Below, one piece after another: positions 1 to 64,000 of a stretch of 64,000 nt of DNA. The translations under genes were made by a program, and so were the position numbers. Position 1 is the first letter of the stretch, and every line of letters begins with the position of its first letter. Below the pieces are notes generated by a model. It was not told the DNA's origin. It saw only the letters and a list, made by a program, of their open reading frames with translations, and searched no databases. The stretch is from Jiangella aurantiaca. GTDB taxonomy: Bacteria; Actinomycetota; Actinomycetes; Jiangellales; Jiangellaceae. The stretch is from positions 1 through 64,000 of the forward strand of contig NZ_SMLB01000030.1 of the NCBI RefSeq assembly GCF_004349105.1. Reading direction: 5' to 3'.

Positions 1-1251
1 CGCCCGCCCCGCCCCCGGCCCCATGTCGATGCAGTGGTCCGCGATCGCCATGATCTCCGGATCGTGCTCCACGACGACGACCGTGTTGCCCTTGTCGCGC
101 AGTTCGAGCAGCAGCTCGCCGAGCCGGTGCACGTCGCGCGGGTGCAGGCCGACCGTCGGCTCGTCGAACACGTACAGCAGGTCGGACAGGCTGCTGCCGA
201 GGTGCCGGACCATCTTGACCCGCTGCGACTCGCCGCCGGACAGCGTCGACGTCGCGCGGTCGAGGCTGAGGTAGCCCAGGCCGAGGATGCCGAGCCGTTC
301 GACCTGCTCCGCGGCGTCCCGCACGAGCGGCGCGACGCCGGGATCGTCGATGGACCGGATCGCGTCGACCAGGTCGTCGGCCTGCATCGCGTTGAGGTCG
401 GCGATGGACCGTCCGTTGATCAGCGACGAGCGCGCCGCCTCGGCCAGCCGGGTGCCGCCGCAGTCGGGGCAGGTTCCGCGCGTGACGATGCGCTCGAACG
501 CCTCGCGCGTCTTGCCCTTGAACGACTCGGGCTCCTTGTGCAGGTAGAGCCGGTTGAACCGGGCGATGACGCCTTCGTAGCTGGTGACGTCAGGGTTCGG
601 CGCCTTCAGCTCGCCCTGTCCGGCGTACATCAGGATGCGCCACTGCTCGTCGGTGTACTCGCGCAGCGGCAGCGACGGGTCGAAGAACCCGCTTCTGGCG
701 TAGGACCGCCAGAACCACTGCCCGACCCCGAACGCCGGGAACGTCAGCGCGCCGTCGTCCAGCGAGCGGTCGCGATCGACCAGCTGCGTCTCGTCGACCA
801 CGCTGACCACGCCCAGGCCCTGGCAGCGCGGGCACATGCCCTGCGGGTCGTTGAACGAGAACGCGTTGGAGTAGCCGGCGAACGGCCGCCCGGCGCGGGA
901 GTAGATCAGCCGCAACCGGGCGCCGATGTCCGTGGCGGTGCCGACGGTGGACCGCGCGCCGCCGCCGAGGCGCTTCTGGTCGACGACGGTGACGGCGCAC
1001 AGGTGCGCCATGCGGTCGGCGTCGGGCTGGCCGTAGTTGGGCAGCCGGCTCTGCGCGAACGCGCTGAACGTGGCGTTGAGCTGGCGTTGCGACTCCGCGG
1101 CCAGGGTGTCGAAGACCAGCGACGACTTGCCCGACCCGGAAACGCCGGTGACCACCGTCAGCTGGTGTTTCGGGATGTCGACGTCGATGTTCTTCAGGGT
1201 GTGCTCTCGGGCACCACGCACCTCGATGAAGCCATGATCGGCCAACGTCAT
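1..1251 (-). CDS. UvrA-like ABC excinuclease family ATPase (C-terminus cut by window edge)
   Basis: Partial gene of 417 codons; the 3' end lies outside the window. The protein begins [22 protein letters not shown] and has a Walker [10 protein letters not shown] near residue 36, a CPRCQGLG zinc-finger half, a CPDCGGTRL segment, the ABC signature [11 protein letters not shown] and a Walker [13 protein letters not shown]. This is the layout of UvrA-like proteins that lack the full DNA-damage domains and often sit beside antibiotic-efflux genes. The ATG overlaps the TGA of the upstream ABC permease (ATGA), so the three genes form one coupled operon. A role in drug tolerance is inferred from context; canonical uvrA is less likely. 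Confidence 0.88.
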
Positions 1252-2027
1252 CGGTTCAGCCTCCGGTAGGCAGCGGCGGACAGCGGTGCGAACACCACGA
1301 CCATCAGGATCGGCCAGATCACTGACAACGCCTGTCCGTGATCGGCAGGCCAACCTCCGCCGGTCACGCCGGGGTTGCCGAACAGCTCGCGCACCGCGTC
1401 CGCCGTCGCCGACAGCGGGTTCCACTCGGCGACGGTGCCCAGCCAGGACGGCATGGTCGCCGGGTCGAGGAACACCGTGGACAGGAAGCCGACCGGCCAG
1501 ACCATGATCTGCACGGCGGCGACGGCCTCCGGCCCGGGCGCCTTCAGCCCGGCCCAGACGCCGACCCACAGCAGCCCGAACCGGAGCAGGAGCAGCAGCC
1601 CGTACGCCGCCAGCACGTCGCCGGCCCCGCCGGACCACCGCCAGCCCAGCGCGAACCCGGCGGCCGTCATAGCAGCCAGGCCGGCCGCCGACGCGGTGAG
1701 GTCGGCCAGGCACCGTCCGGCCAGGACCGCGCCGCTGTGCAGCGGCAGCGACCGGAAGCGGTCGGTCACGCCGCGCGCGGCGTCCGTGGTGATCGCGATC
1801 ATCGTGGTCTCGAGCCCGAAGAGCATGGTCAGCGCCAGCACGCCGGGCACGACGAACGGGACGTAGTCGGCCGCGCCGCCGGCGATCGCGCCGCCGAACA
1901 GGCCGCCCATCATCAGCACGACGAGCACCGGGAACAGCAGCGTGACCAGGAACGGCACCGGCTGCGCCCGCCAGTGCCCCAAGGTCCGGCCGGCGAGCAC
2001 CAGCGAGTCATGGACGAGCGAATTCAT
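1248..2027 (-). CDS. ABC-2 type transporter permease (drug efflux)
   Basis: 259-residue membrane protein starting MNSLVHDSLVLAGRT, with about six hydrophobic segments, including FLVTLLFPVLVVLMMGGLFG and a central segment around YVPFVVPGVLALTMLFGLE. It fits the ABC-2 family (DrrB-like), which pairs with a separate ATPase to export drugs or lipids. The ATG at 2027 overlaps the stop of the ATPase gene upstream, and its own stop overlaps the start of the UvrA-like gene, so all three are translationally coupled. The longer open frame upstream of this ATG is low-complexity out-of-frame sequence over the ATPase gene and was not used. The substrate is unknown. Confidence 0.9.
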   Translation of the reverse strand: MNSLVHDSLVLAGRTLGHWRAQPVPFLVTLLFPVLVVLMMGGLFGGAIAGGAADYVPFVVPGVLALTMLFGLETTMIAITTDAARGVTDRFRSLPLHSGAVLAGRCLADLTASAAGLAAMTAAGFALGWRWSGGAGDVLAAYGLLLLLRFGLLWVGVWAGLKAPGPEAVAAVQIMVWPVGFLSTVFLDPATMPSWLGTVAEWNPLSATADAVRELFGNPGVTGGGWPADHGQALSVIWPILMVVVFAPLSAAAYRRLNR

Positions 2028-2968
2028 CGAGCCTCCCCTTCGACGGTGTTGACGTGCACGAAGACGTCGTCGAGCGTGGGCCGCCGGACGGCGACGTGCT
2101 CCGGCTCCAGGCCGGCGGCGGCCAGTGCGGCGCAGAACCCGGTGACGGCGCCGGCGTCGGCCACCGGTACGGCGACGGTCGTCCCGGTCACGTCGACGGG
2201 CCCGACGGCATACGGCTCGGCCGCCCGCCCGGCGGCCGCCGCGTCGTCCGCCGTCGCGAACCGGACCTCCACGCGGGTCTCGCCGACCAGCGAGGTCAGC
2301 TCCGCCGGGCTGCCCTCCAGCACGACCCGGCCGTCGCGGAGCATGGCGACGTGGTCGGCCAACTCGTCGGCCTCCTCCAGGTACTGCGTGGTCAGCAGCA
2401 CCGTGACGCCGTCGTCGACGAGCCGCCGTACGGTGGCCCACACCTCGCGGCGGGCGTCAGGGTCGAGGCCGGTCGTGGGCTCGTCGACGAACAGCACCGA
2501 CGGCGGCACGACCAGGCTCGCGGCGAGGTCGAGCCGGCGCCGCATGCCACCGGAGTAGGTTCCGACGGCCCGCTCGGCCGCGTCAGACAGACCGAACCGC
2601 GTGATCAGTTCGTCCGCCCGCGCCCTCGCCGCGGCTTTGGCCAGCCCGCGCAGCCGGCCGAACAGCATCAGGTTCGCCCGGCCGCCGAGGATCTCGTCGA
2701 CGGCGGCGTTCTGCCCGACCAGCCCGATGGCCCGCCGCACGCCGTCGCCGTCGGCCCGCACGTCGTGCCCGGCCACCGTCGCCGTGCCGTCGTCCATGGC
2801 CAGCAGCGTCGTCAGGATCCGCACCGCCGTCGTCTTGCCCGCGCCGTTGCGGCCCAGCAGCGCGCACACCGACCCGGCGGCGACCCGCAGGTCGAACCCG
2901 TCCAGCGCCGGCCGCTCCGCCCCGCGGTAGTGCTTGCGCACCGCCCGCGCCTCGATGGCTGCGTCCAC
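2024..2968 (-). CDS. ABC transporter ATP-binding protein (DrrA-like)
   Basis: 314-residue nucleotide-binding subunit. Walker A GRNGAGKTT is at about residue 39, the signature is YSGGMRRRLDLAASL, Walker B is VLFVDEPTTGLD, and the C-terminal tail ends with the TLDDVFVHV block typical of DrrA-type drug exporters. I chose the GTG at 2968 because AGAGGAGGG lies just upstream; the open frame extends further but runs into the operator region. First gene of a three-gene operon (ATPase, permease, UvrA-like). It is divergent from a TetR regulator whose likely operators lie in the 80-bp gap, so efflux is probably repressed until a ligand is bound. Confidence 0.92.
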   Translation of the reverse strand: MDAAIEARAVRKHYRGAERPALDGFDLRVAAGSVCALLGRNGAGKTTAVRILTTLLAMDDGTATVAGHDVRADGDGVRRAIGLVGQNAAVDEILGGRANLMLFGRLRGLAKAAARARADELITRFGLSDAAERAVGTYSGGMRRRLDLAASLVVPPSVLFVDEPTTGLDPDARREVWATVRRLVDDGVTVLLTTQYLEEADELADHVAMLRDGRVVLEGSPAELTSLVGETRVEVRFATADDAAAAGRAAEPYAVGPVDVTGTTVAVPVADAGAVTGFCAALAAAGLEPEHVAVRRPTLDDVFVHVNTVEGEAR

Positions 2969-2990
2969 TCGCCCTCCTCTGTTCAGTGAA

Positions 2991-3029
2991 CCGTACAGTG
3001 TACGGTACAACGTACGGAACAACGTGCGG
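2991..3029. promoter_or_regulatory. Probable TetR operator: 15-bp palindrome plus 12-bp tandem repeat
   Basis: Between the divergent ABC operon and tetR gene. CCGTACAGTGTACGG at 2991-3005 is a perfect 7-bp inverted repeat around one base. It runs into two tandem copies of GTACGG(T/A)ACAAC at 3000-3011 and 3012-3023, then GTGCGG at 3024. Such arrays usually bind the adjacent TetR dimer. The binding assignment is inference. Confidence 0.6.
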
Positions 3030-3048
3030 AGAGTGAGAGGATGTTCCC

Positions 3049-3792
3049 GTGCCCTCGAACGCGCCCCGCCCGTCCGACCCCACCCGGCTGGTCTCGCTGC
3101 TCTGGGAGCCGTCCGACCGGCCCGGCCGCAGCGGGCTGACCAAGCAGGCCGTGGTCGAGAACGCCATCGCGATCGCCGACGCCGAGGGCCTCGGGGCGCT
3201 CACCATGCGGCGCGTGGCCGACCGCCTCGGCGTCGGCGCGATGACCCTCTACACGCACGTGCCGGGCAAGCCTGAGCTGGTCGAGCTGATGCTCGACGCG
3301 GTCGCCGGCGAGGCGTACGCCGACGGCGCGCTGCCGGGCGCGCAGGGCGGCTGGCGTGCCGGGATGCGCCACGTCGCGGAGCGGAACTGGCGCCACCACC
3401 TGCGGCACCCGTGGACGGTCGAGGTGGTACCCGGGAGGCCGGTGCTCGGGCCGGGCGTGTCCACCAAGTACGACCTCGAGCTGGCGCCGCTCGACGGCAC
3501 CGGCCTGTCCGACCTCGAGATGGACCAGGTGCTGTCCGGCGTGCTCGCCCTGGTCGAGTCGACGGCGCGGCAGCAGATCGGGCTGGACCGCCTGCGGGCC
3601 GGCACCGGCGACCTCGACTGGTGGGCGACGGTGAGCCCCGTCCTCGCGCGGGCGATGCGCGGGCGCCGGTTCCCGCTGGCCGAACGCGTCGGCACGGCGA
3701 CCGGTGAGGCGGTCGAGGCCGGCGACCCGCTCGCCATCATGCGGCTGTCGCTGGAGCTGCTGTTGGACGGCGTCAGCCGGCGGCTGGACTGA
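3049..3792 (+). CDS. TetR/AcrR family transcriptional regulator
   Basis: 247 residues, GTG start. The N-terminal helix-turn-helix is at about residues 28-75 (TKQAVVENAIAIADAEG, then MRRVADRLGVGAMTLYTHVPGKPELVELML). The remainder is a TetR_C-type ligand-binding region with conserved RHPWTVEVVPGRPVLGPG. It is divergent from the drug-efflux operon, with palindromic and tandem operator candidates in the shared promoter region, so it most likely represses both the operon and itself. The ligand is not predictable from sequence. Confidence 0.92.
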   Translation: MPSNAPRPSDPTRLVSLLWEPSDRPGRSGLTKQAVVENAIAIADAEGLGALTMRRVADRLGVGAMTLYTHVPGKPELVELMLDAVAGEAYADGALPGAQGGWRAGMRHVAERNWRHHLRHPWTVEVVPGRPVLGPGVSTKYDLELAPLDGTGLSDLEMDQVLSGVLALVESTARQQIGLDRLRAGTGDLDWWATVSPVLARAMRGRRFPLAERVGTATGEAVEAGDPLAIMRLSLELLLDGVSRRLD

Positions 3793-3867
3793 CGGCCGGA
3801 CCGTTCAGGAGATCACCACCCGGCTGCCCGGCCGCTGACCCGGGCACCGTCGACGAGGAGACAGATT

Positions 3868-4041
3868 ATGGACCGAACCCAGGAGATCATCCTCGACCTC
3901 CTCCAGCAGGCGGCCGCGGCGCACGGCGAGTACGAGGCCGACGTCCTCGGCGGGAAGCACGACGAGGAGTGGCCGCAGTGGTACGCCGCTTACATGGCCC
4001 GCGCGCTCGCCGCGGCCGGCTACCGGATCGTCGAGGCCTGA
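3868..4041 (+). CDS. Small conserved-type hypothetical protein, 57 aa
   Basis: Encodes MDRTQEIILDLLQQAAAAHG through a Trp/Tyr-rich middle (EEWPQWYAAYMARALAAAGY) to the end VEA. A good ribosome site GAGGAG lies 8 bases before the ATG, and third-position GC is high as in real genes here. No signal peptide or membrane segment; predicted to be a short, acidic helical protein. Convergent with the next gene. I do not recognise a named family. Coding is likely, function unknown. Confidence 0.65.
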   Translation: MDRTQEIILDLLQQAAAAHGEYEADVLGGKHDEEWPQWYAAYMARALAAAGYRIVEA

Positions 4042-4058
4042 TCGTGGCCGCCTGACCG

Positions 4059-4544
4059 TCAGTGTCCCGGCGGGAACGCAGTGCCCTGGTCGTACACGGC
4101 GAGCCAACGGCCGTGCTCGAACACGTACGTCACGACGGTGAGCGCGCGCGACTTGAACCCGATGCGCGGCAGCTCATAGGTGGCGTCGTACTCGATGACC
4201 GCGGTCTTGCAGCCGTAGACGTGACGGTCGATCTCGGTCCACGTCCAGATCGCCTCGCGGTTCTCGAAGTGGCTCTTCTGCGCGGCCATGATCGCGTCGA
4301 TGCCGGCGAACCGGTGGCCGCTGGCGTAGACGCTGACGGCGTCCTCGTGATGGACGTCGCGCCACGCCTCGGCGTCGAAGTCGCGGAACGACTCCATGTC
4401 GATCCGCTGGGCCTCGTCGAACCGCGCCTCGCAGCCGCGGTGGCCGGCGGCGTCGTTCTGAGCCGAGGCCGCGGCGATGCCGGGCAGTGCGAGTGCTCCG
4501 GCGGCCAGCACCCCCACGATCGCCCGGAACGTGTTCTTGCGCAT
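4059..4544 (-). CDS. Secreted SnoaL-like (NTF2 fold) protein
   Basis: 161 residues. The N-terminal signal peptide has a basic start (MRKNTFR), a hydrophobic core and an AASA-type cleavage region near residue 28. The mature part looks like a SnoaL/NTF2-like domain: FRDFDAEAWRDVHHEDAVSVYASGHRFAGIDAI, then WTWTEIDRHVYGCKTAVIEYDATY and a final WLAVYDQGTA strand. The family holds small polyketide cyclases and uncharacterised ligand-binding proteins; nothing here fixes the substrate. It is divergent from the MocR regulator, which could control it through the CTGGGCC repeats between them. Confidence 0.75.
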   Translation of the reverse strand: MRKNTFRAIVGVLAAGALALPGIAAASAQNDAAGHRGCEARFDEAQRIDMESFRDFDAEAWRDVHHEDAVSVYASGHRFAGIDAIMAAQKSHFENREAIWTWTEIDRHVYGCKTAVIEYDATYELPRIGFKSRALTVVTYVFEHGRWLAVYDQGTAFPPGH

Positions 4545-4612
4545 GGCGAACCCTCCTGACCTGTGTCTTCTCTGAGCCGTTGGCCACGCTAGCCACGGTC
4601 AGTAGCCGCTCT

Positions 4613-4685
4613 CTGGGCCACAGGACGGGGTTCTGCACTGGGCCGATCACGGCCCGATGACGCCGGCGGCCCTAGTCTCGGGCCC
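4613..4685 (+). promoter_or_regulatory. Promoter/operator of the MocR gene, probable leaderless transcript
   Basis: CTGGGCC occurs at 4613-4619 and 4638-4644, 25 bp apart. The second copy forms an inverted repeat GGGCC-GATCAC-GGCCC. A -10-like TAGTCT at 4673-4678 sits 7 bases before the ATG at 4686, and no ribosome site is visible, which fits a leaderless mRNA. Direct repeats two to three helical turns apart are typical MocR/PdxR targets. Confidence 0.4.
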
Positions 4686-6101
4686 ATGGATCTGCACGTG
4701 CGGCTGGACGGGCGGGGCGACCTGTCCGGGCAGATCTACCGGCAGGTTCGGACGGCCATACTGGCCGGGCTGCTGCCCGCCGGCCAGCCGCTGCCGCCGA
4801 CCCGTGAGCTCGCCGGCGACCTCGGCATCGCCCGCAACACCGTGAGCATGGCCTACGACCGGCTGGTGGCCGAGGGCTTCCTCGTCGCGCGCTCCGGCGT
4901 CGGCACGTTCGTGGCCGACGGGCTCGCCCAGGATCGGCCGGGCGGCGACGACGGCGACCAGGTGGCGCTGGCGCCCAGACCGATCTGGGACACGATGAGT
5001 GCGGCGACCGACCTGTCCGCCGCCGACGCCGAGTTCGACTTCCGGCCCGGCATCCCCGACGCGTCGCTGTTCCCCTACGCGGCGTGGCGCCGGGTGACGA
5101 CTTGCCAGCTCCGCACGACGGCCGTCGGGTCCGGCGCGCACATCGCGGCCGCCGGCCACCCGCCGCTGCGTGCGGCGATCGCCCGGCACGTCGCCGTCGC
5201 CCGGGGCGTCCCGGCCGGCGTCGACGACGTCGTCGTCACCAGCGGCAGCCAGCAGGCCGTCGACCTCCTCGCGCGGGTGCTGCTGTCCCCCGGCGACGTG
5301 GTGGCCGTGGAGGACCCCGGGTACCCGCTCCCCCGCAAGCTGCTGACGTCGTCGGGCTTCGACGTCGTCCCGGTGCCCGTGGACGGCGAGGGCCTCGTGG
5401 TCGACGCGCTGCCCGACGCCGCGCGGCTGGTCTACGTCACCCCGTCGCACCAGTTCCCGCTCGGCACGTCGATGTCGCTGGGCCGCCGGCTGGCGCTGCT
5501 CGAGTGGGCCCGGCGGGCCGGCGCGCTGATCGTCGAGGATGACTACGACAGCGAGTTCCGCTTCGCCGGGCGCCCGTTCGAGCCGCTCGCCGGCCTCGGC
5601 GCCGCCGGCCACGTCGCCTACGTCGGCTCGTTCTCCAAGACGCTGCTGCCGACCCTGCGGCTCGGCTTCGTCGTCGCGCCGCGGTCGCTGCGCGACGCCA
5701 TGCACAAGGCCAAGCAACTGCTCGACTGGCACACCGCGGTGCCTCCCCAGGCGGCGCTGGCCGAGCTGATCAACGAGGGCCTGTTCGCCCGGCACCTCAA
5801 GGCGATGCGCCGGGTGTACGCGCGACGCCACCACCTGGTGACCTCGCTGCTGCGCCGCGACTTCGCCGGCGTCCTCGAACCGGTTCCCTCGCTGGTCGGC
5901 CTGCACGTGACCGCCCTGCTCACCGACCCCGCCGCCGACGACGTCCAGCTGGCCGCTCGCGCCCGCTCGGCCGGTGTCGAGGTGCTGCCGCTGTCGCCGC
6001 TGGCGGTGGCGCATCCGGTCCGCGGGCTGGCGCTCGGCTACGGCGCCATCGCCGAGGACCGCATCCCCGGCGGCCTCATCCGCCTCCGAGCGGGCCTGTA
6101 G
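4686..6101 (+). CDS. MocR/PdxR-type regulator (GntR HTH fused to aminotransferase fold)
   Basis: 471 residues. A GntR winged helix at about 10-80 (GQIYRQVRTAILAGLLPAGQPLPPTRELAGDLGIARNTVSMAYDRL) is followed by a fold-type I aminotransferase domain. The PLP-binding lysine lies in SFSKTLLPTLRLGF, the Asp/Tyr pair in IVEDDYDSEF, and the Arg that binds the carboxylate side lies in LIRLRAGL at the C-terminus. Members sense pyridoxal phosphate or an amine and regulate neighbours. No pdxS/pdxT is adjacent, so control of vitamin B6 synthesis is not supported. The SnoaL-like and phospholipase D-like genes flank it and are possible targets. Confidence 0.92.
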   Translation: MDLHVRLDGRGDLSGQIYRQVRTAILAGLLPAGQPLPPTRELAGDLGIARNTVSMAYDRLVAEGFLVARSGVGTFVADGLAQDRPGGDDGDQVALAPRPIWDTMSAATDLSAADAEFDFRPGIPDASLFPYAAWRRVTTCQLRTTAVGSGAHIAAAGHPPLRAAIARHVAVARGVPAGVDDVVVTSGSQQAVDLLARVLLSPGDVVAVEDPGYPLPRKLLTSSGFDVVPVPVDGEGLVVDALPDAARLVYVTPSHQFPLGTSMSLGRRLALLEWARRAGALIVEDDYDSEFRFAGRPFEPLAGLGAAGHVAYVGSFSKTLLPTLRLGFVVAPRSLRDAMHKAKQLLDWHTAVPPQAALAELINEGLFARHLKAMRRVYARRHHLVTSLLRRDFAGVLEPVPSLVGLHVTALLTDPAADDVQLAARARSAGVEVLPLSPLAVAHPVRGLALGYGAIAEDRIPGGLIRLRAGL

Positions 6102-6153
6102 CGTTCACCGGACGTTGGGCCGGCGTTCGCGCCGGCTGGGCACGTTGACCCGC

Positions 6154-7350
6154 ATGACGACCCGCCATCGACCCAGTCGCGTCCGCCCGATCGCCGTCGC
6201 CGGCGTCGCCGCAACCCTCGCGGCCGCCACGCTGACGCCGTCCGCCGCCGCCGACACCCCCGCACGCCCGTGCCAGGACGCACCCGAACGGCCGGTGACC
6301 ACCGGCGCCGTCTTCAACAACCCAGCCGCCGGCGACGGGACTCCGATCATCGAGCAGATCTGCAGCCTGGTGAAGCAGGCGCCGGCCGGGTCGCTGATCC
6401 GGATCGCGCACTTCGTCATCTCCGGGACGTCCGGCGCGGACTTCGTCGCGGTCCTCACCGAGGCGCACCGGCGCGGGGTAGACGTCCAGGTCGTGCTGGA
6501 CGGCTGGCAGGTGACCAACCCGGCGGTGACCGCGCTGCGCGCAGAGCTGGGCACCGACCAGGCGCGGCGCTCGTGGCTGCACGTGTGCACCGGGCTGTCG
6601 CCGGAGGGCAACACGGCCGCCTGCATCGGCACGAAGGGCCAGCACAACAAGTTCTACCTGTTCTCCGAGACCGGCGGCCGCGAGCACGTCGTCCTGCAGT
6701 CGTCGGCCAACTTCACCGACCTGAACTCGACGACGTATTGGAACAACGCCATGACGATCGCCGGCAACGCTGAGCTGTACGAGGCGTACGGCGCCTACTT
6801 CGGCGACCTCGCCGCGGAGCGGCGCACCGACGACTACGACCGCACCGTCACCACCACCATGCGCACGGGCACCGTCGCCGCCTCGTTCTTCCCGCGGGCC
6901 GACGGTGACCCGATCACCGAGCTGCTCGACGGCGTCAGCTGCGGCCCGCAGACGGTGCTGCGCGTCGGCATGTCCGAGTGGGACGCCTACCGCATCGCCA
7001 TCGCCGAGCGGCTGGCCGAGCTGGCCGGGCAGGGCTGCGAGGTCGCGATCGTGCACGGGCTGATGGACGACGAGGTCCGCGCGGTGCTGGCCGCCGCGCC
7101 GGCCATCGCGCTGCGCGAGCTCGACGACGCGAACGTACTGCCCGGCCGGATCCACTCGAAGTACGTGCTCATCGAAGGTGGCAACGCCACCGACCGGAGC
7201 GAGCGGTGGGTCGTCACCGGCAGCCCGAACTTCAACCACACGTCGCTGCGCCGCAACGACGAGACCATGCTCCGCACGGACATCGCGTCGGTCTACGCCC
7301 GCTACCGGGCCAACTTCGAGACGATGTTCGCCGCCGCGACGCCGGGCTAG
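6154..7350 (+). CDS. Secreted phospholipase D-like protein
   Basis: 398 residues with an N-terminal signal peptide (RPIAVAGVAATLAAATLTPSAAAD). Two PLD half-domains each carry an HxK motif: HNKFYLFS followed by QSSANFTDLNS, and HSKYVLIEG followed by TGSPNFNHTS. These paired HxK...N segments are the catalytic core of PLD-superfamily phosphodiesterases. The usual Asp of HKD is not at the standard spacing, so specificity is uncertain. The ATG at 6154 was chosen because it gives a clean signal peptide. Its stop overlaps the stop of the convergent alpha-galactosidase gene by two bases. Confidence 0.85.
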   Translation: MTTRHRPSRVRPIAVAGVAATLAAATLTPSAAADTPARPCQDAPERPVTTGAVFNNPAAGDGTPIIEQICSLVKQAPAGSLIRIAHFVISGTSGADFVAVLTEAHRRGVDVQVVLDGWQVTNPAVTALRAELGTDQARRSWLHVCTGLSPEGNTAACIGTKGQHNKFYLFSETGGREHVVLQSSANFTDLNSTTYWNNAMTIAGNAELYEAYGAYFGDLAAERRTDDYDRTVTTTMRTGTVAASFFPRADGDPITELLDGVSCGPQTVLRVGMSEWDAYRIAIAERLAELAGQGCEVAIVHGLMDDEVRAVLAAAPAIALRELDDANVLPGRIHSKYVLIEGGNATDRSERWVVTGSPNFNHTSLRRNDETMLRTDIASVYARYRANFETMFAAATPG

Positions 7351-9461
7351 ACGGCGGTCAGCTCCAGGGTGAGCACCTGGGCCGGGTTGAGCGTCGGCGC
7401 CTGCAGGCCGACCGTCGCCAGCGCCCGGCCGGGGAGCTCGACGCCGCCGGACTCGAGCCAGGCCGCCGGTCGCGCCCACCGCGGCAGCACGCTGCTCAAC
7501 GCGGCGATGGGCGTGACGCGGTACGTCACCGAGGGATCAAGGCCGGGCAGCCGCAGCCGCGGCGGGATGTCCGCGGTCATCGTCGTCAGCGCCACGTAAC
7601 TGAACACGGCCTGCCCGTCGCCGACCACGCCGTGCAGCACGTGGGCGTCGTCGGTGTCGGCGCGCACGACCCGGCCGGTGTGCAGCAGCGGCCGGAGCCG
7701 CTTGTACGTCGCCGCCCACTCGGTGAGCAGCGCCAGCTCCTGCTCGGAGCACTCGGTGATGTCCCACTCGATGCCGGCGTGGCCGAACAGCGCGGTCGCG
7801 CAGCGCAGCTGCAGCTCGGTGACCCGACCGGACACGTGCGTGTGCGACGGCCCGACGTGCGCCCCGATCAGCTCCAGCGGCAGCAGCAACGACGTCCACC
7901 GCTGGATCGCCTGCCGGTCCAGCGGGTCGTTGCTGTCCGACGCCCACACCCGGTCGGTGCGCTGCAGGATCCCGAGGTCGACCCGGGCACCGCCGGACGA
8001 GCACGACTCGATCTCCAGCCCCGGATGCCGCGCCCGCAGCTCGTCCAGCAGCCGGTACACCGCCGCGGTCTGCTCGTGCACCCCGGCGTGACCGTCGTGG
8101 ACGGCCTCGAGCAGGTCGCGGTTGTGGTCCCACTTGAGGTAGTCGATGCCGTACTCGCTGACCAGGGCGTCGAGCCGCTCCAGCAGGTACGTGTACGCCT
8201 CCGGGTTGGCGACGTCGACGGTGTGCTGGTGGCGCCACTCGCGGGGCACCCTGCCCGGATCGTGGAGCAGCCAGTCCGGGTGCTCCTCGGCCAGCCGCGA
8301 CCGGGGGTTGGCCATCTCCGGTTCCACCCAGAGCCCGAACTGCATGCCCAGCGACTTGACGTGCTCGACCAGCGGGTGCAGCCCCTTCGGCCAGACGTCG
8401 GGGTCGACGTACCAGTCGCCGAGGCCGGCGAGGTCGTCGCGGCGGCCCAGGAACCAGCCGTCGTCGACGACGAACCGCTCGACACCGACGGCGGCGGCCA
8501 CATCGGCCATGCGGGCCATCTTCTCCATGTCGTGGTCGAAGTAGACCGCCTCCCAGGTGTTCAGCACCAGCGGCCGCGGCGTCGACGGGTGCGACGCGCG
8601 GGCCCGCAACGACGTGTGCAGCCGCGCCGACAGCCCGTCCAGCCCCTCGTCCGAATAGACGAAGTACACGTCCGGGGTCGCGTACGACTCCCCCGGTGCC
8701 AGTACAACCTCGCCCGGCGCGAGCAGCTCACCGGCACCCAGGGTCGACCAGCCCTCGGCCATCCGCTCGGCGTCGTGCACCGTCCAGCCGCTCCAGCCGG
8801 CGTGCACGCCCCACACCTCGCCGGAGCCGAACCCGAAACCTGGAGTGCCGGCGACCAGCAGCCCGGTGTGCGAGTGCCCGGTGCGCCCGCGCCGCGTCTC
8901 CAGCGACCGGATACCGGGCAGGAACGCCTCCCGCTGAGGGATCTTCTCCAGCCCCCACCGGCCACTGAAGTGCAGCAGCTCGGCGGTGTGGTCCGGCACC
9001 GGCAGGACGGCGCGCAGCCCGTCCACCGACCACGCGGAGTCGCCGTCGTTCGTGAGCGTGTGCCGCATCCGCAGCACGCCGGCGTCGTCAAGGACCAGCG
9101 AGCTGACGACGGACACGCCGGCCGCCTCGTCGCGCGACGCGATCTCTACACCGCCACCGTCCGCCGCCGCCGACACCGAGACCGGCACCAGCCGCAGGTG
9201 CGAATAGGCACGGTCGCGGTCACCGGCGACCGCGGACCGGCCGACCCAGCCGTCGACCTGTGCCGGCAGCAGCGACGGCGCCGCCGGCTCGGGCGGCGCG
9301 CCGCCGCGCCGGCCCGGGACCGCCGCGGCCCGCAGCGCCGCGGCGTCCACCCCGGAGCCCAGGTCCGCACCCCAGTGCAGTACCCGCGGCAGCCACGGCG
9401 AGGCTAGGTCCAGCACCAAGGCGACCCCGGCCCGGGCCAGCGTCACCATGCGGTCGTCCAT
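7347..9461 (-). CDS. Alpha-galactosidase, glycoside hydrolase family 36
   Basis: 704 residues, cytoplasmic (no signal peptide). Motifs include LNTWEAVYFDH, the nucleophile segment DYLKWDHNRDL, and the acid/base segment SCSSGGARVDLGIL...WASDSNDPLDRQ, in GH36 order. It releases terminal alpha-galactose from oligosaccharides imported by a transporter. It is the last gene of a run of same-strand genes: binding protein, two permeases, aldolase, this enzyme. The importer therefore probably brings in an alpha-galactoside or a compound with that end group. Alternative start: ATG at 9449. Confidence 0.92.
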   Translation of the reverse strand: MDDRMVTLARAGVALVLDLASPWLPRVLHWGADLGSGVDAAALRAAAVPGRRGGAPPEPAAPSLLPAQVDGWVGRSAVAGDRDRAYSHLRLVPVSVSAAADGGGVEIASRDEAAGVSVVSSLVLDDAGVLRMRHTLTNDGDSAWSVDGLRAVLPVPDHTAELLHFSGRWGLEKIPQREAFLPGIRSLETRRGRTGHSHTGLLVAGTPGFGFGSGEVWGVHAGWSGWTVHDAERMAEGWSTLGAGELLAPGEVVLAPGESYATPDVYFVYSDEGLDGLSARLHTSLRARASHPSTPRPLVLNTWEAVYFDHDMEKMARMADVAAAVGVERFVVDDGWFLGRRDDLAGLGDWYVDPDVWPKGLHPLVEHVKSLGMQFGLWVEPEMANPRSRLAEEHPDWLLHDPGRVPREWRHQHTVDVANPEAYTYLLERLDALVSEYGIDYLKWDHNRDLLEAVHDGHAGVHEQTAAVYRLLDELRARHPGLEIESCSSGGARVDLGILQRTDRVWASDSNDPLDRQAIQRWTSLLLPLELIGAHVGPSHTHVSGRVTELQLRCATALFGHAGIEWDITECSEQELALLTEWAATYKRLRPLLHTGRVVRADTDDAHVLHGVVGDGQAVFSYVALTTMTADIPPRLRLPGLDPSVTYRVTPIAALSSVLPRWARPAAWLESGGVELPGRALATVGLQAPTLNPAQVLTLELTAV

Positions 9462-9519
9462 CGCGATCCCCTCAGGCGGCGACTACGTCCGGATCAGACT
9501 GTCAGACCGCCGGGAGCGG

Positions 9520-10428
9520 TCAGGAGGCGGCCGCCTTGAGCTCCTCGACCAGCCAGTCGACCGCAGCGATCGCGTCGGCGTTCAGCCGGCCCCACGGTGC
9601 CCGGGCCGCGCCCGCGTCCGGCCCGAACCGGTTGATCAGCTCCTTGACGACCGGGATGGAGCCCCACTGGTCGGCGACGGCGGCGATCTGGCGGAACGGC
9701 CGGTGCAGCGCCAGCGCCGCCTCGACCTCGCCGGCCAGGATCTTCGCCCTGACCTCGCGCGCGACCGGGGCGAGCACGTTGTACAAACTGCCGATGGCGC
9801 CCGTCGCGCCGCAGGCCACGCCGGCCGGCAGCAGCTCGTCCTTGCCGAAGTAGACCCGGACGCCGTCGGCGGCCTCGCGCGTGCGGATGAACTCGAGCAG
9901 GTCGCCGTCGGTGAACTTGACGGCGCGCAGGCTCGGCACCCGGGCGGCGGCCTGCTCGACCACCGCCGACGGCGCCGCGCGCAGCCCCGTCATCGACGGG
10001 ATGTGGTAGTAGCACAGCGGCACGTCCGGCGCCGCCTCGGCGATCGCGGCCAGGTAGTCGACGATGGCGGTGACCGACGGCGGCTCGCCGTAGAACGGCG
10101 CCACCGCGGCGATGAGGTCGACGCCGGCGTCGGCGGCGTGGCGGGCCAGCCGCCGTGCGTCCACCAAGCTGAGGTCGCCCACGTGCGCCCCGAGCAGCAG
10201 CCGGTCGCCGCGGTGCTCGGCCCAGGCGCTGATCAGCTCGGCCCGTTCGTCGACCGTCAGCGCCATCGACTCACCGGTGGTGCCGCCGACGAACGCTCCG
10301 TCGATGCCCAGCGCGACCAGCCGCTCGGCCTGTGCGGGGACCACCTCGGCGGCCAGGCTCTCGTCGGCCCGGAACGGGGTCGGCGTGGCCGCCCACAGCT
10401 CGAACGCCTCCGCGGTGTCTGTGCTCAT
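9520..10428 (-). CDS. DapA/NanA family aldolase-lyase (sialate lyase-like)
   Basis: 302-residue class I aldolase of the dihydrodipicolinate synthase/N-acetylneuraminate lyase superfamily. FVGGTTGESMAL is the substrate-binding loop, YYHIPSMTG holds the active-site Tyr, and AVKFTDGDLLEF holds the Schiff-base Lys. The KFTD-x-DL context resembles sialate lyases more than DapA, which usually serves lysine synthesis elsewhere. It lies 12 bp after a sugar ABC permease and before an alpha-galactosidase, so a catabolic role on a 2-keto sugar acid is likely. The exact substrate is inferred, not shown. Confidence 0.82.
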   Translation of the reverse strand: MSTDTAEAFELWAATPTPFRADESLAAEVVPAQAERLVALGIDGAFVGGTTGESMALTVDERAELISAWAEHRGDRLLLGAHVGDLSLVDARRLARHAADAGVDLIAAVAPFYGEPPSVTAIVDYLAAIAEAAPDVPLCYYHIPSMTGLRAAPSAVVEQAAARVPSLRAVKFTDGDLLEFIRTREAADGVRVYFGKDELLPAGVACGATGAIGSLYNVLAPVAREVRAKILAGEVEAALALHRPFRQIAAVADQWGSIPVVKELINRFGPDAGAARAPWGRLNADAIAAVDWLVEELKAAAS

Positions 10429-10440
10429 GCACGTGCTCCT

Positions 10441-11280
10441 CTAACTCTTGGTGGCACCGGCGGTGAGACCGCCGACGATGTAGCGCTGCAGGAAGACGAA
10501 GACGACGATGATCGGCAGCGCGACGACGACGGAGACGGCCATCAGGTCGTTCCAGCGGGTCCCGAACGAGTTCGTCAGGCCGGCCAGCACCACGGTGATC
10601 GGCTGCATGCCCTCGTCCGAAGCCAGCGCCAGCCCGAACACGAACTCGCCCCACGCGCCGAGGAAGCTGATGACCGCGACGGTGATCAGCCCCGGCACCG
10701 AGACCGGCAGCGCGACCCGCAAGAACGCCGACCACGTCGTGCAGCCGTCGATCTTGGCCGCCTCGATGACCTCGCCGGGCACGGACAGGAAGTAGGGCCG
10801 GAGGATCGTGATGGCCAGCGGGATCGCCAGCGAGCAGTTCGCCAGGATCAGCCCCACGTAGGAGTTCACCAGGTCGGCCCGGCTGAAGATCACGAACATC
10901 GGCAGTGCGAGGTTCACGGCCGGGATCATCTGCACGACCAGGAACAGCAGCATCAGCAGCGCGACGAACCGGACCCGCAGCCGGGCCAGCGCGTACGCCG
11001 CGGGCACCGCGACCGCCAGCGTCACGACCGTTGTCCCGACGGCGATGACGGTGCTGTTCAGCAGCCCGCGGCCGATGCCCGCGTGGTTCACGACCGTCTC
11101 GGTGTACGAGGTCAGGGTGATCGGCGACGGGAACAGGTCCGGCGGCGTGGCGAAGATGTCCGACGAGTCCTTCAACGACGTCGCCAGCATCCAGTACACC
11201 GGCAGCAGGTAGGCGATGGTGATGAGCACGCCGCCGGCGCTCAGCCAGCCGCGTCGCCGCTGGGCCGCCGTCGCCGTCAT
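10441..11280 (-). CDS. Sugar ABC transporter permease (MalG type)
   Basis: 279 residues with six hydrophobic segments. The cytoplasmic EAA loop EAAKIDGCTTWSAFLRVALPVSVPG contacts the ATPase. The family (CUT1) imports oligosaccharides with a paired permease and a lipoprotein receptor, both encoded just upstream. Its ATG region overlaps the stop of the partner permease by 4 bp. No ATPase gene is in the cluster; CUT1 systems in actinobacteria commonly share an MsiK-type ATPase encoded elsewhere. Confidence 0.93.
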   Translation of the reverse strand: MTATAAQRRRGWLSAGGVLITIAYLLPVYWMLATSLKDSSDIFATPPDLFPSPITLTSYTETVVNHAGIGRGLLNSTVIAVGTTVVTLAVAVPAAYALARLRVRFVALLMLLFLVVQMIPAVNLALPMFVIFSRADLVNSYVGLILANCSLAIPLAITILRPYFLSVPGEVIEAAKIDGCTTWSAFLRVALPVSVPGLITVAVISFLGAWGEFVFGLALASDEGMQPITVVLAGLTNSFGTRWNDLMAVSVVVALPIIVVFVFLQRYIVGGLTAGATKS

Positions 11281-12215
11281 GCCGTCTCCTCGCGGCGCAG
11301 CGAGCGGAAGTAGAAGACCGACAGGCCGAGCGGCACGATCAGCATCAGCGTGGTCGCGACGGCGCCGGTGTCGAACCGGAAGAACTCGAACGCCTCGTTG
11401 TAGGCGTAGATCGGCAGAATCATCGTGGCCTCACCCGGACCGCCGCGGGTCATCAGGAACACCGTGTCGAAGGTCTTGAAGGTGGAGATGAAGCACAGCA
11501 GCAGCGCGGTCAGGTTGACCGGCTTCAGCAGCGGCATCGTCACGCTGGTGAACCGCCGCCAGGCGCCGGCGCCGTCGATGGTGGCCGCCTCGTACAGCGT
11601 GTCCGGGATGCCCTGCAAGCCGGCGAGCAGCAGGATCATGATGAACGGCGTGAACGACCACGCCGTCGCGATGACCACGGCGAACAGCGCCGGGACCGGC
11701 CGGGCCAGCCAGAACACGTCGCCGTCGACCACGCCGACGGCCTCGAGCAGCGTGTTGATCAGCCCGTAGCTGCCGTCGAGCATCCACCGCCAGACGTTCG
11801 CGCTGACCACCGTCGGCAGGATCCAGGCGAGCAGCAGCAGTGACCGCATGACGTTGCGGCCCGGGAACCGCTGGTTGAAATAGACCGCCAGTGCCATGCC
11901 CAGGGCGAACGCGGCGGCGACCGCGAGCCCGGTGTAGAGCAGCGAGATCACCAGCGCGTGCCAGAAGTCGTCCCGGCTCAGCTGGTCGGTGTAGTTCTCC
12001 CAGCCGACCCACTCGGCCCCGCCGGTGACGATCTGCGCGACGCCGACGTCACGGAAGCTGAGGTCGATGTTGAAGATCAGCGGGTACAGCACGGTCGCCG
12101 CGACGAAGACGACCGCGGGGACGACGAACAGGTGGTCGCCCCAGCGCCGGGCCCGCCGCGGGGCCCGGGCCGGAGTGGTGCTCGCCGTTCCCGGCGGGGC
12201 GACGGTGGTGGTCAC
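11277..12215 (-). CDS. Sugar ABC transporter permease (MalF type)
   Basis: 312 residues. A Pro/Ala/Arg-rich N-terminal tail is followed by six transmembrane segments and the EAA motif YEAATIDGAGAWRRFTSVTMPLLKP. Typical features such as VFLMTRGGPGEATMILPIYAYNEAF near the C-terminus match CUT1 permeases. Coupled by 4-bp overlaps to the binding protein gene upstream and to the second permease downstream. Works with them to import a carbohydrate, probably an alpha-galactoside given the downstream GH36 gene. Confidence 0.93.
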   Translation of the reverse strand: MTTTVAPPGTASTTPARAPRRARRWGDHLFVVPAVVFVAATVLYPLIFNIDLSFRDVGVAQIVTGGAEWVGWENYTDQLSRDDFWHALVISLLYTGLAVAAAFALGMALAVYFNQRFPGRNVMRSLLLLAWILPTVVSANVWRWMLDGSYGLINTLLEAVGVVDGDVFWLARPVPALFAVVIATAWSFTPFIMILLLAGLQGIPDTLYEAATIDGAGAWRRFTSVTMPLLKPVNLTALLLCFISTFKTFDTVFLMTRGGPGEATMILPIYAYNEAFEFFRFDTGAVATTLMLIVPLGLSVFYFRSLRREETA

Positions 12216-13489
12216 TCGACGTTCGCCAGCGCCTCGTCGATCTGCCCCTGTGCGTCGGCCAGCGCGTCCGCGACGCTCGCCCCGCCGCCCGCGGCGGCCT
12301 GCAACGCGCCCTGGATTCGGGTCAGCACCTCCGACGACGCCGCGGCAAGGTCGCCCTCGGGCGCCCAGGCCTGCTGCAGCTGCTCGGCGAAGATCGCCCG
12401 GACCGGGTCGTCACCGGTGTCGACGTCGTCGCGCGCGGCCAGCTTGTTCCGCTCGGGCAGGTACTCGGCGAGCACCTCCGGCCGCTGCATCCACGCGATG
12501 ACGTCCCACGCGGCGTCCGCCTTCTCCGTCGTCGTGCTGATGGCGAGGTTCTCCTGGCTGAGGAATGTGGCCGCCTGGACGTCCGTGGGCAGCAGCGCGA
12601 CGTTCCACTGCAGCTCCGGGTTCTCCTCGGCCAGGATGCTCAGGTAGGTCGCCGAGTTGATCATCATGGCGGCCTGGCCGTTGGCGAACTGGTTCTTGAC
12701 GTCCTCCTCGTTCCAGGTGAGGACACCGTTGGAGACCGCGCCGCCGGCGATCATGTCGGTGAACTGGCCCAGCGCGACGGCACCGGCCTCGCTGTCGATG
12801 TCGGCCGGGTCGCCGCCGGCCGCGAGCAGCCGGATGACCAGCGCCGTCGCGCCCTCGTCGCCCTCGATGCCACTGAACGCGAGGCCATAGCGCTGGCCGT
12901 CGGACAACTGGGTGGCGTACTCCTGCATGTCGGCCCACGTGGTGGGCGGCTGCAGGCCAGCCTCGGTCAGCATGGTCTCGTTGTAGTAGACGGCGTACGC
13001 GTCGGCCACGTGCGGGACCGCGTACGTGGCGCCGTCGACCTGCGTGGTCTCCCAGCCGGTCTCGAAGTAATGGTCGGCCTCGCCCCACTCCTCGACGCGG
13101 TCGCTGAGGTCCTGGATGACCCCGGCGTCGGCCAGCGCCTGCGTGGTGAAGCCGTTGATGAGCGCGATGTCCGGCAGGTCGCCGCCGGCCGCGGACTGCA
13201 GCAGCGTCCGGGTGAAGTCGCCGAACGGGATGTGCCGCGGCTCGATGGTGACGCCTTCGTGCTCATCCTCGTACCGGTCGAGCAGGTTCTGCAACGCCGC
13301 ACCGGTCGGGGTGTCCGGTGTCCCGTAGTAGTGCCACAGCGACAGCGTCGTCGTGCCACCGTCGCCGTCACCGCTGGTCTCGTCGTCGGAACCGCCGCTG
13401 CCGCACGCGGTGAGCAGCGCCGCCGCGGCGAGCACCCCCGCTGCCCGTGCCGTCCATGCGGCTCCCGATCGCCCGCCTCTCGTGCCCAT
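12212..13489 (-). CDS. Extracellular sugar-binding lipoprotein of an ABC importer
   Basis: 425 residues. The signal peptide ends in the lipobox LLTAC, so Cys is lipidated and the protein is membrane-anchored. The mature region begins with an acidic Gly/Asp/Ser linker and then TLSLWHYYGTP, the usual first strand of family 1 solute-binding proteins. Conserved QNLLDRYEDEHEGVTIEPRHIPFGDF and the hinge region fit that family. The ATG at 13489 has AGGGAGG just upstream; an in-frame start 19 codons earlier lies in the probable promoter. First gene of the uptake operon. Confidence 0.93.
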   Translation of the reverse strand: MGTRGGRSGAAWTARAAGVLAAAALLTACGSGGSDDETSGDGDGGTTTLSLWHYYGTPDTPTGAALQNLLDRYEDEHEGVTIEPRHIPFGDFTRTLLQSAAGGDLPDIALINGFTTQALADAGVIQDLSDRVEEWGEADHYFETGWETTQVDGATYAVPHVADAYAVYYNETMLTEAGLQPPTTWADMQEYATQLSDGQRYGLAFSGIEGDEGATALVIRLLAAGGDPADIDSEAGAVALGQFTDMIAGGAVSNGVLTWNEEDVKNQFANGQAAMMINSATYLSILAEENPELQWNVALLPTDVQAATFLSQENLAISTTTEKADAAWDVIAWMQRPEVLAEYLPERNKLAARDDVDTGDDPVRAIFAEQLQQAWAPEGDLAAASSEVLTRIQGALQAAAGGGASVADALADAQGQIDEALANVE

Positions 13490-13724
13490 GACACCTCCCT
13501 GTGTCCGCGATTCGCGCCTCGCGCAGACACTAGTCAGATATCCCATATCCCGTCAATGGGTGGATCTGCCCAGGCAGCTCCCGAGAGGTGGAGGGCTCAG
13601 CCGACCGGGCCGCCGGCCACATGGATCACCTGACCGGTGAATGTTCAGGAGGGGTCATGCCCAGCAGCACACACCATCGGTCCCGGCGCCCCGCCAGTGG
13701 GTTCCCACCACCCGCGGGTCGCCG
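13490..13724. promoter_or_regulatory. Upstream region of the sugar uptake operon with an inverted repeat
   Basis: A 235-bp gap. GATAT-CCC-ATATC at 13537-13549 is a short inverted repeat about 50 bp upstream of the binding-protein start. On the minus strand it reads as a tandem GGATAT, and it could be an operator or -10 area. No dedicated regulator gene lies next to this operon. I see no other gene here: an ATG at 13657 after AGGAGG opens only a frame that runs antisense into the dehydrogenase gene. Confidence 0.3.
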
Positions 13725-14798
13725 TCAGCGCGGCACCGTCGCTGCTGTAGCCGGAGCGGCCGGGAACCGGAGCACCACCTGCAGCGCCTCGGCCGGACGC
13801 TGGTCGAGCAGCTCGAACGCGCCCGCCACGTCGGCCACGGGGACGACGTGCGACAGCAGCGGCGCGACGTCCACCTGGCCGGACGCCACGAGCGACATGA
13901 ACACCGTCAGCAGCCGGTCGTGGTTCCACCGGTCGCCGAGCGCCCGCGGCGTGCCGCTGATCTGGCTGGCCACGATCTCGACTCGGTTGTGGTGGAACTC
14001 CTCGCCGAGCCGCAGCCCGGTCCCGTCGCCCTGGTAGAACCCAGCCGCCACGACGCGCCCCGCCGGCCGCACGGACCGGATCGCCTCGTGCAGGGCCCGG
14101 TAGCTGCCGCTCAGCTCGATCGCGGTGTCGGCGCCGGCGCCATCGGTCACCGACCGCACCGCGACCGCGGCGCCGCCGGGCGCGTCCGCGGGCACCGCCC
14201 GGACGGCACCGAACCGCGACGCCAACGCGACGCGGTCCGCCAGCCCGTCCACTGCCGTCACGGAGGCACCGTTCAACCCGGCCAGCCGCGTGGCCAGCAG
14301 CCCGATGACGCCCTGGCCGAAGATCGCCACGTGCTCGCCCAAGTGCACGTCGGCGGCGACGACCGCGTTCAGCGCGATCGCGCCGACGCGGGCGAACACG
14401 CCGTGCACCGGGTCGACGCCGGACGGGAGCAGCCGCCGGGCCGCGATGACGGCCGGCACGACGGTCTCGGCGCGGTGACCCCAGATGCCGTAGACGACGT
14501 CGCCGACGCGCGGCGTCGAGACGTCCGGCGCGACCTCGGTGACCTGCCCGACCTCCTGGTAGCCCCAGCCGGAGACCGGGTACGAGAACGCGGGCGCACC
14601 CTCGGTGAACAGCCGGGCGCCGGCGTCCCAGGTCTTCGTCAGGTACGGGTTCGAGCCGCGGTACGCGGTCAGCTCGGTGCCGGCGGAGATGCCGGAGTAC
14701 CAGGTGGCGATGCGGACCTGCCCCGCGCCCAGCAGCGACGACGGTTCATCGGCCACGCCGACCTGACGGGGTCCGGTGAACTGCACGACGAGCGGCAT
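13725..14798 (-). CDS. Zinc-binding-type alcohol dehydrogenase family protein
   Basis: 357-residue medium-chain dehydrogenase. The catalytic domain is N-terminal, and the nucleotide-binding loop is VAIFGQGVIGLLATRLAGLNGASVTAVD at about residue 157. The structural-zinc four-Cys lobe is absent. WYSGISAGTELTAYRGSNPY replaces the usual Cys zinc ligand with Ser, so a standard catalytic zinc is unlikely. It resembles the BchC-like branch of sugar or alcohol dehydrogenases. The ATG at 14798 is preferred because AGAGGTG lies 6 bases upstream; a GTG at 14807 would overlap that site. The adjacent sugar uptake operon suggests a catabolic oxidation step. Confidence 0.83.
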   Translation of the reverse strand: MPLVVQFTGPRQVGVADEPSSLLGAGQVRIATWYSGISAGTELTAYRGSNPYLTKTWDAGARLFTEGAPAFSYPVSGWGYQEVGQVTEVAPDVSTPRVGDVVYGIWGHRAETVVPAVIAARRLLPSGVDPVHGVFARVGAIALNAVVAADVHLGEHVAIFGQGVIGLLATRLAGLNGASVTAVDGLADRVALASRFGAVRAVPADAPGGAAVAVRSVTDGAGADTAIELSGSYRALHEAIRSVRPAGRVVAAGFYQGDGTGLRLGEEFHHNRVEIVASQISGTPRALGDRWNHDRLLTVFMSLVASGQVDVAPLLSHVVPVADVAGAFELLDQRPAEALQVVLRFPAAPATAATVPR

Positions 14799-14835
14799 CG
14801 GTGACACCTCTATTTCGTCTACAAGCCAACGGATT

Positions 14836-14854
14836 ATGTCTTGTCATCAGACAT
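14836..14854. promoter_or_regulatory. Inverted repeat ATGTCT-N7-AGACAT upstream of the dehydrogenase
   Basis: Perfect 6-bp arms at 14836-14841 and 14849-14854, about 40 bp upstream of the dehydrogenase ATG in an AT-rich patch unlike its surroundings. The inner TGTCATC adds a partial GAC/GTC symmetry reminiscent of FadR-type GntR operators. The binding protein is unknown. Confidence 0.4.
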
Positions 14855-14931
14855 TATTAGGTGTCTCATGACCGTGACCCAGAGCTCGGCGACCCGCGGG
14901 TCGAGGCCCGCCTCGGCGCCGCCCGACGCCG

Positions 14932-16590
14932 TCAGACCAGCGGCGGGAGCTCGGCGTGGACGGCCGCGCGGGCGGACCGGGCGTCGGGGGCGGCCAGAGC
15001 CAGCTCGGCCAGCCGGACGCACTCGGCCCGGGTGACGGAGAGCAGCGTCGCCGCGACCTCCGGGATGGCGCGCGCCGTCATCGACAGACTGGTCACGCCC
15101 AGCCCGGCGAGTACCACGGCGAGCGCGGGGTCGGCCGCGGCCTCGCCGCAGACGCCGACCGGCCGGTCCGATTGGAGGCCCGCCTCGGCCGTCAGGTGCA
15201 CCAGCCGAAGCACGGCCGGCTGCCAGCCGTCGCTGAGCACGGCCAGCTCGCCGAGCAGGCGGTCGGCGGCCATCGCGTACTGGGTGAGGTCGTTGGTGCC
15301 GATGCTGGCGAACGCGACCTGCGCCATCAGTGCGTCGGCGGTGAGCGCGAGCGCCGGCACCTCCACCATCACGCCGGCCGTGGCCAGGCCGAACGCACCG
15401 GCCCGGGCGACGAAGTCGGCGGCCTCGGCGGGGGTCGAGACCATCGGCGCCATGACCCACACGTCGGCGCCCGACGTGTCGCAGGCGCGGGCGATCGCCT
15501 CCAGCTGGTGGTCGAGTACCTCCGGGTGCCGCAGCGCGGTCCGGTAGCCGCGCACACCCAGCGCCGGGTTCGCCTCGGACGTGTCGGTGAGGAACGGCAG
15601 CGGCTTGTCCGCGCCGGCGTCGAGCGTGCGGACGACCACCTTCTTGCCGGCGAACGGCTCCAGCACGGCCGTGTACTGCGCGGTCTGCTCGTCGACCGAC
15701 GGCTCCTCGGCGCGGTCCAGGAAGCAGAACTCGGTGCGGAACAGCCCGACGCCCTCGGCACCCACGTCGGCGGCGGCCGCGGCGCCTTTCGGGTCGCCGA
15801 CGTTGGCCAGCAGCTGGACGCGGTGCCCGTCGGCCGTGCGGCCGGTGCCGTCGAACGTCCACCCACGGGCGGCGGCCGCCTGGACCTGCGCGATGACGTC
15901 GGCCACCGGGTCCGGCTCGACGGTCCCGGTGCCGCCGTCGACCAGGACGACGGTGCCCTCCGCCAGGTCGAGGATCCCTGGTGCCGCGACCACCGCGGGC
16001 AGGCCGAGCGCCCGGGCCAGGATCGCGGTGTGTGACGTCGGCCCGCCGCCCTCCGTCACCAGGGCCAGGCAGGTCGCCGGGTCTAGCGTCGCGGTGTCGG
16101 CCGGGGCGAGGTCGTGCGCCACCAGGACGAACGGTTCGAGCCGCTCCGGCACACCCGGCGCCGGCCGGCCGTCCAGCACGGCCACGATGCGGTCGCGGAC
16201 GTCGGCGACGTCGCGGGCCCGCTCGGCCATGTAGCCGCCCAGCGACTCCAGCATCGCCTGGACCTCGCCCGCCGCCTCCCACACCGCGCGGGCCGCCGCC
16301 GTCCCGTCGGCCAGCTTCGTCTGCGCGGCGGTGACCAGCGCCGGGTCGGCCGCCATCAGCGCAGTCGCCTCGAGCACTGCGGCGCCGTCGCCATGCGCCG
16401 ACGACGCGCGCCGCTCGAGGTCGGCACGGACCTGCTCCGCGGCGGCGGCGATGCGGGCGCCCTCGGCCGCGACGTCGGCGCCTTCGCCCAGCGTCGCCCC
16501 GGCCGGAGGCTCGGCCACCGGGTCCGGCATCCGGACCACCGGCCCGACCGCTCGCCCGGAACTGACACCCACTCCGCTGATCACTGCCAC
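14932..16590 (-). CDS. ptsI: PTS enzyme I (phosphoenolpyruvate-protein phosphotransferase)
   Basis: 552 residues, GTG start. The phosphohistidine segment is LVTEGGGPTSHTAILARALGLPAVVA (His near residue 190). The TIM-barrel part has EGVGLFRTEFCFLDR, VRTLDAGADKPLPF, GVMVEVPALALTADAL, SIGTNDLTQYAMAADR and the C-terminal active Cys in VGVCGEAAADPA. It takes phosphate from PEP and passes it to HPr, which is not encoded in the window. It lies downstream of the GlcNAc-type EIIC gene on the same strand, separated by an 88-bp gap with a strong hairpin that may reduce expression relative to EIIC. Slightly shorter than typical EI (about 570). Confidence 0.95.
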   Translation of the reverse strand: MAVISGVGVSSGRAVGPVVRMPDPVAEPPAGATLGEGADVAAEGARIAAAAEQVRADLERRASSAHGDGAAVLEATALMAADPALVTAAQTKLADGTAAARAVWEAAGEVQAMLESLGGYMAERARDVADVRDRIVAVLDGRPAPGVPERLEPFVLVAHDLAPADTATLDPATCLALVTEGGGPTSHTAILARALGLPAVVAAPGILDLAEGTVVLVDGGTGTVEPDPVADVIAQVQAAAARGWTFDGTGRTADGHRVQLLANVGDPKGAAAAADVGAEGVGLFRTEFCFLDRAEEPSVDEQTAQYTAVLEPFAGKKVVVRTLDAGADKPLPFLTDTSEANPALGVRGYRTALRHPEVLDHQLEAIARACDTSGADVWVMAPMVSTPAEAADFVARAGAFGLATAGVMVEVPALALTADALMAQVAFASIGTNDLTQYAMAADRLLGELAVLSDGWQPAVLRLVHLTAEAGLQSDRPVGVCGEAAADPALAVVLAGLGVTSLSMTARAIPEVAATLLSVTRAECVRLAELALAAPDARSARAAVHAELPPLV

Positions 16591-16617
16591 GGCGCTCCTC
16601 CTCAGGTCTTCTCACAC

Positions 16618-16666
16618 GATCATCGGCACTTCCCGGCCCTGGTGGGACCGGAAAGTGCCGATGATC
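16618..16666 (-). terminator. 19-bp stem hairpin between EIIC and ptsI
   Basis: Arms at 16618-16636 and 16648-16666 are complementary with one mismatch (GATCATCGGCACTT...AAGTGCCGATGATC) around an 11-base loop. No T-tract follows on the minus strand, so it may be an attenuator, an RNA-stability element or a repeated palindrome rather than a classical terminator. Confidence 0.55.
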
Positions 16667-16678
16667 ACAGCGGCTCGG

Positions 16679-18163
16679 TTACTTCGGCTGCCCGTCCGAC
16701 GGCGGTCCCGCCGGCGGCTCGGGCGCCGGTGGCGGCGTGGTCCCCGGCGGCGGCGTGGTCCCTGGCGGCGGCGTGGTCCCCGGCGGCGGCGTGGCCATCG
16801 GGCGGTCGGCGGAAGTCGGCGCCGGCGCGCCGGCCGGGACCTTCTCCTCCTGAACGATCTCCGCGGCCTCCTCGCCGAGCGACGCCTCGACCGCCTCGGC
16901 CTCCTCCTCGCGGCCCGGCGTCCGCAGGTTCCACTTGGTGATCACCCAACGGAACAGGAAGTAGTAGACCACCGCGTAGCCCAGGCCGATCACGATCAGC
17001 CAGAGCGGCTTCTCGGCGATGCGGAAGTTGATCGCGTAGTCGATGAAGCCGGCCGAGAATCCGAAGCCGTCGCGGATGTCCAGCGCGTTGGTCAGCGCCA
17101 GCGCCGTGCCCGTGAGCACCGCGTGGATGAGGTACAGCGGGAACGCGACGAACAGGAACGAGAACTCCAGCGGCTCGGTCACGCCCGTGAAGAACGAGGT
17201 CAGCGCGGCGGAGAGCATGATGCCGCCGACGATCTTCTTCTGGGCCGGCTTGGCGGTCTGCCAGATCGCCAGCGCGGCTGCCGGCAGCGCGAACATCATG
17301 ATCGGGAAGAACCCGGTCATGAACGCGCCGGCGGTCGGGTCGCCGTTGAGGAAACGCAGGATGTCGCCCTGGACCGGCGCACCGCCCGGCGGCGTGTACT
17401 CGCCCAGCTGGAACCACGGGAACGAGTTGAGGATGTGGTGCAGGCCGAGCGGGATCAGCAGCCGGTTGAAGAAGCCGTAGAGGCCGCCGCCCAGAACGTC
17501 GTTCTCGGTGACCCACTCGCCGAGGTTGGTCAGGCCGGCGTCGAACGGCTTGTACAGGAAGCTCATGCCCACGGCGATGAACACCGCCACGAACGCGGTG
17601 ATGATCGGCACGAACCGGCGTCCGCCGAAGAACGCCAGGTACGGCGGGAGCTTGATCCGGTAGTACCGCTGCCACAGCAGCGCCGCGACGATGCCCATGA
17701 TGATGCCGCCGAGCACGCCGAAGTTGATCAGCTGCTGCTCCTCGCCCTCACCGGGCTCGCCGAGGATGTAGGGCGACATCGCGTCGGAGACGCTCTCGTA
17801 GACCAGGTAACCGACCACCGCGGCCAGTGCCGTGGACCCGTCCGATTTGCGGGCGAAGCCGATGGCGACGCCGAGGGCGAAGATCAGCGGCAGGTTGTTG
17901 AAGATGCCCGCGCCGGCGGCGCCGACCACCTCGGACACCGGCTGCAGCCAGTGCAGTCCGTCGTACTGCGCCAGGCCGGCCGGCAACCCCTCGGGGACGG
18001 TGCCCGGCTCGCCGCCGAGCATGTCGTTCGAGCCGAGCCGCAGCAGCAGGGCCGCGGCCGGCAGGACGGCGATCGGCAGCATGAGGCTGCGGCCGATGCG
18101 CTGCAGGACCGCGAGGCCGGGGAAGCCACGCTTCCCGGTCGCGGTGGCGGTCGCCGTGCTCAT
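16679..18163 (-). CDS. PTS EIIC permease, N-acetylglucosamine/glucose type
   Basis: 494 residues, about ten membrane segments. Family motifs include LQRIGRSLMLPIAVLPAAALLLRLG, GAGIFNNLPLIFALGVAIGFA, GLHHILNSFPWFQLGEY, GFFPIMMFALPAAALA and TSFFTGVTEPLEFSFLF (the GITE-like substrate motif). It has no fused IIB or IIA; these are separate genes on the divergent arm, as in Streptomyces NagE2/NagF/Crr. The C-terminal tail of about 80 residues is unusual: an acidic stretch, then three tandem PPPGTT units and a Pro-rich end. The start overlaps the stop of a 33-codon ORF (ATGA). Confidence 0.93.
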   Translation of the reverse strand: MSTATATATGKRGFPGLAVLQRIGRSLMLPIAVLPAAALLLRLGSNDMLGGEPGTVPEGLPAGLAQYDGLHWLQPVSEVVGAAGAGIFNNLPLIFALGVAIGFARKSDGSTALAAVVGYLVYESVSDAMSPYILGEPGEGEEQQLINFGVLGGIIMGIVAALLWQRYYRIKLPPYLAFFGGRRFVPIITAFVAVFIAVGMSFLYKPFDAGLTNLGEWVTENDVLGGGLYGFFNRLLIPLGLHHILNSFPWFQLGEYTPPGGAPVQGDILRFLNGDPTAGAFMTGFFPIMMFALPAAALAIWQTAKPAQKKIVGGIMLSAALTSFFTGVTEPLEFSFLFVAFPLYLIHAVLTGTALALTNALDIRDGFGFSAGFIDYAINFRIAEKPLWLIVIGLGYAVVYYFLFRWVITKWNLRTPGREEEAEAVEASLGEEAAEIVQEEKVPAGAPAPTSADRPMATPPPGTTPPPGTTPPPGTTPPPAPEPPAGPPSDGQPK

Positions 18164-18261
18164 CCCAGCTTTTCCTTTCCCTCGCGGGACGTACTGCCCG
18201 CTTGGGACCTCGCGGTCAGCCTTGGGTCGGTCTCTCTCGTCGTGAGGATGTGACGATTCAC
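18160..18261 (-). CDS. 33-aa small ORF translationally coupled to EIIC
   Basis: GTG start with AGGAGAAG spaced well upstream and right after the GntR stop codon. The product begins MNRHILTTRETDPRLTARSQ and ends EGKEKLG. Its TGA overlaps the EIIC ATG. It is basic and hydrophilic with no membrane segment. It may exist only to couple translation of EIIC to the regulator gene, or it may encode a small regulatory peptide. I do not recognise it. Confidence 0.5.
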   Translation of the reverse strand: MNRHILTTRETDPRLTARSQAGSTSREGKEKLG

Positions 18262-18272
18262 GTGCTTCTCCT

Positions 18273-19043
18273 CTACAGGTGATGTCCCGGGCCGGAGCCC
18301 GAGTGCGGGGTGCGTTCCAGCGTCATGTGCACCTGGTACCGGTCGGCGCGGTACCACGAGGTGACATGCTCCATCGGCCGCCCGGCGGCGTAGGAGGTCT
18401 TGCGGAAGACCAGCAGTGGCGCGGCCGGCGGGACCCGCAGCAGCCGGGCCCGCAGCGGGTCGGCGCCCTCGGCCCACACCGTCTGGGCGGCGGAGTCGAG
18501 GACGCGGCCGTAGTCGTGCGCCAGGATCGAGTAGACGGAACTGGTGAGGTCGCGCTCGAGCAGCCCGGGCAGCGGCGCGGCCGGCAGCCAGGACACCTCG
18601 TGCGCCATCGGGGCGCCGTCAGCCGAGCGCAGCCGCTCGATCCGATAGGCGCGATCGGTGACGTCCAGGCCGAGCGCGGCGCGGGCCGGCGGCGGTGCCG
18701 CGGTCTCGTCGGCACCCAGCACCACGGTCGACGGTTTGTGCCCTCGGCGGCGCATGTCCTCGGTGAACGAGGACAGGTGCATCTGCGACTCGATGCTGGC
18801 CGCCGCGACGAACGTGCCCTTGCCGCGGACGCGGTAGAGCCGGCCCTCGGCGACCAGCCGGCCGACGGCCTCGCGTACGGTGGCCCGGCTGACCTTGAAG
18901 CGGGCCACCAGCTCTCGCTCCGAGGGGACTGGCGCGTCGGGCACCAGCTCGCCCTCGATCATGGCGAGCAGGATCTCTCTCAGCTGCCGGTGTTTGGGCA
19001 CCGGTCCGTCGACCACGTTCACGGAGACCCTCTTTCCGGACAT
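18273..19043 (-). CDS. GntR/HutC family regulator (DasR-like), first paralogue
   Basis: 256 residues. The N-terminal winged helix has PKHRQLREILLAMIEGELVPDAPVPSERELVARFKVSRATVREAVGRLVAEGRLYRVRGKGTFVA. The C-terminal UTRA domain (MHLSSFTEDMRRRGHKPSTVVL to the end) binds an effector, glucosamine-6-phosphate in the DasR relatives. It heads the minus arm (regulator, 33-aa ORF, EIIC, ptsI). A dre-like operator lies directly upstream, shared with a second GntR gene reading the other way. The ATG at 19043 was chosen because the HTH begins soon after it; longer open frames cross the operator. Confidence 0.9.
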   Translation of the reverse strand: MSGKRVSVNVVDGPVPKHRQLREILLAMIEGELVPDAPVPSERELVARFKVSRATVREAVGRLVAEGRLYRVRGKGTFVAAASIESQMHLSSFTEDMRRRGHKPSTVVLGADETAAPPPARAALGLDVTDRAYRIERLRSADGAPMAHEVSWLPAAPLPGLLERDLTSSVYSILAHDYGRVLDSAAQTVWAEGADPLRARLLRVPPAAPLLVFRKTSYAAGRPMEHVTSWYRADRYQVHMTLERTPHSGSGPGHHL

Positions 19044-19050
19044 CTCGGAC

Positions 19051-19084
19051 ACTGGTAGGAACTGGTCTAGATGACTTGACCAGT
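19051..19084. promoter_or_regulatory. dre-like DasR operator between divergent gntR genes
   Basis: ACTGGTCTAGATGACT at 19061-19076 matches the Streptomyces DasR consensus ACTGGTCTAGACCA(G/C)T in its whole left half and centre, with differences in the right half. A further half-site ACTGGT lies at 19051-19056 and the complementary GACCAGT at 19078-19084, making a second, wider inverted repeat. The consensus is known from published DasR work; binding here is inferred. Confidence 0.65.
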
Positions 19085-19127
19085 GGCCCATACAATGTGG
19101 CTGCGCACCACGCTTGTCAAGGGGTGC

Positions 19128-19949
19128 GTGCCCCGAATCGACCGCCGGCCGGATTTCCGACGGCCCCGACCCGATGCGAGTCCCGTGCTGTCCTTGCGCC
19201 GATCGACGCTCAAGTACCTGCAGGTGCGCGACTACCTGCGGAGTCTCGTCGTCAGTGAGCTGCGTCCAGGTGACCCGGTCCCCTCGGAGCGCATGCTGTG
19301 CGAGCGGTTCGGCGTCTCCCGCATGACGGTGCGCCAGGCCGTCGACGCGCTCGTCGTCGAGGGGGTCCTCGAACGGGTGCAGGGCCGCGGCACGTTCGTC
19401 GCGCCGCCCAAGGTCGACCTGCAGGTCCGGCTGGCGTCGTTCACCGAGGAGATGACCCGCCGCGGCATGACGGCCGGCGTCAAGGTGCTCACGTCGGGCC
19501 TGGTGCGGGCCGAGCCGGACATCGCCGAGGCGCTCAAGGTGGCGCCCGGCGAGCAGCTCATCCACCTGCACCGGCTGCGCTATGCCGACGACGAACCGAT
19601 GGCCGTCGAGCACACGTGGCTGCCCGCCGGCCGCCTGCCCGGGTTCCTCGATGGCAGCGTTCCCGCCAGCGTGTACGTCGAGCTGGACGCCCGCGGGCTG
19701 ATCCCGGACTGGGGCGAGGACACCATCGACGCCGGTGAGGCCGACCACGAGGAGGCCAAGCTGCTGCAGATCAAGCCGGGCAAGCCGGTGCTGCGGATAT
19801 CCCGCCGCGCGTTCACCGGCGACTCCGCCATCGAGTACAGCCGCTCGGCGTTCCGCTCGGACCGCTACACGCTGTGGGTGCCGGTCTCCCGCCCGAACCC
19901 GCCGGTCGTGCCGCGCCGCCGGACCGCGGCGCCCGGAGCCACCACCTGA
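19128..19949 (+). CDS. GntR/HutC family regulator (DasR-like), second paralogue
   Basis: 273 residues from the GTG at 19128. The winged helix is STLKYLQVRDYLRSLVVSELRPGDPVPSERMLCERFGVSRMTVRQAVDALVVEGVLERVQGRGTFVAPP; the UTRA domain follows from VRLASFTEEMTRRGMTAGVKVL. It leads the plus arm (SIS deaminase, EIIB, EIIA, HAD). The start is uncertain: GTG 19128 has AAGGGG close by and a TACAAT box at 19091-19096, while GTG 19185 gives a length nearer DasR. A GTG at 19083 lies inside the operator and was rejected. The two paralogues share the dre-like site and may act on each other. Confidence 0.88.
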   Translation: MPRIDRRPDFRRPRPDASPVLSLRRSTLKYLQVRDYLRSLVVSELRPGDPVPSERMLCERFGVSRMTVRQAVDALVVEGVLERVQGRGTFVAPPKVDLQVRLASFTEEMTRRGMTAGVKVLTSGLVRAEPDIAEALKVAPGEQLIHLHRLRYADDEPMAVEHTWLPAGRLPGFLDGSVPASVYVELDARGLIPDWGEDTIDAGEADHEEAKLLQIKPGKPVLRISRRAFTGDSAIEYSRSAFRSDRYTLWVPVSRPNPPVVPRRRTAAPGATT

Positions 19950-19990
19950 CCCTGTACCGTCACCGACCCATCCGACAGGAGAACCGCCCC

Positions 19991-21046
19991 GTGACCGACA
20001 CGATCATGGCCCGTGAGATCGCCGAGCAGCCGGAGGCGCTCGCCCGCACGCTCGAGGCGCTGCTGCCGCTGCGGCCGGAGCTCAGGGCGCTCACCGAGGA
20101 CCGCCGCGTCGTGTTGTTCGTCGCCCGCGGGTCGTCGGACAACGCCGCGATCTACGGCCGGTACCTGCTCGAGGTGCACGGCGGCGTGCCGGGCGGGCTG
20201 GCCGCGCCGAGCGTCGCGACGCATTACCACGCGGACCTCGACCTCTCTGAGGCCGTCGTCGTGTCGGTGTCACAGTCGGGTGAGACCGAGGAGATCGTCG
20301 AGACGCAGGCATGGGCGGCCGCGCACGGGGCGCGCACCGTCGCCGTCACCAACGACGGCGGCAGCGCGCTCGCCGGGGCCGCCGACCTGGCGCTGGTCAC
20401 GCGCGCCGGCACCGAGCTCGCGGTGCCCGCGACGAAGTCGTACACCACCCAGCTGGCCGCGATGGCGGTGCTGGCCGACGCGTTCGCCGCCAAGCCGGGC
20501 ACGCTCGACGCCGAGCTCGACCGCGTCCCGGCCGAGGTGCAGCGGCTGATCGAGCGGCGCGAAGGCGTCGACGAGGCCGCCGAGCGGCTCGCGTCGACGC
20601 CGGAGACGCTGGTCAGCGGCCGTGGGGTGACGTTCGGCACGGCGCTGGAGGCGGCGCTGAAGCTGGAGGAGACCTGCCTGCGCCCGGTGCGCGGGCTCTC
20701 GTACGCCGACCTGCGGCACGGGCCGATCGCCGTCGTCGACGCCGAGCACGTCGCGCTGCTGGTGTCCGCCGCCGACGGCCCCATGGTGGCCGGCCTGACG
20801 GAGCTGGCGCGCGACCTGCGTCGCCGGGGCGCGGCGGCGACGATCGGCATCGGCGGCGACACCGGGTTCGCCGGCGCCGTCGACGTCTGCGTCCCCGGGC
20901 CGGCACTGCGCGAACTGGTGGCCCCGCTGGCGCTCGTCGTGCCCGCACAGTTGACGGTCGAGGCTCTGGCGCGCAGGCTCGGGCTCGACCCGGACGCGCC
21001 CCGCGGGCTCTCGAAGGTCACCCAGACCGACCCGGCCGGCAACTGA
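19991..21046 (+). CDS. SIS-domain aminosugar-phosphate deaminase/isomerase (NagB-II/GlmS-like)
   Basis: 351 residues. Two SIS folds resemble the isomerase half of GlmS without the glutaminase part. Motifs are VLFVARGSSDNAAIYGRYLLE, VVSVSQSGETEEIVE, PATKSYTTQLAAMAVLADAF, LEAALKLEETCLRPVRGLSYADLRHGP and the GLSKVTQT C-terminus. Such stand-alone proteins convert glucosamine-6-phosphate to fructose-6-phosphate plus ammonia in actinobacteria. Position after a DasR-like regulator and before EIIB/EIIA supports use of imported GlcNAc or a related aminosugar. CAGGAG precedes the GTG. No nagA deacetylase is in the window. Confidence 0.88.
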   Translation: MTDTIMAREIAEQPEALARTLEALLPLRPELRALTEDRRVVLFVARGSSDNAAIYGRYLLEVHGGVPGGLAAPSVATHYHADLDLSEAVVVSVSQSGETEEIVETQAWAAAHGARTVAVTNDGGSALAGAADLALVTRAGTELAVPATKSYTTQLAAMAVLADAFAAKPGTLDAELDRVPAEVQRLIERREGVDEAAERLASTPETLVSGRGVTFGTALEAALKLEETCLRPVRGLSYADLRHGPIAVVDAEHVALLVSAADGPMVAGLTELARDLRRRGAAATIGIGGDTGFAGAVDVCVPGPALRELVAPLALVVPAQLTVEALARRLGLDPDAPRGLSKVTQTDPAGN

Positions 21047-21081
21047 GCCGGCCGCACTCACAGTTCCAACGGAGGGGACAC

Positions 21082-21312
21082 ATGGACAAGGCCGAGCAGA
21101 TCCTGGCGGCGCTGGGTGGCGCCGACAACATCGTCGAGATCGAGCCGTGCGCCACGCGGCTGCGCACCGAGGTGCACGACTCGTCCAAGGTCGACGAGAA
21201 GGCACTGAAGGCCGCCGGCGCGTTCGGCGTCATCTCGTCCGGCCAGGTCGTGCAGGTCGTCGTCGGACCCGAGGCGGACACCATCGCCACCGACATCGAG
21301 GATCTGATGTGA
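21082..21312 (+). CDS. PTS EIIB, N-acetylglucosamine/glucose type
   Basis: 76 residues, a single IIB domain. The phosphocysteine lies in IVEIEPCATRLRTEV, and the C-terminal GVISSGQVVQVVVGPEADTIATDIEDL matches the glucose/GlcNAc family. It relays phosphate from EIIA to the sugar carried by the EIIC encoded on the opposite arm. GGAGGGG is a strong ribosome site. Its stop overlaps the start of the EIIA gene by 4 bp (GTGA), so EIIB and EIIA are coupled. Confidence 0.94.
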   Translation: MDKAEQILAALGGADNIVEIEPCATRLRTEVHDSSKVDEKALKAAGAFGVISSGQVVQVVVGPEADTIATDIEDLM

Positions 21313-21770
21313 CCCAGCTCGACGTGCTGTCCCCCGTGCCCGGGCGAGTGATCGAGCTGGCGGAGGTGCCGGACCCCGTCTTCGCCCAGGCACTGGTCGG
21401 CCCCGGGCTGGCGGTCGACCCCGTCCGGACCGGTCCGGTGACGGCCGTCGCGCCGGTGGCGGGCCGGCTGGTCAAGCTGCACCCGCACGCGTTCGTCCTC
21501 CAGACCGACGACGGCGCCGGCGTGCTCACGCACCTCGGCATCGACACCGTTCAGCTGGCGGGCGAGGGCTTCGAGCTGCACGTCGCCGAAGGCGACGTGG
21601 TGGCCGCCGGTGACGCCGTCGTCACCTGGGACCCCGCAGCCGTCGCCACCAGCGGCCGGTCGCCGGTGGTGCCGGTGATCGCGCTCGAGGCCACGCCGAG
21701 TGACCTCGACGGGCTGCGCCCCGCCGGCCCGGCCGAGGCGGGCGACGTACTGTTCACGTGGGCCCGGTGA
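21309..21770 (+). CDS. crr: PTS EIIA, glucose/GlcNAc type (Crr-like)
   Basis: 153 residues. The glucose-family IIA beta-sandwich has VLSPVPGRVIELAEVPDPVFAQALVGPGLAVDP, a first conserved His in GRLVKLHPHAFVLQTDDG and the phosphorylated His in VLTHLGIDTVQLAGEGFE. It accepts phosphate from HPr and passes it to EIIB; Crr may also have signalling roles. GTG start overlapping the EIIB stop, and its own TGA overlaps the GTG of the HAD gene. Confidence 0.93.
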   Translation: MTQLDVLSPVPGRVIELAEVPDPVFAQALVGPGLAVDPVRTGPVTAVAPVAGRLVKLHPHAFVLQTDDGAGVLTHLGIDTVQLAGEGFELHVAEGDVVAAGDAVVTWDPAAVATSGRSPVVPVIALEATPSDLDGLRPAGPAEAGDVLFTWAR

Positions 21771-22432
21771 GCGCCGGGCTCGACGCCGCGCTCACCAGCC
21801 GGCGGGCCGCGATGCTCGACCTCGACGGCACCCTGGTCGACAGCGAGCCGGCCAACCAGGCCGCTTACCGCTCCTACTTCATGGCTCGCGGCTGGGACCT
21901 CGATCCCGAGGTCCTCCGCGAGTTCGCCGGGCGCCGCGGCGCCGAGGTGTTCGCGCAGCTTCCGGGGCCGTGGACCGGCGAGGACACCACCACTCTGGTC
22001 GAGGGCGTCCTGACCCACCTCGACCACGACACCCACCCGTTGCGGCCGCTGCCCGGGGCGGCCGAGCTGATCCGGCGGCTGCACGCGGCGGGCATCCCGG
22101 TCGCGCTGGTGACCTCGGCCGGACGGGCCTGGGCCGAGCACGCGGTGGGTGACGTGCTGGGCGTCCGCGACCACTTCGCCGCGCTGATCACCGCGGAGGT
22201 GACCGCCACCGGCAAGCCCGACCCGGCGCCCTACCTGGCCGGCGCCGAGACCCTCGGCGTCGCGCCGGCCGACGCCGTCGCGCTGGAAGACACCGTCCCG
22301 GGCCTGCGGTCGGCGCTCGACGCCGGGGTCGGTCTGGTCGTCGGTGTCGCCACCGGAGCATCGCCGCAGTCCCTTCTCGCCGGGGGCGCGCACCGGGTGG
22401 TCGCCGGGCCGGCGGAGCTGTTGCGGTCCTGA
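21767..22432 (+). CDS. HAD-superfamily sugar phosphatase-like hydrolase
   Basis: 221 residues. HAD motif I is MLDLDGTLVDSEP (two Asp), motif II is VALVTSAGRAW, the motif III Lys is ATGKPDPAPY, and motif IV is ALEDTVPGLRSAL. A helical cap lies between motifs I and II, as in beta-phosphoglucomutase-like and sugar-phosphate phosphatases. The GTG at 21767 overlaps the EIIA stop by 4 bp; an earlier GTG at 21758 is possible. As last gene of the PTS arm it may dephosphorylate excess sugar phosphate; the substrate is unproven. Confidence 0.88.
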   Translation: MSAGLDAALTSRRAAMLDLDGTLVDSEPANQAAYRSYFMARGWDLDPEVLREFAGRRGAEVFAQLPGPWTGEDTTTLVEGVLTHLDHDTHPLRPLPGAAELIRRLHAAGIPVALVTSAGRAWAEHAVGDVLGVRDHFAALITAEVTATGKPDPAPYLAGAETLGVAPADAVALEDTVPGLRSALDAGVGLVVGVATGASPQSLLAGGAHRVVAGPAELLRS

Positions 22433-22500
22433 TCGAACCCGTTTGGCCGGCGGCCGGGCGGGTACGTGGCGACGGCAGACTCCGGAGGAGGTCGGGAGCC

Positions 22501-22935
22501 ATGTTGATCGTGCTCGCACTGCTGTTGTTCGCGGTCGCCGGTGCCGCGGTCTACGTGATCGCGGCGGACGGGACCGGCCAGGTGATGTTGGACGAGTTCG
22601 GCCTGGACACCGAGATCCCGGCGTGGGGCGTGTTCATCGCCGGCGCCGTCACGATGCTCGTGGTGCTCGCCGCGGTGGCCGCGTTCGCCGCCGGGCTGCG
22701 CGCCGCCCGAGCCCGGCGGACGGAGATCCGCTACCTGCGCCAGAAGGTGGCCGGCCAAGAGCTGTCCGAGGACGGCGCCGTCGACGACCGCTCGGCGACC
22801 ACCGGCGGGCCGGTCGCCGGCACCACCGACGACGGTGCCGGCGAGGCTCGCCACAGCCGGCTCGGACGCTGGCGCCGCCACCACACCGACGACACCCGTA
22901 GCGACAAACCGCCGGCCGAGGCCACGCACGGTTGA
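22501..22935 (+). CDS. Small two-helix membrane protein with charged cytoplasmic tail
   Basis: 144 residues. Hydrophobic segments at about 2-22 (LIVLALLLFAVAGAAVYVIA) and 40-65 (WGVFIAGAVTMLVVLAAVAA) are followed by a basic helix (RAARARRTEIRYLRQKVAG) and a long acidic, Asp/Thr/Gly-rich and finally basic tail that is probably disordered. The first part resembles LapA-like membrane proteins of unknown role. GGAGGAGG precedes the ATG. A strong terminator follows the gene. Confidence 0.75.
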   Translation: MLIVLALLLFAVAGAAVYVIAADGTGQVMLDEFGLDTEIPAWGVFIAGAVTMLVVLAAVAAFAAGLRAARARRTEIRYLRQKVAGQELSEDGAVDDRSATTGGPVAGTTDDGAGEARHSRLGRWRRHHTDDTRSDKPPAEATHG

Positions 22936-22978
22936 GGCCGGGTGCGGCGACCGGGGACGCCGCACGAATGCTGATCAC

Positions 22979-23020
22979 GGAGAAGCCGGGGTTCCGGGCC
23001 GCCAGAACCCCGGCTTCTCC
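22979..23020. terminator. Bidirectional terminator hairpin
   Basis: Perfect 16-bp arms at 22979-22994 and 23005-23020 (GGAGAAGCCGGGGTTC and its complement) around a 10-base loop, placed between two convergent genes. No long T-tract. Confidence 0.8.
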
Positions 23021-23038
23021 ATGGGCGGGGCGGTGCCT

Positions 23039-23530
23039 TCACTCCGGTGAGTGCGGCCGGGGCGCGGGCTGCAGGCCGCCGGGCAGCTCGTAGCCGTCCT
23101 CCCAGGGGAACCGCCCGCCGGCGTCGTCCCAGAAGAGCTGGAGGGCGGGCACCGGGTCGGCGCCGCCGCGGCCGTAGAAGCGCTGCGCCGAGCCCAGCAC
23201 CGGCGGATCGTCGCCGTCGTGGAACGGGAACAGCTGCAGCCGGTGCGACCAGCCTGCCAGCTGCATCGGCCGGCCCGGGCCGAACCGCTCACCGTCGCGG
23301 ATCTTGTCGCCGAGCTGGTTCAGCACCCAGGCGCTGGCCTGCAGGTCGAGCCCATAGACCAGCAGCTCGGGATGTCCGAAGCCGTACAGCCCGACGGTGT
23401 AGGCGAACGGCGGGGCGCCGGCGGCGTACTGGACCGCCCAGCCGTGCCGGCGGACGGTATCGCGCAGCCACGCGTCCTCCTGGTCCTGCCACTGTTGCAG
23501 CTGAAGCGACGTGCAGGCGCCCAACGCCAT
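23039..23530 (-). CDS. DUF4262 family protein
   Basis: 163 residues. A conserved HGWAVQYAAGAPPFAYTVGLYGFGHPELLVYGLDLQA segment, an NQLGDKIRDGERF stretch and a QLFPFHDGDDP segment match the DUF4262 layout (F-A-Y-T-x-G-L core). No signal peptide or membrane helix. The function of this family is unknown. The ATG at 23530 was chosen to start just before the conserved region; an upstream frame gives hydrophobic low-quality sequence. Probably monocistronic, ended by the hairpin at 22979. Confidence 0.8.
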   Translation of the reverse strand: MALGACTSLQLQQWQDQEDAWLRDTVRRHGWAVQYAAGAPPFAYTVGLYGFGHPELLVYGLDLQASAWVLNQLGDKIRDGERFGPGRPMQLAGWSHRLQLFPFHDGDDPPVLGSAQRFYGRGGADPVPALQLFWDDAGGRFPWEDGYELPGGLQPAPRPHSPE

Positions 23531-23615
23531 GGTCGACCTCCGGAGATACCTCAAGGGGAACAGGAGTTCGAACGCTAGCAGCGGCCACCGACAACGTCGG
23601 GCCGGAACCCTGAAC

Positions 23616-24194
23616 TCACATGTCGCGGCAGCGCTTTGCCACGGCGACCTCGGCGCGCAACTGGTCGGCGGTGTGCCGCGCGCCGAAGCCGGGCGTGTCG
23701 CGCTGGATGCGCCAGCCCTCCGCGAGCGGGCCGATGTCGACCGGGTCGAAGCCGAACCGGTCGATGAGTTTCGCCACCTCCGCCTTGGCGCCCTCGTCGT
23801 CACCGGCGAGGACGGCCCCGCGCCGGCCGGGATCACCCGCGGGCCGGCCGTCGGTGGTGAGCTCGCCCGCGAGGATGTGGTTGAACGCCTTGACGACGTG
23901 CGACTGCGGCAGGTGCGCCTGCAGCCACTCCGACGTCGTCGTGGACTCGTCGTCGAGCTCGGGGATGTGGCCGTCGCGCTGCCAGTAGTAGTTGCTGGTG
24001 TCGATGACCGTCTTACCGGCCAGCGGCTCCACCGGCACGGCGCCGCTGACGCGCAACGGGATCGCCACCACGACGATGTCGCCGTCGCGGGCCGCCTCCT
24101 CGGTCGTGCCGGCGCGGGCGGCAGTCCCGGAAACTTCTGCGATCGGCGCGGCTGCGATGTCGAGAACCCGGCACCGGCTCCGTCCCCGGGGCAT
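23616..24194 (-). pseudogene. NADPH-dependent F420 reductase-like protein lacking the N-terminal Rossmann motif
   Basis: 192 codons. From ARAGTTEEAARDGDIVVVAIPL onward it matches NADP oxidoreductases of the F420-dependent family: GKTVIDTSNYYWQRDGHIPELD, VKAFNHILAGELTTDGRPAG, VAKLIDRFGFDPVDIGPLAEGWRIQ. Intact members begin with a GxGxxG dinucleotide-binding strand, roughly 30-45 residues missing here. The first 25 residues (MPRGRSRCRVLDIAAAPIAE) have no such motif. No other frame up to the divergent gene at 24236 restores it. The gene is therefore probably a 5'-truncated remnant. Confidence 0.7.
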
Positions 24195-24235
24195 GAGTGG
24201 CCGCGACGGGCCACCGACGAACGAGGAGGCCGACG

Positions 24236-24733
24236 ATGCAGCAGAACGAGATCATGGAGATCCTGAACCGCCCGCTGAGCCACGAGCTGCTGGCCCGTGA
24301 CATCACCCGGCTGGCCTACGTCGCCGCCGACGGCACGCCGCGCACCGTCCCGATCGGGTTCACCTGGAACGGCGCGGAGATCGTGATGTGCACGACGACG
24401 AACGCCCCGAAGCTCGCGGCCCTGCGCCGCAACCCGGCGGTCGCCCTGACGATCGACACCGAGGTGCACCCGCCGAAGATCCTGCTGCTCCGCGGCCGGG
24501 CCGAGCTGGACGTCGTCGAGGGCATCCCGGAGGAGTATCTCCAGATGAACGGCAGCTACGAGATGACGCCTGAGCAGCGGGTCGAGTGGGAGGCCGAGGT
24601 CCGCTCGCTCTACGAGCGGATGGTGCGGATCGTCGTGACGCCGACGTGGGCCAAGCTGATCGACTTCGAGACCACCCTCCCGAGCGCCGTCGAGGAGCTG
24701 ATCCGGCAGCGCGCCGAGCGTCAGGGCGCCTGA
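24236..24733 (+). CDS. Pyridoxamine 5'-phosphate oxidase-family protein (flavin/F420-binding split barrel)
   Basis: 165 residues. A split beta-barrel with ARDITRLAYVAADGTPRTVPIGFTWNGAEIVMCTTTNAPKLAALRRNPAVALTIDTE, then KILLLRGRAELDVVEGI and a helical tail. This family binds FMN, F420 or haem and includes many general stress or small-molecule reductases; true PdxH is longer and has other residues. ACGAGGAGG precedes the ATG at 24236. It is divergent from the truncated F420-reductase-like gene, which suggests a former F420-linked pair. Confidence 0.85.
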   Translation: MQQNEIMEILNRPLSHELLARDITRLAYVAADGTPRTVPIGFTWNGAEIVMCTTTNAPKLAALRRNPAVALTIDTEVHPPKILLLRGRAELDVVEGIPEEYLQMNGSYEMTPEQRVEWEAEVRSLYERMVRIVVTPTWAKLIDFETTLPSAVEELIRQRAERQGA

Positions 24734-24749
24734 CCGCTCCGCCGGGAGA

Positions 24750-25466
24750 TCACTCCTCGCCGGCCAGCGTGAGCACCCGCAGCCGCTGGCCCGCGTACCA
24801 AGTGGCACCGACGATCACGACCGCCAGCAGCACCCCGGCCACCGCGAGCCGCACGTCCGAGGACACGAGGTCGCGGGTGGTGATCGCCTCGGTGAGCGAC
24901 AGCGACCACTGCTGCACGCTCAGCGTCCGGGCGCCGGGGACGAACGAGCCGAGCAGCCCCTCCCAGATCAGCGCGTACGCCAGCCCGAACACGACCGCGT
25001 GCCGGGTGACGACGGCCAGCAGCAGGAAGATCGCGCTGTAGGCCAGCGACGCCACCAGCGCCGCGACGCCGAAGCCGAGCGCGATACGGTCCGCCGTCCC
25101 GGACATCACCAGGCCGGCCACGAACGTCGGCACCGCGGCGAACAGCACCGTCCCGGCGGCGGCGACGACCAGCTTGCTCAGGATGATCCGGGGCCGGGAG
25201 ATCGGCTTGGACAGCAGGTAGACGATGGAGCCGTCGTCGATCTCGGGGCCGATGACGCCGGTGCCGACGATCAGCCCGAACAGCGGCACCAGCGCGGCCA
25301 CCGCCACGGCGCCGAGGAAGTCGGCGGTGACCTGGTGGTCGACCCCGACGGTGACCCGCAGCAGCACCGCCATGGCCAGCAGCAGCACCGACATCAGCAA
25401 CAGCAGCCAGGCGCGCCGGCCCCCGAGCAGCGCCCGGTAGGTCAGCCGGACAACGGTCCCGTTCAT
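24750..25466 (-). CDS. ABC-2 family transporter permease
   Basis: 238 residues with six hydrophobic segments (WLLLLMSVLLLAMAVLLRV, FLGAVAVAALVPLFGLIVG and others). The cytoplasmic loop GPEIDDGSIVYLLSKPISRPRIILSKL is typical of NosY/ABC-2 permeases. It is the last gene of a four-gene run of ATPase-permease-ATPase-permease. It probably pairs with the ATPase at 25477-26394. The substrate is unknown. Confidence 0.9.
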   Translation of the reverse strand: MNGTVVRLTYRALLGGRRAWLLLLMSVLLLAMAVLLRVTVGVDHQVTADFLGAVAVAALVPLFGLIVGTGVIGPEIDDGSIVYLLSKPISRPRIILSKLVVAAAGTVLFAAVPTFVAGLVMSGTADRIALGFGVAALVASLAYSAIFLLLAVVTRHAVVFGLAYALIWEGLLGSFVPGARTLSVQQWSLSLTEAITTRDLVSSDVRLAVAGVLLAVVIVGATWYAGQRLRVLTLAGEE

Positions 25467-25476
25467 GCCTGAACCC

Positions 25477-26394
25477 CTAACTCTTCACCAGGTAGGAGAA
25501 GACGCTCTCGAGCGACTCGTCGGTGGGCGAGACCTCGAAGAGCCGGATGCCGGCGTCGCGGGCGACGCGTGGCAGCAATTCGGTGAACCGCAGGAACGAC
25601 ACCGCCTCGACGCTCAGTACGCCGTCGTCGAGCTGGACGCCGGCGGTGGAGCCGTCGGCGATGAGCGCGGAGGCGAGCCCGCGGTCGTCGGAGGAGCGGA
25701 TGACGTACTGGTGCGGCCGGTCGATCATCAGCCGGCGGATCTCGCGGAAGTCGCCTGACGCGGCATGCCGGCCGGCGACCATCACCTCGATCTGCTGAGC
25801 CACCTGCTCGACCTCTTCGAGGATGTGCGAGCTGAACAGCACCGTGCGACCCTCGGCGCCCATCTGCCGCAGCAGTTCCATGAGGTGCAGCCGCTGCCGC
25901 GGGTCCATGCCGTTGAACGGCTCGTCCAGCAGCAGCACGGCTGGGTCGTGCACGAGCGCGGAGGCCATCTTGACCCGCTGCTTCATGCCCTTGGAGTACT
26001 CGCCGACCTTGCGGTTCTGGGCGAACTCCATCTCGACGGTGGCCAGCGCCCGCTTGGCGGCGGCGCCGGGGTCGGCCAGGCCGTGCAGCTCCGCGTTGGC
26101 CAGCACGAACTGCCAGCCGGTGAGGAAGTCGTAGGCGGCCTCGCGCTCGGGCACCAGCCCGATGGCGCGGTAGACGTCGGGGTTCTTCCAGACGGTCGTA
26201 CCGTCGAGCGTGACCGACCCGGCCGACGGCGCCAGGAACCCGGCCAGCATGCCGATCAGCGTCGACTTGCCGGCACCGTTGGGGCCGAGCAGGCCGGTGA
26301 TGCCCGGCCCGATGGTCATGGTGACGTCGTTGACGGCGACGACGTTGCCGTACCAGCGCGAGACGGTGTCGACGGACAGCACCGAGGGGCTCAT
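25477..26394 (-). CDS. ABC transporter ATP-binding protein (second of pair)
   Basis: 305 residues. Walker A LLGPNGAGKST, Q-loop region IGLVPEREAAYDFLTGWQF, signature EYSKGMKQRVKMASALVHDP, Walker B VLLLDEPFNGMD and switch His in VLFSSHILEEVEQ. C-terminal SPTDESLESVFSYLV is shared by ABC-2 exporters. The ATG overlaps the stop of the upstream permease by 4 bp, linking both exporter halves into one transcript. Confidence 0.93.
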   Translation of the reverse strand: MSPSVLSVDTVSRWYGNVVAVNDVTMTIGPGITGLLGPNGAGKSTLIGMLAGFLAPSAGSVTLDGTTVWKNPDVYRAIGLVPEREAAYDFLTGWQFVLANAELHGLADPGAAAKRALATVEMEFAQNRKVGEYSKGMKQRVKMASALVHDPAVLLLDEPFNGMDPRQRLHLMELLRQMGAEGRTVLFSSHILEEVEQVAQQIEVMVAGRHAASGDFREIRRLMIDRPHQYVIRSSDDRGLASALIADGSTAGVQLDDGVLSVEAVSFLRFTELLPRVARDAGIRLFEVSPTDESLESVFSYLVKS

Positions 26395-27284
26395 GAGACG
26401 GAGGCCTTCCGGTAGCGCAGGTTCAGCAGGGCCCAGCAGGCGCCGATGACGGCGAACGTCACCAGCACGAACACGACGCCACCCGTGGCGCCCGGCGGCT
26501 GTGCGACGGCCGACGACGACGCGTCGAGCACCCAGGTCTGGAACCCGTCGACCAGCGAGATGGGCGACAGCAGCCCCAGGTAGCCGGCGAGGTCCGGGTT
26601 CTCGACCTCGTACCGGATGACCCCCTGCATGACGCTGACCGCGGGGAAGCTGAGCGCGAAGATGGTGATGATGGCCGCGACGCCGAGTCCGCGCCGCGCG
26701 GTCAACGACGCGACGACCAGCGCGATCCCGGCGAAGACGACGGCGAACACCACGGCCCCGACCAGCGCCAGCAGCAGGTCACCTGTCTCGCGCCCGGCGG
26801 GCAGTTCGGCCAGCAGCGCGCCGACGTACATGATCAGCAGCGGGGCGGTGAGCAGCAGGAACAATGCCGTCGCCAGCCCCGCGTACTTCGCCAGCACATA
26901 GTCGGAGCGCTCCAGGGGCCGGGAGAAGTACAGCGGCACGGTCTTGAACCGCAGGTCGCGCGAGAGGGATGCGGGCGCCTGCGCGGCCACGAAGATCGTC
27001 AGGATGCCCTGCGTCACGACGGCGTAGCGCGAGTACGGCAGCACCAGCTCGGTCGTGACGCCGGACGCGACGTTCGCGATGACCGCGATGACGAACGCCG
27101 GAATGCACATGACGCCGAGCAGCAGCATCGGCAGCACCTTCGCCCGGGCCGACCGGCCGAGGCCGTAGGCGCCGCGCAGGCTGTGGGCGTACAGCGCCCG
27201 GGCCACCTGGCCGCGGCCCAGCCGGGGTCCGTCGTACTTGCGGTAGCCGATGTCGTGGATGACGCCGGTCGGAGAATCGGTCAT
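26391..27284 (-). CDS. ABC-2 family transporter permease
   Basis: 297 residues beginning MTDSPTGVIHDIGYRKYDGP, a conserved N-terminal signature of actinobacterial ABC-2 permeases next to such ATPases. Six to seven membrane segments, with SLSRDLRFKTVPLYFSRPLERSDYVLAKY as the cytoplasmic coupling loop. The ATG overlaps the TGA of the ATPase gene upstream. The longer frame upstream of this ATG is out-of-frame sequence over that ATPase gene and was discarded. Confidence 0.92.
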   Translation of the reverse strand: MTDSPTGVIHDIGYRKYDGPRLGRGQVARALYAHSLRGAYGLGRSARAKVLPMLLLGVMCIPAFVIAVIANVASGVTTELVLPYSRYAVVTQGILTIFVAAQAPASLSRDLRFKTVPLYFSRPLERSDYVLAKYAGLATALFLLLTAPLLIMYVGALLAELPAGRETGDLLLALVGAVVFAVVFAGIALVVASLTARRGLGVAAIITIFALSFPAVSVMQGVIRYEVENPDLAGYLGLLSPISLVDGFQTWVLDASSSAVAQPPGATGGVVFVLVTFAVIGACWALLNLRYRKASVS

Positions 27285-28195
27285 CGGGCCGCTCCTGCCT
27301 GGTCTTCTCCGAAGATCTCGGCGATGTGGTGCCGGCGCTGCTCCAGCCGGATCAGCCCGACGCCGTGGGCGGCGACGGCATCGCGCACCGCGTCGTAGAT
27401 CTCGTCGTCGTCCAGCGAGAGCACCAGCTGCGCGCCGTCGCGCTTCACCGTCAGGCCGGCCGATGTGAGCGTGGCGGCGACGGCGTCGGCCTCGGCCGAC
27501 ACCTCGACGACCAGGAACTGGCTGGTGCGGGTGAACTCCGATGTCGACGACGACCGCAGCAGCGTGCCCGCGTCGATGACCACCACGTGGTCGGAGATCC
27601 GCTCCAGCTCGCCGAGAAGGTGCGACGTCACCAGCACGGTGATGCCGAACTCGGCCCAGATGCGCCGGATCAGCAGGAGCATCTCGTCGCGGCCGACCGG
27701 GTCGAGACCGTTGGTGGGCTCGTCCAGCATGACGATCTCGGGGTCGTGCACCAGCGCCTGAGCCAGTTTGACCCGTTGCTTCATGCCGGTGGAGTAGCCG
27801 CCGATGGGGCGGTACCGCTCCTCGTAGAGGCCGACGTGGCGCAGGGTGTCGGCGGTGCGCTCGCGGGCGGCGTTGGCCGGCAGCCCAGACATACGGGCCA
27901 TGTGCACGACGAACTCGGTGGCCGACACGTCCGCCGGCAGGCAGTCGTGCTCGGGCATGTAGCCGACCCGCTCGCGGATGCGTGGGCCCTCCTTGGTGAC
28001 GTCGAGGCCGAAGACGCTGGCCCGTCCCGACGTCGCCGGCGACAGCCCGAGCAGGATCTTGATCAGCGTCGACTTGCCCGCGCCGTTGGCGCCGACCAGG
28101 CCGACGACGCCCGGCTCGACCTCGATGCTCAGCCGGTCGAGCGCGGTGGTCGCCGGGAACCGTTTCGTCAGTTCCTCGGTCTGGATGACAGGCAC
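27281..28195 (-). CDS. ABC transporter ATP-binding protein (first of pair)
   Basis: 304 residues. Walker A LVGANGAGKST, VGYMPEHDCLPADVSATEFV, signature GYSTGMKQRVKLAQALVHDP, Walker B IVMLDEPTNGLD and switch His in LVTSHLLGELERI; the tail is ALRRHHIAEIF-like (LEQRRHHIAEIFGE). First gene of the four-gene exporter operon. The two ATPases are similar but not identical, so the operon may be a duplicated ATPase-permease cassette. The substrate is unknown. Confidence 0.93.
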   Translation of the reverse strand: MPVIQTEELTKRFPATTALDRLSIEVEPGVVGLVGANGAGKSTLIKILLGLSPATSGRASVFGLDVTKEGPRIRERVGYMPEHDCLPADVSATEFVVHMARMSGLPANAARERTADTLRHVGLYEERYRPIGGYSTGMKQRVKLAQALVHDPEIVMLDEPTNGLDPVGRDEMLLLIRRIWAEFGITVLVTSHLLGELERISDHVVVIDAGTLLRSSSTSEFTRTSQFLVVEVSAEADAVAATLTSAGLTVKRDGAQLVLSLDDDEIYDAVRDAVAAHGVGLIRLEQRRHHIAEIFGEDQAGAAR

Positions 28196-28297
28196 GGATC
28201 GACGCTACAGCCGAGGTGTGGCATCGCGCGTCGGGCGGTGGTACGACACGCGACATCGTCCCAGAGCACGAGCCTCCCCGAGCCGCCGGCGCGGGGC

Positions 28298-28321
28298 GAC
28301 CCTGAGATCGTCCTCAGGGTC
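28298..28321 (-). terminator. Hairpin terminator after the flavin oxidoreductase gene
   Basis: Perfect 9-bp arms GACCCTGAG (28298-28306) and CTCAGGGTC (28313-28321) with a 6-base loop, a few bases 3' of the oxidoreductase stop on the minus strand. Confidence 0.65.
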
Positions 28322-28326
28322 CGCCG

Positions 28327-29685
28327 TCAGAGCCGGTCGGCGGCCTTGCGGGCGGCGATCTGGACCGGGTCCCAGACCGACGAGAACGGCGGCGCATAGG
28401 CGAGATCGGTCATGGCCAGCTCACCGACCGTCAGCTCCGTCCAGAGTGCCATGGCGCACACGTCGATGCGCTTGGCCGAGTCGTCGCGGCCGACGATCTG
28501 CGCGCCGAGCAGCCGGCCGGTCGGGCGCTCCGCGACCATCTTGACGGTGATCGGCTCGGCGCCCGGGAGGTAGCCGGAGCGCGTGGTCGACTCGATGGTG
28601 ACCGCGACGTGGTCGAGGCCGGCCTCGACGGCGTCGCCCTCGGTCAGGCCGGTGCGGGCCAGCTCTAGGTCGCAGACCTTCGTCAGCGCGGTGCCGACGA
28701 CGCCCGGGAACCGGGCCGCGCCGCCGCCGAGGTTCGTCCCCAGCACTCTGCCCTGCTTGTTCGCGTGCGTCCCCAGCGGCACGTGCACCCAGTCGCGCCG
28801 GACCCGGTCCCACGTCTCGACGCAGTCGCCGGCCGCCCAGACGCCGTCGGCGACCCGCTGGGTGTCGTCGGTGCGCAGCCCGCCGGAGGGGCCCAGCGGC
28901 AGACCCGCGGCCCGGGCGAGGTCGGTGGCCGGCCGCACGCCGGTCCCGAGCACGACGATGTCGGCCGGGAACGTCCCGACGTCGGTGACGACGGCCGCGA
29001 CGCCCCCGCCGGGCGCGGTCTCGAACGCCGTCACGGCTGCGGAGGTGACGACGTCGATGCCCATGCGTTCCATGGCGGCGTGCACCTGGGTGCCGAGGTC
29101 GGGGTCGAGGGTGTTCATCGGTTCCGGGCCGCGGTCGACGACGGTGACGGACAGGCCGCGGCGGACGAGCGCCTCGGCCATCTCCAGGCCGATGTACCCG
29201 GCGCCGACGACGACCGCGCAGCGCACCTCGCCGCCGAGGTGGGCGATGACCGCGCCACCGTCGTCGAGCGTCTGCACGCCGTAGACCCCCGCCGCGTCGG
29301 CACCGGGGACGTCCGGCCGCGCGGGCGCCGCGCCGGTGGCGACCACCAGCTGGTCGTAGCCGAACCGCTCGCGCCGGCCGGCCGCGTGGTCGACGACCTC
29401 GACCCAGCCGGCCTCGGTGTCGATGGCGACCGCCTCGGTGAGCAGGCGGACGTCGATGCCATTGGCGCGGTGCTCCTCGGGCGTGCGGGCGACCAGCGCG
29501 CCCGGCGAGGCGACGTCGCCGCCGATCCAGTACGGGATGCCGCACGCGGAGTAGGACGTCCAGTGCCCGCGGTCGACGGCGATGACGTCGAGGTCGCGGC
29601 CGGCCGCCTTCGCCGTCCGCAGTGCCTGCGAGGCGGCGCTCATACCGGCGGCGTCCGCCCCGATCACCAGCACACGGTCAGCCAT
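28327..29685 (-). CDS. CoA-disulfide reductase/NADH oxidase-like flavoprotein
   Basis: 452 residues of the pyridine nucleotide-disulfide oxidoreductase family. The FAD-binding strand is RVLVIGADAAGMSAASQAL, with Ala in place of the middle Gly of GxGxxG. The single redox Cys is in SYSACGIPYWIGG, the NAD site is CAVVVGAGYIGLEMAEALVRRG, and the second FAD motif is GVWAAGDCVET. The C-terminal dimerisation domain has LGAQIVGRDDSAKRIDVCAMAL. One-Cys members reduce CoA disulfide, persulfides or oxygen. The ATG at 29685 has GGAGGTG upstream and overlaps the end of the TrmH gene by 8 bp, so they are co-transcribed. Confidence 0.9.
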   Translation of the reverse strand: MADRVLVIGADAAGMSAASQALRTAKAAGRDLDVIAVDRGHWTSYSACGIPYWIGGDVASPGALVARTPEEHRANGIDVRLLTEAVAIDTEAGWVEVVDHAAGRRERFGYDQLVVATGAAPARPDVPGADAAGVYGVQTLDDGGAVIAHLGGEVRCAVVVGAGYIGLEMAEALVRRGLSVTVVDRGPEPMNTLDPDLGTQVHAAMERMGIDVVTSAAVTAFETAPGGGVAAVVTDVGTFPADIVVLGTGVRPATDLARAAGLPLGPSGGLRTDDTQRVADGVWAAGDCVETWDRVRRDWVHVPLGTHANKQGRVLGTNLGGGAARFPGVVGTALTKVCDLELARTGLTEGDAVEAGLDHVAVTIESTTRSGYLPGAEPITVKMVAERPTGRLLGAQIVGRDDSAKRIDVCAMALWTELTVGELAMTDLAYAPPFSSVWDPVQIAARKAADRL

Positions 29686-30340
29686 CGGCACCTCCGGGGA
29701 CGACGTGCCGGCGGATCCAGGCGTGCATGGCGATGGCCGCCGCGGCGCCGGCGTTGATGGAACGGGTGGACCCGAACTGCGCGATCGACAGGACGGCGGT
29801 GACGTGCTCGCGCGCGGACTCGGACAGGCCGGGCCCCTCCTGGCCGAACAGCAGGACGCAGGCGCGCGGCAGGTCGTAGGTCTCCAGCGCGACGGCACCG
29901 GGCAGGTTGTCGATGCCGATCACCGGCAGGTCCTCGGCGCGTGCCCAGGACGCGAGCGCGGCGAGGTCGGCGTGGTGCCGGATGTGCTGGTAGCGGTCGG
30001 TGACCATGGCGCCGCGGCGGTTCCAGCGGCGCCGTCCGACGATGTGCACCTCGGCGGCGAGGAACGCGTTCGCCGTCCGGACCACCGAGCCGATGTTGAA
30101 GTCGTGCTGCCAGTTCTCGATGGCGACGTGGAACGGGTGCCGGCGCCGGTCGAGGTCGGCGACTATGGCCTCGTTGCTCCAGTAGCGGTAGGCGTCGACG
30201 ACGTTGCGGCGGTCGCCGTGCTCCAGCAGTTCGTGGTCGTACCGCGGGTCGTCGGGCCAGGGACCCGGCCACGGCCCGACGCCCGGCTGATCCGCCTCGG
30301 GATCCGCGCCGAGGGCCGCCTGGTCACTCACGGGACCCAC
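29678..30340 (-). CDS. TrmH/SpoU family RNA 2'-O-methyltransferase
   Basis: 220 residues. The three SPOUT motifs are NWQHDFNIGSVVRTANAF (motif 1 Asn/Arg), ACVLLFGQEGPGLSE (motif 2) and LSIAQFGSTRSINAGAAAAIAMHAW (motif 3), which form the knotted SAM site. It methylates a ribose 2'-OH in tRNA or rRNA. The N-terminal extension WPGPWPDDPRYDHELLEHGDRRNVVDAYRYW is Pro/Trp-rich. Upstream gene of a two-gene unit with the flavoprotein; a functional link is not obvious. Confidence 0.92.
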   Translation of the reverse strand: MGPVSDQAALGADPEADQPGVGPWPGPWPDDPRYDHELLEHGDRRNVVDAYRYWSNEAIVADLDRRRHPFHVAIENWQHDFNIGSVVRTANAFLAAEVHIVGRRRWNRRGAMVTDRYQHIRHHADLAALASWARAEDLPVIGIDNLPGAVALETYDLPRACVLLFGQEGPGLSESAREHVTAVLSIAQFGSTRSINAGAAAAIAMHAWIRRHVVPGGADG

Positions 30341-30348
30341 CGTAGTTC

Positions 30349-30395
30349 GTGCCGGCGCCGGGCCGCCCGCCTGGCGGGTGACCCGGCGCCGGCAC
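30349..30395. terminator. 14-bp stem terminator
   Basis: Perfect arms GTGCCGGCGCCGGG (30349-30362) and its complement (30382-30395), with an inner CCCGCC/GGCGGG pairing, directly 3' of the lipoprotein gene that ends at 30404. Confidence 0.75.
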
Positions 30396-30403
30396 GGGGT
30401 GTG

Positions 30404-31153
30404 TCAGCCCTGCGCCTTGAGCTTCTCCAGGGCGGCGGCGGCCAGCGCGTCCAGGTCGAACGTCGTCGACTCCGGGTTGCCGGCGACGTAGACGCCGCGG
30501 TCGCCGTCGATCATGTAGATGACCCGGGTCGGGACGGCGGGCATGGCCGCAGATTCCGTGACGGTCTCGACCGCGACGACCTCGTCGGCGTCGACCTCCG
30601 GCGCCTCGACGGTGGAGGTGCGGACCGTCATGTCGAGGGGCTGGCCGGCGGCCTCGCCGCTGATGGTGATCTCGCCGCAGCGGTCGTAGTACTCCTGCAC
30701 GCTGGCGACGTCGTCGGCGCTGGCGTTGGTGTAGACGGCGTTGACCAGCACGTCGGTGCCCGAGGTCGCCGTCATGCCGGCCGCCTCGGCGCCGTCCTTC
30801 TGCAGCGGGTTGGCGTCGTAGGCCTGGCAGTCGGCCGGCTCGTAGGTGACGCCCTCGAGCAGCTGCGCCATGCTTTCGCCGGCGCTGCTCAGCTGGGCGA
30901 CATCGAACGCGGACACCGTCGCGCCCTCGGGGAGGTCCTCGGCCGCCAGCAGCGCGGCCTGCAGGCCGGTGGCGCCGGCCTCGCCGCCCTCCTCCTCGGC
31001 GGCGGCGTCGCCGGTGGCGTCGTCCCCGGGGGTCTCGGCGGCCGCGGTCTCCTCGCTGGAGGTGGTCGCGTCGTCGCCCGACTCGTCGTCACCCCCGCAC
31101 GCGGCGAGGAACAGGGTGGCGGCCACCAGCGCTGAAATTCCGAGCTTTCGCAT
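30404..31153 (-). CDS. Secreted lipoprotein of unknown function
   Basis: 249 residues. Signal peptide with lipobox LFLAAC, so a membrane-anchored surface protein. A Ser/Thr/Glu/Ala-rich acidic linker (about residues 20-62) is followed by a globular domain with LLAAEDLPEGATVSAFDVAQL, a two-Cys pair (ADCQAYDANPLQ and YYDRCGEITI) and VPTRVIYMIDGDRGVYVAGN. It resembles actinobacterial sensor-like lipoproteins in general layout, but I cannot name a family. It is divergent from an ECF sigma factor gene. Confidence 0.8.
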   Translation of the reverse strand: MRKLGISALVAATLFLAACGGDDESGDDATTSSEETAAAETPGDDATGDAAAEEEGGEAGATGLQAALLAAEDLPEGATVSAFDVAQLSSAGESMAQLLEGVTYEPADCQAYDANPLQKDGAEAAGMTATSGTDVLVNAVYTNASADDVASVQEYYDRCGEITISGEAAGQPLDMTVRTSTVEAPEVDADEVVAVETVTESAAMPAVPTRVIYMIDGDRGVYVAGNPESTTFDLDALAAAALEKLKAQG

Positions 31154-31212
31154 GGTTCGTCTGATTCCTTGACTGAGGGGTGTGCATAGGACATCCCCCG
31201 ACATGGACAGTC

Positions 31213-31238
31213 GTGCGCCTTGTCAACGACACGCGCAC
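31213..31238. promoter_or_regulatory. Nested palindrome between lipoprotein and sigma factor genes
   Basis: GTGCGC at 31213-31218 pairs with GCGCAC at 31233-31238, enclosing TTGTC-AAC-GACA. It lies in the 208-bp divergent region and is a candidate operator for one or both genes. Nothing else definite is seen in this gap. Confidence 0.35.
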
Positions 31239-31361
31239 ATGCCTCACGGCAGGGGAACGGCGGCAAATCTACCGACCTGCGAGCGCCCGCGTGGGCGGTG
31301 TGGGAGATTCGCGCCAGACGGACGATGCAGCGGATCGACCGGGCCGGTACGTCTGAGGGAT

Positions 31362-31844
31362 ATGGGCGTGGACTTCCACGAATACGTGGTCACCCGGCGG
31401 CAGCCGCTGCTGCGTCTCGCGTACCTGCTGACCGGCGACGCGCACCTCGCCGAGGACGTCGTCCAGACGGCGCTGCTGCGGGCGTTCCGGCAGTGGCGAC
31501 GGGTGAGCCGGGCCGACCAGCCTGACGCCTACGTGCGCCGCATGGTCGTCAACGTCTACATCGACGGCAAGCGGCGGCGCAGCTCCACCGAGGCGCCGAC
31601 GGCGCCGGCCGATCTGCCCGCACCGGCGCAGCACGACCACACCGACGCGCAGGCCGAGCGGTCGGTCATGTGGACCGCGCTGGCAGGACTGCCGCGGGTG
31701 CAGCGTGCGGTGCTGGTGCTGCGGTTCTACGAGGACCTCGACGACGCCCGCATCGCCGAAGTGCTGGGCAGCACGCCCTCGACGGTCCGGTCGAACGCGT
31801 CCCGGGCCCTGGCGACGCTGCGGAAGGAGCGGACCCGTGTCTGA
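31362..31844 (+). CDS. ECF sigma factor, SigE-family type
   Basis: 160 residues. Region 2 is FHEYVVTRRQPLLRLAYLLTGDAHLAEDVVQTALLRAFRQW...DAYVRRMVVNVYID. Region 4 is LAGLPRVQRAVLVLRFYEDLDDARIAEVLGSTPSTVRSNASRALATLRK. The layout matches the short actinobacterial SigE-family ECF group. The GTG/ATG of the downstream gene overlaps its stop by 8 bp. The start at 31362 (TGAGGGAT-ATG) was chosen over upstream in-frame sequence that lacks homology. Confidence 0.92.
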   Translation: MGVDFHEYVVTRRQPLLRLAYLLTGDAHLAEDVVQTALLRAFRQWRRVSRADQPDAYVRRMVVNVYIDGKRRRSSTEAPTAPADLPAPAQHDHTDAQAERSVMWTALAGLPRVQRAVLVLRFYEDLDDARIAEVLGSTPSTVRSNASRALATLRKERTRV

Positions 31845-32736
31845 CCTCGACCTCGAGACCGCCCTGCGCGCCACCCTGGCCGACCACGCCGGCTGGGCAC
31901 CAGCGGGAGACGAGCTCGCCGACACCGTCACCCGCACCGGCCTCGCCCGCCGGAAGCGGCGCCGTGTCGCGGCCGCGGCGGCGGCGCTCGTTGCCGGCGT
32001 GGTGGCGGGCCTGGCCGGATCCGGGTACGTCCCCTTCGCCGGAGAGCCGGAGCCCGCCGCGACTCAACCGGCCGAGGACCTCGTCGCCACGCTCGATCCG
32101 GATCTGGCCACTTGCTGGGGCAACGGCCCGGGATTCGACCCCGCCCTGCTGACCGAGCGCCCGCTGGTCGATCCCGCCAGCGCACTTGGAACGGCCGTAC
32201 GCACCGGCCCGCCGCCCCCGGCCACGCCGGCGATCGTCGCGGGCGCCACCCTCGTCGAGCAGACCGGATCGACGGCCTACGTGCTGATCTGGCTGACGGA
32301 CACGGACGAGGCCCGCAGCCTCTTCGACACCGACGTCCTGGGCGCCCGGTACGAGCAGGCGCCGGATGGAGCGTGGTCTTCCCAGGGCGGCGGCGCTTGT
32401 TACCCGCAGCGAACTCCTGACGACGGTCTGGTTCTCGCGGAATGGTGGCTGCGCACCACGCCGGGGCCGGACGCCACCTCGGTCACCATCCAGGTCCAGG
32501 AGGAGGGTTGCTCCGGGGGCATGTCGCCCGCGGACCGGCTGGCCGAAGCGATCGTGGAGTATCGCGCCGACGCCGTCGTGATCACCGCGCGGATCGAGCC
32601 GCTGCCAGACGGCGCCTACACCTGCCAAGGCAGTCCGCCGGCACCGTTGACCGTCCAGCTCGACGAGCCGCTGGGAGACCGGCAGCTGCTGGACGGTAAA
32701 TGGGTGCCTGCTCGGCCCCCGACGGTGTGGCCGTGA
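31837..32736 (+). CDS. Putative membrane anti-sigma factor / sigma-linked protein
   Basis: 299 residues, GTG start with AAGGAG upstream. A short cytoplasmic N-terminus (SDLDLETALRATLADHAGWAPAGDELADTVTRTG), a basic stop (RRKRRR), one membrane helix (VAAAAAALVAGVVAGLAGSGYV, about 44-65) and a large extracellular domain with several Cys. This is the layout of partner proteins encoded after SigE-family sigma genes. No ZAS zinc motif is visible, so its anti-sigma role is inferred from the 8-bp coupling alone. Confidence 0.75.
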   Translation: MSDLDLETALRATLADHAGWAPAGDELADTVTRTGLARRKRRRVAAAAAALVAGVVAGLAGSGYVPFAGEPEPAATQPAEDLVATLDPDLATCWGNGPGFDPALLTERPLVDPASALGTAVRTGPPPPATPAIVAGATLVEQTGSTAYVLIWLTDTDEARSLFDTDVLGARYEQAPDGAWSSQGGGACYPQRTPDDGLVLAEWWLRTTPGPDATSVTIQVQEEGCSGGMSPADRLAEAIVEYRADAVVITARIEPLPDGAYTCQGSPPAPLTVQLDEPLGDRQLLDGKWVPARPPTVWP

Positions 32737-32737
32737 C

Positions 32738-33277
32738 TTAGAGGCCGAGGTCGGCCTGCGAGTAGGCGGCGCGGTACTCCAGACCGGCGGCCTCGATGCG
32801 CTCTCGGGAGCCGGTGTCGCGGTCGACGATCACGGCGACGGCGACCACCTCGGCACCGGCCTCGCGCAGTGCCTCGACAGCGGTCAGGACGCTGCCGCCG
32901 GTGGTGGAGGTGTCCTCGACGGCGAGCACGCGGCGGCCGGCGACGTCCGGGCCCTCGATGCGCCGGCGCAGGCCATGCTGCTTGGCGTCCTTGCGGACGA
33001 CGAACGCGTCCAGCGGCTGCCCGGCGGCGTGGGCGGCGTGCAGCATGGACGTCGCGACGGGGTCGGCGCCCAGCGTGAGCCCGCCGACGGCGTCGAACCG
33101 CAGGTCGGCCGTCAGGTCGCGCATCACCTGCCCGACCAGCGGCGCGGCGGCGCCGTCGAGCGTGATGCGGCGCAGGTCGACGTAATAGTCGGCCTCCTTG
33201 CCCGATGACAGGACGACTCGGCCGTGCACGACGGCCTTCTCGACGATGTGGCGGCGCAGCTCATCCCAGGCACTCAC
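32738..33277 (-). CDS. pyrE: Orotate phosphoribosyltransferase
   Basis: 179 residues. The PRPP-binding loop is VLAVEDTSTTGGSVLTAVEALREAGA; other conserved parts are SSGKEADYYVDLRRITLDGAA, DAVGGLTLGADPVATSML and FVVRKDAKQHGLRRRIEGPDVAG. It makes OMP from orotate and PRPP in pyrimidine synthesis. The length and motifs match actinobacterial PyrE. It converges on the anti-sigma gene with only one base between stops. Apparently monocistronic and not in a pyr operon. Confidence 0.95.
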   Translation of the reverse strand: MSAWDELRRHIVEKAVVHGRVVLSSGKEADYYVDLRRITLDGAAAPLVGQVMRDLTADLRFDAVGGLTLGADPVATSMLHAAHAAGQPLDAFVVRKDAKQHGLRRRIEGPDVAGRRVLAVEDTSTTGGSVLTAVEALREAGAEVVAVAVIVDRDTGSRERIEAAGLEYRAAYSQADLGL

Positions 33278-33306
33278 GAGGCACGAGCGTACGGCAGGCT
33301 GGCAAC

Positions 33307-33954
33307 GTGCAGCCCGGAGCCGTCGTCGTCGTGTCCGGCCCGCTCGGTCCCTGGGCCAGTGGGCCGCCGCCGCGCGAGCCGTCCACCGCCGTGCCGTACC
33401 CCGTCGTCGTCGCGGCGCCGGTCGCGGACCGCCGGCCGTACGCGGTCAGCTGGCTGGCCGACGCCGCGCGGCGGCTGCTCGCGGCCAGGCCCGCGTCGCC
33501 GCTGGTCCTCGTCGCGCATGGCACCGCCGGACCGCTGCTGCCGGCCCTGGCCCGCGCCCAGCGGGCGGCCGGCCGGCGGGTCGGCGGCTACGTGTTCGCC
33601 GACGCCACGCTGCCGCGGCCGGGGGCGCCGTCGCACCTGGATCTGCTGCGCGCCGCCGACGGCGCCACTGCCGACGCCGCGCACGACGCGCTGCACGCCG
33701 GCGGCGCCGGATGGCCGCCCGAGGCCGCGCACCCGGGCGACCACGACTTCTGGACCGAACGGTTGCCGCCGGCGCCGGACTGGCCCGACGCACCGTGCGC
33801 CTTCCTGCGCACCGGCGCCACAGTGCCGGGCATCGGCCCGGTGGACTTCTGGGCGCGCTCGGCGGCGGCCCGCGGCTGGCCGGTGCGGACGATGACCGAC
33901 GACGAGGACGTGACGGCCGCGCTGGCCGAGGCGGTCGCCGCACTGCCCGGATGA
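33307..33954 (+). CDS. Alpha/beta-hydrolase-like protein
   Basis: 215 residues, GTG start, divergent from pyrE with a 29-bp gap. SPLVLVAHGTAGPLLPALARAQRAAGRRVGGYVFADATLP resembles the strand-nucleophile turn of alpha/beta hydrolases, but the nucleophile Ser is replaced (AHGTAG). PGDHDFWTERLPPAPDWPDAPCAFLRTG follows. A catalytic triad is not evident, so it may be a non-enzymatic relative. Function unknown. Confidence 0.7.
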   Translation: MQPGAVVVVSGPLGPWASGPPPREPSTAVPYPVVVAAPVADRRPYAVSWLADAARRLLAARPASPLVLVAHGTAGPLLPALARAQRAAGRRVGGYVFADATLPRPGAPSHLDLLRAADGATADAAHDALHAGGAGWPPEAAHPGDHDFWTERLPPAPDWPDAPCAFLRTGATVPGIGPVDFWARSAAARGWPVRTMTDDEDVTAALAEAVAALPG

Positions 33955-34036
33955 CCGACAGTCACGCAACCGCCTGACCACCGAAATCCGGCACCGCCGT
34001 CCGCTCGCGCGCGCTCGTCCGGGCGCTGGAATCCCG

Positions 34037-34097
34037 GTTGATCATGGGGAAGTCCCCCTTTCACTCGCCTCGAGAGGGGCTCTTTGCCATGATCAAC
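34037..34097. repeat. Long imperfect hairpin, 11-bp perfect outer arms
   Basis: GTTGATCATGG (34037-34047) pairs with CCATGATCAAC (34087-34097). Inside, AAGTCCCCCTTTC pairs imperfectly with GAGAGGGGCTCTTT, giving a stem of roughly 25 bp. It lies between two convergent genes and probably acts as a terminator. It could also be a repeated palindromic element. The rest of the 188-bp gap shows nothing else. Confidence 0.6.
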
Positions 34098-34142
34098 ATC
34101 ACTGCGGCGCGCTGGGTCGGACCCCTCACGGCTCGGTCGGGA

Positions 34143-34904
34143 TCACCGGCGGCCGGCCGGGTGCCGTTGCCCGAGCCCGAGCACCAGCCGACGCGGCAGC
34201 CGCGGCAGCACGGCGGCGGCGACCTTGTACACCGTCCCGGGCACGGACACGACTTTCCCGAGCCGCAGGTCCTTCAGCGCGGCGGCGACCACCGCGTCGG
34301 CGTCGAGCCACATCCACGAGGGCAGGCCGGACATGTTCATCTGGGCGCGGTCGTGGAACTCGGTGCGGACGAAGCCCGGCGCGAGCGCCATCACCTGGAC
34401 GCCGGTCCCCCGCAGCTGCGGCGCCAGGCCCTCGCTGAACGCCGTCACCCACGCCTTCGCCGCGCTGTACGTGCTGCGCGGCACCGAGCCGGCCATCGAG
34501 CTGACGTTGACGACGGCGCCCCGTCCGCGCTCGACCATGCCGGGCAGCACGGCGTGCGTCAGCCGCAGCACCGCGCGGACCAGCACGTCGAGCAGGTACT
34601 CCTCGTCCGCGACGTCGTTGGTGAGAAACCGGGTCCGCAACGCGAAGCCGGCGTTGTTGACCAGCAGGTCGACCGGGCGCTCCACCGCGCGCAGCCGCTT
34701 CTCGACGACGTGGGTGTCGGTGGCGAGGTCGGCCGGCAGCACCTCGGTGGCCACGCCGTAGGCGCCGCGCAGCTCCGCGGCGACGGCCTGCAGCCGGGCC
34801 TCGTCGCGGGAGACGAGGACGACGTCGTGACCACGCGCCGCCAGCGCCCGCACGAAGGCCAGCCCGATGCCCGCGGTGGGTCCGGTGACGAGTGCCGTAG
34901 CCAT
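34143..34904 (-). CDS. Short-chain dehydrogenase/reductase
   Basis: 253 residues, classical SDR. The NAD(P) motif is TGPTAGIGLAFVRAL, followed by LLVNNAGFALRTRF, the catalytic Ser in VVNVSSMAGSVP and YSAAK (Tyr/Lys), then LAPGFVRTEFHDRAQ. It lacks a recognisable substrate signature. Its C-terminus (VYKVAAAVLPRLPRRLVLGLGQRHPAGRR) is basic and hydrophobic and may touch the membrane. Probably monocistronic. Confidence 0.92.
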   Translation of the reverse strand: MATALVTGPTAGIGLAFVRALAARGHDVVLVSRDEARLQAVAAELRGAYGVATEVLPADLATDTHVVEKRLRAVERPVDLLVNNAGFALRTRFLTNDVADEEYLLDVLVRAVLRLTHAVLPGMVERGRGAVVNVSSMAGSVPRSTYSAAKAWVTAFSEGLAPQLRGTGVQVMALAPGFVRTEFHDRAQMNMSGLPSWMWLDADAVVAAALKDLRLGKVVSVPGTVYKVAAAVLPRLPRRLVLGLGQRHPAGRR

Positions 34905-35013
34905 AGGGCGACCCTACGCCGACGACCAGCATGCGAGACCCGGCCCCCGATTTCGATACATCGCGACGATCATGGTCACACTTCGGTCATCACGGTCGAT
35001 AAGGTCATGATTC

Positions 35014-36453
35014 GTGAGCGATCTTTCTCATCCCGCAGTGGCCGACGCCACCCGCTATTTCGACACGTGGGTCGCGTTCCGGCAGCAGTACGACCGCGTC
35101 CCGGGCATCCAGGCGGCCGTCCTCCACGAGGACAAGCTGCTGCTTTCCAGCGCGCACGGGCTGGCCGACGTCGAGCATGGCGTCGCACTGACTCCGCAGC
35201 ACCTGTTCCGGATCGCGTCGCACTCGAAGACGTTCACGGCCACCGCGGTGCTCCAGCTGGCCGAGCGCGAGCAGCTGCGGCTGGACGACCAGGCGGTCCA
35301 CTGGTTGCCGTTCCTGCGCGGCACGCCGCTGGCCATGGTGACGGTGCGCGAGCTGCTCGGGCACGGCGGCGGCGTGGTCCGCGACAGCCGCGACGGCGAC
35401 TTCTGGCAGCTGGCGCACGCGTTCCCCGACGAGGACCGGTTACGCGACATCCTGCTCGACGACGGCGCCGGCGTGCTCCCCGCGAACGAGCGGTTCAAGT
35501 ACTCCAACATCGGCTACTCGATGCTCGGCATGATCGTCGCGGCGGTGTCTGGCATGCCGTACCACGCCTTCGTGCACGAGTACATCGTCGAGGCGCTGTC
35601 GCTGGAGAACACCGGCCCCGAGTACGACCCGGTCCGGGCCGGCGACTACGCCACCGGCTACACCGCGCTGTCCTACGCCGACCGGCGCATCCCGATCGAT
35701 CACGTCGACACCGCCGCGATGGCCGCCGCCACCGGGTTCTTCAGCACCGCCGAGGACCTCGTGCACTACGTCGCGGCGCACTTCCACGGCGACACCCGGC
35801 TGGTGTCGGACGCGTCGAAGCGGCTCATGCAGCGGGCCGAGTGGAAGGTCGAGGGCCGTGGCGACGCGGAGTACGGCCTCGGGTTCGGCCGCTCGGTGAT
35901 CGGCGACCGGCTGGTGTTCGGGCACGGCGGCGGCTACCCGGGCCACATCACCCGGACGTCGTTCGACCCGGCCGGGCGGCTGGCCGTCTCGGTGCTCACC
36001 AACGCTATCGACGGGCCCGCGCAGATGCTGGCCGACGGGCTGATCCGGCTGGTGAACCTCGCCCAGACCGCGAGCCCGCAGCTGGCGCCGTCACCGGCCG
36101 ACCTGTCCCGGTTCACCGGGCGGTTCGCCAGCATGTGGCGGGTGTTCGACGTGGTCGACCTGGCCGGCCGACTTTACCTGCTGGACCCGACCGACCGGGA
36201 TCCCACGGACGAGCCGATCCGGCTGGCCGTCGTCGACGACCACACGTTGCGCATCGCCGGCGGCACCGGCTACGCGCCCGTAGGCGAGACCATCCGCTAC
36301 CACTTCGGCGTCGACGGCGTCGCATCGGTGCAGGCGTTCGCCATGACGGCACATCCGATCGACCGGGTGGCCCGGGCGGTGCGCACGCGCGACCGCGTCT
36401 CACCGGGCACGCCGCTGGTCACGAATGGTGCCGGCGACGCTCCCGCGAGATGA
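35014..36453 (+). CDS. Serine beta-lactamase-like hydrolase (class C/esterase family)
   Basis: 479 residues, GTG start. The family Ser-x-x-Lys is in FRIASHSKTFTATAVLQLAE, Tyr-x-Asn in FKYSNIGYSMLGMI and the third motif in VFGHGGGYPGH. A C-terminal extra domain (about residues 350-479) may be a lipocalin-like beta domain often attached to such proteins. No signal peptide, so an intracellular peptidase or esterase is more likely than a secreted beta-lactamase. Its 3' end overlaps a possible tiny antisense-strand ORF. Confidence 0.9.
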   Translation: MSDLSHPAVADATRYFDTWVAFRQQYDRVPGIQAAVLHEDKLLLSSAHGLADVEHGVALTPQHLFRIASHSKTFTATAVLQLAEREQLRLDDQAVHWLPFLRGTPLAMVTVRELLGHGGGVVRDSRDGDFWQLAHAFPDEDRLRDILLDDGAGVLPANERFKYSNIGYSMLGMIVAAVSGMPYHAFVHEYIVEALSLENTGPEYDPVRAGDYATGYTALSYADRRIPIDHVDTAAMAAATGFFSTAEDLVHYVAAHFHGDTRLVSDASKRLMQRAEWKVEGRGDAEYGLGFGRSVIGDRLVFGHGGGYPGHITRTSFDPAGRLAVSVLTNAIDGPAQMLADGLIRLVNLAQTASPQLAPSPADLSRFTGRFASMWRVFDVVDLAGRLYLLDPTDRDPTDEPIRLAVVDDHTLRIAGGTGYAPVGETIRYHFGVDGVASVQAFAMTAHPIDRVARAVRTRDRVSPGTPLVTNGAGDAPAR

Positions 36454-36508
36454 GCTCGCAGACGGCCCACAGCAGGGGCAGGGCAAGGACAACGAGGGTC
36501 GAGGTCAT
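36419..36508 (-). CDS. Possible 29-aa single-helix membrane peptide
   Basis: ATG frame encoding MTSTLVVLALPLLWAVCELI and a basic tail RERRRHHS. It starts 14 bases after the stop of the 77-aa gene on the same strand, with GGTGAG as a weak ribosome site. The layout of one hydrophobic helix plus a basic tail is typical of small membrane proteins, but it overlaps the end of the convergent hydrolase gene and may be chance. Confidence 0.3.
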   Translation of the reverse strand: MTSTLVVLALPLLWAVCELISRERRRHHS

Positions 36509-36522
36509 CTCACTCACCGGAT

Positions 36523-36756
36523 TCAGAACCGCGAGCGCGGTTCGGTACGGGTCACGCCGTGGCTCCACTGGCCGGCCCACGCCGCGGCCGGGCACGGCCA
36601 GCTCTCTCCGCACTCGCGGCACGACGACGAGCGGTGCGGCATCCAACGCCGGCCCGGAACGTGGTCACGCAGCAACCGGGAGGCGTAGGCGTCCACCTCG
36701 TCAGGGCTCCAGTCGACGAGGCCGTACCCGTGGGCTCGGGCCGTGAAGCGGGCCAT
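36523..36756 (-). CDS. Small Cys-containing protein, 77 aa, next to XRE/DUF397 module
   Basis: Begins MARFTARAHGYGLVDWSPDE; the middle RRWMPHRSSSCRECGESWPC has a CxxC-x4-C arrangement that could bind zinc. GGAGGAG precedes the ATG. It is divergent from the XRE gene, about 240 bp away. I do not recognise a named family. The Trp/Cys core and ribosome site make coding likely. Confidence 0.6.
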   Translation of the reverse strand: MARFTARAHGYGLVDWSPDEVDAYASRLLRDHVPGRRWMPHRSSSCRECGESWPCPAAAWAGQWSHGVTRTEPRSRF

Positions 36757-36998
36757 CTCTCCTCCGTCGTGCCGGGCCTCTCGAGGGCCCGTGCTCCGGG
36801 CTCGTCCACGCCCGTTCGGGGCGGGCTGCGGACCGGGGCCTGGCAACGCTTCGCCACGGCTCGGATCAGCCGAAACGCTGCGCCGTAGCCCTTGGCGAAG
36901 TATCGTGCATGATCTGAGCCACCCGCGGGAACAATTCGGCTGTCACGCCCCCCACTTGTGACGCCGCCCGCGACTTTGTGACATCGCCTGGAGATGCC
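36757..36998. promoter_or_regulatory. Divergent promoter region with GTGAC half-sites
   Basis: GTCAC at about 36942, TTGTGAC at 36956-36962 and TTGTGAC at 36976-36982 form an inverted repeat followed by a 20-bp direct repeat just upstream of the XRE start. They are plausible autoregulatory sites. The region is less GC-rich than its surroundings. No gene is seen in the remaining part. Confidence 0.4.
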
Positions 36999-37805
36999 GT
37001 GACAGACCATGATCCGGATTCCGCGGCCGCCTTTTTCGGTGGTGAGCTGGCGCGGGCGCGTCACCGTGCCGGTCTCACCCAAGAACAGTTGGCCGAAAAG
37101 CTGAACTACTCGCGCGGGGCCGTCGCTAATGTGGAAACTGCGCAGCGGCCTCCGCAGCGAGAGTTCGCGGAACGGTGCGATGAGATCCTGGGAACCGACG
37201 GCCTCCTCGTCCGTGCATGGAAGATGGTGAGCCGCGAGTCGGTACCCGCGAAGTATCGAGGGTTCATCGAGGAGGAAGAACGGGCAAAGTCGATCCATAC
37301 GTACGAGCAGACATTTCCGCCCGGACTCCTGCAGACACAGGCGTATGCACGCGAGCTCCTGGCGGGCGTCAGGATGGCCTATGACAACCACGTCGACACG
37401 CAGGTCGAAGCTCGGATGCGGCGGCAAGAGATCCTTCGCCGCGATGATCCACCGAGGCTGCGAGCGGTGATCGACGAGGCCGCGCTCCGCCGGATGATCG
37501 GCGGGCCGGACGTCATGAGAGATCAACTTCAACACCTGCTCAAAATGGGCGAGATGCGGCATATCACCATTCAGGTGATGCCATTCGCTGCAGGTGCGCA
37601 TGCCGCGCTGAACGGACAAATGACGATCTTCGACCGTCTGAACGGGCAGCCGGTGTTGTACTACGAGGGCCCCACAGGGGGTCACCTCATGACGGACAGC
37701 GGAGTCGTGGGCGATGCCGTGGACCGGATGGATGTGCTCCGGGCCCAGGCGTTGTCACCAGATGAATCGGCGGATCTGATCCGCCAAGTCATGGAGGAAT
37801 TATGA
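36999..37805 (+). CDS. XRE-family regulator paired with DUF397 (Scr1-type)
   Basis: 268 residues. An N-terminal HTH (FFGGELARARHRAGLTQEQLAEKLNYSRGAVANVETAQRPPQREFAERCDEIL) is followed by the DUF5753-type domain: YRGFIEEEERAKSIHTYEQTFPPGLLQTQAYARELL, RMRRQEILRRDDPPRLRAVIDEAALRRMIGG, HITIQVMPFAAGAHAALNGQMTIF. The GTG at 36999 has CTGGAG 6 bases upstream; GTG 36978 is an alternative. Streptomyces has many such XRE/DUF397 pairs; known ones (BldB/WhiJ-like) affect development. Codon use is visibly less GC-biased than in neighbours. Confidence 0.92.
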   Translation: MTDHDPDSAAAFFGGELARARHRAGLTQEQLAEKLNYSRGAVANVETAQRPPQREFAERCDEILGTDGLLVRAWKMVSRESVPAKYRGFIEEEERAKSIHTYEQTFPPGLLQTQAYARELLAGVRMAYDNHVDTQVEARMRRQEILRRDDPPRLRAVIDEAALRRMIGGPDVMRDQLQHLLKMGEMRHITIQVMPFAAGAHAALNGQMTIFDRLNGQPVLYYEGPTGGHLMTDSGVVGDAVDRMDVLRAQALSPDESADLIRQVMEEL

Positions 37806-38011
37806 GCGAGGTGTCGGAGCTGGCCGGCGCCGTGTGGCGCAAGTCCAGCTACAGCAACGGCGACGGCGGACAGTGCGTCGAGGTCACGCCGCTGCCGAAA
37901 GGTGGCATGGCCGTGCGCGACAGCAAGAATCCCAACGGTGGAATTCTCAAGTTCACCGCTGGCGAGTGGTCGGCATTCGTGATGGGCGCGAAGGCCGGCG
38001 AGTTCGACTGA
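37802..38011 (+). CDS. DUF397 family protein
   Basis: 69 residues. The DUF397 pattern is complete: VWRKSSYSNGDGGQCVEVTPL, MAVRDSKNPNGGILKFTAGEWSAFVMGAKAGEFD. It overlaps the XRE stop by 4 bp (ATGA), so the two are made together. In characterised cases the small partner counteracts or modulates its XRE regulator. A strong terminator follows. Confidence 0.94.
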   Translation: MSEVSELAGAVWRKSSYSNGDGGQCVEVTPLPKGGMAVRDSKNPNGGILKFTAGEWSAFVMGAKAGEFD

Positions 38012-38026
38012 GACCGATGGACCTCC

Positions 38027-38062
38027 GACCGCCCCCGCAGCCGACCGGCCGCGGGGGCGGTC
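38027..38062 (+). terminator. Terminator of the XRE/DUF397 operon
   Basis: 12-bp arms GACCGCCCCCGC (38027-38038) and GCGGGGGCGGTC (38051-38062), 12-base loop, ending in TCTT. The next gene starts 13 bases later. Confidence 0.75.
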
Positions 38063-38075
38063 TTACGATGCGGGC

Positions 38076-38831
38076 ATGACCGCCGGACCCGCACCCGCCC
38101 GCGGGTCGGCCGGCCGGCTGCGGGTGACGTCCGTTGAGCCGCTGACCCCGGCGATGCTCCGGCTGACCGTCGAGGTCGAGCAGCCGCACCTGCCGCTGGA
38201 CCCGTCCTGCCCGAACCAAGTGCTGCGGCTCTCACCCGTCGGCGCCGAGGCCGATGCCGGGGCGCTCAGCGGGGCGCGGCCGGCCAGCCGCACGTACACG
38301 ATCCGCCGCGCCGACCCGGCGTCCGGGCTGATCGACCTCGACGTCGTCCTGCACGGCGACGGGTTGTTCGTCCGCTGGGCCCGGTCCGCCGCACCCGGCG
38401 ATGCGCTCGATTTCACCGGGCCGCGGCCGCACGCGGTGCCGTCGCTCGCCGCCGATGCCGTGATCATGGCGGCCGACGAGACCGGCCTGCCGGCGCTGGC
38501 CGCCGTGGCCGAGGCCGCGCCCGCCGGGCTGCCGGTCCACGCCGTCATCGAGGTGGCCGACGCCGCCGAGGAGCAGCCGCTCGCGTCGTCTGCGGACCTG
38601 CGGGTCACCTGGCTGCACCGCGACGGCGCCCCGGCCGGGACGACCGGTGCGCTCGAGCGCGCGGTCCGGTCGCTCCCCTGGCCCGGCGGCGCCGTCGACG
38701 TGTGGGTGGCCGGTGAGGCGGGCGAGGTGCGCGCGATCCGCCGGTTCGCCTCGAACGAACGCGGCGTCGAACGCGACCGGCTGCACGCGTTCGGCTACTG
38801 GCGCCTCGGCCGGGCCGGCTCCCCCGGCTGA
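38076..38831 (+). CDS. Siderophore-interacting protein (ferric-siderophore reductase family)
   Basis: 251 residues of the ViuB/SIP family. The FAD-binding strand is ASRTYTIRRADPASGLIDLDVVLHGDGLFVRWARSAAPGD, the NAD(P) domain has MAADETGLPALAAVAEAAP, and the C-terminal VWVAGEAGEVRAIRRFASNERGVERDRLHAFGYWRLG matches the family end. It releases iron by reducing ferric siderophores in the cytoplasm. No siderophore synthesis or uptake genes are adjacent. Confidence 0.92.
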   Translation: MTAGPAPARGSAGRLRVTSVEPLTPAMLRLTVEVEQPHLPLDPSCPNQVLRLSPVGAEADAGALSGARPASRTYTIRRADPASGLIDLDVVLHGDGLFVRWARSAAPGDALDFTGPRPHAVPSLAADAVIMAADETGLPALAAVAEAAPAGLPVHAVIEVADAAEEQPLASSADLRVTWLHRDGAPAGTTGALERAVRSLPWPGGAVDVWVAGEAGEVRAIRRFASNERGVERDRLHAFGYWRLGRAGSPG

Positions 38832-38845
38832 GCGGGGAGCCGGCC
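38813..38845. terminator. Bidirectional terminator between SIP gene and clpB
   Basis: Perfect 12-bp arms at 38813-38824 and 38834-38845 (GGCCGGCTCCCC and complement). It covers the last codons of the upstream gene and sits 9 bp from the clpB stop. Confidence 0.7.
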
Positions 38846-38853
38846 GGGCGGCG

Positions 38854-41448
<2,595 letters not shown>

Positions 41449-41502
41449 CGATCTCCCCGGATTCCCAGTGTGGTCGGTCTCTTGTCGGAGACAACCGCGA
41501 CA

Positions 41503-41527
41503 GAGTTGAGCCTATTCCACTCAACTC
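41503..41527. promoter_or_regulatory. HAIR operator (HspR site) upstream of clpB
   Basis: GAGTTGAG-N9-CTCAACTC. The core TTGAG-N9-CTCAA equals the HAIR consensus CTTGAGT-N7-ACTCAAG in spacing and most bases. It lies between divergent clpB and a DUF4333 lipoprotein gene, 55 bp from the clpB start. Confidence 0.9.
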
Positions 41528-41563
41528 TGCATGACGACCCAGATATCTGGAACGATATCGGTG

Positions 41564-41929
41564 ATGCCTCGACCCCTCCCGGCAGCGCTGACCGCCGCCG
41601 CCCTCGCCATCGCCGCCCTGACCGGCTGCTCCGTGCTGGGCGACCGCTCGGTGCCCCGCTCGGACCTGGAGGGCGCGGTGCGGCAGCTGATGGAGGAGCA
41701 GTCCGGCCAGGAAGTCGAGTCCGTCAGCTGCGACGGCGACCTCGCCGGCGAGGTCGACGCGTCGGTGCACTGCACGGCGACGGTCGACGGCGAGCAGCTC
41801 GGCCTGACCGTCACCACCACCGACGTCGACGGCAACGACGTCCGGTACGAGGTGCGCAACGACACCGCGAGCCCGACGCCCACGCCGTCGCCCACTGAGC
41901 CCGCGACAACGGCGCCGACCACGGGCTGA
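41564..41929 (+). CDS. DUF4333-type lipoprotein
   Basis: 121 residues. Signal peptide with lipobox AALTGC (Cys near residue 22). The mature domain LEGAVRQLMEEQSGQEVESVSCDGDLAGEVDASVHCTATVDGEQLGLTVTTTDVDG has two Cys and the DUF4333 pattern. The tail is Pro/Thr-rich (TPTPSPTEPATTAPTTG). It is divergent from clpB over a HAIR site that could also control it. Start chosen at 41564, in place of ATG 41531, because the lipoprotein signal begins there. Confidence 0.85.
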   Translation: MPRPLPAALTAAALAIAALTGCSVLGDRSVPRSDLEGAVRQLMEEQSGQEVESVSCDGDLAGEVDASVHCTATVDGEQLGLTVTTTDVDGNDVRYEVRNDTASPTPTPSPTEPATTAPTTG

Positions 41930-41939
41930 GACCATCCGG

Positions 41940-42548
41940 TCAGCCGGCCTCTGTCAGTGTCCAGCCGGCGACGTTGGCCCGCACTGCGGCGGCGAAGACC
42001 GCGGCCGGGTCGCCGGCCCGCGGCGGCATGAACTCGCCCAGCTCGATCGAGACCAGCCCGTGCACGTTGGCCCACAGCGCGGTGGCGATCGACTCCGCCG
42101 GCGGCCGCTTCGGGAACGCGCCCGCGCGGACCGCCCGCCGGACCGCGTCGAGCAACGGATCGAACGTCCGCGCGCCGGACCGCGCCGCACGCCGCCCGAC
42201 GTCGGACGGGCGCAGCTCGCCGCCGAACATGACGCGGTAGCCGTGCGGATCGGCGAGCGCGTTCTCGCGGTAGGCGTGGCCGAGACGGACGATGTCGGCG
42301 ACCGGGTCGTCGCTGACCCCGACCGCCGCCAGCCGCTCGGCGAACCGGGCGAACACCCGCTCGTACAGCGCCGAGACCAGCCCGGACTTGCCTCCGAACA
42401 GCGAGTACACCGCCGCCGTCGACGTGCCGGCCTCGGCCGCCAGCGCGCGCAGGTTCAGCGCCGCGACGCCTTCGGACGACACCGTCGCAGCCGCCCGCTC
42501 GAGCAGCCGGTCGCGGAGCGCGTCGTCGTGCAGCCGAGGTCTACCCAC
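41940..42548 (-). CDS. TetR/AcrR family regulator with TetR_C_25-like C-terminus
   Basis: 202 residues, GTG start. HTH at about 8-55: LRDRLLERAAATVSSEGVAALNLRALAAEAGTSTAAVYSLFGGKSGLVSALYERVF. The C-terminal part has HAYRENALADPHGYRVMFGG and LWANVHGLVSIELGEF, a ligand-domain type common in actinobacterial TetRs. It is divergent from a small membrane-protein gene over a perfect 10-bp inverted repeat, its likely operator. Confidence 0.9.
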   Translation of the reverse strand: MGRPRLHDDALRDRLLERAAATVSSEGVAALNLRALAAEAGTSTAAVYSLFGGKSGLVSALYERVFARFAERLAAVGVSDDPVADIVRLGHAYRENALADPHGYRVMFGGELRPSDVGRRAARSGARTFDPLLDAVRRAVRAGAFPKRPPAESIATALWANVHGLVSIELGEFMPPRAGDPAAVFAAAVRANVAGWTLTEAG

Positions 42549-42558
42549 TTGACGAGCA

Positions 42559-42592
42559 TAACCTAACGTTGTTTCATAACAGCGTTAGGTTA
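42559..42592. promoter_or_regulatory. TetR operator, 10-bp inverted repeat with 14-bp spacer
   Basis: TAACCTAACG (42559-42568) and CGTTAGGTTA (42583-42592) are exact complements, in an AT-rich island between divergent tetR and membrane-protein genes. Confidence 0.75.
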
Positions 42593-42626
42593 TTCGCGCG
42601 CTCAGCACATCGGAGAGGTGCCATCA

Positions 42627-43037
42627 ATGCTCGAACTCAGCTCCGAGGCCACCCGGCTGGCCGGGGTGCTCCTGCTCGCCGCCGTCACCATCGAGTCCGG
42701 CGGCTGGTACCTCACCCGGATCGCCCGCGGCAAGGTGCCGGCCACCGACTTCCAGCGCTCGTTCGCCCGGGCGGGGCACGGTCACGCCGGCATGTTCGTC
42801 ACGCTGGGGCTGATCACGGCGGTGCTCACCGACGCGACGTCGCTGGACGGGTTCGCGGCCTGGGTGGCGCGCAGCGGCGTGCCGATCGCCGCCATCGTCA
42901 TGCCGGCCGGCTTCTTCCTCTCGTCGATCGGGCCCGGCCGCACGATGCCGAACCGGCTCATCTGGCTGGTGTGGATCGGCGCCGTGATCCTGGCCGCCGG
43001 CCTCGCCACTCTGGGCGTCGGCCTGCTGACGGCCTGA
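42627..43037 (+). CDS. Four-helix membrane protein, TetR-linked
   Basis: 136 residues with four hydrophobic segments (ATRLAGVLLLAAVTIESGGWYL, HAGMFVTLGLITAVL, VPIAAIVMPAGFFLSSI, LIWLVWIGAVILAAGLATLGVGLL). HGHAGMFVTLGL and PGRTMPNRLIWLVW recur in a small family of uncharacterised membrane proteins. It is the likely target of the divergent TetR. Start at ATG 42627 with GGAGAGG 8 bases upstream; GTG 42618 is an alternative. Confidence 0.78.
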   Translation: MLELSSEATRLAGVLLLAAVTIESGGWYLTRIARGKVPATDFQRSFARAGHGHAGMFVTLGLITAVLTDATSLDGFAAWVARSGVPIAAIVMPAGFFLSSIGPGRTMPNRLIWLVWIGAVILAAGLATLGVGLLTA

Positions 43038-43048
43038 CGCCCGGGTGG

Positions 43049-43471
43049 TCAGTCGCCGGTGACGTAGCGGGAGCGGTAGACCGCCAGCGCCGACGTGAAC
43101 GCCGGCACCGGCAGGTAATCGGCGGGCTCGTGGACCGCGCCGGTGAGCAGCTCGAGCTGCTGGCGCAGCGCGTGCACCTCGGCCTCGAGCGCCAGGATCC
43201 GCTTGATGCCGACGAGGTTGACGCCGTCCTCCTGGGACAGCCGCTGCACCTCTCGCAGCAGCTCGACCTCGCGCAGCGAGTAGCGCCGGCCTCCGCCGGG
43301 GGTGCGCCGGGGGGACACCAGCCCGAGGCGGTCGTACTGCCGCAGCGTCTGCGGGTGCATGCCGGCCATCTCGGCCGCGACCGAGATGACGTACAGCGGC
43401 TCGTCGTCGCTGACCAGCCGGGCGGCGCCGGACATCGCCACGATGAACCGTCCTCCGGCCTCCATGGTCAT
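43049..43471 (-). CDS. hspR: Heat-shock repressor HspR (MerR family)
   Basis: 140 residues. MerR-type HTH YVISVAAEMAGMHPQTLRQYDRLGLVSPRRTPGGGRRYSLREVELLREVQRLSQEDGVNLVGIKRIL, then a coiled helix (LEAEVHALRQQLELL). HspR binds HAIR sites with DnaK as co-repressor and shuts off the operon when chaperone is in excess. Last gene of dnaK-grpE-dnaJ-hspR; its ATG overlaps the dnaJ stop by 4 bp. HAIR sites upstream of dnaK and clpB define its regulon here. Confidence 0.96.
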   Translation of the reverse strand: MTMEAGGRFIVAMSGAARLVSDDEPLYVISVAAEMAGMHPQTLRQYDRLGLVSPRRTPGGGRRYSLREVELLREVQRLSQEDGVNLVGIKRILALEAEVHALRQQLELLTGAVHEPADYLPVPAFTSALAVYRSRYVTGD

Positions 43472-44616
43472 CCCTCCTTCGCCGCCAGGCTCATCAGTTC
43501 GGCCCGGACGTCATCGCCCGACGTGGCCGTCTGGAACTCTTCGAGCGCCTGCTTCGCGTCGCCCTTGAGCGTCGGCGGCACCGTCACCTCGACGGTGACC
43601 AGCAGGTCGCCGCGGGTGCCGTCCTTACGGGGCGCGCCACGGCCGCGGACCCGGAAGGTGCGGCCGTTGGGCGTGCCCGGTGGCAGCTTCAGCGTCACCG
43701 CGCTGCCGCCCAGCGTAGGTACCTTGATGTCGGCGCCGAGCGCCGCCTCGGGGAACGTCACCGGGACGGTGAGGGTGAGGTGCTCGCCGCGGCGGCCGAA
43801 CACCGGGTGCGACCCGACGTGGATGATCACGTACAGGTCGCCGGCCGGGCCGCCGCGCTCGCCCGGCACGCCCTTGCCGCGCAGCCGGATGCGCTGGCCG
43901 TCGACCACGCCGGCCGGGATGCGCACGTGCATGACCTTGCTCGTGGTGCCACGGCCGGAGCCGCTGCAGACCGGGCACGGGTCGTCGACCACCAGGCCGC
44001 GGCCCCGGCAATCCTTGCACGGCTCGGCCATGCCGAAACCGCCCGAGTCGGTGCTGGTGAACCCGGTGCCCGAACAGGTGGGGCAGACCCGAGGGACGGT
44101 GCCGGCCCGCGCACCGGTGCCCGCACAGGCCGAACAGGCCGACGAGCTGGTCAGCTTCAGCGGGATGGTCTTGCCTTCGACCGCCTCGCTGAACGAGACG
44201 GTCACCTCGCGCTCGACGTCGGCGCCCCGGCGCGCGCCGGTGCTCCGCGGCCGGTTGCGCTGGCCGAAGATGCCACCGAACACGTCGCCGAGACCGCCAC
44301 CGCCGCTACCCGAGAACAGGTCGCCGAGGTCGAAGTTGAACGACCCGCCGCCCCCGCCGGCCGGCGTGCGGATGCCGCTGCCGAACAGCGTGCGCGCTTC
44401 GTCGTACTGCTTGCGCTTGGCGGGGTCGGACAGCACGGAGTACGCCTCGGAGACGTCCTTGAAGCGCTCCTCCGCGGCCTTGTCGTCCGTGTTGCGGTCG
44501 GGGTGGAGCTCGCGAGCAAGGGTGCGGTACGCCTTCTTGACCGTGGCCGCGTCGGCGTCCTTCGAGACGCCGAGGATCTTGTAGTAGTCCTTCTCGATCC
44601 AGTCCTTGGTGCTCAC
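43468..44616 (-). CDS. dnaJ: Chaperone DnaJ
   Basis: 382 residues. J-domain with HPD in ARELHPDRNTDDKAAEERF, Gly/Phe-rich linker (GGGGGSFNFDLGDLFSGSGGGG), four zinc-binding CxxCxGxG repeats (CSACAGTG, CPTCSGTG, CKDCRGRG, CPVCSGSG) and C-terminal substrate domains. It stimulates DnaK ATPase and delivers clients. Third gene of the operon, 31 bp after grpE. Confidence 0.98.
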   Translation of the reverse strand: MSTKDWIEKDYYKILGVSKDADAATVKKAYRTLARELHPDRNTDDKAAEERFKDVSEAYSVLSDPAKRKQYDEARTLFGSGIRTPAGGGGGSFNFDLGDLFSGSGGGGLGDVFGGIFGQRNRPRSTGARRGADVEREVTVSFSEAVEGKTIPLKLTSSSACSACAGTGARAGTVPRVCPTCSGTGFTSTDSGGFGMAEPCKDCRGRGLVVDDPCPVCSGSGRGTTSKVMHVRIPAGVVDGQRIRLRGKGVPGERGGPAGDLYVIIHVGSHPVFGRRGEHLTLTVPVTFPEAALGADIKVPTLGGSAVTLKLPPGTPNGRTFRVRGRGAPRKDGTRGDLLVTVEVTVPPTLKGDAKQALEEFQTATSGDDVRAELMSLAAKEG

Positions 44617-44647
44617 GGGCTCACCCCTCCTCTCCGTCTACGGAACG

Positions 44648-45330
44648 TCAGATCTGGTCGTCCTTATTCTCCGCCGAATCGTCCTCGCCGGGCGAGTCCG
44701 CGGGCGCCGCCGGCAGCGCCTCGGTGGGCTCGGCCACCGCGACCCGCGCGGGCCGGATGATCCGCTCGCCGATGCGGTACCCCGGCTGCAGGATCTGCGT
44801 GCAGGTGGGCACCTCGACGTCGTCGGCGTAGCCGTGCATCAACGCTTCGTGGATCATCGGGTCGAAGGCGTCGCCCGGCTCGCCGAAGCGGACCAGGCCG
44901 GCCTTCGCCGTCACCGACTCCAGCGCCTCGCCGACCGACCGGAACGCACCGGTGAGGTCGCCGTGGTCGCGGGCCCGGCCGATGTCGTCGAGCACGCCTA
45001 GCAGCTCCGCGAGCACCTCGGCCTTGGCCGCCTCGCGGTTGGCCTCGCGGTCGCGTTCGACCCGGCGGCGGTAGTTGACGTACTCGGCCTGCAGCCGCCG
45101 GAGGTCGTCGAGCCGCTCGGCCGCCTCGGCACGCGCGGCGGCCAGCTCCTCGCCGGCCGCCGCCACGCCGTCGGACGCGGGAGCCGCGGCCCCCGCGTCC
45201 GGGCCGGACGCGGTGCCGGCGTCGGCGGCCCGCGCCTCACCGGTCTCGGGATCGATGCGGCGCCGGTCGCGGATGACGGGCTTCAGCTCTTCGGGGTCGT
45301 CTCCCAGACCCTCGGGTCGCTGCGCATCGG

Positions 45331-45334
<4 letters not shown>
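44648..45334 (-). CDS. grpE: Nucleotide exchange factor GrpE
   Basis: 228 residues. Charged N-terminal extension, long coiled coil ([62 protein letters not shown]) and the C-terminal beta domain with [44 protein letters not shown]. It exchanges ADP for ATP on DnaK. The ATG overlaps the dnaK stop by 4 bp. Confidence 0.97.
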
Positions 45335-47226
<1,892 letters not shown>

Positions 47227-47256
47227 GGCAGTTACCTCCAGTGTTCGCTCAGCAGT

Positions 47257-47277
47257 GTTGAGTCAGTATGGCTCAAC
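47257..47277. promoter_or_regulatory. HAIR operator 1 upstream of dnaK
   Basis: GTTGAG-N9-CTCAAC, 31 bp upstream of the dnaK start. Same core and spacing as the clpB site. Confidence 0.9.
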
Positions 47278-47283
47278 TATAAC

Positions 47284-47304
47284 CTTGAGCCGACGTGGCT
47301 CAAC
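47284..47304. promoter_or_regulatory. HAIR operator 2 upstream of dnaK
   Basis: CTTGAG-N9-CTCAAC, centre 27 bp from that of operator 1. Tandem HAIR sites at dnaK are known in Streptomyces. Confidence 0.9.
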
Positions 47305-47372
47305 TTCCGTATCTGGACAACGAGCGACCGGCTCTGAGGATTCCCTCAGATACTGCGCGTACGCTGACCCGC

Positions 47373-47501
47373 ATGTTCCCGGAGTTCCAGGACGACGACG
47401 CACCCCGCCGCCCGGACCTGCGCAAGCAGATCACGGCCGCCGTGCTCATCCTCTGCCTGATCGCCGGCGTGGCGCCGTTCCTCGCCGCCCTGATCTTCTA
47501 G
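47373..47501 (+). CDS. Small single-helix membrane protein, 42 aa
   Basis: Encodes MFPEFQDDDAPRRPDLRKQI followed by one membrane helix TAAVLILCLIAGVAPFLAALIF. An acidic then basic N-terminus before a C-terminal helix suggests tail anchoring. No clear ribosome site. It lies 6 bp before the acyltransferase-like membrane gene and is likely co-transcribed with it. Confidence 0.6.
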   Translation: MFPEFQDDDAPRRPDLRKQITAAVLILCLIAGVAPFLAALIF

Positions 47502-47506
47502 CCGCC

Positions 47507-48694
47507 ATGGCCGTTCAGGAAGAGGCCCGGCCGGTCGCCGTCCGCAGCCGGCTGCTGGGTGTCGACGCCGCCCGCGGCATCGCGCTGCTGGGCATGATGT
47601 CGGTGCACATCCTCCCAGGCATCGGCGAGGACGGCGGGGCCACGGCATCGCGGCTCATCGCCAGCGGACGGTCGTCGGCGCTGTTCGCGCTGCTGGCCGG
47701 CGTCGGACTGGCGCTGGCCACCGGCGGGCGCACGCCATTGCGGGGCAGGCCCCTGGCTGCCGCGAGCGTCGGCGTCGCCCTGCGCGCCCTGGTGATCTTC
47801 CTCGTCGGCCTGTGCCTCGGCGCGTTCCCGTCCGGCGTCGCGGTCATCCTGGCCTACTACGGGCTGCTGTTCCTGCTGGCCATCCCGTTCTTGGGGCTCG
47901 GGCCGCGGATCCTCCTGCCGCTGGGGCTGGTCTGGGCGACCGGCGCGCCGCTGCTGAACCACTACTGGCGCATCGGCGAGCCCCCGGCGTCGTACGACAC
48001 ACCGACGTTCGAGTCGCTCGAGCACACGGGCGACCTGCTGCGCGAGCTGCTGGTCACCGGCTACTACCCGGTGTTCCCCTGGCTGGCCTACCTGCTGGTC
48101 GGCCTGGGCATCGGCCGGCTGGCCCTGTCGTCGACCCGGGTCGCGGCGACGCTGCTGGCCGGCGGCGCCACGCTGGCGGTGGCCGCCTGGGTGACGTCGA
48201 CGGTGCTGCTCGACAACGGCGGACTGGAGCACCTGGTCACCGCCGGGCTCGGCGGGCACCCGGCCAACCCGTTCGACTTCGCCGGCGCGGTGAACAACAC
48301 GTCCTTCTACGGCACCACGCCGGCCACCAGCTGGTGGTGGCTGATAGTGGCGGCACCACACACCGCGACCCCGTTCGACCTGCTGCACACGATCGGCACC
48401 AGCGTGGCCGTGCTCGGGCTGATGCTGCTCATCGCGCCCCGCGCCCGGCCCCTGGTGTGGCCGCTGGCGGCGATCGGCGGCATGACGTTCACGCTGTACA
48501 CCCTGCACGTCGTGCTGCTGTCCGGGCCGGTCGCGGGCCACGACCTGTCCACCTACCTGGTGCACGTCGCGATCATGTTCGCGATCGCGATGCCTTGGCG
48601 GGCGTTCATCGGCCGTGGCCCGCTGGAGGCGGTGGCAGCAGCCCTGGGCCGCTCGGGTCGGGAGCTGGTGCTGTCACCGTCGGCGCGGCGATAG
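47507..48694 (+). CDS. DUF418/YeiB-type multi-pass membrane protein
   Basis: 395 residues. It begins RLLGVDAARGIALLGMMSVHI, the signature of the YeiB/DUF418 and heparan-alpha-glucosaminide acetyltransferase-like group, and has about ten membrane segments. LLVTGYYPVFPWLAYLLVGLGIGRLAL and GGMTFTLYTLHVVLLSG are family-like. Members are thought to transfer acyl groups across the membrane, but most are untested. Its 3' end overlaps the convergent SGNH hydrolase gene by 21 bp. Confidence 0.85.
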   Translation: MAVQEEARPVAVRSRLLGVDAARGIALLGMMSVHILPGIGEDGGATASRLIASGRSSALFALLAGVGLALATGGRTPLRGRPLAAASVGVALRALVIFLVGLCLGAFPSGVAVILAYYGLLFLLAIPFLGLGPRILLPLGLVWATGAPLLNHYWRIGEPPASYDTPTFESLEHTGDLLRELLVTGYYPVFPWLAYLLVGLGIGRLALSSTRVAATLLAGGATLAVAAWVTSTVLLDNGGLEHLVTAGLGGHPANPFDFAGAVNNTSFYGTTPATSWWWLIVAAPHTATPFDLLHTIGTSVAVLGLMLLIAPRARPLVWPLAAIGGMTFTLYTLHVVLLSGPVAGHDLSTYLVHVAIMFAIAMPWRAFIGRGPLEAVAAALGRSGRELVLSPSARR

Positions 48695-49990
48695 CTCGGC
48701 CAAATCCACCGCGTCGGCCATGGCCTGGTAGCCGGCGTCGCCGGGATGCAGGTGGTCGCCGGAGTCGTACTCGGCCCGCATCCGCAGCGGCTCGTCCGGA
48801 TCGCGCAGGACGGCGTCGAAGTCGATCACCGCGTCGAACGCGCCCGACTCGCGGATCCACTCGTTGACGGCGGCCCGCACGGCCTCGCGCTCCGGCGTCC
48901 ACGTGCCCCAGCCCTGGAACGGCCCGATGGTCGCGCCGACCACCCGCATGCCCTGGTCGCGGGCGCGCTGGATGATCTGCTCGTACGCCGCGATCAGCCG
49001 CTCCGGGTCGTACTGCGAGTTCGGCTGCTGGATGTCGTTGATGCCCTCGAAGACGACGACCGTGCCGGCGCCGGCCTGGGTCAGCACGTCACGGTCGAAC
49101 CGGGCCAGTGCGTTGTCACCCTGACCGGGGCTGTTGGCGTGCAACAGCAGCCGGTTGCCGCCGATGCCGGCGTTGAGGATCCCGAACTGGAGCGGCCGTG
49201 GCTGCGCGAGCATGCGGTCGGCCAGGTAGTCCGGCCAGCGCCGGTTCGCGTCGCGGGTCGAGCCGCTGCCGTCGGTGATGGAGTCGCCCAGGAACACCAC
49301 CGCGCCGGACGCCACGCCGCGCACGTCCAGCCCGTCGAGGAACCAGAACGAGGTCGTGGTCTGCGGGAACGAGGACACCGACGGCGCGGTGGTCTGGTCG
49401 CCGGTGGCGACCCAGCCGGTCGAGTGCGCCGCCGAGTGGTACGTCGCCGGCCCGGTCGGGCCGGGCACGTACAGGCTCACCAGGACGTCGCTGTCGTCGG
49501 CGATCGGCAGCCCGACGGGGTCGGAGATCAGCTCGGCGCCGGCCGGGATCGTCACGCTGGCGTCGCCGGAGAACGTCACCGGCCGCAGGGTCGCCGGGTC
49601 GACGTCGCCGGGCGCTGCGCCCGGCAGCGCGAGCGTCGCCGCCAGCACGACCAGCGGCTGCGTGCCGTAGACATTGGTCAGTCGCAGCCTCACCTGCGAT
49701 CCGCCGACCGACACGTGCAGCCGCTGGCGGAGGGTGGTGTCGGTGAAGCCGGCCAGGGCCTGGCCGTTCTGGGGCCGGGCCACCGCGGTGGCCCAGGTGC
49801 CGACCCAGTCGCCGGTCGCCGCGGGCACTGTGGCGACCGGTACGTCGACGGCCGTCGGGTTCGGCGGGACGGTGCTCGCGGACGGAGTGGCGGTCGCGGC
49901 GGCGGCCACGAGGACCGCGCCCGCGGCGGCCGTGGCCAGCGGCCCGGCCCAGCGTCGAAGGGACGTCGGCAGCGAGCGGGACGGCGGCAT
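48674..49990 (-). CDS. Secreted SGNH/GDSL hydrolase
   Basis: 438 residues. Signal peptide at the N-terminus (RWAGPLATAAAGAVLVAAAATATPSAS). A beta-rich region (about 70-210, GDWVGTWATAVARPQ onward) precedes the SGNH core: block I VVFLGDSITDGSGST, block II GIGGNRLL, block III VVFEGINDIQQP and block V DHLHPGDAGYQAMA (Asp/His). A secreted esterase or lipase acting on carbohydrate or lipid esters is likely. The ATG at 49990 has GAGGAG upstream. Confidence 0.92.
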   Translation of the reverse strand: MPPSRSLPTSLRRWAGPLATAAAGAVLVAAAATATPSASTVPPNPTAVDVPVATVPAATGDWVGTWATAVARPQNGQALAGFTDTTLRQRLHVSVGGSQVRLRLTNVYGTQPLVVLAATLALPGAAPGDVDPATLRPVTFSGDASVTIPAGAELISDPVGLPIADDSDVLVSLYVPGPTGPATYHSAAHSTGWVATGDQTTAPSVSSFPQTTTSFWFLDGLDVRGVASGAVVFLGDSITDGSGSTRDANRRWPDYLADRMLAQPRPLQFGILNAGIGGNRLLLHANSPGQGDNALARFDRDVLTQAGAGTVVVFEGINDIQQPNSQYDPERLIAAYEQIIQRARDQGMRVVGATIGPFQGWGTWTPEREAVRAAVNEWIRESGAFDAVIDFDAVLRDPDEPLRMRAEYDSGDHLHPGDAGYQAMADAVDLAELSPRRR

Positions 49991-50183
49991 CGGCGGCTCC
50001 TCGTCGAGTCGGCCGCGCCCGGCGGGGGGAACCGGGCGCGGCACTGGTGACGCTAAGGCCGGCGGCGCCCTTCCCGCCAGGCACGATGCGGCGAACGGCC
50101 GGTCCGGTGCGGCAAGCGGTTTCCGGACCGCCGGGGCTGCTGGCCGCCCCGTGGTCCGTCATCGGTTCGCGTACGGCTCGGGC

Positions 50184-50693
50184 CTACTCCTCGTCAGCGC
50201 CGGTACGGCGGGCGCCGAGCTCGGCGTCGAGCCGCAGCAGCCCGGGGCCGTCGTCGCCGATGAGGTGCAGCCGGCCGAGGATCTCCGAGACCGTCGACTC
50301 CTCCTCGATCTGCTCCTCGATGAACCAGCTGAGCAGCGGCAGGCTGTCGATGTCGCCTTCGGCCTGGGCCAGTCGGTAGAGGGCGCGGATGGAGTCGGAC
50401 ACCTTCTGCTCGTGCGCCAGCGACGCCTCGAACGCCGCGACCACCGCTGGGCCGGGATCCTTCGGCGCCGAGATGTCGCCGATCTGCGGGCGGTTGCCGC
50501 GGTCGGTGACGTGCTGGATGAACTTGGCCGCGTGAACGCGTTCCTCGTGGGACTGGATGCGCATCCACGACGCCATGCCCGGCAGGTTGGCGTCCTCGAG
50601 CGCGATGGCCAGCTGCAGGTACGCGATGGACGACTCGATCTCGAGCGTGATCTGCTCGGAGTAGGCTTTGGCAAGCGTGTCGTTGAGCTTCAT
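50184..50693 (-). CDS. Ferritin-like iron storage protein
   Basis: 169 residues. Non-haem ferritin with ferroxidase ligands in EQITLEIESSIAYLQLAIALE and WMRIQSHEERVHAAKFIQHV (EExxH), and LLSWFIEEQIEEESTVSEIL. It stores iron as a 24-mer. No haem-binding Met as in bacterioferritin is evident at the usual place. The gene is single, with the ATG chosen at the family start. The open frame running upstream through the MFS gene region is out of frame and ignored. Confidence 0.95.
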   Translation of the reverse strand: MKLNDTLAKAYSEQITLEIESSIAYLQLAIALEDANLPGMASWMRIQSHEERVHAAKFIQHVTDRGNRPQIGDISAPKDPGPAVVAAFEASLAHEQKVSDSIRALYRLAQAEGDIDSLPLLSWFIEEQIEEESTVSEILGRLHLIGDDGPGLLRLDAELGARRTGADEE

Positions 50694-50740
50694 GCGCCCG
50701 ACGTTAACGCAGCTCAGAACGCATTTCCACGAAGTCGTGC

Positions 50741-51991
50741 CTATCCTTGCGAAGGTTCGCCGAACCTCTCCATCAGCGTGACGGCGACCGGGACGGCGAC
50801 GACGAGCACGACGATCGCCGCGCCGATACCGAGCGCGACGAAACCGCCCGACGCCACCACCAGCCCGGCGACCGGTGCACCGCCTCCGGCGGCCAGGCCC
50901 ATGGCCACCTCGCCCCGGCCCTCGGCCCGCAGCCGGTCCTGCGGCGGCACGCCCGCCGTCAGGAGTGCGCTCCCGGCCAGCACGCCGGCGTTCCAGCCCA
51001 GGCCGAGCAGGCTCACCGAAACGAGCAGCGCGACGCCGTCGTCCGAACCGGCGGCGGCCACGACGCCCGACGCGGCCAGCAGCAGCGCGGCCGCGGTCGT
51101 CACGACGGCCGGGCCGACGCGGTCGAGCAGCGGGCCGGACAGGATCGACGGGACGAACATGCACAGCGCGTGCACGCTGACGATGCCGCCGACCAGCGCC
51201 GGCCCGTGGCCGTGCGCCACGAGGTGCACCGGTGCCACGGCCATGACCCCGACCATCACCAGGTTGGTGACGGCCAGCAGCACGACGGCCCGCACCGGCA
51301 CGCCCGTCCCCGCGACCGCCGCGCGGCGCACCGCCGGCCTGGCCGCGGGCCGCTCCGACGCCCGCGTCAAGGCGCCCAGCAGCGCCGCGGCCGTCAGGAA
51401 GGAGCCGATGGAGATGAGGTACAGCCCGGTCAGGTGCGGCAGCCCGACGGCGGACGCGAGCGTGCCGCCCGCAGCCAGCAGGTTCGGGCCGGCCACGGCG
51501 CCCGCGGCGACCGCGAAGAGCACGATGCCCAGCGCCCGCCCCCGGGTGGCCGGCCCACCGGTCGCGGCCGCGGCGTAGCGGGCCAGGAACACCGACGCGT
51601 TGCCGACGCCGAAGACCGCGCTGCCGAGCAACAGCAGGCCGAGGCCGGCCCAGGCGGCCGCCGCCACGACGATCACGGCGCCGGCCGCGCCGAGGAGGTA
51701 GCCGAGGGCGAGCCCGGCGGGCCGGCCGTCGCGGGCGCTGACGCGCGAGACCAGGACGGCGCCGACGGCGGAGCCGGCGACGTGCACGCCGATCGGCAGT
51801 CCGGCCGTCGCCGGGTCGCCGGTCAGTTCGACGGCCAGCAGCGGTCCGGCGAGGCCGCCGGCGGCCAGGCCGATGCTGCCGACGGCGGTGGCGGTGGCCA
51901 GCAACGCCAGCCGGGTTCGGGTGGTCGGCGGTCGCGGGGCCGCGGAAGCGATGATGGTGGTAGTCATGCCCTCCACGATCGGCGCCGTCAT
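50741..51991 (-). CDS. MFS transporter
   Basis: 416 residues, twelve membrane segments. VSRVSARDGRPAGLALGY is the cytoplasmic loop between helices 2 and 3, and LSGPLLDRVGPAVVTTA the equivalent in the second half. A drug or metabolite exporter is likely. Divergent from a LysR gene that probably controls it. ATG 51991 has no ribosome site; ATG 51967 has GGAGGGC but very close, so the start is uncertain. Confidence 0.88.
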   Translation of the reverse strand: MTAPIVEGMTTTIIASAAPRPPTTRTRLALLATATAVGSIGLAAGGLAGPLLAVELTGDPATAGLPIGVHVAGSAVGAVLVSRVSARDGRPAGLALGYLLGAAGAVIVVAAAAWAGLGLLLLGSAVFGVGNASVFLARYAAAATGGPATRGRALGIVLFAVAAGAVAGPNLLAAGGTLASAVGLPHLTGLYLISIGSFLTAAALLGALTRASERPAARPAVRRAAVAGTGVPVRAVVLLAVTNLVMVGVMAVAPVHLVAHGHGPALVGGIVSVHALCMFVPSILSGPLLDRVGPAVVTTAAALLLAASGVVAAAGSDDGVALLVSVSLLGLGWNAGVLAGSALLTAGVPPQDRLRAEGRGEVAMGLAAGGGAPVAGLVVASGGFVALGIGAAIVVLVVAVPVAVTLMERFGEPSQG

Positions 51992-52022
51992 CGAAGGGCG
52001 TCCAACACCTGTTCGAGCAGAA

Positions 52023-52051
52023 TTGACCGTGCTGTGTTGTCAATCGATAAG
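52023..52051 (+). promoter_or_regulatory. Sigma-70-type promoter of the lysR gene
   Basis: TTGACC (52023-52028), 17-bp spacer, GATAAG (52046-52051), with transcription expected to begin about where the GTG start lies (52060), so the mRNA may be nearly leaderless. Confidence 0.45.
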
Positions 52052-52059
52052 GTGTCGGA

Positions 52060-53046
52060 GTGGCCGTGTCCGACGTCGACACCCGGTTGCTGCGGCACTT
52101 CGTGGCCGTGGCCCAAGACCTCCATTTCGGCCGGGCCGCCGCCCGGCTCTACGTCGCCCAGCAGGCGCTCAGCCGCGACGTCGCCCGGCTCGAACGCGAG
52201 CTCGGCGTCCGGCTGTTCGTCCGCACCACCCGCAAGGTGACTCTGACACCGTCAGGGGAACGGCTGCTCGCCCGGGCGACCGAATTGCTGGCGCTGCACG
52301 ACGCCATGCTCGCGGAGCTGCGCGACACCGCCCGGCCGCTGCTCGTCGACGTCATGCACGACCGCTCGACCGCGCTGCGCGTCCTCGAGGCCGCCCGGCC
52401 GCTGGCGCCCGACGCCGAACTGGAGGCGCGGTTCCACGGCGGCTGCGACGCCGCGGTACGCGGCCTGCTGGCCCACCGCATCGACGTCGTGTTCGGCCGG
52501 CTGAGCGGTATCCGGGTCGCGCTGCCCGGCGACCTCACCCGCCGCCTGGTCCGGCTCGAGCCACTGGGCCTGATGGTGCTCGACGACGACCCGCTCGCGC
52601 GCCACGACACCATCCCCATGGCCACGCTCGGCGGCCGCACCATCGACACCAGCGGCGGCAACCCGGAGGCACCGGAGTGGGTCGACCTCGGTGCCGAGCT
52701 GGTCGGCGAGCACGGCGGCATCGTCGCGCCGGACCACCATCCCGGCATGGCCGCGGTCGCCGCCGCCCCGCCGGAGGAGACCACCCACCACCTGCGCGCC
52801 ACCGGCTGGCCGGTGCTCACCAAGCTCGACGCCGCGCCGATCCCCGGCACCGTGGTCCGGCCGCTGACCCACCCGGCCCCGCTGTACCCGTGGACCATGG
52901 TCCACCGGACGGCGCTGACGCATCCCGGGATCGACGCCCTCCACCGGGCCCTCGACCGCCTCATCCCGGCCGAGGGCTGGCTCGATCCGCCGGTGGACGC
53001 CTGGCTACCGGCCGCCGACCGGCGGCTGCTGGACGCCGCCGGCTGA
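52060..53046 (+). CDS. LysR family transcriptional regulator
   Basis: 328 residues. HTH is [64 protein letters not shown]. The effector domain follows, with a short beta start ([24 protein letters not shown]). Divergent from an MFS transporter gene, the classical arrangement for a regulator and its target. Start GTG 52060; GTG 52066 has GGAG upstream and is an alternative. The 3' end overlaps the convergent hutI gene by 42 bp. Confidence 0.92.
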
Positions 53047-54216
53047 GACCGGGCGGCCGGCGACCCAGGTGGCGGCGACCAGGGGCACCCCCGGCCGGTA
53101 GGCGAGGTGAACGTACGACGGCGCGTCGAGGACGGCGAAGTCGGCCCGCGAGCCGGGCATCAGCCGTCCGTTGTCGGTGCGCCGCAGAGCCGCCGCGCCA
53201 CCGGCCGTCGCCGCCCAGAGCGCCTCGGCGGGCGTCATGCGCATCTCGCGGACCGCCAGGGCGACGCAGAACGGCATCGACGACGTGTAGCAGGAGCCCG
53301 GGTTGCAGTCGGTGGCGAGGGCGACGGTGGCGCCGGCGGCCAGCAGCCGGCGGGCGTCGGGGTACGGCGAGCGGGTGGAGAACTCCACGCCCGGCAGCAG
53401 CGTCGCGACGGTGTCCGAGGCGGCCAGCGCGGTGACGTCGGCGTCGTCGAGGAAAGTGCAGTGGTCGGCGCTGGCGGCGCCGAGCTCGCAGGCCAGCTGC
53501 ACGCCCGGGCCGGGGCCGAGCTGGTTCGCGTGCACCCGTGCGCCCAGCCCGCGGCCGATGCCCGCCGTCAGCACCGCGCGGGCGGCGTCGGCGTCGAACG
53601 CGCCGGTCTCGCAGAAGACGTCGACCCAGCGCGCATGCGGGGCGCAGGCGTCGAGCATCGGGCCGGTCACGAGGTCGACGTATCCGGCCGGGTCGTCGGC
53701 GTACTCGGCGGGCACGACGTGCGCCCCGAGGTAGGTGGTCTCGTCGGTGTGCTCCGCGGCCAGCGCGAGTGCGCGGGCCTCGTCTGCCACCGTCAGGCCG
53801 TAACCGCTCTTGATCTCGACGGTGGTGGTGCCCTGCCGACGCATCTCGCCCACGAGCCGGACGAGGTTGAGGCCGAGCAGTTCGTCGGGGGCGGCCCGGG
53901 TGGCCGCCACAGTCGTGCGGATGCCGCCGGCGGCGTATGGCTCACCGGTCATGCGCGCAGCGAACTCCGCCGAGCGGTCGCCGGCGAAGACGAGGTGGGC
54001 GTGGCTGTCGACGAAGCCGGGCACGACGCAGCGGCCGTCGAGGTCGATGCGGGTGTCGGCGCTGGGTGCGGCGGGGGCTGGGCCCACCCAGAGGACCCGA
54101 CCGCCGGAGTCGGCGATCAGGGCGGCGCCGGAGATCTCGCCGAGCGGCGAGCCGTCACCGAGTGTGGGGTCGTTCGTGACCAGCAGTCCGATGCCGTCGA
54201 GGAGCGTGGTCGCCAC
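53005..54216 (-). CDS. hutI: Imidazolonepropionase
   Basis: 403 residues, amidohydrolase fold. Metal ligands in [25 protein letters not shown] (HAH), [41 protein letters not shown] and [16 protein letters not shown] (Asp). [10 protein letters not shown] is diagnostic of HutI. It opens the imidazolone ring in histidine degradation to N-formimino-glutamate. Other hut genes are not in the window. It lies 21 bp downstream of bldD on the same strand and may be read through from it. Confidence 0.95.
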
Positions 54217-54237
54217 GACGGGAGCCTAGCCGCAGGC

Positions 54238-54735
54238 TCAGGCGGAGCTGGCGGCCAGGACCCCCCACGCGACGAGCTTCTCGCGCAGTTCGGCCGGCGG
54301 GATCTCGTAGAGCAATGCGGCCAGCGAGATGTCCTCGGACCGGATGGTGAGCACCGGGCTGCCGAAGTCGTTGCGCTGCCGCTGGATGGACGCGACGAAG
54401 GTGGCGAGCCGCTCGGCCTCGGGCGGCGCGTTGCGCAGTGCGTCGAGGTCGAGGACCACCTTGCCCTCTTGCGTCGGGATCCGGGACCGGGCGCCGTCGG
54501 ACACCAGGGTGTCGACCGGGACGCCGTAGAACTCGGCGAGCTCGGCGATGCGTCGAATGGACGCCACGCGGTCGCCGCGTTCGTAGGAGCCGACCACGAC
54601 TGCGCGCAGCCGGCCACCGGACTTCTCCTCGACGGCCTGGAGCGAGAGCCGCCGGCGCTTGCGCAACGCGCGCAACCGTGCGCCCACGACCTTCGCGAAG
54701 TCCTCCTCCGTCGAGTTCGGACTGCCGTCGTTCAT
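54238..54735 (-). CDS. bldD: BldD-type developmental regulator with c-di-GMP-binding motif
   Basis: 165 residues. XRE HTH RLRALRKRRRLSLQAVEEKSGGRLRAVVVGSYERGDRVASIRRIAELAEFYGVPVDTLV matches BldD closely (SLxxVEEKSxGR...VVVGSYERGDR). The C-terminal domain keeps RND-X8-RSED, the same RxD-X8-RxxD pattern by which Streptomyces BldD binds tetrameric c-di-GMP. In Streptomyces it represses sporulation genes when c-di-GMP is high. Here it lies 212 bp downstream of a GGDEF-EAL gene on the same strand. The ATG at 54735 has GGGGAG upstream. Confidence 0.9.
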   Translation of the reverse strand: MNDGSPNSTEEDFAKVVGARLRALRKRRRLSLQAVEEKSGGRLRAVVVGSYERGDRVASIRRIAELAEFYGVPVDTLVSDGARSRIPTQEGKVVLDLDALRNAPPEAERLATFVASIQRQRNDFGSPVLTIRSEDISLAALLYEIPPAELREKLVAWGVLAASSA

Positions 54736-54814
54736 CGTCGAGCTCCCCAAAGGTGCCTCGTCCTCCGTACTGATCCGCCCGCACCAGCACGCCTGCGCCG
54801 CCCCCCTGGCAGGG

Positions 54815-54879
54815 TCCCGGACAACGCCCGGGACATATCAGAGAATACCGGGCATTTGCGGCCGATTGATCATCGGCCG
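54815..54879. promoter_or_regulatory. Two palindromes upstream of bldD
   Basis: TCCCGG-N7-CCGGGA at 54815-54833 and CGGCCGAT-TGATC-ATCGGCCG at 54859-54879. The second, 69 bp after the GGDEF-EAL stop, could end that transcript. The first may be an operator of bldD. No BldD-box consensus was found here. Confidence 0.45.
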
Positions 54880-54947
54880 TCCGCGACTTTGTTCAGCTCG
54901 CATGCTAGGAGGTCAGGCCAGGACACGCCAACGACACGTGTTCCACG

Positions 54948-57182
54948 TCACATCATGCGCAGTGGGACTCCTGGATTCCGCGCCTGTTCCAGCACGACCT
55001 GAGCAGGCAGCGGCTTGGACATGAAGAACCCCTGAGCGCGGTAACAGCCGAGGTCGAGCAGCGTCGTGACCGCTGCGGGGTCCTCGACGCCCTCGGCCAC
55101 CGTGGTCAGGTTGAAGGCCTCGGCGAGCCGGACGATCGCGGCGACGATGGCGCGATCGCCACTGCTCTCGGCCAGCGCCGAGACGAAGCTGCGGTCGATC
55201 TTGAGGATGTCGACCGGGAGCTGTTTCAGCTGGGCCAGCGAGCTGTACCCGGTGCCGAAGTCGTCGATGGCGAGTGTGACGCCCAGACCGCGCAGCCCGT
55301 TGAGGGTGGCCTGCACGTCGTCGATGTCGCGCATCACCGTGCTCTCGGTGATCTCGATGCCCAGCTCGGCCGGCGCCAGGCCGTACCGGCTCAGCAGGGT
55401 GGCGACGAACCCGACGAAGTCGGCGCTGATCAGCTCGCCGGCGGAGATGTTCACCCGGACCAGCGGCGGCGGCACCGGCGACGTGCGCTTCCACGACGCG
55501 AGCTGTCGGCAGGCCTCCTCGAGCACCCAGCGGCCGAGCTCCGCGGAGAGGTTGATCTCTTCGACGACGGAGATGAAGGCGTCGGCCGCGAGCAGCCCGC
55601 GCTCGGGGTGCTGCCAGCGCACCAGCGCCTCGACGCCGGTCATGCGGCCGTCGCGAAGGTCGAACTCGGGCTGGAAGTACAGCCGCATCTCGTTGTTGCT
55701 GATGGCCGAGCGCAGGCGCAGCTCGAGGTCGGCCCGGACGAGGAGTTTGGATCGCAGGTCGTCGTTGAACACCACTACCGAGTCTCCACCGCGCTCCTTG
55801 GCCTCGAGCAGCGCGACGTCGGCATTGCCGAGCAGCTCGTCGACCGTGCTGGGCATGTCCCCGTTGACCACGACGCCGATACTGGCGCTGCGGCTGATGG
55901 CGTGACCACCCACTTCGAGCGGCTCGGCGACGCGGTCGAGGATGCGCCGGGCGGCCCGCTCGGCGGCGGACGTCGACGCGATCTCGTGCAGCACGATGAC
56001 GAACTCGTCGCCGGCCAGCCGCGCGACGACGTCGTTCGGCCGGACGGAGTCGCGCAGCCGCTGCGCCACGGCCTGGATGAAGTTGTCGCCGACGGTGTGA
56101 CCCAGCACGTCGTTGACCGTCTTGAGGCGGTCCATGTCGGCGAAGAGCACCGCGAGCGGAGCCCGGGGATCGACCTCGAGCACCGCGTTGAGGTCCTCGA
56201 CGAACGCCCGGCGGTTCCACAGCCCGGTCAGCTCGTCGTGGTACGCCTGGTGGTGCAGGCTCTCCTCGGCCGCGACCCGGGCGTCGAGCTGCACCAGCAG
56301 CGAGGCGATGGCGCGCAGTGCCCGCACCTCGGCACGGGTCCAGATGCGGTCGCCGAAGTGGATCAGGCCCAGCACGCCCAGCGTGGTGTCGCCGTGGATG
56401 AGCGGCACCGTGGCCAGCGAGACCTCGGGCACGCCGGAACCGGCGCGGACCCGCTCCTGGTAGCTCAGCTGGCCGTCGGACGGCCGGATGATGAACGGCT
56501 CGCGCTGGTCGCGCACCATCGAGAAGATCGGGTCCTCGGTGTCCCACGGCACGATGCCGAGCGGGTCGGGATCGGGCACGTCCAGCCGCCGCGGCCACTC
56601 GTCGACCAGCACGCTGGCCTGCAGCTCGGGGTCGTTGTGCCGGAGGAAGCAGGTGTCGGCGCCGAAGTAGCGGCCCAGCTCGCTGATGACCCGGAACAGC
56701 GTCTCGGCGAGGTCGCGGGCGGTGACGCCCATCAGCTCCGCGGCGACGTAGGTGACCAGGGCGTCGAGCCGGCTGTGCTGGTCGGTGATCTCGCCCGCCT
56801 CCATCACCGCCGTGCACAGCTGCGCCGACACCGACAGCAGTTCGCGGTCCTTCGCGGAGTACGACCGGCCGTCGAGCCGCACCAGGCAGATGCTGCCCAC
56901 GAAGTCGCGATAGGCCACCTTGGTCGCGACGATGGTGTACCCGGACGGCGCGGCGTGCTCGATGGGATCATTGCCCGCCTGGCCGGCGACCTCGGCCGTG
57001 GCGGTGCGGATGGCATCACGCATGACGGTGATGTCCTTGCCCTTGACGCCGGCCGAGGAGGCGCTCCCCCACGACACCAGCGGCATGCCGCCGTCGACGG
57101 CGAGCACGTCGGCCGAGATGGAATCCGTGGCCCGAGCCAGCGCTTCGAGGAGCGGCTGGATCGTCTCCGGGTCCATCTTCAT
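54948..57182 (-). CDS. GAF-GGDEF-EAL cyclic-di-GMP enzyme (Rv1354c-like)
   Basis: 744 residues. A roadblock-like or sensory N-terminus (1-135) is followed by a GAF domain (about 150-305), GGDEF (about 310-470) and EAL (about 490-735). The GGDEF signature is RLAGDEFVIVL (residue 390, AGDEF variant), with I-site RPND five residues upstream and Asp metal ligand in FADMD. The EAL set is intact: EAL (519), VNIS, EITES (610), DDFGTGYSS (640), KIDRSF (661), so phosphodiesterase activity is likely and cyclase activity plausible. The ATG overlaps the stop of the ThiF/nitroreductase gene. Same domain order as M. tuberculosis Rv1354c, beside Rv1355c there as here. Confidence 0.94.
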   Translation of the reverse strand: MKMDPETIQPLLEALARATDSISADVLAVDGGMPLVSWGSASSAGVKGKDITVMRDAIRTATAEVAGQAGNDPIEHAAPSGYTIVATKVAYRDFVGSICLVRLDGRSYSAKDRELLSVSAQLCTAVMEAGEITDQHSRLDALVTYVAAELMGVTARDLAETLFRVISELGRYFGADTCFLRHNDPELQASVLVDEWPRRLDVPDPDPLGIVPWDTEDPIFSMVRDQREPFIIRPSDGQLSYQERVRAGSGVPEVSLATVPLIHGDTTLGVLGLIHFGDRIWTRAEVRALRAIASLLVQLDARVAAEESLHHQAYHDELTGLWNRRAFVEDLNAVLEVDPRAPLAVLFADMDRLKTVNDVLGHTVGDNFIQAVAQRLRDSVRPNDVVARLAGDEFVIVLHEIASTSAAERAARRILDRVAEPLEVGGHAISRSASIGVVVNGDMPSTVDELLGNADVALLEAKERGGDSVVVFNDDLRSKLLVRADLELRLRSAISNNEMRLYFQPEFDLRDGRMTGVEALVRWQHPERGLLAADAFISVVEEINLSAELGRWVLEEACRQLASWKRTSPVPPPLVRVNISAGELISADFVGFVATLLSRYGLAPAELGIEITESTVMRDIDDVQATLNGLRGLGVTLAIDDFGTGYSSLAQLKQLPVDILKIDRSFVSALAESSGDRAIVAAIVRLAEAFNLTTVAEGVEDPAAVTTLLDLGCYRAQGFFMSKPLPAQVVLEQARNPGVPLRMM

Positions 57183-59311
57183 AGGTTGCTCCCTGCCTCC
57201 AGGGCGTCCCGAACAGTGCGGTCGGCAGACAGGCGGCGGCTCCGGACGCTGACGCTAGGAGCGTAGCCGATCCGCATGACCAGCGCGACGTACCTCTCCC
57301 CAAGCCCGACGATCCCGGCGAAATCGCGACATAGGCCGCGAAGTCGGTCGGCGTAGCGGGGGGACAGCTCCTGGTAGTCGGCGTCGTCGACGCCGAAGAT
57401 GAACACCGGCGACATCGGATGCACCGCCAACCCCAGCCGCTCGGCCTCGATCCAGACCCGTTCGACCGCCTGTCCACCGCGCACGTAGTCGGCCGGCGAC
57501 GACCCCGCGACGGAGACCACTGCCAGCCCGGCGGCGGCGTCGACGCGGTCGCGGGTGGACTCGCCGAGCGCCCGCCCGAGGTCCTGCTCGGCCAGGACGG
57601 CCATGACGTCGGGCCGGCGAGCGACACCCAGTTTGGCGAGGTCGGACGCATCGAGCTCGAGGGTCCGCACGTCGATGCCCCAGTCGAGTGCGTCGATGCC
57701 GGGCCAGCGTAGCTCGCGCATCATCTCGCGGTGCAGGTGCTCGGTGAGGTAGCGCAGCCGGTCGGACTCGCCCAGCAGCTCGGCCAGCTCGTGCAGCCGG
57801 TCGCGGCCGGTGACGAGATGGACGTCGGCGTCCTCGGCCGCGGCCGCGGCGCGCAGCACGTCCGCCGTCCGCTCCGGCAGCGGCGTGGGCTCGTTGAAGT
57901 GCCGGTTCGACACCCGCCGCAGCATGGCGTCATACAGTCCGGCCAGTTCCGGGTCCGAGCCCGTGCCGAAGCGCAGGCTCGCCACGCGGTCGCCGTCGGG
58001 CCGGATCTCGACGTCGCCGAGCAGCCCGTGCCGGGCGGCCGCGATGCGCGCGTTGAACAGCGCCGCGCCGATGGCCACGTGGCTGCCGCGGAACGCGACG
58101 TCGAGCGTGGAGGTCTGGCTCGGGTCGAGGTCGATGTCCAGGCCGCCCGGGCCGAGCGTGAACGTCCAGGGCTGCGTGTTGCCGCCCGACGGCGCCAGCC
58201 GCGCGGCGTGCGCGACGGCGGCGCGGGGGTCGGCGGGCGGCGGCTCGGGGTCGACGACGAGGTCGGCGGAGAAGTCGGCGTCCGCGGCCGGCGGCGGGTC
58301 GGCGAGCTTGGCCAGCATGGAGTCGAGGTCCACACGCACCCGTCCGGACGGCACGGGCGCTCCCAGGCCGAGCTTGCGGACAGCGGCGGCCACCGTCGCG
58401 GCGCCCAGGGTGATGTCGCCGCCCAGCTGCGGCCAGGTGTTGAGGCTCTCGTCGACCTCCGCCATCGAGGCGGCCATCGGCGCCGACAGCTCGCTCGGCT
58501 CGAGCACCCGCAGCACGTACGGGACCTTGTCGTGCGTCGACAGGCCCATGAGGTCGGCCGGGCGCGCGTCGCCGAGCAGCCCGTGGAACAGCGGCCGGTC
58601 GGGCTCGAGGTCGTACCGCTCGACGTCGAGCAGCCCGCGGTCGCTGGTCTCCATGACGACCGGCAGCCGGTGCCGCCGCGCGCCGTCGCGCAGCGCCAGT
58701 TTCACATCGAACGAGTCGCACTCTTCGATGACGATGTCCAGCCCGTCGAGGAAGGTGTCGATGGAGTCCAGGGCGAGGCCGGACGGCTCGATGCTGACCT
58801 CGAGGTACGGGTCCAGCTCGGCGATGCGGCGGGCGACCACGACGGCCTTGTTCACGCCGAGGTCGAAGACGGTACCGGGGATCCGGTTGAGGTTGGACAG
58901 CTCGATCTCGTCGAAGTCGGCCAGCCGGATGTGCCCGCAGCTGCCCTCCAGCGCGAGGGTGTGCGCGATGGCGTGGCCGACGCTGAGGCCGGCGACGCCC
59001 ACGGAGAGTCGCCGGAGCCGTCGCTGCTCCTCGACGGTGATCTTGTTGCGGTTGCGGTCGGTGCGCAGCGTCTGGAACGCCTCGGGACCCAGCAGGTGGA
59101 TCAGCGTGCGCCGCCACGGGTAGAAGTACCACCGCGTCGGCTCGTCGGCGATCTCCGGCGGCGGCGCGGAGAGCAGCCGGGCGAGGTCGCGTCGCTGCTG
59201 CTCGATGGTGTCGACGACCTGGACCGCGGGGTCGGCGCGCAGTCCGGCCAGCCGATCGGGGTCGTCCACCAGCTCAGGGCGCCAGCCGGCCCCGTTCACG
59301 GCATCGGTCAT
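57179..59311 (-). CDS. ThiF (E1-like) / nitroreductase fusion, Rv1355c family
   Basis: 710 residues. N-terminal helical part (1-95), then an E1-like adenylation domain: GVAGLSVGHAIAHTLA (105-120) with ADFDEIELSNLNRI (131-144) for ATP, and DIVIEECDSFDVKL. No CxxC zinc pairs and no E1 catalytic Cys are visible. From about residue 345 there is an Acg-like nitroreductase domain: RLAPSGGNTQPWTF (371-384), VAFRGSHVAIGAALFNARIAAARHG, NRHFNEPTPLP. Rv1355c (MoeY) has the same length and order; a role in molybdopterin synthesis is unproven. Coupled by ATGA overlaps at both ends to an acyltransferase-like gene and the c-di-GMP gene. Confidence 0.88.
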   Translation of the reverse strand: MTDAVNGAGWRPELVDDPDRLAGLRADPAVQVVDTIEQQRRDLARLLSAPPPEIADEPTRWYFYPWRRTLIHLLGPEAFQTLRTDRNRNKITVEEQRRLRRLSVGVAGLSVGHAIAHTLALEGSCGHIRLADFDEIELSNLNRIPGTVFDLGVNKAVVVARRIAELDPYLEVSIEPSGLALDSIDTFLDGLDIVIEECDSFDVKLALRDGARRHRLPVVMETSDRGLLDVERYDLEPDRPLFHGLLGDARPADLMGLSTHDKVPYVLRVLEPSELSAPMAASMAEVDESLNTWPQLGGDITLGAATVAAAVRKLGLGAPVPSGRVRVDLDSMLAKLADPPPAADADFSADLVVDPEPPPADPRAAVAHAARLAPSGGNTQPWTFTLGPGGLDIDLDPSQTSTLDVAFRGSHVAIGAALFNARIAAARHGLLGDVEIRPDGDRVASLRFGTGSDPELAGLYDAMLRRVSNRHFNEPTPLPERTADVLRAAAAAEDADVHLVTGRDRLHELAELLGESDRLRYLTEHLHREMMRELRWPGIDALDWGIDVRTLELDASDLAKLGVARRPDVMAVLAEQDLGRALGESTRDRVDAAAGLAVVSVAGSSPADYVRGGQAVERVWIEAERLGLAVHPMSPVFIFGVDDADYQELSPRYADRLRGLCRDFAGIVGLGERYVALVMRIGYAPSVSVRSRRLSADRTVRDALEAGSNL

Positions 59312-60030
59312 CGTGCGCCCGGAACCTCCGTGCCCGTCGCGGTGCGGCATTCCGCGTCGTACAGCCGGCGCTGCTCCTGCGTGGCCCGCTCCATGGCGGT
59401 CTCGGCGTCCCAGGTCAGCACCGTCGTGCGGTAGCGGTCGTCGGGGTAGCGGGCCGGGATGATGCCGGGCAACTCCTCGGCGCCGGAGTTGAACCAGCGC
59501 GACGCCGCGTGCTCGGCCGCGGAGCAGTACGCGTAGCGCACATCGAGCATGCGCATGGCGTGCAGGAACGCCCGCGAGGTCAGGTCGGCGAGCGCAGACT
59601 TGTGCTCCGACGTGGGGTCGACCCAGGCGCCCTTGAGCTCGATGACGCCCTCGGGCAGGGCCGCCTCGATCCAGTCGCTCACCAGCGAGGCGGACACCGG
59701 CTCGCTGACGAACTCACGGGGCGCGTAGGCGTCGCGCATGGAGCGCAGCGGGCCGTTGGCGTACCAGCCTGCCCAGACCCGCCCGCTGTCGTCGGACGTG
59801 ATGGCGAACACCGGGGTGGTGGACGCCTGTGTCGCGGCGGGCAGGGTGAGGGCCTGTTCGACCCGGTAGCGCTGGTAGCTGGCCTGAGCACCGTTCATGT
59901 ACGTGGTCCAGTGATCGAACCGCCGGCTCGGCGTGTAGAAGCGCAACGTCATGCCCGAGACCTCGTCCCGGAACCCGTACAACTCGCGGGTGGTGGTGCG
60001 CTCGGATGACTTGAGGGGGCTGGTGGTCAT
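59308..60030 (-). CDS. N-acyltransferase-like protein (FeeM/GNAT or autoinducer-synthase fold)
   Basis: 240 residues. RFYTPSRRFDHWTTYMNGAQASYQRYRVEQALTLP, then FAITSDDSGRVWAGWYANGPLRSMRDAYAPREF, and ELKGAWVDPTSEHKSALADLTSRAFLHAMRMLDVRYAYCSAAEHAASRWFNSGAEEL. The order (GxWYxxGPL strand, conserved Glu/Lys-Gly-Ala-Trp-Val strand, long helix, aromatic strand) resembles FeeM-type N-acyl amino acid synthases and LuxI/GNAT folds. The assignment is by pattern only. It opens the three-gene operon; its stop overlaps the ThiF start. GTG 60051 is an alternative start; no clear ribosome site. Confidence 0.65.
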   Translation of the reverse strand: MTTSPLKSSERTTTRELYGFRDEVSGMTLRFYTPSRRFDHWTTYMNGAQASYQRYRVEQALTLPAATQASTTPVFAITSDDSGRVWAGWYANGPLRSMRDAYAPREFVSEPVSASLVSDWIEAALPEGVIELKGAWVDPTSEHKSALADLTSRAFLHAMRMLDVRYAYCSAAEHAASRWFNSGAEELPGIIPARYPDDRYRTTVLTWDAETAMERATQEQRRLYDAECRTATGTEVPGAR

Positions 60031-60176
60031 GGCATCCACACCTGGCTTCACGGCTCCGTCCGGTCTGTTGTGTCTGTACCGTATGCGCCGTTCACGCTAT
60101 AGATGCATAATGCCCGACTCGGCGCGAGGGCGACGCCGGAATGGAGAACGCGACGGGTGCCTGCCCCCCAACAGAC

Positions 60177-60349
60177 CCGCCGCGTCTCCACCTTGCGGCG
60201 GCAGGACCAGCCCGCGGAAACCTGCCGCCGCCCCGTTTGGGACGTGGTGCGAACGTCCCCGGACGCGCGCACCACGTCCCCTTTTCACGGCACGGCCTGT
60301 GCAGGGCGGAGGGCCGTGCCGGTCCAAGGTCACGGCTCGAGGCCGTGAA
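60177..60349. ncRNA. Array of strong hairpins; candidate structured RNA or switch
   Basis: Four stable stems in 155 bp: A, 11-bp arms 60195-60205/60221-60231; B, 13-bp arms 60239-60251/60268-60280 with an inner 5-bp stem 60254-60258/60261-60265; C, 10-bp arms 60288-60297/60312-60321; D, 7-bp arms 60330-60336/60342-60348. All are perfect. Bases 60195-60201 can instead pair with 60177-60183, giving an alternative fold. Stem B is followed by CTTTT on the plus strand. I know no matching Rfam family by eye; the strand is undetermined. Confidence 0.45.
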
Positions 60350-60550
60350 TCGCACCTCCGATGCTCCTGCGACCGCGAGGCGCCACTTTCGTGACATCCC
60401 CGTCCCTCACGGCCAATCCAACTTAATGGACTGGAGCACCGAATTGCCGGTGCGGATGATTAGAGAATAGACAGGGGAAACGGATCATGCAACAACTACT
60501 TTGCGTAACAAAATGTGACGGAGAGTAGCGAGAACGATCTTGGCCGGAGC

Positions 60551-60565
60551 GTGACGCTCAGTGAT
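60551..60565. promoter_or_regulatory. BldD-box-like sequence upstream of MFS gene
   Basis: GTGACGCTCAGTGAT matches the published BldD consensus NTNACNC(A/T)GNGTNAN at nine of ten fixed positions. A weaker match (eight of ten) is at 60515-60529. Distance to the MFS start is about 370 bp, so relevance is uncertain. Confidence 0.3.
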
Positions 60566-60935
60566 CGAAAACTCACGCTAGGTCACGGGTCAGCAGGTCA
60601 GGGCCGTCACACCACGTCACCGAGAGGCCTCGGCGGACCGCTCGGCGTACCGTCGCGGCACCGGACAATGGTGCTCACCGATGCGGCCGGAAAGTGGAAC
60701 ACGCGATTTCCTCACCGATCCGCAACGCTATTCCGATCGGCCGATGCGGGCCCGGCCAATTGCCCGCCGGGCATCGTCGCAACGTACGAGTTAGTCCGGC
60801 CGCCCGCCGCCGGGACGTCGTCCACCGGGCACGACGGCGCCTCGGCCGAACCGGGCGCCCCGCACCGCCGTCGCGGGCGCCGAACCTTGATCGACACCTT
60901 GCCCGGCGTCATCAGACCGGTAAGACTGCTCCGAA

Positions 60936-62195
60936 ATGTCTGGGTCCCCGGCTTCCTACCGCGACGTCTTCGCCGCCACGGAGTTCCGCTGGCTGTGGCT
61001 GGCGCATCTACTCTCCGTGATCGGCGACCAGCTCGCCCGGGTCGCGCTGACGCTGCTGGTGTTCGACCGGACGGAGTCGGCCGGCCTGGCCGCGCTCACG
61101 TACGCCCTGACCTATCTGCCCGACCTCGTGGGCGGCGCGGCGCTGGCCGGACTGGCCGACCGCTTCCCGCGCCGCAACGTCATGGTGGTCGCCGATCTCG
61201 CCCGGGCGGCGCTGGTGGGGGTGATGGCGGTCCCCGGCGTCCCGCTGGCGGCGCAGGTCTGCCTGCTGGCCGTGGTGCAGCTGCTGACGGCGCCGTTCTC
61301 GGCCGCGCGACAGGCGGCCCTGCCGGACATACTCCACGGCGACCGGCTGGCGCTGGGACTCGGCGTCTTCTCCATGACGTACCAGGCCGCGCTCGTCGTC
61401 GGCTTCGGCTCCGGCGCGGCCCTCGTCGCCGGACTCGGCGCCCCCACGGCCCTGCTCGTCAACGCTGCGACGTTCGTGGTGTCGGCGCTGCTGATCGCCC
61501 GCGGCCTCGGCCCGCACCGCCCCGTAGCGCCGGCCCGGGAGGCCGGCGACCCGGCACCGCCCGGGCAGTGGGCCACCGTCCGCGCAGGCTGGCGGGTCGT
61601 CGCCCGCGATCCGCGGCTGCTGACGCTGCTCGCCATCGCCTGCTGTTCCGGGTTCTACGTGGTGCCGGAGGGGCTGGCGGTGCCCTACGCGGCCGAGCTC
61701 GACGCGGGCCAGGCCGCGGCCGGCTGGCTGCTCGTCGCCAACCCCGTGGGGACGGTCATCGGGATGCTGGTGCTGGGCCGGCTGCGGCCGGAGCGCCGCC
61801 TCGCGCTCATGGGCCCGCTCGCGGTGGCGAGCAGCCTGGTGCTGATCCCCACCGGCTGGCTGCCCGGCCTGGCCGTCTCGGTGCTGCTGTGGACCGTCAG
61901 CGGGGCGTGCTCGGCCCACGACATGGTGGTCCAGGCCACCTACGTCGAGTCCGTCCCAGCACACCGCCGAGGTCAGGCGGTCGGGCTCGCGATCGCCGCC
62001 CTCCGGGCGGCGCAAGGTCTCGCCATCGTCGCCGCGGGCGTCCTGGCCCAGCTGTTGTCGCCATCGACGATCATCCTCGTGGCGGCGGTGCTGGGCACCC
62101 TGGCGGCCGCGGCCGCATGGCACCGTTGGTCACGATTGGCCCCGCCCCGCGCCCTACCACCACCCCAGGGCGAGGCCGACAACCTTCTCGGCTGA
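60936..62195 (+). CDS. MFS exporter
   Basis: 419 residues, about twelve membrane segments. DVFAATEFRWLWLAHLLSVIGDQLARVALTLLVFDRTESAGLAAL is the typical start of the MFS_3/enterobactin-exporter-like group. LAGLADRFPRRNVMVVADLARA is the loop 2-3 motif, and PAHRRGQAVGLAIAALRAAQGLAIVAAGVL lies in the second half. A drug or metabolite exporter. It converges on the heptapeptide minigene array, with its stop inside the shared terminator hairpin. Export of a product of the neighbouring genes is possible but unproven. Confidence 0.9.
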   Translation: MSGSPASYRDVFAATEFRWLWLAHLLSVIGDQLARVALTLLVFDRTESAGLAALTYALTYLPDLVGGAALAGLADRFPRRNVMVVADLARAALVGVMAVPGVPLAAQVCLLAVVQLLTAPFSAARQAALPDILHGDRLALGLGVFSMTYQAALVVGFGSGAALVAGLGAPTALLVNAATFVVSALLIARGLGPHRPVAPAREAGDPAPPGQWATVRAGWRVVARDPRLLTLLAIACCSGFYVVPEGLAVPYAAELDAGQAAAGWLLVANPVGTVIGMLVLGRLRPERRLALMGPLAVASSLVLIPTGWLPGLAVSVLLWTVSGACSAHDMVVQATYVESVPAHRRGQAVGLAIAALRAAQGLAIVAAGVLAQLLSPSTIILVAAVLGTLAAAAAWHRWSRLAPPRALPPPQGEADNLLG

Positions 62196-62213
62196 CCGGC
62201 GTCGCCGGCAGCC
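62190..62213. terminator. Bidirectional terminator between MFS gene and minigene array
   Basis: GGCTGACCGGC (62190-62200) pairs with GCCGGCAGCC (62204-62213) with a single bulged A. It overlaps the MFS stop and lies about 20 bp after the last minigene on the minus strand, so it can end both transcripts. Confidence 0.6.
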
Positions 62214-62233
62214 GTACTCCACGGACCAGCGCC

Positions 62234-62257
62234 TCACGACCAGGTGTTGTCACGCAT
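62234..62257 (-). CDS. Heptapeptide minigene 5 (MRDNTWS)
   Basis: Last copy. Ser codon TCG instead of TCC, peptide unchanged. Ribosome site GGAGGAGG, spacer TACTGCG. Followed after 20 bases by the terminator hairpin. Confidence 0.65.
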   Translation of the reverse strand: MRDNTWS

Positions 62258-62300
62258 CGCAGTACCTCCTCCGGGGTTCGTCGCGGACCGTCATCGCTGC

Positions 62301-62324
62301 TCAGGACCAGGTGTTGTCACGCAT
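62301..62324 (-). CDS. Heptapeptide minigene 4 (MRDNTWS)
   Basis: Same 24 bases. Ribosome site AGGAGGAGG, spacer TACTGCG. Confidence 0.65.
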   Translation of the reverse strand: MRDNTWS

Positions 62325-62367
62325 CGCAGTACCTCCTCCTGGGTTCGTCGCGGACCGTCATCGCTGC

Positions 62368-62391
62368 TCAGGACCAGGTGTTGTCACGCAT
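62368..62391 (-). CDS. Heptapeptide minigene 3 (MRDNTWS)
   Basis: Same 24 bases. Ribosome site GGAGGAGG, spacer TTCTGCG. Confidence 0.65.
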   Translation of the reverse strand: MRDNTWS

Positions 62392-62434
62392 CGCAGAACC
62401 TCCTCCGGGGTTCGTAGCGGACCGTCATCGCTGC

Positions 62435-62458
62435 TCAGGACCAGGTGTTGTCACGCAT
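62435..62458 (-). CDS. Heptapeptide minigene 2 (MRDNTWS)
   Basis: Same 24 bases as copy 1. Ribosome site GGAGGAGG, 7 bases before the ATG (spacer TACCGCG). The linker before it is 42 bases, one shorter than the others, so a linker frame starting ATGACGGTC continues in frame into this copy. Confidence 0.65.
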   Translation of the reverse strand: MRDNTWS

Positions 62459-62500
62459 CGCGGTACCTCCTCCGGGTTCGTCACGGACCGTCATCGCTGC

Positions 62501-62524
62501 TCAGGACCAGGTGTTGTCACGCAT
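62501..62524 (-). CDS. Heptapeptide minigene 1 (MRDNTWS)
   Basis: First copy on the transcript: ATG CGT GAC AAC ACC TGG TCC TGA. The ribosome site is AGAGGAG with a 9-base spacer, different from the other four copies. An upstream frame (62517-62576, 19 codons, MSLYSMDLGRMVRGVDGDA) ends overlapping this ATG by 8 bases and could feed ribosomes into it. Confidence 0.6.
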   Translation of the reverse strand: MRDNTWS

Positions 62525-62664
62525 CGCCGTCCACTCCTCTCACCATGCGCCCGAGATCCATCGAGTACAGGCTCATTGTCCACTTTTGCTCTAGCGACAG
62601 ATCCGCCCAATTCGGTTACCATGTGGCCGATCGTTCCCGTCCGCTTGCTCGCTGTCGAAGTGGG
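62525..62664. promoter_or_regulatory. Divergent promoter region between minigene array and GGDEF gene
   Basis: 140 bp, clearly more AT-rich in 62570-62625 than the flanks. I cannot fix a -10/-35 pair with confidence on either strand; TACCAT at 62617-62622 is a possible -10 for the GGDEF gene. Shared control of both transcripts is plausible. Confidence 0.4.
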
Positions 62665-64000
62665 GTGCACGGCTTGATCCACCGACCGGCCCCCGTCAAG
62701 AGCTGGCCCCTGTGGAAGGTGCCGAAGCCGTTACTGACGCTGATCGTGCTGGTCATCACCGTTGCTGTCGGCGTCAGCACCGCCACCGCGTTCATGATGC
62801 CCATCCGGGGCGTCGACCTACTCCGCTTCGCCATCCTGGCCGCCTGCGCCTGGGCCGCCATCGAACTGACTCGGCACATCGAGCGCAAGCGCGAATTCAC
62901 CCGCAGTAGCGTCACGGCCTACATCGACACGAAAGCGGTGTGGAGCTTCGCCGCGGTCATCGTGCTGCCGCCGGTGTTCGCCTCGATCATGGTCGTGCTC
63001 ACATACGGACTGGCCTGGCTGCGGGTGCAGCCGCACAACCGGACCGGGCTCCTCTACCGCTGGGTGTTCTCCTGCGCGACCGTGCTGTGCGGAACCCATG
63101 CGGCGGTCGCCGTACTGGCGCTGGGCATGTCCGGCTACCCGGGCGCACCCGGCGACGCGTCGCTGGCCGGGCTGGCCGACCTCGGCGTCGTCACGCTGGC
63201 GGCCGTGCTGCGCTGGGGCATCAACACCGCGCTCGTCATGGTGGCCATCGCCCTGGCGAACCCGACGGTGCACGTACGCGACCTGTTCTCCAACTTCAGC
63301 GAGCAGCTGCTCGAGGCCGGCGCCATGGGGCTGGGACTGGTGGCCGCCGCGGTCGTCGTCGGCAACCCGTTCGTCCTGCCGGGCATCGTCATCGCGATGG
63401 TTGCGCTGCATCGCGGCCTGCTCGTCCACCAGTACCAGCGAGCGTCCCGGTTCGACGCCAAGACCGGGCTGGCGTCGGCGGGCTGGTGGCACGAGTTCGC
63501 CGAGCAGACGCTCGCGCACGCTCGCGACCACCAGCTGACGATGGGCCTGCTCATCATCGACATCGATCACTTCAAGAGGTTCAACGACACCTACGGCCAC
63601 ACCCATGGCGACCGCGTGCTGCGGGCGGTGGCGCAGGAGATCATCGCCGAGGTCCGCGACCAGGACGCCTGCGGCCGATGGGGCGGCGAGGAGTTCGCCG
63701 TCGTGCTGCCCGATGTCGGCGACTCCCGCAACCTGCGCAACGTCGCCGAGCGCATCCGGCGGCGCGTGCAGTCGGTCGTCGTCGAGCCGGCCGACCACGA
63801 CGGCTCTGCCACCAGCTCCGTCACCGTTTCGCTCGGCGGTGCGATCTACCCGTCCGCCGGCATCAGTGGCCTCGACGAGCTGTTGCTCTCGGCCGACACC
63901 GCGCTGTACGCGGCCAAGAACGCCGGGCGCAACACCGTCCGCCTCGGCGGGGTCGAGGCGCCGGCCGCCGAGCCCGAGCGGCGCTCGCTGCCGCAGCAGG
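62665..64000 (+). CDS. Membrane-bound diguanylate cyclase (GGDEF), cut by window edge
   Basis: 445 codons visible. Six or so membrane segments occupy residues 20-230 (LLTLIVLVITVAVGVSTATAFMM, FAAVIVLPPVFASIMVVLTYGLAWL and others). The GGDEF domain follows: MGLLIIDIDHFKRFNDTYGHTHGDRVLRAVAQ and CGRWGGEEFAVVLPDV with GGEEF at about residue 340. The product-inhibition I-site RDQD lies five residues upstream, so it should make c-di-GMP and be feedback-limited. No EAL before the cut. Start: GTG 62665 or the in-frame GTG 62623; neither has a strong ribosome site. Divergent from the heptapeptide array. Confidence 0.9.
   Translation, partial: MHGLIHRPAPVKSWPLWKVPKPLLTLIVLVITVAVGVSTATAFMMPIRGVDLLRFAILAACAWAAIELTRHIERKREFTRSSVTAYIDTKAVWSFAAVIVLPPVFASIMVVLTYGLAWLRVQPHNRTGLLYRWVFSCATVLCGTHAAVAVLALGMSGYPGAPGDASLAGLADLGVVTLAAVLRWGINTALVMVAIALANPTVHVRDLFSNFSEQLLEAGAMGLGLVAAAVVVGNPFVLPGIVIAMVALHRGLLVHQYQRASRFDAKTGLASAGWWHEFAEQTLAHARDHQLTMGLLIIDIDHFKRFNDTYGHTHGDRVLRAVAQEIIAEVRDQDACGRWGGEEFAVVLPDVGDSRNLRNVAERIRRRVQSVVVEPADHDGSATSSVTVSLGGAIYPSAGISGLDELLLSADTALYAAKNAGRNTVRLGGVEAPAAEPERRSLPQQ

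Follow-up and report, generated by a model that had tools for sequence, protein, structure and literature searches.

Tandem seven-codon minigenes beside a membrane diguanylate cyclase in Jiangella aurantiaca and other actinobacteria: a possible new bacterial signal

The minigene array and its neighbours

The window (the whole stretch of 64,000 nt of Jiangella aurantiaca DNA that was analysed) contains five very short open reading frames in a row on the minus strand, which lie between a transporter of the major facilitator superfamily (MFS) and a divergent membrane protein with a GGDEF domain (Table 1). This order had been proposed in a preliminary description, and the ORF coordinates bear it out. 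Since the MFS gene is on the plus strand, it also faces the array tail to tail as proposed, at a distance of 38 nt. The five copies are exact matches to the pattern ATGCGNGAN7TGGN3TGA, which was not found in any of 100 shuffles of the window, and all of them encode the same seven codons, MRDNTWS, followed by a stop. The copies are spaced by 66-67 nt, and each has a purine-rich Shine-Dalgarno sequence (SD) that ends 7-9 nt 5' of the ATG. Among 12 tandem-repeat rows in the window, the array has the top score (542).

Table 1. Positions of the array, its neighbours and a second c-di-GMP protein in the window
Feature	Position	Strand	Evidence and remarks
GGDEF-EAL protein with AGDEF motif	54948..57182	-	profile search; possible circuit partner
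MFS transporter	60936..62195	+	Pfam, NCBIfam (MFS_1, MFS_3; below the cut-offs of named exporter families)
Minigene 5, last copy	62234..62257	-	MRDNTWS, with synonymous TCG for TCC; pattern match; SD GGAGGAGG
Minigene 4	62301..62324	-	MRDNTWS; pattern match; SD GGAGGAGG
Minigene 3	62368..62391	-	MRDNTWS; pattern match; SD GGAGGAGG
Minigene 2	62435..62458	-	MRDNTWS; pattern match; SD GGAGGAGG
Minigene 1, first copy	62501..62524	-	MRDNTWS; pattern match; SD GAGAGGAG
Membrane diguanylate cyclase, divergent from the array	62665..64000 (cut by window end)	+	GGDEF PF00990, 1.3e-39; start (probably GTG) from orthologues
N-terminal membrane domain of the cyclase, proposed peptide sensor	62704..63465	+	confident multi-helix model

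Scans for consensus promoters and terminators between 62150 and 62750 gave no match. When the RNA of the array is compared with 100 shuffles, every shuffle folds as well or better (z +3.98). This result argues against a structured RNA, and we discarded this identity for the array. Note that within the window the copies and the spacers are both near-identical, so that the window by itself is insufficient to tell a peptide gene from a DNA or RNA element.

The neighbouring cyclase was said to keep GGEEF and an RxxD I-site, and we find both: the I-site reads RDQD and precedes GGEEF by five residues, and GGEEF is invariant in all 27 rows of our A2 alignment. By its motifs (GG(D/E)EF and RxxD), the protein is predicted to be an active diguanylate cyclase. 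Its N-terminal domain matches no Pfam family above the cut-off. MASE9 (PF20972), which is likewise a membrane domain preceding GGDEF, gave a sub-threshold match in one partner enzyme (22.5 bits at a cut-off of 24.3); no A1 member reached a Pfam cut-off, and MASE9 matched one of 20 members with E 0.16. As no match exceeds the cut-off, we did not assign the sensor domain to MASE9. In a structure comparison of this domain the top eleven chains are ECF-type transporters (Z 12.6-8.7, the next one 7.2), at values below those which the tool regards as safe for helical bundles; Foldseek gave nothing with E < 0.001 for the domain alone and listed GGDEF proteins for the whole cyclase. The resemblance of the model to ECF-type transporters would fit a ligand pocket. 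A profile search of the J. aurantiaca genome (6.6 Mb) found only two proteins with GGDEF or EAL domains, both in the window and separated by about 5.5 kb; together they have two of the former and one of the latter.

Selection on the encoded peptide

Across 49 related arrays with 220 copies, the minigenes are near-identical, their changes are mostly synonymous and the spacers have diverged, from which it follows that the peptide is conserved. Copies of one array differ by 4.6% in the genes and by about 50% in the spacers, the latter value being overstated because the spacers were compared ungapped. We counted 349 synonymous codon differences (509 minus 160 start-codon changes) versus 70 non-synonymous ones, with start-codon changes excluded; the pairs of copies are non-independent, and the set omits arrays without any peptide occurring twice (apart from two named exceptions), which favours low non-synonymous counts. 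Both ATG and GTG starts are used, as well as TGA, TAA and TAG stops. At the level of codons, these comparisons show that the peptide sequence is under selection. There are also two fused doublets, MRDTNWVLRDTNWSW and MREIRWTREIRWTRA, in which the core unit recurs; this would be expected of a peptide product.

While the window locus encodes MRDNTWS, most near relatives have MRDNTWT. The wider family consists of peptides of 6-9 residues (seven in 48 of 65), mostly MRxxxWx, which are paired with c-di-GMP enzymes and vary by locus: three residues differ and the Trp is retained. None of the peptides carries a secretion signal. Comparison of the loci shows that different cyclase types usually have different peptides. 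The variation of the peptide follows the cyclase tree (r = 0.69, with none of 5000 permutations as high), a correlation that shared ancestry alone would also yield, and a column-wise association of peptide and sensor residues separates clades only.

Linkage to c-di-GMP enzymes

The preliminary description had suggested asking whether such arrays co-occur with GGDEF or MFS genes, and the answer is favourable. Of 393 genomes searched with a tandem pattern that is blind to the neighbours, 17 contain arrays, at 29 loci in all; 28 of these loci are less than 1 kb from a diguanylate cyclase with the same unnamed membrane domain, and the 29th is at a contig end. The control for this pattern gave matches in 5 of the 393 genomes, up to 9 in one. 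In a species-wide genome collection the blind rule returned 36 actinobacterial arrays, which are not independent (Jiangella, its relatives and two Frankiaceae bins make up about half), and in the vicinity of 33 of them there is a GGDEF protein or the N-terminal domain of one. Four non-actinobacterial matches that also pass the rule (L190, L207, L216 and L225) are misses in a count of 32/40 and are excluded from the 33/36. Many non-actinobacterial matches have a period of 69 nt; these are presumably repeats within proteins, seen in the wrong reading frame. A GGDEF match is absent at array L241 (18 kb, MFS match also absent), at the near-miss pair L243 and at the triplet L248, which is on a 5.6-kb contig; the last two have an MFS.

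Starting from the enzymes, we applied a strict minigene rule upstream of 39 cyclase genes, that is, 35 of the 60 A1 loci that belong to other families and 4 of the 31 in the Jiangellaceae, chosen for spread (L167 was fetched but omitted). There are 23 minigenes on the divergent strand and none on the other, with 0.4 expected by shuffling; as the rule was fixed after the peptides at the same loci had been seen, its controls weigh more than its count. At 12 of the 39 genes a minigene is absent even on a looser reading. In the Jiangellaceae, the family of the host, the cyclase is present in 18 of 22 genomes, and all 18 have the minigenes and this MFS. In genome G019 the cyclase and the MFS are the only genes around the array that are shared with the Jiangella neighbourhood (ORFs for this comparison, and for the gene orientations given below, come from a simple custom caller). 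Since there are two GGDEF domains in the 6.6 Mb of J. aurantiaca, chance linkage is unlikely. Taken together, the gene neighbourhoods show linkage of such arrays with a membrane diguanylate cyclase across several families of actinobacteria.

The MFS is frequent but not universal. It is found near 21 of the 36 actinobacterial arrays, a count made after removal of ORFs that also match the cyclase profile (the MFS profile contained one cyclase, L092_00), and compared with 33 of 36 for GGDEF this makes it a secondary partner. Many cyclase-linked minigene loci have no adjoining MFS; there, the peptide would have to act inside the cell or leave it by a different exporter.

A possible peptide ligand and its alternatives

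Our preferred explanation, to which we give roughly even chances as a whole, is that the seven-codon genes, each of which has its own ribosome-binding site, are translated and that the leaderless peptides are ligands of the membrane sensor of the partner enzyme, i.e. an autoinducer read out as c-di-GMP. We infer production, export, binding and a c-di-GMP effect of the peptide as follows. It would be made in bulk, from many copies and from genes so short that a ribosome could translate them again and again before it is released, and it would leave the cell via the neighbouring MFS, where present. For comparison, the seven codons of mccA, the microcin C precursor gene, are translated about 71 times per ribosome (PMC6495379). 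The membrane sensor domain of the cell's own cyclase would then sense it, and sensing would change the output of c-di-GMP, so that a self-made signal would directly set a second messenger. The exported signal of the preliminary description is plausible. More tentatively, there could be a whole signalling class, in which peptides tagged by a Trp (MRxxxWx and relatives) would leave the cell and be bound by the S-component-like membrane domain of the c-di-GMP enzyme that belongs to them, with separate dialects per enzyme type.

Alternatively, the peptide could be exported as a product in its own right, such as an antibiotic or modified peptide comparable to microcin C, and the cyclase would only time its production. 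In the microcin C system, mccA occurs with an MFS exporter. Precursors of this family have a strong SD and usually 7-8 residues, and microcin C-like precursors require a C-terminal asparagine, according to PMC6495379. The seven-codon gene with a strong SD and the MFS neighbour at many array loci, also when co-directional (L240, L243, L248), resemble this system, and the window has both the gene and a candidate exporter. On the other hand, an adenylating enzyme is found there, whereas here the constant partner is a c-di-GMP enzyme, the copies are in tandem and the C-terminus is mostly not Asn. The window encodes a ThiF-nitroreductase protein (57179-59350), of which no homologue is present in 20 kb around the G019 array. 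Because of the missing ThiF partner in G019 and the C-terminal residue (Ser in the window; Asn in 5 of 65 peptides), we rejected membership in the microcin C family. Biarylitides have an 18-bp precursor gene for five residues and a P450 partner; such a minimal gene is likewise missed by gene callers, but the peptides here mostly have seven residues and none of the 65 has five. More generally, the near-constant partner is the cyclase and not the MFS, and no modifying enzyme is constant, as cyclase and MFS are all that the neighbourhoods of G019 and Jiangella share. We consider an exported product unlikely.

Quite unlikely, in our view, is a cytoplasmic role in which the peptide never leaves the cell and, as a small regulatory subunit, binds the cyclase (or the MFS) from within, with no cell-cell signal. 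The absence of a secretion signal and the loci without an MFS would agree with it, but the recurrence of the MFS neighbour in more than one family would then have to be explained in some other way.

The preliminary description had also raised a translation sensor. Ribosomes on the short genes could act in cis, sensing translation or a drug and controlling the expression of the neighbour. At the window this is disfavoured by orientation, since the array points away from the cyclase gene and towards the MFS gene. The next gene is convergent with the array in 23 of 26 assessable loci, and therefore a leader or sensor role is unlikely; the variation of three residues between loci in which the Trp is kept and the doublets also argue against it. 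A different arrangement is seen in Actinocatenispora, Micromonospora and one Actinomycetales bin: a large GGDEF gene (GGDEF-EAL in the three scanned) follows the array immediately and on the same strand, so that some GGDEF-EAL loci could have a leader. We thus rejected a leader peptide for the window and kept it for co-directional GGDEF loci; as a general explanation, control in cis is distinctly improbable. It is hardly credible that the short ORFs are incidental to DNA or RNA elements such as binding sites or an expanded repeat, in spite of the near-identical spacers in the window, given the codon-level conservation over 49 arrays, the retained SDs, the poor RNA folding and the presence of single-copy minigenes on just one of the strands upstream of cyclase genes in other families.

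A ligand of the cyclase can be compared with the Gram-positive peptide pheromone systems (Agr, RRNPP), which have longer precursors and feed kinases or cytoplasmic receptors. As in these, a small gene for a locus-specific peptide is linked to a receptor candidate, but here the candidate is the cyclase itself.

In the open-licence PMC literature we found nothing on GGDEF-linked minigenes. Since they are shorter than the usual length limit of gene callers, the whole family can stay unannotated. In soil actinobacteria the tandem minigenes are nearly always beside a c-di-GMP enzyme, and their small peptides may represent a type of signal that is new for bacteria. If the link between peptide and cyclase holds, a peptide signal would be read out directly as a second messenger, and there would be many natural peptide-receptor pairs for tests of specificity. 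With two GGDEF domains and one EAL domain in the whole genome, the peptide could govern the GGDEF-made c-di-GMP of J. aurantiaca.

The array and its neighbours

The preliminary description had the minigene array facing an MFS transporter gene and diverging from a membrane diguanylate cyclase (DGC), and the ORF coordinates bear this layout out; the GGEEF motif and the RxxD I-site that it claimed are indeed found in the cyclase. The minigene pattern has five matches in the window, as against none in 100 shuffles of the window.

Features of the window and their positions
Feature	Coordinates	Strand	Remarks
Minigene array	62234-62524	-	five seven-codon minigenes, all MRDNTWS, each with its own Shine-Dalgarno (SD)
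MFS gene	60936-62195	+	stop codon 38 nt from array end
Membrane GGDEF protein (DGC)	start ~62665	+	runs past window end
Second GGDEF protein	54948-57182		AGDEF motif, joined to an EAL domain
ThiF and nitroreductase protein	57179-59350		near the array in Jiangella-type genomes, not in genome G019
18-nt tandem repeat	16707-16794		4.9 copies

GGDEF genes are rare here: matches in the genome number two for GGDEF and one for EAL, as against 86 for MFS_1, and by our arithmetic the chance of a random 8-kb stretch meeting either GGDEF gene is well below 1%. The second GGDEF protein and the array-linked cyclase hold every GGDEF and EAL domain found in the genome. The 18 array-bearing genomes of the window's family have 50 GGDEF matches: 31 belong to array-type cyclases, each genome has one further GGDEF match (18 in total), and the last one is weak.

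Linkage of arrays and cyclases

A c-di-GMP enzyme is the near-constant partner of the arrays. A tandem pattern that is blind to the neighbours, run on 393 genomes of the class, matched 17 of them (reversed control: 5/393). These contain 29 array loci by our reading of two lists, the tandem-pattern and the DGC matches; 28 lie at most 1 kb from a DGC whose N-terminal domain is the same as in the window, and the 29th is at a contig end. Such a DGC is present in 18 of the 22 family genomes, all 18 of which have minigenes and this type of MFS. The tandem pattern is absent from the other four, one of which has a distant MFS (38% identity); in G019, from another genus, only the DGC and MFS are left of the array neighbourhood. 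The family has 31 such DGC loci, and a minigene is present at 29; each of the two without one shares a cluster with an array-linked DGC, and one of the two has an in-frame stop.

The profile of the N-terminal domain (A1) matches 70 of the 393 genomes. Upstream of 39 DGC genes of this type, a strict minigene rule is positive on the divergent strand at 23 and on the opposite one at none (shuffling expectation 0.4), so that the minigenes keep to one strand; outside the family it is positive at 19 of 35, with peptides such as MLRGVTWI, MSSGIQWV, MSKGVSWA and MRNIIWG. A looser reading rescues four of 16 strict-negative genes (G234, G092a, G092b with a doublet, G314), and 12 of the 39 have no minigene even so. 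Of 26 assessable loci, 23 have a minigene followed by a gene on the other strand.

Searching a species-representative genome collection for tandem heptapeptide genes gave 63 stretches. A blind rule (similar copies, SD ahead of at least one) passes 40, with a GGDEF or A1 domain in 32 and an MFS in 21; among the 23 failing stretches the counts are 0 and 1. Four of the eight passing stretches lacking GGDEF are non-actinobacterial, and that of Actinoplanes palleronii gained a GGDEF partner on a longer stretch; therefore a GGDEF or A1 domain is near 33 of 36 actinobacterial arrays, which answers the co-occurrence question of the preliminary description in the affirmative. As for the remaining three, the Micromonospora chalcea stretch stops within a gene whose first residues match a GGDEF gene of M. 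tulbaghiae, L242 reaches a contig end, and L241 is a true exception, with nothing found across 18 kb. For the near-miss pair L191/L243, 16 kb of sequence contains an MFS and no GGDEF match.

Five additional pattern sites were examined, in eight of the scanned genomes. Three are single minigenes with a GGDEF neighbour (L245, L247, L249); L246, without SD, adjoins neither GGDEF nor MFS. L248 (2771-2902) is a triplet, MRGRSWS, MRGSAWT and MRGSTWS, followed by a co-directional MFS, with no GGDEF match in its 5.6-kb contig.

A large co-directional GGDEF protein is the partner in Actinocatenispora, where the arrays have 12-13 copies, mostly MREHNWS, and likewise in Micromonospora and bin RSA1; the three that were scanned (L209, L192, L187) are GGDEF-EAL proteins. 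Two Pseudonocardiales loci, L217 and L223, each have three A1-type GGDEF matches within 8 kb; the former contains a pair of arrays, one for MRGHSWG and one for MRNHNW.

Conservation of the peptide

Judged by sequence comparison, the peptide is conserved across related arrays. The exact pattern MRDNTW(S/T) occurs in 7 of 60 genomes searched (the window's own counted), with 4-8 copies apiece and no genome matched by the reversed control, and in the same seven only among the 393. SD and gene are constant across them and the spacers vary freely. The peptide varies between loci: next to MFS homologues in the family, further arrays encode MRDNNWN, MRDSNWT, MRDTTWS, MRANSWD, MRGNSWD, MRDNKWSR and the doublet MRDTNWVLRDTNWSW.

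Selection acts on the peptide. In 49 arrays (220 copies) the copies within an array differ by 4.6% in the genes and by about 50% in the spacers, a figure that the gap-free alignment overstates. Codon differences, start codons excluded, are 349 synonymous versus 70 non-synonymous; the pairs are non-independent, and all but two arrays without a repeated peptide were excluded, which favours low non-synonymous counts.

Two fused doublets repeat the core unit within a single reading frame: MRDTNWVLRDTNWSW, in four copies (L099, 8385-8718), and MREIRWTREIRWTRA (L172, G092b). In four Jiangella-type genomes (L022, L023, L024, L025) an in-frame start, preceded by a purine-rich stretch, precedes the first minigene by 57 nt and would give a first copy of 26 residues (MCDGA...MRDNTWT or VCDDA...MRDNTWT).

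Sensor domain and proposed mechanism

AlphaFold2 gives a confident multi-helix model of the DGC N-terminal domain (pLDDT 88.2, pTM 0.85). In VIA-align, eleven ECF-type transporter chains (RibU, ThiT, PanT, CbiM and others) rank top with Z 12.6-8.7, the next being 7.2. The domain may hold a ligand pocket, but this should be taken as a lead only, since by VIA-align's own note a Z below about 13 may reflect an arrangement common to helical bundles, and Foldseek with the N-terminal domain alone found no significant match.

We infer that the many small gene copies would yield a peptide ligand, exported where the MFS is present and bound by the cognate cyclase, which would sense it and change c-di-GMP. 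Peptide distances correlate with domain distances, which common ancestry by itself could bring about. The minigenes would be short enough for repeated translation; for the microcin C precursor gene mccA, PMC6495379 gives a recycle number of 71 at seven codons, 30 at 11 and 6 at 15.
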